IMG/VR virus record: IMGVR_UViG_3300045258_000017
Span: 1-20,296 of that record
Reading direction: 5' to 3' (one strand)
DNA: 20,296 nt
Source of the DNA: a virus
In this document: one piece after another, positions 1-20,296 of the stretch
How the letters are laid out: the number at the start of each line of letters is the position of its first letter
Numbering within the stretch: position 1 is the first letter of the stretch
Notes under the pieces: model-generated
Databases searched by the model: none
Told to the model about the DNA's origin: nothing
Seen by the model: only the letters and a program-made list of their open reading frames with translations
Program-made: the position numbers and the translations under genes

Positions 1-293
1 CCGGTCGCCGGATTGCGAACGTAGTCGAGCGGGTAGCCAGGAATCGAGACGTTGTTGGAGTCCTGAACATCGACGCGGTAATCGCCGTTCATCCAAACGT
101 CTTCGGAATGGCGGCCATCGGCATCGAGCGCGATGGTGCTGCCCAGACTCGTCCCGAGCGTGGGGTCGGTGTAGACGTTCTTGGGCGTAGTCGTGCCAGT
201 GGCGTAGAACAGAACCCGACCATTGGCGGCAATCGAGCCCAGCGCCACGCGGTACTGTGGTTTTTGGTCGGTGAAGCGGAACGGCGCGGTCAT
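1..293 (-). CDS. Tailspike/tail fibre, N-terminal virion-binding part (truncated by window)
   Basis: Only the first 97 codons are in the window; the frame stays open through base 1. The start is ATG at 293, with GGAG upstream and AAGG just before it. The sequence shows the pattern of head- or tail-binding domains at the N-terminus of podovirus tailspikes: an aromatic start, FYATGTTTPKNVYTDPTLGT at about residues 29-48, then IALDADGRHSEDVWMNGDYR near 54-73. Such domains attach the receptor-binding protein to the tail hub, and the missing C-terminal part would carry the receptor-binding or enzymatic fold. It follows the ejection protein genes and is separated from them by an intrinsic terminator. 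The domain type is clear from the motif. Whether the full protein is an enzymatic spike or a plain fibre cannot be told here. Confidence 0.82.
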   Translation of the reverse strand, partial: MTAPFRFTDQKPQYRVALGSIAANGRVLFYATGTTTPKNVYTDPTLGTSLGSTIALDADGRHSEDVWMNGDYRVDVQDSNNVSIPGYPLDYVRNPAT

Positions 294-306
294 CCTTGAC
301 GGCTCC

Positions 307-334
307 AAAAGAAAAGCCCGCCGAGTGGCGGGCT
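307..334 (-). terminator. Intrinsic terminator before the tailspike gene
   Basis: Read on the minus strand, a perfect 8-bp stem AGCCCGCC / GGCGGGCT closes an ACTC loop and is followed directly by TTTCTTTT. It lies between the last ejection protein gene (stop at 459) and the tailspike start (293). Late transcripts arriving from the right would be stopped or thinned here unless antiterminated. Confidence 0.9.
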
Positions 335-458
335 GGGGTGTGGTGTGTTACAAGGCGCAATGGATCGAAGCCAGATACCGGCGCTCATTGGCGCGGCAAC
401 TATTCCGATTTGGGCAATGCTGATTGCCCGTTACCGCGACCGCAGGCCGCCGTTCAAC
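335..458. other. Intergenic spacer between ejection and tailspike genes
   Basis: These 124 bases hold no convincing minus-strand gene, and I see no good -35/-10 pair for the tailspike. A plus-strand frame beginning with ATG at 360 (MDRSQIPALIGAATIPIWAM) is hydrophobic, but it runs antisense into the ejection protein gene and was not accepted. Confidence 0.4.
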
Positions 459-2114
459 CTAGCGTTTTGGCGGGGGCTGTTTGGCGGCAGCGGCAGCCGG
501 GGCAAGTCCGAAGAATCCAGCGGGAAGGAACGGCGCGATCTCCCGCCGCCAGGCCCCGGGGTTCTCCCGCATGAGCAGCGCGGACAGCCCTTTGCTGTTC
601 ATCGCGCGAGCGCCCAGCCCGCCCAGCCCGAGAGTGGCGAGAGTTAGGGGCAGGCTAGTGATTGCACCCGCGCCCATGCCTGCTGCCTGAAGGTTTTCAG
701 CGGTGCCGCTGGAATGTGGCCCCTTGATGCGCTGACCCACGCTTGCAAGCTGTCCCAGCTCGCCATCCTTGCCACGAGCGCGAGCGGTACGCCCCGCCTT
801 GCTGGCGTTGACCGCGCCCTGCAACTGCTGAAGCGGAACGCCCTCGGGATTGCGAGCGACCACAGGCTCCAGCGTTTTCATCGTGGCGTACTGGCGCCGC
901 GCCTGGTCCCACGCCTGCTTGACGCCAGCCGGGGCGTTGCGGCCAAAGTTTTCGTGTAGCGCCTCGCGGAACGCCTGAGCGATCTGCTGGCGGTCGCCGC
1001 CTCCAGTCGCCGCCTTCCTAATCTGCTGGTCGAGACTTTGCAGCGCGTGTGGCGGAAGGAACCCGCCCTTGGCCTGCTCTTTGATTCGCTGCATCCATCC
1101 CGCGACAGCGCGGCGCGCGGTGTCGTCTAGCTGCGCCTCCGCTTCCATCTGAAGCGCGGTGATTTCGTGACCGAACTGCGTGTCCAGCTTCGTACCGGCA
1201 GAGAACACCTTGTCGAACTTCTGGCCCAGATCGTGCGCGGCCTGCGCCATCGTGCCTTGGTCAACCACTTTGGCTTTCTGCCCGATCAGCCCGGCCAGCG
1301 CGGTATTGCCCGCTTCCTGCTGTGCGGCAGCGCGAGCCGGGGCGCCACTGAAGGGCAGCCGGTCGAGCATGTGCGCCATTCGCTTGACGAACACCGAGTC
1401 CGACAACTGCGCGGGCGAAAGCTGGATGCCTTTGGACTTCGCATACTCGTAAATCTTGCGAAGCTCCGGCGTGATCGCAGCGGCTGCCTTCGCGCCCGAC
1501 GATTCGACCACGTTAGCGACCTTCTGCCCTGCCGTACCGAGCAAGGCACTGGCACCCACGTTGGTTGCGCGTGATTCGCCTGCGGCAACAGGCATGGTTT
1601 CACCGAAACCGGCGCCCGAGAGTGCGGCCACGGCGTACTTCGCGGCGGCAGGCAACTTAGCGGCCTTGCTGGCGGCACTTCCAGGCAGGAACGTCGCCGC
1701 CGCATTTCCGCCCACGTTCGACCAGAAGCCCGCGCGGGTATCCGTCAATTCGCGGTCAGCCTGACGGGCCTGCGAGACTTGGCCGGTGAGGTAATCCGCA
1801 ACTGGGTTGGGGACGGGATGCCCCGCTTTGTTCGCCATCCACGCGGCGATTTGACCGCCCGGGCCGCCCTCGGCCGCCGACTGCGCGGTTCCTAGGACGA
1901 GATCGCGCGCCGTCTTGGCAAGCCCAAGTCCGATGCGGTCGCCGGTCGTGGTGGCCTGCGCTTCCGTAGGCCCGGCCATCGCTTGAAGCGCCGCTAGATC
2001 GCGGTGGACGGGCTGCCACTTCTTCGGCGCGGCGTCAGGCTGCGCATACTTCGCCCACGGTCCATCAGCGGGCGCGCTATCAGCGGCGGCGTACTTCTCC
2101 CACGGTCCACTCAT
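459..2114 (-). CDS. Ejection (DNA injection) protein, P22 gp16-like position
   Basis: This 551-residue protein is rich in Ala, Gly and Gln. It opens with two copies of a GPW-x-KYA motif (residues 3-9 and 18-24), a signature often seen at the N-terminus of large podovirus ejection proteins. The middle is helical and charged. Near the C-terminus (about 480-515) is a hydrophobic Gly/Leu segment that could insert into membrane, and the protein ends in a Pro/Lys-rich tail. Its start codon overlaps the stop of the upstream gene (ATGA). It is the third of three consecutive genes matching the P22 gp7-gp20-gp16 block, whose products leave the virion with the DNA and form a conduit through the cell envelope. 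The role is inferred from order, composition and the GPW motif. No enzymatic motif is visible. Confidence 0.7.
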   Translation of the reverse strand: MSGPWEKYAAADSAPADGPWAKYAQPDAAPKKWQPVHRDLAALQAMAGPTEAQATTTGDRIGLGLAKTARDLVLGTAQSAAEGGPGGQIAAWMANKAGHPVPNPVADYLTGQVSQARQADRELTDTRAGFWSNVGGNAAATFLPGSAASKAAKLPAAAKYAVAALSGAGFGETMPVAAGESRATNVGASALLGTAGQKVANVVESSGAKAAAAITPELRKIYEYAKSKGIQLSPAQLSDSVFVKRMAHMLDRLPFSGAPARAAAQQEAGNTALAGLIGQKAKVVDQGTMAQAAHDLGQKFDKVFSAGTKLDTQFGHEITALQMEAEAQLDDTARRAVAGWMQRIKEQAKGGFLPPHALQSLDQQIRKAATGGGDRQQIAQAFREALHENFGRNAPAGVKQAWDQARRQYATMKTLEPVVARNPEGVPLQQLQGAVNASKAGRTARARGKDGELGQLASVGQRIKGPHSSGTAENLQAAGMGAGAITSLPLTLATLGLGGLGARAMNSKGLSALLMRENPGAWRREIAPFLPAGFFGLAPAAAAAKQPPPKR

Positions 2115-3643
2115 GGCGAGGCTTTCACCCAGTTGTTCTTGTCGGAGGGATTGCCGCCCTTGAACTGATAGCCGTCCTCAATGTCGCCCGGCTTCGGGCC
2201 GCCGCTTGGCTTCGTGCTAACCGCATCCTTCAGCCGCCCCCGAATCTCGTCAGCCTGCTGCTTGTTGGCCGCCTTCTGCCCATCCGCATCCTTGGTCAGC
2301 GTAGCGACCACCGCACGAAGCTGTGCGGGCGTGTGGGCGTTGTCGATGAGTTCCAGCGCGTGCGCCTGTGCGGAGTCCGTCGAGCCTGCCGAGCCCGTCG
2401 CACCGGAGGCGATCTTGGCGTACTCCTGCGCGACGATCTTGCGAGCGGCGGCGAAGGCAGCGGCATCGGGATCGCCGGCCACGTTGGTCTTGGCCTTCAG
2501 GATCAGCGCATTGAACGCCGGAATACCCGAGCGGGCCACGGTATCGGACAGGTGCAGCATTACGTCCGCGTTGTTTTTGAACGTCTGTTCGTTGCGCTCC
2601 AGCATGTCGGACTGCTTCTGGAGGTTTTGCAGGGACATGGCGCCCGCCTTGTAATCGGCGCTCTTGGTCAGCAACTCGCCGGGTGTCAGGCCGAGCGTCT
2701 TGGCGATGCGCGCCACGTTGGCGGCGACCGCATCACGCCGGCCCGAATTACCCATACCGAGCGCGGGCATCTTGCCGTGCATGATGTAGTCGGCGGTGTA
2801 GGTGTCCACGGCATCCTGATCGGACGAGTTGCCAGCGGCCAGAGGCTTAGGCGCAGAAGCAGCAGGCGCGCGAGGCGGCTTGTACCCCATCTGAGAGGCC
2901 ACAGGCGGCTTTGTGAGCGTGCTGCCGGCGTGAACCTGCCCGTCCTTCACGTAAACGTCCTGCCCCTGCGCAGCGAGCTTGGCGGCCTCCTGTTCGGCAG
3001 GCGGCAGCGAGTTCACATCAATGCTGGTTTCAAAGGTCGCGGCAGGCTGCGGGGCTGCCTGCGAACCCCCGTAGTTCATCGGCTGCGTCTGCCCGGTCGC
3101 CGGGTCGAACATCATCTGCACCGCGCCGCCCTTGCCATCGGGGACCATGATCGGACGCAAGTGCTGCGCGGGTTCGTAGCCGGGGATTTCCTTCGTGTGG
3201 CCCTGGTTGCTGAGCATCAGCCCGTTGCCGGCGTTGCTCCACGATTCCTTGGGGCCATATTCCTGCACCGCCCACTGCGCGATATCCGCAATATGCGGCC
3301 CGTAAGGCTCCTGCCCCGCGCCAGGAATGAGCTTGTCCACCAGCGGGGCGACCTTGGTCTGCCACACCGCCGCACGCTGTTCCTCGGGCACGGAAAGCAA
3401 GTAGCCAGCCAATTCGCCAAGCTGCGCCTTCTGCTGCGCCTGGTCGTCCTGCTGGACCTTGGAGAACTGCACCGCTGCGCCGGGGTCATACGCGGCCATT
3501 TTCGCCAGCGTGTCGTTGCCCTGCTGCGCGTAGTAGCCCGAGGCGAGGCTAGCGAGGCCCTTTTGTGCCGTGCGCTGGCGGCCTTGGTCGTAGGCGTGCT
3601 GGAACTGACCGACGTAATCAGGAAGCAATTGGTCGTAGCTCAT
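2111..3643 (-). CDS. Ejection protein, P22 gp20-like position
   Basis: This is a 510-residue protein. The chosen start is ATG at 3643, which overlaps the stop of the gp7-like gene as ATGA and gives MSYDQLLPDYVGQF. The N-terminal 100 residues look helical (GQFQHAYDQGRQRTAQKGLA). The central part (about 130-280) is Pro/Gln-rich, and the C-terminal part is again helical and Lys/Gln/Ala-rich. I see no enzyme signature. Its place between the gp7-like and gp16-like genes, its length and its helical, low-complexity composition fit the P22 gp20 family of proteins injected with the DNA. Sequence similarity inside this family is weak, so the call rests mainly on synteny. Confidence 0.65.
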   Translation of the reverse strand: MSYDQLLPDYVGQFQHAYDQGRQRTAQKGLASLASGYYAQQGNDTLAKMAAYDPGAAVQFSKVQQDDQAQQKAQLGELAGYLLSVPEEQRAAVWQTKVAPLVDKLIPGAGQEPYGPHIADIAQWAVQEYGPKESWSNAGNGLMLSNQGHTKEIPGYEPAQHLRPIMVPDGKGGAVQMMFDPATGQTQPMNYGGSQAAPQPAATFETSIDVNSLPPAEQEAAKLAAQGQDVYVKDGQVHAGSTLTKPPVASQMGYKPPRAPAASAPKPLAAGNSSDQDAVDTYTADYIMHGKMPALGMGNSGRRDAVAANVARIAKTLGLTPGELLTKSADYKAGAMSLQNLQKQSDMLERNEQTFKNNADVMLHLSDTVARSGIPAFNALILKAKTNVAGDPDAAAFAAARKIVAQEYAKIASGATGSAGSTDSAQAHALELIDNAHTPAQLRAVVATLTKDADGQKAANKQQADEIRGRLKDAVSTKPSGGPKPGDIEDGYQFKGGNPSDKNNWVKASP

Positions 3644-4308
3644 CCAAACCAACTCCCGCTGGTGCCGTAGTTAGTGCTTGCGTAAGGGGAAACGGGGGCG
3701 GGGATGCCGTAGTTCGTGGCCTGCGTCGGGGCGCCGTAGCTGGACTGCCCCATGAGGCCGCCGAGGCCCGCGCCGATCTGGCCGATGGTGTTGGCCCAGT
3801 TGTTGCCCTGCGATATCGCGCCGTTGGCCTGTGCGATCCCCTGATTCTGCAAGTAGCCGCCGACATTGTTGGCGTTGTTCATGCCAGCAACACCCGTCTG
3901 CGATGCCGCGTTCTGGCCCAGTCCCGCCAGCCCCATCTGCTGCCCGAACCATTGCGCCTGATCGGCAGCGGCCAGTCCGTTGATATGGCGCATCCGGTCA
4001 ATGTCGGTGCCGCCTGAGTAGAGCGAACCCAAGGCCGCATGGCTGGCGTTGAGCCCGTCGAGCATTTCCTTCTTCTGGTAGGCGTAGAACGGCGAGGCTT
4101 GGTAGCCCCCTGCCAGTGCCGCCAAACCCTGCTGCCCGGCCTGCATGAACGGCTGTTCGTCACCGCGCATGGTGTCGAACATGTATTTGGAGTAGTCGAT
4201 AGCCTGCTGGTTCGACTGCGTTTGCGCCTTGGTCGCGTCTTTCGCGGCCTTGTTCTGGAAGTACCCGCCGATAAGCGAGCCAACGATGGGAACCGCTGCG
4301 GCTGCCAT
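3640..4308 (-). CDS. Ejection protein, P22 gp7-like
   Basis: This 222-residue protein starts with a short hydrophobic Gly-rich helix (PIVGSLIGGYFQNKAAKDAT) typical of the N-terminus of gp7-type ejection proteins. A Gln/Ala-rich helical region follows. From about residue 120 the protein is Gly/Asn/Gln-rich (NNANNVGGYLQNQGIAQANG) and ends in a Ser/Tyr/Pro-rich tail. In P22 the corresponding protein is delivered to the cell with the DNA and is needed for genome entry. The gene begins at the TAATG overlap with the GNAT-like gene and ends in an ATGA overlap with the next ejection protein gene. The hydrophobic start, composition and position agree; no catalytic residues are seen. Confidence 0.68.
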   Translation of the reverse strand: MAAAAVPIVGSLIGGYFQNKAAKDATKAQTQSNQQAIDYSKYMFDTMRGDEQPFMQAGQQGLAALAGGYQASPFYAYQKKEMLDGLNASHAALGSLYSGGTDIDRMRHINGLAAADQAQWFGQQMGLAGLGQNAASQTGVAGMNNANNVGGYLQNQGIAQANGAISQGNNWANTIGQIGAGLGGLMGQSSYGAPTQATNYGIPAPVSPYASTNYGTSGSWFG

Positions 4309-4730
4309 TACAGATTCCTTGTGTAGAAAATCACGTCCATGTGTTCGCCGCCTTTCAGCGCCGCATCGGGCAGTTGCATGACGGGCACGAAGCCGAGGCG
4401 TTCGACGTAGGCGCAGGCCCGACGATTGCGTGCGTTCACGAAGCCAATCAGGCAGCGATACGGGGTGTTCTCGCGCATCCAGTTGAGCGCCTGATACCCC
4501 AGCGCGTCGGCGTTACTTCCCGGCAAGGCGGCCAAGTGCCCTTCCGCCATTGCTCCGCTGTGATGCGAGAACACGAAGCAGGCCGAATCGTCGTCGGGCA
4601 TGAGGTACACCCGCCCCGCGTCAATCGGCGGGGACCATTCGCCTTGCGTCAGGTCGTCGGTGATGTACGGCCACACGGACGGATGCCGCAGCACCTTGGC
4701 GATGCGGGCCGGATCGGTGACCGGATTCAC
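4308..4730 (-). CDS. GNAT-like N-acetyltransferase fold protein in the tail/ejection region
   Basis: This 140-residue protein uses a GTG start overlapping the upstream stop (GTGA). The C-terminal half carries the late GNAT pattern: a helix, then IGFVNARNRRACAYVERLGF (about 95-114), resembling the Asn/Arg-rich acetyl-CoA-side helix followed by 'ERLGF' in GNAT enzymes. The N-terminal half (VLRHPSVWPYITDD) matches small GNAT-like proteins found in the virion gene cluster of many podoviruses. The normal GNAT pyrophosphate-binding loop (Q/RxxGxG/A) is not clear, so it may be a virion component with a GNAT fold rather than an active enzyme. A possible acetyl target cannot be deduced. Confidence 0.62.
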   Translation of the reverse strand: MNPVTDPARIAKVLRHPSVWPYITDDLTQGEWSPPIDAGRVYLMPDDDSACFVFSHHSGAMAEGHLAALPGSNADALGYQALNWMRENTPYRCLIGFVNARNRRACAYVERLGFVPVMQLPDAALKGGEHMDVIFYTRNL

Positions 4731-4945
4731 TTCTCTTTGCTGGCCTGAATCGCCATCGCCAGGAAGTCCACCCGCGTCGGAGAGGTGCAGGACACCTTCA
4801 TTGCGAACTGGCGCGAATTACCCAAGCGACGGCGAATCACCGGCACGCAGAACGCGCCTTCTTCCCCAAGGAAGTGTTCGGTGGCCGCGCCGTAGTTGTG
4901 GGCATCCTTCGCCACCCAAATGGTCACGTAAGCATCGCGCGACAT
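4727..4945 (-). CDS. Small tail protein resembling the detached C-terminus of a gp10-like tail hub protein
   Basis: This 72-residue protein reads MSRDAYVTIWVAKDA, then a Gly-Glu-Glu-Gly turn, VIRRRLGNSRQF, and a final strand near SPTRVDFLAMAI. Intact P22 gp10-type (DNA stabilisation) proteins commonly end with a segment of the form 'DPxVxLxWSxDGGxTW...LGxxGxYxxRVxWRRLGxxRxFxFxVxxSDPVxxxLxxA'. This protein matches that layout over its whole length, though degenerately (VAKDAHNYGA in place of the SxDGG-x-TW box). It begins at a TAATG overlap with the homing endonuclease gene and ends in a GTGA overlap with the GNAT-like gene. I infer that it is the C-terminal module of the gp10-like gene, now a separate frame. 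The family pattern is from memory, so an alignment is needed. Confidence 0.6.
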   Translation of the reverse strand: MSRDAYVTIWVAKDAHNYGAATEHFLGEEGAFCVPVIRRRLGNSRQFAMKVSCTSPTRVDFLAMAIQASKEK

Positions 4946-5445
4946 TAGGCGGCCCTCACATATTCGCCGTGCATCCGGCGCCGGGCCTCACTAACGACCA
5001 ACTCAGCCAGGTCGAAGTCGTCGAAATAGCCAAGCTTCTTGCGCCTCCCGTGAGCCTCCACGTAGGTTTCCCACTTGCCGAAGTGCTTACTCCAGCTAAC
5101 GCCCTTGACGCCGCTCGTATTCGTACGCGCCAAGCCTGTGTTCCAAACGCTCTGTGAATCTGTGACTTCCCGAAGGTTTTCGGGCCGATTGTCAGAGCGG
5201 ATGCCGTTGATGTGGTCGAGTATTCCGACCGGCCAGCGGCCATTTTTGATAGCGAAGATGATCCGGTGGGCCTTGTAGAGAACTCCGTCTATGCGGATAA
5301 GGCGATAGCCGTCGCGGGAAACGCAGCCGGCCGGCACATCTGCTCGCTTGCGCGGATGCTTTGTTTTCCAGAACAGCTCGCCGCCTTCCAGTCGGAAGTG
5401 CGCGTGCAGGGTTTCGATACCAAGTTCCAAAGCATCCCGGCTCAT
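4945..5445 (-). CDS. HNH homing endonuclease with C-terminal AP2 DNA-binding domain
   Basis: This 166-residue protein starts at ATG 5445, overlapping the stop of the gp10-like gene (ATGA). Residues 12-60 match the usual lead-in of this family (a start resembling 'LHAHFRLEGGELFW', then SRDGYRLIRIDGVLYKAHR). The HNH core is AHR at 59-61 plus DHINGIRSDNRPENLR at 78-93, which hold the metal-binding and catalytic His/Asn residues. Residues 109-160 (TSGVKGVSW ... KWETYVEAHGRRKKLGYFD) form an AP2 domain. These are free-standing mobile endonucleases that cut phage DNA and spread by gene conversion. Hand counts on three 60-base lines here give about 55-58% GC, below the general level of the window, which fits recent arrival. 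It sits between two pieces of what may have been one tail gene. Confidence 0.92.
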   Translation of the reverse strand: MSRDALELGIETLHAHFRLEGGELFWKTKHPRKRADVPAGCVSRDGYRLIRIDGVLYKAHRIIFAIKNGRWPVGILDHINGIRSDNRPENLREVTDSQSVWNTGLARTNTSGVKGVSWSKHFGKWETYVEAHGRRKKLGYFDDFDLAELVVSEARRRMHGEYVRAA

Positions 5446-7565
5446 GGCAGCGGCACCGTGCAAATATCGTTGTCAGCAATGGGCGGGCTGATCGTGACGA
5501 AGGTCAGGCCCGCATCGACGGAAACCCGCTGCACGGCAGTACCACCGCCACCGGAACCCATCACGATATGGCTACCGTTGATAGCGGCGGAGTAGTAGCG
5601 ATTGCTGCCGTCCACCAGCGAGTGCGTGAAGGACGCGCCGTTGTTGGTCGTGCGGTAAATGCCGTCTTCCAACATGCCAATCACGAAGTAGCCCGTGTCG
5701 CCCACGATGGTCAGCGGGGCATGGGTGGTCGTGCCGCCCATCACCGTCCACGTGGTCTTCGGCGCGGTCGAATATTCGTAGGCGCTGCCGGTGTTGGCGC
5801 CGATGAGGAAGCCCGTACCGTTGAATCCGACAGCGGTCCAGTTGCCCGCAATCGGGTGCGTGACCGTGCTGCCGCCATCGTCGGACACGTAGATGCCCGA
5901 ATCCGTAGCGATGACCACACAGCCCAAGCCCGCGCAAATGTCGTTGCCGAAAACGGCGCCGACTGTCGCACCGGCCTGCCAGGTCACGCCCTGATCGTGG
6001 GAATAGAACAGCTTGAGCGTGCCCGCGTCGTCGCGCATGGCAACGAAACGGCCCGTCGTGCTTTCGTAGCAGATGCCGCGACAGCTCGTGAAGGTGGACG
6101 CCGAGGCGGTGAAGGACTGGCCTCGGTTGGTGGAGTAGTACAGTTCCCCCGTGGACTTGGCGACCACCACCGCAGACGGGCTGGCGGCGCAGTAATCGCC
6201 TGTACTGGGGAAGGTGTAGTTGGTCCACGTCGCGCCGGTTTGCGAGGTCTTGGACGTGCTGGCAACGCCCGTGGAGAAGAACAGGCCTACGGTGGAATCG
6301 GGAATGACAGGGACGGCAGGCTCGACCGATTCACAGGTGGTCGTGCCGTAGCCGGTGTCACACTCCAACCGCAAGGCATGCAACGTGACGCGGTTGCCCT
6401 CGTCGTGGAGGACGCCGGGGATGAAGTAGCGGTTGATCTCGTCGCAGCCTTCCAGCCCCGCGTAGTCCCAGTCGAGCTGGTACAAGATGCCGGAGTTGTA
6501 CGCGCCGCCATACCAGCCGCCGTTCCATTCCACCAGCGTGTTCAGGCGCCAGCGGTCAAGGCCGATGGTTTCGCGGCGGTGCCAGATCGGCCGACCTGCA
6601 CGCGCAGAACTGAGGCAGTCGTAGCCCCAGGTATGACCATCGGGGAAGGTGAAATAGACGACCGAATGTCCGCGCGATTCGTAGGTGAATACGAAGCACT
6701 TGGACAGCTCGCAGGCTTGCCATGCGGTTTCAATCGCAGGCGTGGTGATGCGGACGGGGTTGTACCCGCTCATGTAGTAGCCCGCGCCGTTCGACCCGAG
6801 GAAGAACAGGCGGCTATCGACTTCGCACACACCGTGCGGGGAGCCGGCGCCAATCGGAACCGGCGAACCAATCCGGGTGAACAGGATGTGGTTGGCGATA
6901 TCGTCGGGGTTGGTGGTGTTCTGGAAAATCTCCAGCGTGCGCTCGTTGAACGCATACACCTCGCCCGCGTAGGCCGCCAAGCACACCAGACGGTCGGGCG
7001 CAGACTCGGCCTGATAGGTTTCGGTGCTGTCCCAATTCAGTCCGTCAGCGACAGCGCAGTTGGCGAAGTAGCGGCGCTGCTGCTCGATGCCCAAGAAGCG
7101 GGAGTTGAGGTAGATGAGCGAGCGCGCGCCGTGAAAGGCGTCGTCACTAATCTGCGTCCACGTCTGCGCGGCAATGTCCCAAATCCAGCCGTTCGGGCCG
7201 TCCGAGAACATGACCTGTCGCACCGCGCCGCTGTCGTTCTGGTTGTGGCTGATCCACACGCGGCCACGGCCGGGGATCGTCCCGAGCTGCGTGACCGTGC
7301 CGTTCACCGCCACTTGGTAGGCGTGGGTGTCCGCGACGACGAACAGGTTGCCCTCGACGTTGCGAATGGCGCGATGCGGACCAGCGCCGAGGTCAGCGAA
7401 GGGGCGTAGGCCGGGGAGTTGCACCAGCTTGACCGGCGAGCGGGTGCCTTCGCCTTCCGCATACTCCGGCCACAGGTTCACTACGTCTTGGTCGGAGAAT
7501 GGCTTGCTAACGTCCGAGTAGCAGCCAGTCGGCAGCGGTTCGGGGCGCCACTTGGGAGCAGCCAT
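5442..7565 (-). CDS. P22 gp10-like tail hub / DNA stabilisation protein fused to a BNR (Asp-box) beta-propeller
   Basis: This is a 707-residue protein. Residues 1-424 look like the P22 gp10 packaged-DNA-stabilisation family (472 residues in P22): an N-terminal GCYSDVSKPFSDQDVVNLWP, the VWISHNQNDSG and FSDGPNGWIWD strands, YAFNERTLEIFQNT, and FFLGSNGAGYYM. After TLHALRLECDTGYGTT the family pattern stops. Residues 425-707 carry repeated Asp-box/BNR motifs: STNRGQSF (478), SHDQGVTW (522), SDDGGSTV (561), TTNNGASF (638) and SVDAGLTF (682), with weaker copies near 438 and 599. The spacing of about 40 residues suggests a sialidase-type propeller. The protein would sit below the portal/adaptor and hold DNA and tail parts together. 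It overlaps the adaptor gene by TGATG. The propeller replaces the normal C-terminus. Confidence 0.82.
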   Translation of the reverse strand: MAAPKWRPEPLPTGCYSDVSKPFSDQDVVNLWPEYAEGEGTRSPVKLVQLPGLRPFADLGAGPHRAIRNVEGNLFVVADTHAYQVAVNGTVTQLGTIPGRGRVWISHNQNDSGAVRQVMFSDGPNGWIWDIAAQTWTQISDDAFHGARSLIYLNSRFLGIEQQRRYFANCAVADGLNWDSTETYQAESAPDRLVCLAAYAGEVYAFNERTLEIFQNTTNPDDIANHILFTRIGSPVPIGAGSPHGVCEVDSRLFFLGSNGAGYYMSGYNPVRITTPAIETAWQACELSKCFVFTYESRGHSVVYFTFPDGHTWGYDCLSSARAGRPIWHRRETIGLDRWRLNTLVEWNGGWYGGAYNSGILYQLDWDYAGLEGCDEINRYFIPGVLHDEGNRVTLHALRLECDTGYGTTTCESVEPAVPVIPDSTVGLFFSTGVASTSKTSQTGATWTNYTFPSTGDYCAASPSAVVVAKSTGELYYSTNRGQSFTASASTFTSCRGICYESTTGRFVAMRDDAGTLKLFYSHDQGVTWQAGATVGAVFGNDICAGLGCVVIATDSGIYVSDDGGSTVTHPIAGNWTAVGFNGTGFLIGANTGSAYEYSTAPKTTWTVMGGTTTHAPLTIVGDTGYFVIGMLEDGIYRTTNNGASFTHSLVDGSNRYYSAAINGSHIVMGSGGGGTAVQRVSVDAGLTFVTISPPIADNDICTVPLP

Positions 7566-8185
7566 CAGCGCGGGCGCATCCGCAGCGGGCTACCGCCATA
7601 GGCGCGTTGCGATTCCTCGCGCTGGGCGTTCATCAGCGCGTCGGCGTATTTGTGTTCCCACAACTGCAACCGGGAGTCCTGTCCGAGGAACGGCACGGAC
7701 TCGACCAGGCAGGCGTAGATGAAGACTTCGGGATAGCGGGCCAGCGTGGTCGCATTGGCCCAGGTAATGTCTTTCAGCGCCGTGGGACGCGCGTAGTAGC
7801 TGCCCAGCACGGTTCCCGAGGCGGTCGGCCAGAAGGTCAGCGAATCGCCATTGAGCGCCGCAAAACGAGTGGGAAGCCCGCCATAACCGTCCGCGATGTA
7901 GCGGCGCATCCGGTCGAGGTCCACGATTTCCAGCGGACGTTCACCACTGAAATACAACTCTTTCAGTTCGATGAGATCGGAAGGCAGCGCAGCGGCATTG
8001 CTCGACACGGCCACTGAAAGCGTGGTGACCATCGTGGAGGCGCGCAGGTCGCGATAGGCGCGGTTCTCGCCCATGCCGATCATCAGGTCAGCCGTGTTGA
8101 GGCTGAAGGACGGCGTGCCAATGTCGTCGCCCTCAATCAGCGTCAGGACGGCCTGGCGGAAGGCGTTGTAATCGGCAAACTGCAT
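7565..8185 (-). CDS. Head-tail adaptor protein
   Basis: This 206-residue protein begins MQFADYNAFRQAVLTLIEGD and contains an N-terminal helical part, a stretch of strands (LPSDLIELKELYFSGERPLE, about 68-87), an aromatic GDSLTFWPT strand, and a C-terminal helix with RYPEVFIYACLVESVPFLG. This is the usual layout of the podovirus 'phage adaptor' proteins that ring the portal and connect it to the tail hub. It lies directly upstream of the gp10-like gene, as expected, with a TGATG overlap. Its own ATG follows the previous stop immediately (TAAATG). It is similar in length to other family members. A tail tube or gatekeeper role is possible but amounts to the same position in the virion. Confidence 0.75.
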   Translation of the reverse strand: MQFADYNAFRQAVLTLIEGDDIGTPSFSLNTADLMIGMGENRAYRDLRASTMVTTLSVAVSSNAAALPSDLIELKELYFSGERPLEIVDLDRMRRYIADGYGGLPTRFAALNGDSLTFWPTASGTVLGSYYARPTALKDITWANATTLARYPEVFIYACLVESVPFLGQDSRLQLWEHKYADALMNAQREESQRAYGGSPLRMRPR

Positions 8186-8473
8186 TTAGATGCGCCCAGT
8201 CCAGATGCGATAGGGGGCCGCGTCCTCGGAGTTGAGGAAGGCGGCGGCGTGCGCGGGGTTGCCCATGAACTCTTCAAAGGTCAGGCCGCGCTTCTTGCGC
8301 CAGTTCTCGCTGACCACCCACGGAATCTTGGCGGCGTGGCGCATTTCGCTGGAGCCGACCTGGCCCGAATCGCGCAGGTACTTGGCGTGCAACAGGACGG
8401 GTTCAACGTCCTGCGCTTCTTGGTGATAGACCTTGCCGTCGTCGGTCTGGACGCTGACGGTTTTCAGGTCCAT
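8186..8473 (-). CDS. Conserved phage protein of unknown function
   Basis: This 95-residue soluble protein contains IPWVVSENWRKKRGLTFEEF (about 50-69), followed by NPAHAAAFLNSEDAAPYRIW. The same type of motif recurs in small proteins coded between capsid and tail genes of podoviruses, but I know of no assigned role. It has no signal peptide or membrane segment and is rich in charged and aromatic residues. The start overlaps the stop of an 18-codon frame (TGATG), and the stop is followed immediately by the adaptor gene. A head-completion or chaperone role is only a guess from position. Confidence 0.6.
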   Translation of the reverse strand: MDLKTVSVQTDDGKVYHQEAQDVEPVLLHAKYLRDSGQVGSSEMRHAAKIPWVVSENWRKKRGLTFEEFMGNPAHAAAFLNSEDAAPYRIWTGRI

Positions 8474-8529
8474 CAGACCTTCACCTTCACGCGGGCGGCG
8501 GTCGTGTTGGAATGCGTGTGGGCGGCCAT
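8473..8529 (-). CDS. 18-residue micro-ORF linking the decoration-like and 95-aa genes
   Basis: The frame from ATG 8529 to TGA 8473 encodes MAAHTHSNTTAARVKVKV. It exactly fills the gap between two genes. Its ATG overlaps the stop of the decoration-like gene (TGATG), and its own TGA overlaps the next ATG (TGATG). Its last codons, GTGAAGGTGAAGGTC, also look like a ribosome-binding stretch for the downstream gene. It may encode a real peptide with a beta-like basic end, or act only as a ribosome bridge in the coupled operon. Confidence 0.5.
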   Translation of the reverse strand: MAAHTHSNTTAARVKVKV

Positions 8530-8801
8530 CAGTAGATCGCCACCATCAGCGTTGCCGTGGTGCCCGTGGCCTTCACAGCCAGCACGCGAAACGGCACGAT
8601 GGAGCCGGCTGGCATGGTCACCGCTACGTCAGCGGAGCCATTGGCGGGCGAGCAGGTAACGATGCCGGCGCCACCGACATAGACCGCGACAGCACCCGCA
8701 AAGATGTTGGCGTCGGACGGGGTGATGGCCTGCGCGCCATCGGGCAGAACAGGACACTGAGAGCTGGCGGTCGTGATGACGCCAAGGGCAGTCGTTGCCA
8801 T
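8529..8801 (-). CDS. Decoration / minor capsid-like protein
   Basis: This 90-residue protein is rich in Ala, Thr, Val and Gly and almost entirely beta-like. It includes ANIFAGAVAVYVGGAGIVTC and ends VLAVKATGTTATLMVAIY. Small proteins with a 'YVGGxGxVxxxxxxGxxVxxxxVxxGxxxPxRxxxVxATGTTAT' pattern next to the major capsid gene usually belong to capsid decoration or head-accessory families in tailed phages. It has an excellent ribosome-binding site (GGAGG five bases before ATG 8801). It is the first gene after the terminator that follows the capsid gene, so it would be made at lower transcript level. There is no signal peptide. The exact virion site is unknown. Confidence 0.6.
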   Translation of the reverse strand: MATTALGVITTASSQCPVLPDGAQAITPSDANIFAGAVAVYVGGAGIVTCSPANGSADVAVTMPAGSIVPFRVLAVKATGTTATLMVAIY

Positions 8802-8810
8802 GAAACCTCC

Positions 8811-8849
8811 AAAGAAAAGGGGCCGCCCCGGTTTCCCGAGGCAGCCCCT
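8811..8849 (-). terminator. Intrinsic terminator after the major capsid gene, with GAAA tetraloop
   Basis: On the minus strand a 14-bp stem (5' arm AGGGGCTGCCTCGG, 3' arm CCGGGGCGGCCCCT, two G-U wobbles) closes a GAAA tetraloop and runs straight into TTTTCTTT. It sits between the major capsid stop (8877) and the decoration-like gene (8801). The U-tract lies just upstream of that gene's GGAGG ribosome-binding site. Confidence 0.93.
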
Positions 8850-8876
8850 AAAGGTGAAACAGTGCCGCTAGTTGGT

Positions 8877-9812
8877 TTAGCTCAGGTCGCGCGCAACGGC
8901 GTGGGCGTCGAGGTTGTCCATCACGAGCGCGTATTCCATCGTGAGCAACATCTTCTCCGCGTCACCCGTCTTGGCGAGCGGCGAACGCACCAGCGGGTCG
9001 AGCGTGCCGAAGGACACGTGGTCGAGGTCCACCAGATATGCGGCGGCATCGCAGAAACGATCCGGCACGACCTTGAACTTGCCGAAGTCCGACACGTACC
9101 AGTCATACGCGGCCGTGATGGTGGACTGCTCCACCTTCTCAAAGCGGGTCGCGTTGCCAGCGAAGGCCGAGGTCAGCGCCTTGTCAGCCGGACGCACGAT
9201 GAGCAGGGTCGGCTCGCCACCCGCGTTGTACGCGGCCTGCGCCATGCCCTTGAGCAGAGCTTCCGACCACGCACGGGCAGTACCCGCGACCGGCGCGGTG
9301 TTGGTGGACGGGACCGGGAACACGCCCGCGCCCGCACCCACAGAGCCCTGGCGCACCCAACCGGCCAGACCGCGAGTCTGACGGGCAGTACCCGCCGCAC
9401 CCGCGTTGTACGTGGTGTTGCCGATGATGGCCACTTCCACGTCACGCTTGATTTCCTTGGTCTTCTTGAGCGTCTGGTAGTCGATTTCCTTGTCGCGGCC
9501 AGCCTTGTCAACGATGTTTTCGGTACGCGAGACGATGAAGCTCTTGGCGCTGATCTGCGCGTACTGGTCCCAGCGAGTCGGCTGGGCGACAGCGGCAAAC
9601 GAGGTGTAGTCGTCGCCTTCCAGTTGCGCGTTGTTGGCCGCAGACGCGAGCGAGTCGGTCAGCCACTCGGGCTTACGGGTGGCGATCTTCTTTTTGCGGA
9701 TCGCGGAGTAGAACGGGGTGGCGGTGGGCGAGATATTGTCGATAACGTCGGACAGTTCCTCGCGCAGACCGATGGCGGAATACGTGGTGAGGGTGTTGGT
9801 GATAATGGTCAT
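8877..9812 (-). CDS. Major capsid protein (SU10-like / DUF5309 type, HK97 fold)
   Basis: This is a 311-residue protein. The N-terminus MTIITNTLTTYSAIGLREEL, followed by ISPTATPFYSAIRKKKI, is characteristic of the DUF5309 / SU10-type major head protein. QPTRWDQYAQISAKSF and a helix rich in Lys/Glu (KTKEIKRDVEVAIIGN, about 117-132) follow, matching the N-arm and spine helix region of HK97-fold capsids. The C-terminal half has DWYVSDFGKFKVVPDRF (about 238-254) and ends in LDAHAVARDLS. It assembles into the icosahedral shell around the scaffold. It follows the scaffold gene after only a few bases and is closed by a strong terminator, as often seen for highly expressed capsid genes. The length is typical. 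Confidence 0.88.
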   Translation of the reverse strand: MTIITNTLTTYSAIGLREELSDVIDNISPTATPFYSAIRKKKIATRKPEWLTDSLASAANNAQLEGDDYTSFAAVAQPTRWDQYAQISAKSFIVSRTENIVDKAGRDKEIDYQTLKKTKEIKRDVEVAIIGNTTYNAGAAGTARQTRGLAGWVRQGSVGAGAGVFPVPSTNTAPVAGTARAWSEALLKGMAQAAYNAGGEPTLLIVRPADKALTSAFAGNATRFEKVEQSTITAAYDWYVSDFGKFKVVPDRFCDAAAYLVDLDHVSFGTLDPLVRSPLAKTGDAEKMLLTMEYALVMDNLDAHAVARDLS

Positions 9813-9816
9813 GGTC

Positions 9817-10758
9817 TTAAGCGTTCCTTCGCTTGGCGGCCATCAGCGCCATCAGGTCGTCCTCTTTGCCGGATTTGGCTCGGCGCAGGGCTTCCTTGTA
9901 GGCGTCTGATTCGGCCTTGTCGTTTTGGGCCGGGCCGGGCTTGAGAGCCTTCGGCGGCGGCGGCTTGATTTGCTTGTCTTTGGCGGTGACGCGCGCGGTC
10001 GCCTGCTTGTCGGCCTGCCACGCCTTGCGGGCGAGCAGATAGACCCGATGGTCAAGGAACGCGGCCATGTCGCCGTCGCTGTAGCCCTGAGCGCGCAAGA
10101 ACGCCTCCATTTCGCCCAATTCCTTGGTGCGAACGGCCGGGTCTTTCCACTCGGGCAACTTTTCCTGCAACGCCTGGGATTGCTGGTTTACCCAGTCCTG
10201 GCGCTTGCGTTCCTGCTCCTGCTGGGCGCGCTGTTCGATGACTTGGCGCTCACCAATGGCCTGCTGGAATCGCTGAATCTTCTGCTGCATCGTGGCGTTG
10301 TGGCGCACCCACTCAATCGGGTCGTCGTTCGCCATTTGGGCCAAGACCTGCTGGTCCCCGACAAGCTCCGTCTGCAACTGGCCGATGAGTACGTCAAGCT
10401 GGTTGGCGTAGTGGCTACGCTCCTGCGTGACGCGCTCCTGCTGGGCCTGTGCTTCGCGTTTGGCTTCTGCGGCTTCTGCGGTCTTGCGCCGATAATCGGC
10501 TTCCTTCATCTGGCCGGATTTCCACGCCAGAATTTCGGACTTCTTGGCCTTTAGGTCGCCAAGGTCAAACTCGGGGTCTTCTTCGACCTGTTCGGCTTCC
10601 GGCTCTGCTTCCTCCGGGGTAGCCTCAACTTCTTCCTGCTCCTCAGCGTCTGCGCCCTCGGCGGCTGGTTCCTCGCGCTTGCGGGCCAACTGCTCCAGAA
10701 CGGCTTCGTCGCTGCTTACATCGTCGTTGAGTTCCGTTTCCGGTTGACTCTGATTCAT
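9817..10758 (-). CDS. Scaffolding protein
   Basis: This is a 313-residue protein. I chose ATG 10758 (MNQSQPETELNDDVSS) because GGAG lies six bases upstream; an in-frame ATG at 10770 would add four residues. Residues 20-65 are extremely acidic (EEQEEVEATPEEAEPEAEQV). A long Gln/Glu/Arg/Ala coiled coil spans about 80-205 (AEAKREAQAQQERVTQERSH). A compact segment around EFLRAQGYSDGD-like residues 220-250 follows, and the C-terminus is Lys/Pro-rich with basic residues (KQIKPPPPKALKPG; ending MALMAAKRRNA). An acidic N-terminus, long coiled coil and basic helical C-terminus upstream of the capsid gene are the standard features of scaffold proteins that guide procapsid assembly. Confidence 0.85.
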   Translation of the reverse strand: MNQSQPETELNDDVSSDEAVLEQLARKREEPAAEGADAEEQEEVEATPEEAEPEAEQVEEDPEFDLGDLKAKKSEILAWKSGQMKEADYRRKTAEAAEAKREAQAQQERVTQERSHYANQLDVLIGQLQTELVGDQQVLAQMANDDPIEWVRHNATMQQKIQRFQQAIGERQVIEQRAQQEQERKRQDWVNQQSQALQEKLPEWKDPAVRTKELGEMEAFLRAQGYSDGDMAAFLDHRVYLLARKAWQADKQATARVTAKDKQIKPPPPKALKPGPAQNDKAESDAYKEALRRAKSGKEDDLMALMAAKRRNA

Positions 10759-10791
10759 GCCACGCTCCATGTGAGCGCCGGCCTACGCGGG

Positions 10792-10920
10792 TTAACTTTC
10801 CCAAGTTCCTTTGCAGGTCAGCACTTTGAAACGGTCGCCGCGTTCTACCGGGCAACCGAAGAACGGCCTGAGGTACAAGGCCGGAAAACTGTCAAACGGG
10901 ACGACGATGCGCCCCAACAA
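10792..10920 (-). CDS. Possible 42-residue protein between scaffold and the 94-aa gene
   Basis: The 165-base gap between the 94-residue gene and the scaffold contains a frame ending in TAA at 10792. Its in-frame starts include TTG 10920 and TTG 10917. It reads as LGRIVVPFDSFPALYLRPFF, then a short Cys-containing end (GCPVERGDRFKVLTCKGTWE). The content is more protein-like than the other frames, but there is no ATG and no clear ribosome-binding site, and the frame extends open upstream inside the 94-residue gene. It may be a small gene with a weak start or a remnant. Confidence 0.3.
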   Translation of the reverse strand: MLGRIVVPFDSFPALYLRPFFGCPVERGDRFKVLTCKGTWES

Positions 10921-10934
10921 TCCGTGGTCGGCTT

Positions 10935-11219
10935 CTATCTGCCGAAGACGGACCTCAGCGTCTGGCCAGCACGCTGGGCCAGCGAGGCTTTGGCGATCTG
11001 CCCCGACTCCATCACGTTCAGCAGATGGCCCTTGACCTTCGCAAGGTTCTTGAGCGACAGGAAGATTGCTTCCCGCGCCTCCACGTCCCTTGCCGGGCTG
11101 TCTTGCCATGCCTTGTGGTACTCCTGCTCGATCAGGGCGAACGCCTCAACCAACAGCGGCTCATCGAGCAACTGGCGGGCGCGTTCACCCCGGAGGATTT
11201 CGGTTTCAGTCTTGTCCAC
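10935..11219 (-). CDS. Conserved small phage protein next to the portal gene
   Basis: This 94-residue, mostly helical protein begins MDKTETEILRGERARQLLDE and continues PLLVEAFALIEQEYHKAW. The end is KNLAKVKGHLLNVMESGQIA followed by a basic tail. Small proteins with an 'RGERAxxLLDxPLLxEAF...W..S...D...RE' pattern commonly follow portal genes in podoviruses and some siphoviruses, but I know no assigned function. Its ATG lies inside the last codons of the portal gene (14-base overlap), so translation is probably coupled. No membrane segment or signal peptide is visible. Confidence 0.65.
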   Translation of the reverse strand: MDKTETEILRGERARQLLDEPLLVEAFALIEQEYHKAWQDSPARDVEAREAIFLSLKNLAKVKGHLLNVMESGQIAKASLAQRAGQTLRSVFGR

Positions 11220-13305
11220 TGTTCGCCCCCGGCTGCGGCTTCAGGGAAGCGGCGTGAACCGCCGATTGCGCCTTGATATGCGCGGTTTCGATGGCGGTCT
11301 GGTGGGCGAGCTGGGCCTTGTACTGCTCAAGCTCCATTTGCTTCTGGACCTTGAACTGCTCCATCGCCATCTGGTTCTGCGATTCCATGCGCTGCTGCTC
11401 GGCCTGGAGCTGGTTTTCCTGCTGCGCCTGAGCCGCCTGCGCCTGCTGGGTCATCTGCGCGACTTGGATATCCACTTGGCCTTGCATCTGCGCCAACTGC
11501 TGCGCGCCTTGCTGCTTCATCTGTTCCAACTGAAGCTCAATCGGCGGCTGCTGGGGCGGATTCGGATCGGGCTCGCTGAAGTAGCGTTCCGGGTCGTGGT
11601 AGCCCATCGCCTTCGCCAAGTCGGTCATCGTGGCGTGGACGTTCTGCGGCTTGACCACGCCGGCAGGAGCGACCATCTGCTGCATCTGGCTCAACTGCGT
11701 GAGGTTGGCGACCTGCTGCCGCTTTTCCAGCGCACCGACGCCGACATTCACGCGCAGGCGGAAGCCATGCACCCATTCGCGCGGGTCCACGGTCAGCCAG
11801 CGGCCATTGACTTGCACCTGTGCGGGCCGGTCCTGATACTGCGTGGCGTGCTTGAGCAGCAGCATGTAGAGCCGCTTGATGCCCGTCTCGGCCAATACGC
11901 GGGCGATCAGGCGCACGCGCTGGCTACCAGCCACCATCATGGCCTGCACGCCCTCGGAGCCCACCGCGCCCTTGCTAAGGCTGTCAGCGTTGAGGGCCGA
12001 ATTCATTTCCGTGACGCCTGAGCGCGTGTCGCGCACCTGATCCACGAACTGAATCAGCTCCAAGCCCGCACCCGCCACGAACGGCGTTCCCACCGGCAGC
12101 AGCGAGTCCTTGTCCTTCATGCGGATCAGGCCGCCTGGACGCGCGTTCAGCAGGTCGTCCAGATTCACCCGGCCTTCCACGTAGCCCATGCGGGGCGTGT
12201 TGGACAGGTAGACGTTATCCAGCACCTGTCGAGTCAGCGCGGTCTTGATCCGCACCAGGTCTTCGATCATGTCGTGCATCGACAGGCCGACGACCTTGTA
12301 AGGCATCAGGATCGGGGTGAACAGGGCGAACGGATGGTCGTCCGTCACCTCGTTTTCGTGGATGTACGTGCCGGCCTTCTTGACCCGGCGCAAGGCAGCA
12401 ATGCCGTTCTCGCCCTCGACCCGAACGTAAGCCTCGGTGACGACGATCTTCTCTTGCGAGCGGTCGCCCTGGCTGTCATCCGAGTCCCAGGTGCCGTCGT
12501 AGGAGTGGCGGCTGGCGTCATCGTTCTGCGTGCGGTAGTCGCGCCCACGGGGCAGCTTTTCCACCTCCGCACGCGGCCAGCCTTCGGAGATCAGGTCCGA
12601 GGCCGTGCGCTCCACCTCATGCGCGGTGAACTCGGCTTGCGCCAACGTGCGAGCATCCTTGCTCACCCGGAATTCCTCCGGGGGGACTCCTTCCACCACG
12701 AATCGGCGCACATTCTCGCGGCGCTTTGCCACGACGGCGAACTGTTGCGGGTCAACGCCGGGAATCATGCCCTCGGGAGCGACCATGCCGGTCTGCTCTA
12801 CCGAGACAACCTCAATATCGGCATCGGCCTGAAGCGCCTGCACTTCCTCAGCAGACAGACCCTCGTAGCGTTCTTCCTTGCTCTCCCACGAATCGTCGCA
12901 ATACACCTTGACCACGCCGTAGCGGGCCAGCAGGCATTGCTTGATGGCGTCGTGGAGGGTGGAGAAACCCTCGTTTTCCTCGTACAGCAGATGGTTGATG
13001 TAGGCCGTCGCATCCTCGGCCGCCTGCTCGTCGCCGGGCAGCTTGGCGCGGAAGCTCACCACGTCATCCGCGCCGGTCAGCGCCTCCATGATCGCGGGCA
13101 TGGCCCACTCGACCGTTTCCATCAGGTCTTTGCTAACGACCGTGGAGCGGCCTTCGACCTCGGGCGGTGCCAACTGGCCCTTGGCCTCGCCCATGTAGAA
13201 CTCCATCGCGATCCGGCGCTGCCGGGCGGTGACGTCGTCCGCACCAATGGCGCTTTCGCACTGGCGATCAATCAGCGCGCACAGTTCGGAATCGGACAGG
13301 GGCAT
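11206..13305 (-). CDS. Portal protein (P22-like)
   Basis: This is a 699-residue protein, close to the length of large podovirus portals such as P22 gp1 (725). The N-terminal region (ARQRRIAMEFYMGEA, about 27-41; STVVSKDLMETVEWAMPAI, about 54-72; YINHLLYEENEGF, about 102-114; LARYGVVKVYCDDS, about 126-139) is typical of this portal type. The core includes HPFALFTPILMPYKVVGLSM-like stem sequence, and LNADSLSKGAVGSEGVQAMM (about 430-450) is another family feature. From about 570 to 690 there is a long Gln/Met/Ala coiled coil (MQGQVDIQVAQMTQQAQAAQ) that could form the barrel. It forms the dodecameric DNA entry ring and docks terminase and adaptor. It overlaps the large terminase by TAATG. Confidence 0.9.
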   Translation of the reverse strand: MPLSDSELCALIDRQCESAIGADDVTARQRRIAMEFYMGEAKGQLAPPEVEGRSTVVSKDLMETVEWAMPAIMEALTGADDVVSFRAKLPGDEQAAEDATAYINHLLYEENEGFSTLHDAIKQCLLARYGVVKVYCDDSWESKEERYEGLSAEEVQALQADADIEVVSVEQTGMVAPEGMIPGVDPQQFAVVAKRRENVRRFVVEGVPPEEFRVSKDARTLAQAEFTAHEVERTASDLISEGWPRAEVEKLPRGRDYRTQNDDASRHSYDGTWDSDDSQGDRSQEKIVVTEAYVRVEGENGIAALRRVKKAGTYIHENEVTDDHPFALFTPILMPYKVVGLSMHDMIEDLVRIKTALTRQVLDNVYLSNTPRMGYVEGRVNLDDLLNARPGGLIRMKDKDSLLPVGTPFVAGAGLELIQFVDQVRDTRSGVTEMNSALNADSLSKGAVGSEGVQAMMVAGSQRVRLIARVLAETGIKRLYMLLLKHATQYQDRPAQVQVNGRWLTVDPREWVHGFRLRVNVGVGALEKRQQVANLTQLSQMQQMVAPAGVVKPQNVHATMTDLAKAMGYHDPERYFSEPDPNPPQQPPIELQLEQMKQQGAQQLAQMQGQVDIQVAQMTQQAQAAQAQQENQLQAEQQRMESQNQMAMEQFKVQKQMELEQYKAQLAHQTAIETAHIKAQSAVHAASLKPQPGANSGQD

Positions 13306-14564
13306 TAGGCGACCTTGGAATTGGGGTACTTGATGGGCTTGGCCCAGTTCATGTCGTTCGTCATTTCAGGCGCCGCGATCTGCGCGTAACGGAACATGTC
13401 CGCGCCGTGGCTCCACTCGTCATGGCAAGGGGCGCCAGGCTCGCCCGTGCTGGTCGGCACGTTGCGCTTGTATCGCTTGAGGCACTGAATCAGTCGCTCG
13501 CAATCGGGCTTGTGGAAGTAGGTCTGCGCAAAGCCCATGCGGGCGGTGCGGATGCCTGCCTCGACGGGGATATTCGCCACAATCTCCACATCCCAGCCCA
13601 GCGCCTCCATCACTTGCTTGGCGCTCTTGCCGGTTTGCAGGTTGGCGTGCTCGCCATCGTGGGGAAGGAACATCTTTCCCCAGTTCAGGTTGAGCTTCTT
13701 CAGCTCGGCGCTGTACCAATCCAGCGTTTTGTGGTCGTCCTCAAACGCCTTGATGCAGCGCAGGGCCGAGTGATGGCGCTGGAACAGTCCAATCGCGGTC
13801 TTGTCGTTCCAGCCCAAGTCCAGCACCACATGGACCTTGAGCGCGGGGTCGTAGGGGAACAGGCCCATGCGCCCCTTCTCCTGCGCCTGGGCGACCTCAT
13901 CGGCATAGATGGCGCCTGTCACCGCAGGCTTGCACAGCCCTTCCCAGATGTTGCCGTAGTCCGCTTTAGGCATGGTCGCCAGCGCGTGCTTGCGCTCGGC
14001 TTCCAGCACCTCGGGGAACCACGGGTTGTCCGAGTAATTGATTTTCACCACCACCGAATCAGGCGGCGGGTTCTCGATGAACCGGACGTAGGTTTCATCC
14101 GTGTCCAACTCGGGGTTGAGGCTGATCCAGATTTCCGAGCCGTCCTTGCGGATGGTCGGAATCAGAATGTCCCAGCTACGCTTGCTGACCGCTTGCGCTT
14201 CTTCGACCCATACGTCGTCCACGCCCTCAAAGGATTTAATGGACTCGTTGGTCTGGTCGCTCAGTCCGGAGAAGATGAACTCCGAGCCGTTGGCGCCCTT
14301 GATGACCGTCTGCTGCACTTCGTAGAACGCGCCCAGGCCCAAGGCTTCGACCTGATCGCCCAGCAGCTTGTGAACCGAATCCTTGATGGACTTCTGAATC
14401 TCGCGCGTACACAGCACGCGGCGCTTGGTGTTGGATGCCCGGATCAGTAGCGCCCGAGCGATGCCCCAGCTCTTAGCGCCGCCACGGCCTCCATGCAAAA
14501 CCTTGTAACGGTGCGGCTCAAACAAGCATTGCAGCTTGTCGGGAAACTCAATCGGGCTTGACAA
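13305..14564 (-). CDS. terL: Terminase large subunit (ATPase and nuclease of DNA packaging)
   Basis: This 419-residue protein has both motor and nuclease signatures. Walker A is HGGRGGAKS at 24-32 and Walker B is DDVWVEEA at 116-123. The coupling motif WISLNP is at 146-151. The nuclease domain has VLDLGW with Asp 249, PHDGEH with Asp 303, and a late acidic motif HDEWSHGADMFRY at 381-393. This layout fits the Terminase_3/6-type proteins that cut concatemeric DNA and pump it through the portal. The start is uncertain: TTG 14564 (MSSPIEFPDK) overlaps the end of the small subunit gene and gives a sensible N-terminus, with GTGAAG close upstream. The stop overlaps the portal start by one base. All key residues appear intact. 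Confidence 0.95.
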   Translation of the reverse strand: MSSPIEFPDKLQCLFEPHRYKVLHGGRGGAKSWGIARALLIRASNTKRRVLCTREIQKSIKDSVHKLLGDQVEALGLGAFYEVQQTVIKGANGSEFIFSGLSDQTNESIKSFEGVDDVWVEEAQAVSKRSWDILIPTIRKDGSEIWISLNPELDTDETYVRFIENPPPDSVVVKINYSDNPWFPEVLEAERKHALATMPKADYGNIWEGLCKPAVTGAIYADEVAQAQEKGRMGLFPYDPALKVHVVLDLGWNDKTAIGLFQRHHSALRCIKAFEDDHKTLDWYSAELKKLNLNWGKMFLPHDGEHANLQTGKSAKQVMEALGWDVEIVANIPVEAGIRTARMGFAQTYFHKPDCERLIQCLKRYKRNVPTSTGEPGAPCHDEWSHGADMFRYAQIAAPEMTNDMNWAKPIKYPNSKVA

Positions 14565-14820
14565 ACTTCACCGTGAGCCCCGTCAGCAGGGGATTGTCCT
14601 TGTCGCCTGCCACGGTCAACGGGAGCAGCTTCGGATAGATGCGCTCCCAGTAGGCGGATTCGTTCTTCGGGTCTTCCTTGACCCATGCCAGCATTCGGTC
14701 GGCGCCGCCCATCGCGTCAGCTACCTGCGCGATCACGTCTTTGGCGGCCTTGCCGAGCTTGTTAGGCGAGCCTTTCGGACGACCCTTGCCCTTTCGGGTC
14801 AGATTCTCTGCCGGGTCCAT
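14548..14820 (-). CDS. Probable terminase small subunit
   Basis: This 90-residue protein begins with a basic, AT-hook-like segment, RKGKGRPKGSPNKLGKAAKD (about 9-28), then a helix DVIAQVADAMGGADRMLAWV, KEDPKNESAYWERIYPKLLP, and a C-terminal strand LTGLTVKFVKPD. Short proteins with 'GRPKGSxNK' and 'xExPxxFWxxIYPKLLP' placed just before the large terminase gene are usually annotated as small terminase subunits, which recognise phage DNA and hand it to the motor. It is shorter than P22 gp3 (162 residues), so the call depends on motif and position. It overlaps the large subunit start by 17 bases and the preceding 58-residue frame by 59 bases. Confidence 0.68.
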   Translation of the reverse strand: MDPAENLTRKGKGRPKGSPNKLGKAAKDVIAQVADAMGGADRMLAWVKEDPKNESAYWERIYPKLLPLTVAGDKDNPLLTGLTVKFVKPD

Positions 14821-14938
14821 TGTCAGTCTCTACTTTAGTGGAGCTGTCTTCCGACTTGGCTCCGAATATCCGCGCCCAGTTGGCTGCGGCCTCGTCCTCT
14901 GAAACCTGTTGCGGTCGCCGCCCTGACCCCTTGCTCAT
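14762..14938 (-). CDS. 58-residue phage protein overlapping the small terminase gene
   Basis: The frame from ATG 14938 to TAA 14762 gives MSKGSGRRPQQVSEDEAAAN, then WARIFGAKSEDSS and a hydrophilic tail. Small phage proteins starting 'MSKGSxxRP' with a following 'WxxIFG' are frequent near terminase or tail genes and are labelled hypothetical. It overlaps the upstream stop as ATGA. Its last 59 bases overlap the small terminase gene in another frame. The N-terminal half looks like a true conserved peptide; the tail, read in the overlap, is probably unconstrained. The function is unknown. Confidence 0.62.
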   Translation of the reverse strand: MSKGSGRRPQQVSEDEAAANWARIFGAKSEDSSTKVETDNGPGRESDPKGQGSSERLA

Positions 14939-15384
14939 CGCGCGACAGGCAGCGGGCGACGACGGGCCAGGCTCATCAGTCCAGTCGGCGCGATGCCCTG
15001 CGGCTGATAGCTGCCCGGATTCATCGGGTGGTAAATGTTCACGCCCGTATCGTTGCCACTCAGCCCGCCCGGACGCGGACCCGGAAAGCTGCCGCCCGGA
15101 TTGATGCCCGAGCCGTCATAGCCGTTCGGGTGCAGCGAGTGCATGTAGTCCATGAACGGATGCTGGCCCTGGTCCCGCAGACCTTGAGCGAAGTCGAAGC
15201 GCGTACCCGGCGCACCGTTCCAGCCCAAGCCTTGCAGGTAAGTGTTGTAGCCGCCCATCTGGCCGTGATGGCCGAGCGCACCGAGCCCGGGCGAACCACC
15301 GCTACCGCCGCCCACATCGGGCGACTGCCACGGGCCTAGCCCCATCGGGTTGTAGGGCTGCGGCTGGAGGGGTCGGTTGAACAT
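14935..15384 (-). CDS. Gly/Pro-rich phage protein of unknown function
   Basis: This 149-residue protein starts at ATG 15384, overlapping the upstream stop (TGATG). It is dominated by Gly, Pro, Asn, His and Tyr: PLQPQPYNPMGLGPWQSPDV, then a Gly/Ser linker (GGGSGGSPGLGALGHH), LQGLGWNGAPGTRFDFAQGL, HPFMDYMHSLHPNGYDG and a second Gly/Pro stretch. It is probably largely disordered. It has no signal peptide or membrane span. Its position just before the terminase genes suggests a virion or assembly accessory, but nothing in the sequence identifies the role. Confidence 0.6.
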   Translation of the reverse strand: MFNRPLQPQPYNPMGLGPWQSPDVGGGSGGSPGLGALGHHGQMGGYNTYLQGLGWNGAPGTRFDFAQGLRDQGQHPFMDYMHSLHPNGYDGSGINPGGSFPGPRPGGLSGNDTGVNIYHPMNPGSYQPQGIAPTGLMSLARRRPLPVAR

Positions 15385-15647
15385 CAGCAGTAGCTCACTT
15401 GAGTTTTGCTGGTGACGCACTGGGCGCGATCCCAGCCGGGAGTCGGTGCAAACGGCGGCGGCTTCAGTGGGTCGAAGCGGCGCAGCGCCTTTTCAATCTC
15501 GCTGGGCTCACCCCTGGCGGGCGTCACCTTGTGGAACACCAGCGCCAAATGCTCGCGGATCATCTTCCACTCAGCCTCGCTCGGAGGCTGGTCGGGAAGC
15601 AGCTCGGCGCGGCCCTGAAGCCAGTAGCAAAATTCTTGCGGGGTCAT
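15384..15647 (-). CDS. Conserved phage protein with EFCYWLQG start
   Basis: This 87-residue protein begins MTPQEFCYWLQGRAELLPDQ, with EAEWKMIREHLALVFHKVTP in the middle. The 'EFCYWLQGxxEL...L...QW..I..HL..VF' pattern recurs in small proteins of many podoviruses and siphoviruses, mostly located between lysis and terminase genes. I know no experimental function. The C-terminus is Pro-rich and ends with a Cys. It begins nine bases after the preceding stop and ends in a TGATG overlap with the Gly/Pro-rich gene. Confidence 0.65.
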   Translation of the reverse strand: MTPQEFCYWLQGRAELLPDQPPSEAEWKMIREHLALVFHKVTPARGEPSEIEKALRRFDPLKPPPFAPTPGWDRAQCVTSKTQVSYC

Positions 15648-15656
15648 CTATTCGCC

Positions 15657-15914
15657 CTAGTTCGCTTGGGCTCTCGCCCGCAGATACCGCTCGCACAAGG
15701 ACGCGCCTCGGCGGAATATGTCGGGTGACTCTTGGTTGATCGGCCCCAGCACGCGGACGAATGACGCATCGGTTTCGATGGCGGCATCCACTTCGCGGAC
15801 CATGTAGCCTTGGACGCCTGGCGCCTTGTAGTTCTCGCAAACCTGAGCCGCAGCTCGGTCGTTCGCGTCCAGCAGGCTGCGGACCTTGGCGGCGAAGTCC
15901 TCGTCCTCGCTCAC
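15657..15914 (-). CDS. Hypothetical protein, 85 residues
   Basis: The GTG start at 15914 overlaps the stop of the 33-residue membrane peptide gene (GTGA), giving MSEDEDFAAKVRSLLDANDR. The protein is helical and charged, with AAQVCENYKAPGVQGYMVRE (about 22-41) and FRRGASLCERYLRARAQ near the end. No known motif is recognised. It is translated with its neighbours and is presumably cytoplasmic. A longer upstream extension of the same frame is open but would run across the membrane peptide gene and is not needed. Confidence 0.5.
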   Translation of the reverse strand: MSEDEDFAAKVRSLLDANDRAAAQVCENYKAPGVQGYMVREVDAAIETDASFVRVLGPINQESPDIFRRGASLCERYLRARAQAN

Positions 15915-16012
15915 TGCCGGCGCGCGTCCCACCGAATCAGCAGCGCGAACAAGAAAAGACCCAGCGCGGTCGGCGGGATCGCGGCCAGTAACAGGATTAC
16001 GCCTTCCATCAT
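15911..16012 (-). CDS. 33-residue single-span membrane peptide
   Basis: The frame from ATG 16012 (second ATG at 16009) to TGA 15911 reads MMEGVILLLAAIPPTALGLF, then LFALLIRWDARRQ. It is one hydrophobic span of about 24 residues with a Pro-Pro kink and a basic, probably cytoplasmic, C-terminus (RWDARRQ). It is coupled on both sides: ATGA with the 68-residue gene and GTGA with the 85-residue gene. The amino acid pattern and exact fit in the gap argue for a real gene. A role in the membrane (holin accessory or partner of the secreted protease) is speculative. Confidence 0.6.
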   Translation of the reverse strand: MMEGVILLLAAIPPTALGLFLFALLIRWDARRQ

Positions 16013-16215
16013 TCGTCGCCCTCAAAATCGCAGGGAGGTGGGGCATAGCGCAGCTCGGCCAGGCGCTTGCGCTCGGCAGCCGCGTTGCATGCGTTCCACG
16101 ATTCCAGCAGCGACCATTCAAAGGTCTGCTCCGGGGTTTCGTAGCTGGCCTCTAGGGCAGCGCGTTCCTCGTCCGTTAGCGGGTTGGGGCCGAAGTTGGC
16201 TAGATAGCGAGTCAC
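16009..16215 (-). CDS. Hypothetical protein, 68 residues
   Basis: The GTG start at 16215 overlaps the stop of the protease gene (GTGA) and gives MTRYLANFGPNPLTDEERAA. A helix then includes LEASYETPEQTFEWSLLESW, and the end is acidic (PPPCDFEGDE). The frame is open further upstream but overlaps the protease gene there. No family is recognised. Translational coupling ties it to the protease upstream and the membrane peptide downstream. No signal sequence is visible. Confidence 0.5.
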   Translation of the reverse strand: MTRYLANFGPNPLTDEERAALEASYETPEQTFEWSLLESWNACNAAAERKRLAELRYAPPPCDFEGDE

Positions 16216-16859
16216 TTCACGCTGGCCCACTGTTCGTCGCTGAACGCCAGCGGGTACGCGCCGATGAACTGCACGGGAGCCGTGATGAACCACGTTCCGA
16301 TGCTGACCACACCCACAATCTGGCCGTAGTCGTTGAAGATGGCCGCGCCGGAGTCGCCGGGCCCACCATTGAAGTCGAACGCCTGGAACTGCAACCTGTA
16401 AACCGGCGCGTCCGACCAGAACTCCTTGGGCAGCGTCCAGTAACCCGACGCCCTGCCTACCCGAAGCTGATCTGTTACGCCCTCGGGGTTTCCGAACACA
16501 AACACCGATTCCCCGGTCATTACCGGGCTGCCCATGTGGACGATCCGGCGCTGGTAGCAACTCACCGTCACTAGCGCGTGGTCGTTGCCATCGTGGAGGA
16601 CCGCCTGTACGTCGCACGCCTCGCCATCGACCAGCATGGACTTCGGCTCGCTCTCGAAACAGTGCGAGGCCGACAGCAGCGTGTGGTGCCCTACGCCCGT
16701 CGCGCTACAGGTGTACTTGCCGATGGTCAGCGTATGCGTGGCCGCATGGACGCGGGCGTAGGGCTGGGCAATACGGTTGTGGGGCGGATGGGCCTCCGCA
16801 CAACCGGAAATAGCTGCGCCTCCCAGCGCAAGGGCTAGGAACAGCGCGACTACTTTCAC
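16212..16859 (-). CDS. Secreted trypsin-like serine protease, predicted lipoprotein
   Basis: This is a 215-residue protein with a GTG start at 16859 and GGGGG upstream. Residues 1-20 form a lipoprotein signal: MKVV, then a hydrophobic Ala/Leu core and the lipobox ISGC with Cys 20. The chymotrypsin-fold triad is visible as His 66 in LSASHC, Asp 93 in GNDHALV and Ser 170 in GGPGDSGAAIF. The end has the usual IVGVVSIGT strand. The mature enzyme should be attached to a membrane on the periplasmic side, or face the outside if carried to the outer surface. This is unusual cargo for a phage late operon. It is the first minus-strand gene downstream of the plus-strand cassette. Triad and lipobox are direct observations; substrate and role are unknown. 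Confidence 0.85.
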   Translation of the reverse strand: MKVVALFLALALGGAAISGCAEAHPPHNRIAQPYARVHAATHTLTIGKYTCSATGVGHHTLLSASHCFESEPKSMLVDGEACDVQAVLHDGNDHALVTVSCYQRRIVHMGSPVMTGESVFVFGNPEGVTDQLRVGRASGYWTLPKEFWSDAPVYRLQFQAFDFNGGPGDSGAAIFNDYGQIVGVVSIGTWFITAPVQFIGAYPLAFSDEQWASVK

Positions 16860-16882
16860 ATCAATTACCCCCGAAAAGGGAC

Positions 16883-16911
16883 TTGCAACGTGTGTATGGT
16901 GGGTGTATATG
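16883..16911 (+). promoter_or_regulatory. Candidate promoter of the plus-strand cassette
   Basis: TTGCAA (16883-16888) and TATATG (16906-16911) are separated by 17 bases, each matching four of six sigma-70 consensus positions. The predicted start is near 16918, giving a leader of about 20 bases with AAGGAG (16925-16930) eight bases from the ATG at 16938. It points opposite to all late genes. Confidence 0.55.
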
Positions 16912-16924
16912 TATCTCTACACCC
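16901..16924. promoter_or_regulatory. Operator-like inverted repeat over the -10 and start site
   Basis: A perfect 7-bp inverted repeat, GGGTGTA (16901-16907) and TACACCC (16918-16924), is separated by 10 bases and covers the -10 box and predicted start. A direct repeat GTGTAT occurs at 16892 and 16903, 11 bases (about one helical turn) apart. The cassette encodes a ribbon-helix-helix protein that could bind here and repress itself. It could also form a weak hairpin in the mRNA leader. Confidence 0.5.
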
Positions 16925-16937
16925 AAGGAGAATCCGA

Positions 16938-17132
16938 ATGGTTGCCGAGCGCCCCTACACCGTCATTCCCTGTCGCCCGACAGATGAGGCCGAAGTGCTG
17001 GCCCTGTGGGCGGCTCAAGCCCGACCCCTTCAGGTCTGCGACTACTGCGGCATCAAGGCGCTCCCAAACGCGCCGGACTGGCAGACGAATAACAAAGGCT
17101 GTCTTTGCCCTGCCTGCAAGCACATCGCATGA
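16938..17132 (+). CDS. Small zinc-ribbon-like protein
   Basis: This 64-residue protein starts at ATG 16938 with an excellent AAGGAG site eight bases upstream; longer in-frame starts lie in the promoter and are unlikely. The C-terminal half has CDYCG (Cys 34, Cys 37) and CLCPACKH (Cys 55, 57, 60, His 62), a spacing able to bind one zinc ion. The N-terminal half has TVIPCRPTDEAEVLALWAAQ. Zinc ribbons of this size often bind nucleic acid or another protein. It is the first gene of a plus-strand cassette running against the late operon and overlaps the ribbon-helix-helix gene by ATGA. The function is not recognised. Confidence 0.68.
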   Translation: MVAERPYTVIPCRPTDEAEVLALWAAQARPLQVCDYCGIKALPNAPDWQTNNKGCLCPACKHIA

Positions 17133-17263
17133 TCCGCACCAACGTCTTCCTGCCCGAATCCATGCTGGCCCGCCTCGCCAAAGCGAAGGCCAAGACCGGC
17201 GTCCCGATGGCTGAATTTATCCGGCGCGCTATTGAGGCGGCGCTGAAGAAGGAGAGGCTGTGA
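17129..17263 (+). CDS. Ribbon-helix-helix (CopG/Arc-type) DNA-binding protein
   Basis: This 44-residue protein runs from ATG 17129 to TGA 17261-17263. It shows the full ribbon-helix-helix layout: a strand RTNVFLPES at 3-11, helix A MLARLAKAKAKTG at 12-24, a turn with G-V-P at 24-26, and helix B MAEFIRRAIEAALKK at 27-41. Such proteins dimerise and insert the paired strand in the DNA major groove, usually as repressors. It is coupled to the zinc-ribbon gene (ATGA) and to the 78-residue gene (GTGA). A short operator-like inverted repeat at the cassette promoter is the natural candidate site. It could also be the antitoxin-like part of a small addiction module, but no toxin family is recognised next to it. 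Confidence 0.85.
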   Translation: MIRTNVFLPESMLARLAKAKAKTGVPMAEFIRRAIEAALKKERL

Positions 17264-17496
17264 AAACCTTTGCTGCGTGGGGCGTCAGTCGCAACACCGC
17301 CGCCACCCGCTTCTACGTGGGCCGCATCGTTTACGACGACGGGAAATTCTTCGGCTACGAGTACCACCAATCCGCCCCGGAGCGGCGCGCTTTCTTCCGC
17401 ACCAAGGGAGCCGCAACGGAAAAGGCGGCGGAACTAAATAGGTCCGGGGAGCGACCCCGGATGCCGTTGGAGGACGCACCTTGCCAGCGGACTTAG
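17260..17496 (+). CDS. Hypothetical protein, 78 residues, of the plus-strand cassette
   Basis: The GTG start at 17260 overlaps the stop of the ribbon-helix-helix gene (GTGA) and has AAGGAG six bases upstream. It reads MKTFAAWGVSRNTAATRFYV, then GRIVYDDGKFFGYEYHQ, FFRTKGAATEKAAELNR, and a Pro/Arg-rich end. The first 60 residues look like a small alpha/beta fold with a strand-rich aromatic middle; the last 15 are probably disordered. I recognise no family. Co-expression with a DNA-binding protein suggests a regulated effector. Confidence 0.6.
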   Translation: MKTFAAWGVSRNTAATRFYVGRIVYDDGKFFGYEYHQSAPERRAFFRTKGAATEKAAELNRSGERPRMPLEDAPCQRT

Positions 17497-17555
17497 CCGC
17501 ACGTTTCGCCTTGGGCCGGATAGGTGGCCGGGGTACTCGGTGCAGCGGATACTAA
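17481..17555 (+). CDS. Possible 24-residue frame at the end of the plus-strand cassette
   Basis: TTG 17481 to TAA 17555 encodes a 24-residue peptide starting MPADLAARFALGRIGGRGTR. It has GGAGG seven bases upstream, inside the end of the 78-residue gene. Only the ribosome-binding site and position support it. It could equally be chance or a remnant. Confidence 0.22.
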   Translation: MPADLAARFALGRIGGRGTRCSGY

Positions 17556-17661
17556 AGGCGCCGCCAATCACCAATCAGCTTTGCCTTGTCCTTCGCCCAA
17601 CACTCTCGGGGCGAAAGCATCGGCGGCCTAGTCGCCTTTGGAACGAACCAGCCGAACCAAA
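17497..17661. other. Convergent spacer between the plus-strand cassette and Rz1, with a hairpin
   Basis: Plus-strand transcripts meet minus-strand lysis transcripts here. TTCGCCC (17592-17598) and GGGCGAA (17609-17615) can form a 7-bp stem with a 10-base loop, but no T-run follows on either strand, so it is not a standard terminator. The only other frame found is the doubtful 24-codon one at 17481-17555. Confidence 0.4.
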
Positions 17662-17916
17662 TCACGGCTTAATCCCCTCAATCGCTTTCAGCCTGCGGTT
17701 GGCCTCTTTCAGCGCCTCTCGCCATGCGTCGATCCATGCCACAAGCGCGGAATTGGTGTCGCCCTGAAGCTCCGGGGCGGGAACCTGCTCCACCATCGCG
17801 GGCGGGATTGGTACCAGCTTTACGACCTCGCGCGGCTTAGTGGTCGCGCAACCTGCCGTAAATGTCAGCAGGAACGCGCTGGTCAGCCCAAGCGCGGTTT
17901 TCCGGCTTAGCGCCAT
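17662..17916 (-). CDS. Rz1-like outer membrane lipoprotein (o-spanin)
   Basis: This 84-residue protein starts at ATG 17916 (GGGAG and AGAAGG upstream), inside the end of the Rz-like gene and in a different frame. The signal MALSRKTALGLTSAFLLTFT ends at a lipobox TAGC with Cys 23. The mature part has KLVPIPPAMVEQVPAPE, the Pro-rich segment normal for Rz1, and a helical C-terminus. It would be anchored in the outer membrane and bind the i-spanin to fuse inner and outer membranes in the last step of lysis. At 84 residues it is longer than lambda Rz1 (60), within the range of other phages. Confidence 0.85.
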   Translation of the reverse strand: MALSRKTALGLTSAFLLTFTAGCATTKPREVVKLVPIPPAMVEQVPAPELQGDTNSALVAWIDAWREALKEANRRLKAIEGIKP

Positions 17917-18274
17917 AGACCTTCTCCCATTCCCTCTCACGGGCCGCCAGGCGCTTTGCAGCGGCCTTCATCGCGGCATCCCTTTCGGCCCTTGCCTGCT
18001 CGGCTTGGCCCTTTGCGTCGGCTAGCTGGTCACTCAGCCGCTTGTATTCCTGCTTGGCGACCCAGAGGTCAGATCGCGCCACTTCCAGGGAGTCATTGAG
18101 TTCGCGCGCCTTGTCCTGCCAGTGGTGCGAGGACCACAGGAAGAACAGCATGAAAGCGAACCACAGCGAGGCGCGGATGCCTCCGAGAATCGACACCACC
18201 GCCTTGACCACGGTCAGCACAGGGCTAACGGCGGGGAGCGCGGCTTTCTCGGCTAGCCAGAGCTTGAGGTCCAT
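17837..18274 (-). CDS. Rz-like inner membrane protein (i-spanin)
   Basis: This 145-residue protein has an ATG at 18274 that overlaps the stop of the 35-residue membrane peptide (TGATG). The first 34 residues are unusually long before the membrane span; the span is about 35-48 (ASLWFAFMLFFLWSS). Residues 52-118 form a coiled coil (QYKRL/AEQARAERDAAMKAAA). The end RAWADQRVPADIYGRLRDH resembles the C-terminal motif of Rz proteins that contacts Rz1. It should sit in the inner membrane and span the periplasm. The nested downstream lipoprotein gene confirms the spanin identity. Confidence 0.82.
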   Translation of the reverse strand: MDLKLWLAEKAALPAVSPVLTVVKAVVSILGGIRASLWFAFMLFFLWSSHHWQDKARELNDSLEVARSDLWVAKQEYKRLSDQLADAKGQAEQARAERDAAMKAAAKRLAAREREWEKVYGAKPENRAWADQRVPADIYGRLRDH

Positions 18275-18381
18275 CAGTGAACCTGCCCGATAGCCCAGCC
18301 ATACAGCAGGATCAGGCCGATGAACGCGCCCACGCCCAGCAATACGCCCGCCACCGCGATCCTCAGCAGCCACTTTTTCAT
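18274..18381 (-). CDS. 35-residue single-span membrane peptide of the lysis cassette
   Basis: The frame from ATG 18381 to TGA 18274 gives MKKWLLRIAVAGVLLGVGAF, then IGLILLYGWAIGQVH. Two lysines and an arginine precede a hydrophobic, Gly-rich helix of about 24 residues, so the N-terminus should face the cytoplasm. It is coupled on both sides by TGATG overlaps, between the coiled-coil membrane protein and the Rz-like gene. It could be a holin, antiholin or lysis regulator, although it is very short for a holin. Confidence 0.68.
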   Translation of the reverse strand: MKKWLLRIAVAGVLLGVGAFIGLILLYGWAIGQVH

Positions 18382-18713
18382 CAGCTTTCGCCTTGCGCGT
18401 ACTTGGCCGGAGGCACGTCGATGCCGTGGCGGCTCAACTCAGCCCGCAGCAGCATGTTGTCCAGCTCCAGCGCGTGAACCTTGTCCTCGGCCTTGCGCCT
18501 TGCATCGCGCTCGGCGTCCAAGCCCGACTCCAAGCTGGTCAGGCGCGCTTCCTGTGCGGAGATCCGCTGGGATAACTGCTCGACCAGCGCGTCATTGGCC
18601 TTGCCTTCCTTGGTGAAGAAGCGTTGCCACAGGGCTTGGCCCAGCCAGGCGAGGCCACCACCACCAGCGACATAGGCCACACCCATGTACGAATCGGGGT
18701 CGTCAACGATCAT
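18381..18713 (-). CDS. Membrane/coiled-coil protein of the lysis cassette
   Basis: This 110-residue protein begins 11 bases inside the end of the endolysin gene (ATG 18713). Residues 9-30 form a weak Gly-rich hydrophobic stretch (MGVAYVAGGGGLAWLGQALW). Residues 42-96 form a clear heptad coiled coil (VEQLSQRISAQEARLTSLES onward), and the C-terminus is polar. It stands where a holin or holin accessory would be expected, directly after the endolysin, but the hydrophobic stretch is too weak to call it a holin. It could also oligomerise with the 35-residue membrane peptide or the Rz coiled coil. The function is unproven. Confidence 0.55.
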   Translation of the reverse strand: MIVDDPDSYMGVAYVAGGGGLAWLGQALWQRFFTKEGKANDALVEQLSQRISAQEARLTSLESGLDAERDARRKAEDKVHALELDNMLLRAELSRHGIDVPPAKYAQGES

Positions 18714-19143
18714 CGTAGAGAGCCTTTTCAGCCGCCCTACGGCGGGTCAAGCCGGGCATCACGCGATTGTTCGCGCGGTTCCAGCGAAGAAACTGCGCGG
18801 ACGCGGCAGGGTCGCCAGCGTTCACCATGCGCAGCAAAGTTGATCCGCCCAACGCTCGGAGTCCGACGTTGAACGCGAAAGAAATCAGGCTTGCGGTCTG
18901 TGGATCAGACAGCGGACGGGTTACGAGCTTGCCCACACCCCGCGCCACGCGCGCTACATCGACCAGCAGGCGGTTATCGGCCTGGTCCTGTGTCCATGTG
19001 ACCCCGGCGCGAATGTCCGGCCCTGTGCTGCCCCAGCCGCACGTCCACGGGTCGCCGCCTGTGGCGGGGTCCGGGTAGGCGTGGAGCTTGCAGCCCTCGA
19101 AGGGCTTGATGAGCCGTTCTACGGCGAGGCCGATGGCGCTCAC
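18703..19143 (-). CDS. Endolysin, GH24 lysozyme (lambda/T4 lysozyme type)
   Basis: This is a 146-residue protein. The start is GTG 19143, overlapping the stop of the Ntn-hydrolase gene (GTGA); the frame is open further upstream but covered by that gene. It carries the GH24 signature: Glu 16 in PFEGCKLHAYPD, Asp 25 eight residues later, and Thr 34 in DPWTCGWG. This is the E-8-D-T spacing of T4-type muramidases, with a slightly longer loop (DPATGGDPWT). NVGLRALGGSTLLRMVNAGD and FLRWNRANNRVMPGLTRRR are the conserved C-terminal motifs. It cleaves peptidoglycan glycan strands after reaching the periplasm. No secretion signal is seen, so it needs a holin or other lysis protein for release. Confidence 0.93.
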   Translation of the reverse strand: MSAIGLAVERLIKPFEGCKLHAYPDPATGGDPWTCGWGSTGPDIRAGVTWTQDQADNRLLVDVARVARGVGKLVTRPLSDPQTASLISFAFNVGLRALGGSTLLRMVNAGDPAASAQFLRWNRANNRVMPGLTRRRAAEKALYDDR

Positions 19144-19667
19144 TTGCGGCGCGCTTTCTTCTTGGCCGGCGCTCGGCGCTTTGCAGGCGCAGGCACGTAG
19201 GTTTTCACCCCGCCGTATTCGTGCGTCGGCTCCACGGCCAGGGACTGCACCGGATCGCCACAGAAAATGTCGTGTTGCGCGACCTGCATCACCGCCTCGA
19301 CGGCAGACAGGCCCAAGCCCATTGCCACGCGAGCCGCCGCAGCACCGCAGCCTTCCGCCGCGATCTTGTCCAGCAGCGGGAAGGCCGGGAATCGGCCCTC
19401 CAGCAGCCACAGCGAGCCGTCAGGGCGGGCAATCAGGATCGTGGCGTCGGAGATATCCGGCACCAACTGCTTGCCTTCCGTGCCCTCCTGCGAGCCGCCA
19501 GAGGCCAGCCAGGACAAGCCCGCGTAACCATCGGCGGCATTGCCGCACATGCCCGCTACGCCACCGTCAGGAAGCCTCACGATCTTCTGCACCCGAAGGC
19601 GCGATTGACCGTCACTGGCGAGCGTGTCTGCCGCCATCACCCCATCTTTGAAGGCGATAACGGTCAA
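19140..19667 (-). CDS. HslV-like Ntn-hydrolase (proteasome-beta-type) with a basic C-terminal tail
   Basis: This is a 175-residue protein. The TTG start at 19667 is backed by AGGAG seven bases upstream and leaves Thr at position 2, as in HslV (MTTIV). The N-terminus MTVIAFKDGVMAADTLASDG, Lys 28 in RVQKIVRL, and GMCGNAADGYAGLSWL match the order of the HslV active site: an N-terminal Thr nucleophile, a near Asp, Lys 33-like and the Gly-rich loop. VAMGLGLSAVEAVMQVAQHD is the usual C-terminal helix. The last 17 residues (PAPAKRRAPAKKKARRK) are strongly basic and not part of the fold. No HslU-type ATPase is seen. It may process or degrade a phage or host protein at the end of infection, or be a virion-associated protease. 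The fold is well supported; the substrate is unknown. Confidence 0.78.
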   Translation of the reverse strand: MTVIAFKDGVMAADTLASDGQSRLRVQKIVRLPDGGVAGMCGNAADGYAGLSWLASGGSQEGTEGKQLVPDISDATILIARPDGSLWLLEGRFPAFPLLDKIAAEGCGAAAARVAMGLGLSAVEAVMQVAQHDIFCGDPVQSLAVEPTHEYGGVKTYVPAPAKRRAPAKKKARRK

Positions 19668-19870
19668 GGCAGGCTCCTGAATTGGTTGCCGTCTTTCCGG
19701 CTGCCAGCACGGTTACGTTCGGTTTCCGCTGGCCTAGCGGCCCTTGTCCGGCGCCACTCGCAGCGGGTGGCCGTGGCGGTGAGTCGGGCTGCTTGCGCTT
19801 TCCCTAGCCCGGAGGCATCGGAGGGCCAGCCCTTCAGTGGCCGAGGTTTGTTGCCCGCCGGTTCTGGCAT
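19664..19870 (-). CDS. Possible small basic protein (68 residues)
   Basis: The frame from ATG 19870 to TGA 19664 ends in a TTGA overlap with the Ntn-hydrolase gene. It reads MPEPAGNKPRPLKGWPSDAS, then a basic middle (CEWRRTRAARPAETERNR) and ends RKDGNQFRSLP. The third codon position is about two thirds G/C by hand count, below the clear genes. No good ribosome-binding site is seen (only GCGGGG). It could be a short DNA-binding protein or a chance frame. The frame extends upstream to TTG 19990, but that would cross the terminator. Confidence 0.35.
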   Translation of the reverse strand: MPEPAGNKPRPLKGWPSDASGLGKAQAARLTATATRCEWRRTRAARPAETERNRAGSRKDGNQFRSLP

Positions 19871-19986
19871 CCCCGCGCTTTTGCGCGAAGGCTTGGGCGG
19901 GTAGAGGCTGTACGGGCAAAGAAAAAGAGCCGCGCCCTGATATCGGGTGCGGCTTCGGTTGTTCCTGATTCTCCATAGCGTTTGTC
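19871..19986. other. Leader between the antiterminator-like gene and the lysis genes
   Basis: Apart from the terminator at 19917-19954, it contains a short hairpin CGCGC-TTTT-GCGCG just before 19870 and no convincing gene. A frame starting MENQEQPKPHPISG crosses the terminator and has no protein-like character. A late promoter should lie in or near this stretch, but I see no good -35/-10 pair. Confidence 0.35.
19917..19954 (-). terminator. Intrinsic terminator at the head of the late operon
   Basis: On the minus strand AGCCGCACCC and GGGCGCGGCT pair (10 bp, one mispaired or wobble position) around a GATATCA loop, followed by CTTTTTCTTT. It lies 33 bases after the stop of the antiterminator-like gene and before all lysis and structural genes. 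This matches the placement of a tR'-type terminator that a Q protein overrides. Confidence 0.9.
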
Positions 19987-20296
19987 TCAACGCAACGCCC
20001 CGGCGACGTATGCCTTCGCCTCATTCAGCTTTCGGTAGTAGCCCGCTCTGCTCACGAAAATACTCAGCGCCCGCAGTGTATCCAGACGGGCAGGCATCGC
20101 CATGCGCGGGCAGAAGTAGTCCAGGCGCAGGATGCGGGCGTTGTCCCGGTAGCCCTTGCGCTCCATCTCGACCACTACCGCCTCAACCTCATCCGCCGCC
20201 GTGCGAACCGGCACGGGCCGGAAGCCGCCGGAGTCCGGCACAAACCCGCCATGCTCTATCAGCCGTTGAAGCAGGTTTTGCGACTTGTAGCCGATG
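19987..20296 (-). CDS. Probable late antiterminator, Q-like (5' end outside window)
   Basis: The frame is open from the window edge and starts inside the protein with IGYKSQNLLQRLIEHGGFVP; about 102 codons plus the stop are visible. The last part, LRLDYFCPRMAMPARLDTLR, then SRAGYYRKLNEAKAYVAGAL (about the final 20 residues), looks like the recognition helix of small phage antitermination proteins of the 'SRRxYYRxLxxAxxxVAGxL' type. The opening 'GYxSQNxxxR' also fits them. The gene ends just before a strong terminator and the lysis/structural operon, where Q genes lie in lambdoid phages. A GTG inside the frame at 20241 is not the real start. The identification rests on motif memory and position. 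Confidence 0.55.
   Translation of the reverse strand, partial: IGYKSQNLLQRLIEHGGFVPDSGGFRPVPVRTAADEVEAVVVEMERKGYRDNARILRLDYFCPRMAMPARLDTLRALSIFVSRAGYYRKLNEAKAYVAGALR

Follow-up and report, generated by a model that had tools for sequence, protein, structure and literature searches.

A probable two-polypeptide tail hub in a short-tailed phage, with a separate C-terminal platform module and an added propeller

The tail hub seals the genome channel of a phage and attaches the tail to the portal-adaptor ring. In the closest described systems, P22 gp10, Sf6 gp8, the Pam1 'needle head', and the Pan3 stabilization protein (the PHROG 578 kind), the hub is a single chain of ∼440 to 475 residues. The SU10 and T7 hubs form a platform from both chain ends that contacts the adaptor (PMC9509320; PMC6702177); in related phages, the platform mediates docking of the hub onto the adaptor (PMC9509320). 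These nozzle proteins, T7 gp12 and SU10 gp17, combine the platform with a propeller and carry further domains inserted at loops, such as the fibre dock and the nozzle domains (PMC6702177; PMC9509320). Divided genes have been described for phage enzymes. Both Aeh1 nrdA, with mobE, and the gene 43 found in Aeromonas phages 25 and 44RR consist of open pieces separated by a free-standing homing endonuclease or by other sequence. Divided proteins that work are Aeh1 NrdA and the gene 43 polymerase of phage 25, and the endonuclease of 44RR and 25 may have entered a gene 43 that was already split (PMC2988022). A search of open-licence papers turned up no description of a tail hub in pieces.

The DNA analyzed here, referred to as the window, is the 20,296-nt record IMGVR_UViG_3300045258_000017, which carries the virion module of a short-tailed phage on its minus strand: terminase, SU10-type portal, capsid protein, SU10-type adaptor, hub, HNH endonuclease, a 72-residue protein, an acetyltransferase-like protein, and ejection proteins. 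The source is a single 20.3-kb metagenomic fragment, available as one copy only, so the window hub comes with no allele series. The nearest virion relative, L010 (53% identity in the portal, 65% in MCP, and 62% in terL), was ruled out as an unsplit allele because its hub belongs to a different family, PHROG 3287. The features around the hub are as follows.

4308..4730, minus strand: acetyltransferase-like gene (PHROG 651, E = 1.8e-6), downstream, continuing the putatively coupled chain; GTGA overlap with the stop of the 72-residue gene
4727..4945, minus strand: C-module gene, 72 aa; predicted to contribute five strands to the hub platform as an independent chain with its own ATG
4945..5445, minus strand: free-standing HNH gene (HNH_3 plus AP2-like), ATG at 5445; overlaps the hub stop (ATGA) and the start of the 72-residue gene (TAATG)
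5442..6293, minus strand: predicted Asp-box propeller, residues 425 to 707 plus the stop codon
6294..6329, minus strand: junction at the permissive platform loop, residues 413 to 424
6330..7565, minus strand: hub body, residues 1 to 412 of the 707-residue protein; N-terminal platform strands, hub propeller core, and the last platform strand before the loop
7565..8185, minus strand: SU10-type adaptor gene (PF24175, E = 2.6e-24), directly upstream of the hub; TGATG overlap with the hub start

The adaptor, hub, HNH, 72-residue, and acetyltransferase-like genes are chained by overlaps of 1 to 4 nt (TGATG, ATGA, TAATG, and GTGA), the layout that would be expected of translational coupling. A similar UAAUGA marks the T4 nrdA/mobE junction (PMC2988022). 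The first-pass annotation of this DNA had described two open hub pieces in a coupled chain; the open reading frames lie at the positions it gave, and the overlaps at all junctions agree with that description. With a SU10-type adaptor gene directly upstream, the hub lies where a hub of the P22 gp10 type should lie, and by analogy the adaptor would be its expected neighbor and docking partner.

The hub gene (5442-7565, minus strand) encodes 707 residues, only the N-terminal part of which resembles the family. PHROG 578 ('head closure Hc3') matches residues 10 to 412 on positions 7 to 401 of 486 (E = 1.7e-80), and a 469-position hub profile of our own, based on 21 intact phage hubs, matches residues 10 to 421 on positions 4 to 405 (250 bits). 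The previously proposed switch from the family pattern to an Asp-box propeller is borne out, but homology ends at about residues 405 to 421 and not sharply at residue 424. PF11134 (Phage_stabilise), which had been suggested as the family model, matches neither the window hub nor the intact relative L048, whereas both match PHROG 578; PHROG 578 therefore appears to be the safer family label. Alignment queries were needed throughout, as single-sequence searches with the 707-residue protein, the 72-residue protein, the hub body, or the propeller returned no close relatives.

The remainder of the family pattern was found in the 72-residue protein. Its residues 12 to 70 align to positions 407 to 466 of our hub profile (24.8 bits), with no overlap with the span matched by the 707-residue protein; PHROG 578 is matched over positions 408 to 471 (E = 7e-4), and PHROG 19101 over positions 527 to 591 of 595 (E = 2.5e-6). 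On both our profile and PHROG 578, the two proteins together cover one family member end to end, as the first-pass annotation had predicted, with the C-terminal platform segment present as a separate gene and not as part of one chain. This complementary cover is strong evidence that the 72-residue protein supplies exactly the missing end of the hub and, by analogy with related phages, it would form most of the adaptor-docking platform. The protein scores 32.3 bits on a C-module profile derived from 171 intact hubs; none of 20,000 shuffles scored above 9.2 bits, and a chance match was rejected. It is also the only one of 444 open reading frames in the window above noise on this profile (next, 4.7 bits). 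When the C-module of a second split hub (L067; see below) was used as the query, 19 of 50,697 phage records were found, and in the records whose annotation was checked the match forms the last part of an intact hub gene. As far as sequence can tell, the C-module does not constitute an independent, unrelated family alongside hubs that end in their own matching segment.

The break was located on the hub fold using L048, whose model (pLDDT 90) matches P22 gp10 at a TM score of 0.84 to 0.85; the kinship to P22 gp10 is also backed by a profile search. One chain in the intact relatives is predicted to form a central propeller and a platform beta-sandwich, the latter built from both chain ends. In L048 numbering, strands 381-395 and 405-411 flank the loop where the break lies, immediately ahead of the five final strands, and this loop is the least certain part of the L048 model (pLDDT 59 for residues 391 to 400). 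Inserts of 10 to 87 residues occur at the same loop in 63 of 171 distinct single-chain hubs, a distribution that identifies the platform loop as a pre-existing insertion hot spot of the hub family. All scans together yielded 291 distinct complete hubs with both parts in one chain and one hub split at this loop; besides the window hub, L067 is thus the sole such case among ∼300 hubs.

Downstream of the loop, seven Asp-box-like motifs occur at residues 440, 478, 522, 561, 599, 639, and 682, spaced by 38 to 44 residues, a count reached in none of 20,000 shuffles. Pfam BNR matches this region when scanned alone (31.7 bits; cut-off, 27), and the region was modelled from the single sequence at low confidence, with a pLDDT of about 30 to 60. 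The natural reading of residues 425 to 707 is a seven-bladed propeller, which would be a second one besides the hub's own. In an AlphaFold2 model of the 707-residue protein alone, the hub propeller is confident (residues 40 to 370 mostly have a pLDDT above 90), while both platform-forming chain ends are not. The modelled core resembles the P22, Pan3, and Sf6 hubs, with TM scores by target of 0.63 to 0.66, and 362 to 385 columns are aligned to solved hubs, compared to 475 to 501 for L048, although the two models come from different alignments. The alignment was trimmed before folding, as the untrimmed version placed the C-modules of relatives onto the propeller. The weak platform ends and the shorter structural alignment agree with a missing partner chain in these models, but the poor modelling of the ends may partly reflect alignment depth.

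The hub of L067 (IMGVR_UViG_3300020048_001122) provides a parallel. After the hub body come a Gly_rich_2 domain of ∼265 residues (E = 4.6e-13) and then a TAG stop, and an ATG 8 nt past the TAG opens a separate 76-residue C-module (97.5 bits). No HNH gene lies between the pieces; an HNH-like gene is located upstream on the other strand. Two unsplit relatives have hub bodies 94 to 95% identical to that of L067. When the split module is compared with each of the two intact alleles, dN/dS is 0.26 and 0.14, and between the intact alleles it is 0.11 over the same segment, which supports present constraint without proving it, since part of the divergence may predate the split. As in the window, the hub body ends after an added domain and the C-module is separate at the same loop; the added domains differ (Gly_rich_2 versus Asp-box propeller), and only the window has an HNH gene between the pieces. 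Judged from sequence, L067 is an independent case with the same loop and C-module start site but a different added domain. Together with the absence of an HNH gene between its pieces, this makes the HNH gene unlikely to be the general cause of the split, which does not require it.

We consider it probable (roughly 0.75) that the window encodes a two-polypeptide hub of the P22 gp10 type, in which the C-module completes the platform in trans and the loop is left free for a C-terminal domain. From the homology, the complementarity of the pieces, the position of the split, and the parallel case, we infer the following assembly. The Asp-box propeller would be attached at the insert-tolerant platform loop, and the first chain would stop after it. 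The last five platform strands would be made separately, from their own start codon, as the 72-residue protein, which would bind the hub body and complete its adaptor-docking platform. The extra propeller would hang outward from the platform edge, perhaps serving as an adhesin or a fibre dock. A likely order of events is that a domain was added at the loop along with an early stop and a new C-module start and that the HNH gene entered afterwards.

Such a hub would share with P22 gp10, Sf6 gp8, and the Pam1 and Pan3 proteins the sequence family of hub body and C-module, the hub fold (by model and Foldseek), and the place after the adaptor, but it differs from them in having its C-terminal platform part encoded by a gene of its own and in carrying a second propeller. 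It resembles T7 gp12 and SU10 gp17 in having a propeller, a platform from N- and C-terminal parts, and domains inserted at loops; those proteins, however, are single chains with inserts at other sites and no reported detectable sequence kinship to the window hub. Aeh1 nrdA and split gene 43 are likewise phage genes in two open pieces with an endonuclease or other sequence between them, but they encode enzymes shown to work in pieces, whereas in the window the divided gene is that of a structural protein, the hub, with an additional folded domain, and joint action of its pieces is a prediction.

The first-pass annotation had attributed the split to a single insertion of about 1.4 kb in one ancestral gene. 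This is probably not the case: the propeller and the HNH gene are probably two separable additions at a permissive loop, because L067 is split with a different domain and no HNH gene between the pieces. A related account, in which one homing event by the HNH gene caused the split, as with mobE in Aeh1 nrdA, and the propeller came with it or later, is unlikely. The HNH gene does lie exactly between the pieces, as had been noted, and its identity is clear (HNH_3, E = 3.4e-17, 62.2 bits against a cut-off of 24.8; PHROG 99, E = 9e-58). The precedents of nrdA/mobE and gene 60/mobA (PMC2988022) are favorable, and the gene is uninterrupted in the 291 single-chain relatives. Endonuclease genes also adjoin the hub in L067, L008, and L019, and the HNH and 72-residue proteins have the same N-terminal start, MSRDA, as if the HNH gene had borrowed the module start (its own start is most likely the ATG at 5445 rather than the TTG at 5463). 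However, endonuclease insertion alone does not explain the split, as the propeller separates the hub body from the HNH gene, so that the original reading frame was not broken where the HNH gene now begins, and L067 is broken at the same loop without it. Relatives in 3,399 phage records mark the HNH gene as a common free-standing type, and its GC3 of 0.71, versus 0.78 to 0.83 in the other genes measured, would suit a later arrival.

Somewhat less likely still, the 72-residue gene is a leftover: the hub would no longer need its former C-module, whose role would have passed to the propeller or to another protein, and the frame would not yet have decayed. The protein is indeed divergent, with ∼20% identity to the L067 module and more change per position on our profile than the hub body, and it has lost the conserved SDDGGxTW motif. 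Against decay, it retains the invariant G, RRLG, and P positions. Its frame has stayed open, begins at an ATG of its own, overlaps tightly with both neighboring genes, and has a GC3 of 0.78, in line with their codon bias. The separate module of L067 is conserved, at the dN/dS values given above, and the platform mediates hub-adaptor docking in related phages (PMC9509320).

An assembly artefact or a chimera of two phages is very improbable; the record is a single fragment, but its junctions overlap cleanly, codon bias is similar across them, and an independent split occurs in another contig (L067). Restoration of a single chain by intron or intein splicing or by programmed frameshifting can practically be dismissed, as self-splicing elements often carry HNH genes but no Rfam family was found in the window, the HNH frame with its 1- to 4-nt overlaps fills the gap and leaves no room for a ribozyme, this frame differs from those of both hub pieces, which argues against an intein, and ∼500 nt separate the hub stop from the module start, which argues against a frameshift.

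If the docking domain is made from two chains, as the two-piece hub would have it, even a core part of the tail tolerates breakage, and one loop would be preferred for hanging new domains on the tail. Phage tails seem to have gained extra parts at the platform loop repeatedly. We tentatively suggest, as a possibility rather than an expectation, that splitting there is a recurrent route by which short-tailed phages carry large exchangeable domains at the chain end, a ∼75-residue subunit completing the platform in trans so that C-terminal domains could be swapped with the hub fold undisturbed. With two independent cases, for one of which near-identical unsplit alleles exist, a natural split-protein system is available for studying how phages add tail parts and how essential genes come to harbor homing endonucleases. 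Four other broken hubs were seen in the survey, none of them at this loop; two are interrupted by TAG codons only and two by frameshifts.

The surroundings of the tail hub gene look as if they were a recurrent homing target, judging from the neighboring genes in three relatives (L067, L008, and L019), in each of which an endonuclease gene directly adjoins the hub gene:

L067, 2765-3325, minus strand: endonuclease gene adjoining the hub gene
L008, 2466-2954: endonuclease gene adjoining the hub gene
L019, 1856-2434: endonuclease gene adjoining the hub gene

In the window, the HNH protein and the 72-residue C-module protein share the N-terminus MSRDA (window 5430-5445 and 4930-4945, respectively). 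The DNA of the two starts has GATGCTT in common, while the remaining codons are not alike. Relatives of the HNH protein align to it only from residue 17 onward, and its start may have been acquired from the C-module gene.

The C-module itself may also be fused to other proteins, as suggested by sequence matches to PHROG 19101 (595 positions, function unknown), which ends in the same module but whose first 500 positions do not match the PHROG 578-type hub of the window. The nearest virion relative of the window, L010 (IMGVR_UViG_3300019135_000004; identities of 53% for the portal, 65% for the capsid, and 62% for the terminase), encodes at the same place (13709-15154) a hub of a different family, PHROG 3287; between these two viruses, the hub is swapped inside a conserved module.

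Two prophage regions appear to have undergone TAG recoding, with TAG as the sole interruption of their hub frames:

L139, Dyella jiangningensis CP007444.1: hub frame with three TAG codons
L150 / L234:3970-4044, Rhodanobacter glycinis NZ_RCZB01000001.1: hub frame with five TAG codons

Reading TAG as sense raised the ORF coverage from 7,650 to 10,410 of 11,242 bases in the Dyella region and from 8,526 to 9,999 of 11,086 bases in the Rhodanobacter region, which also carries a tRNA with the anticodon CTA. No long gene in either region is terminated by TAG.

The usual inserts at the platform loop where the window hub breaks are short repeats of the type LLTESGDxLITESGD (relatives L034, L037, L061, L078, and many others), possibly forming a small repetitive beta structure. 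A second insertion site lies in the propeller core, near positions 91-133 of the hub profile, where some relatives (L244, L284, L295, L311, L148, L151, and L153) carry extra stretches.
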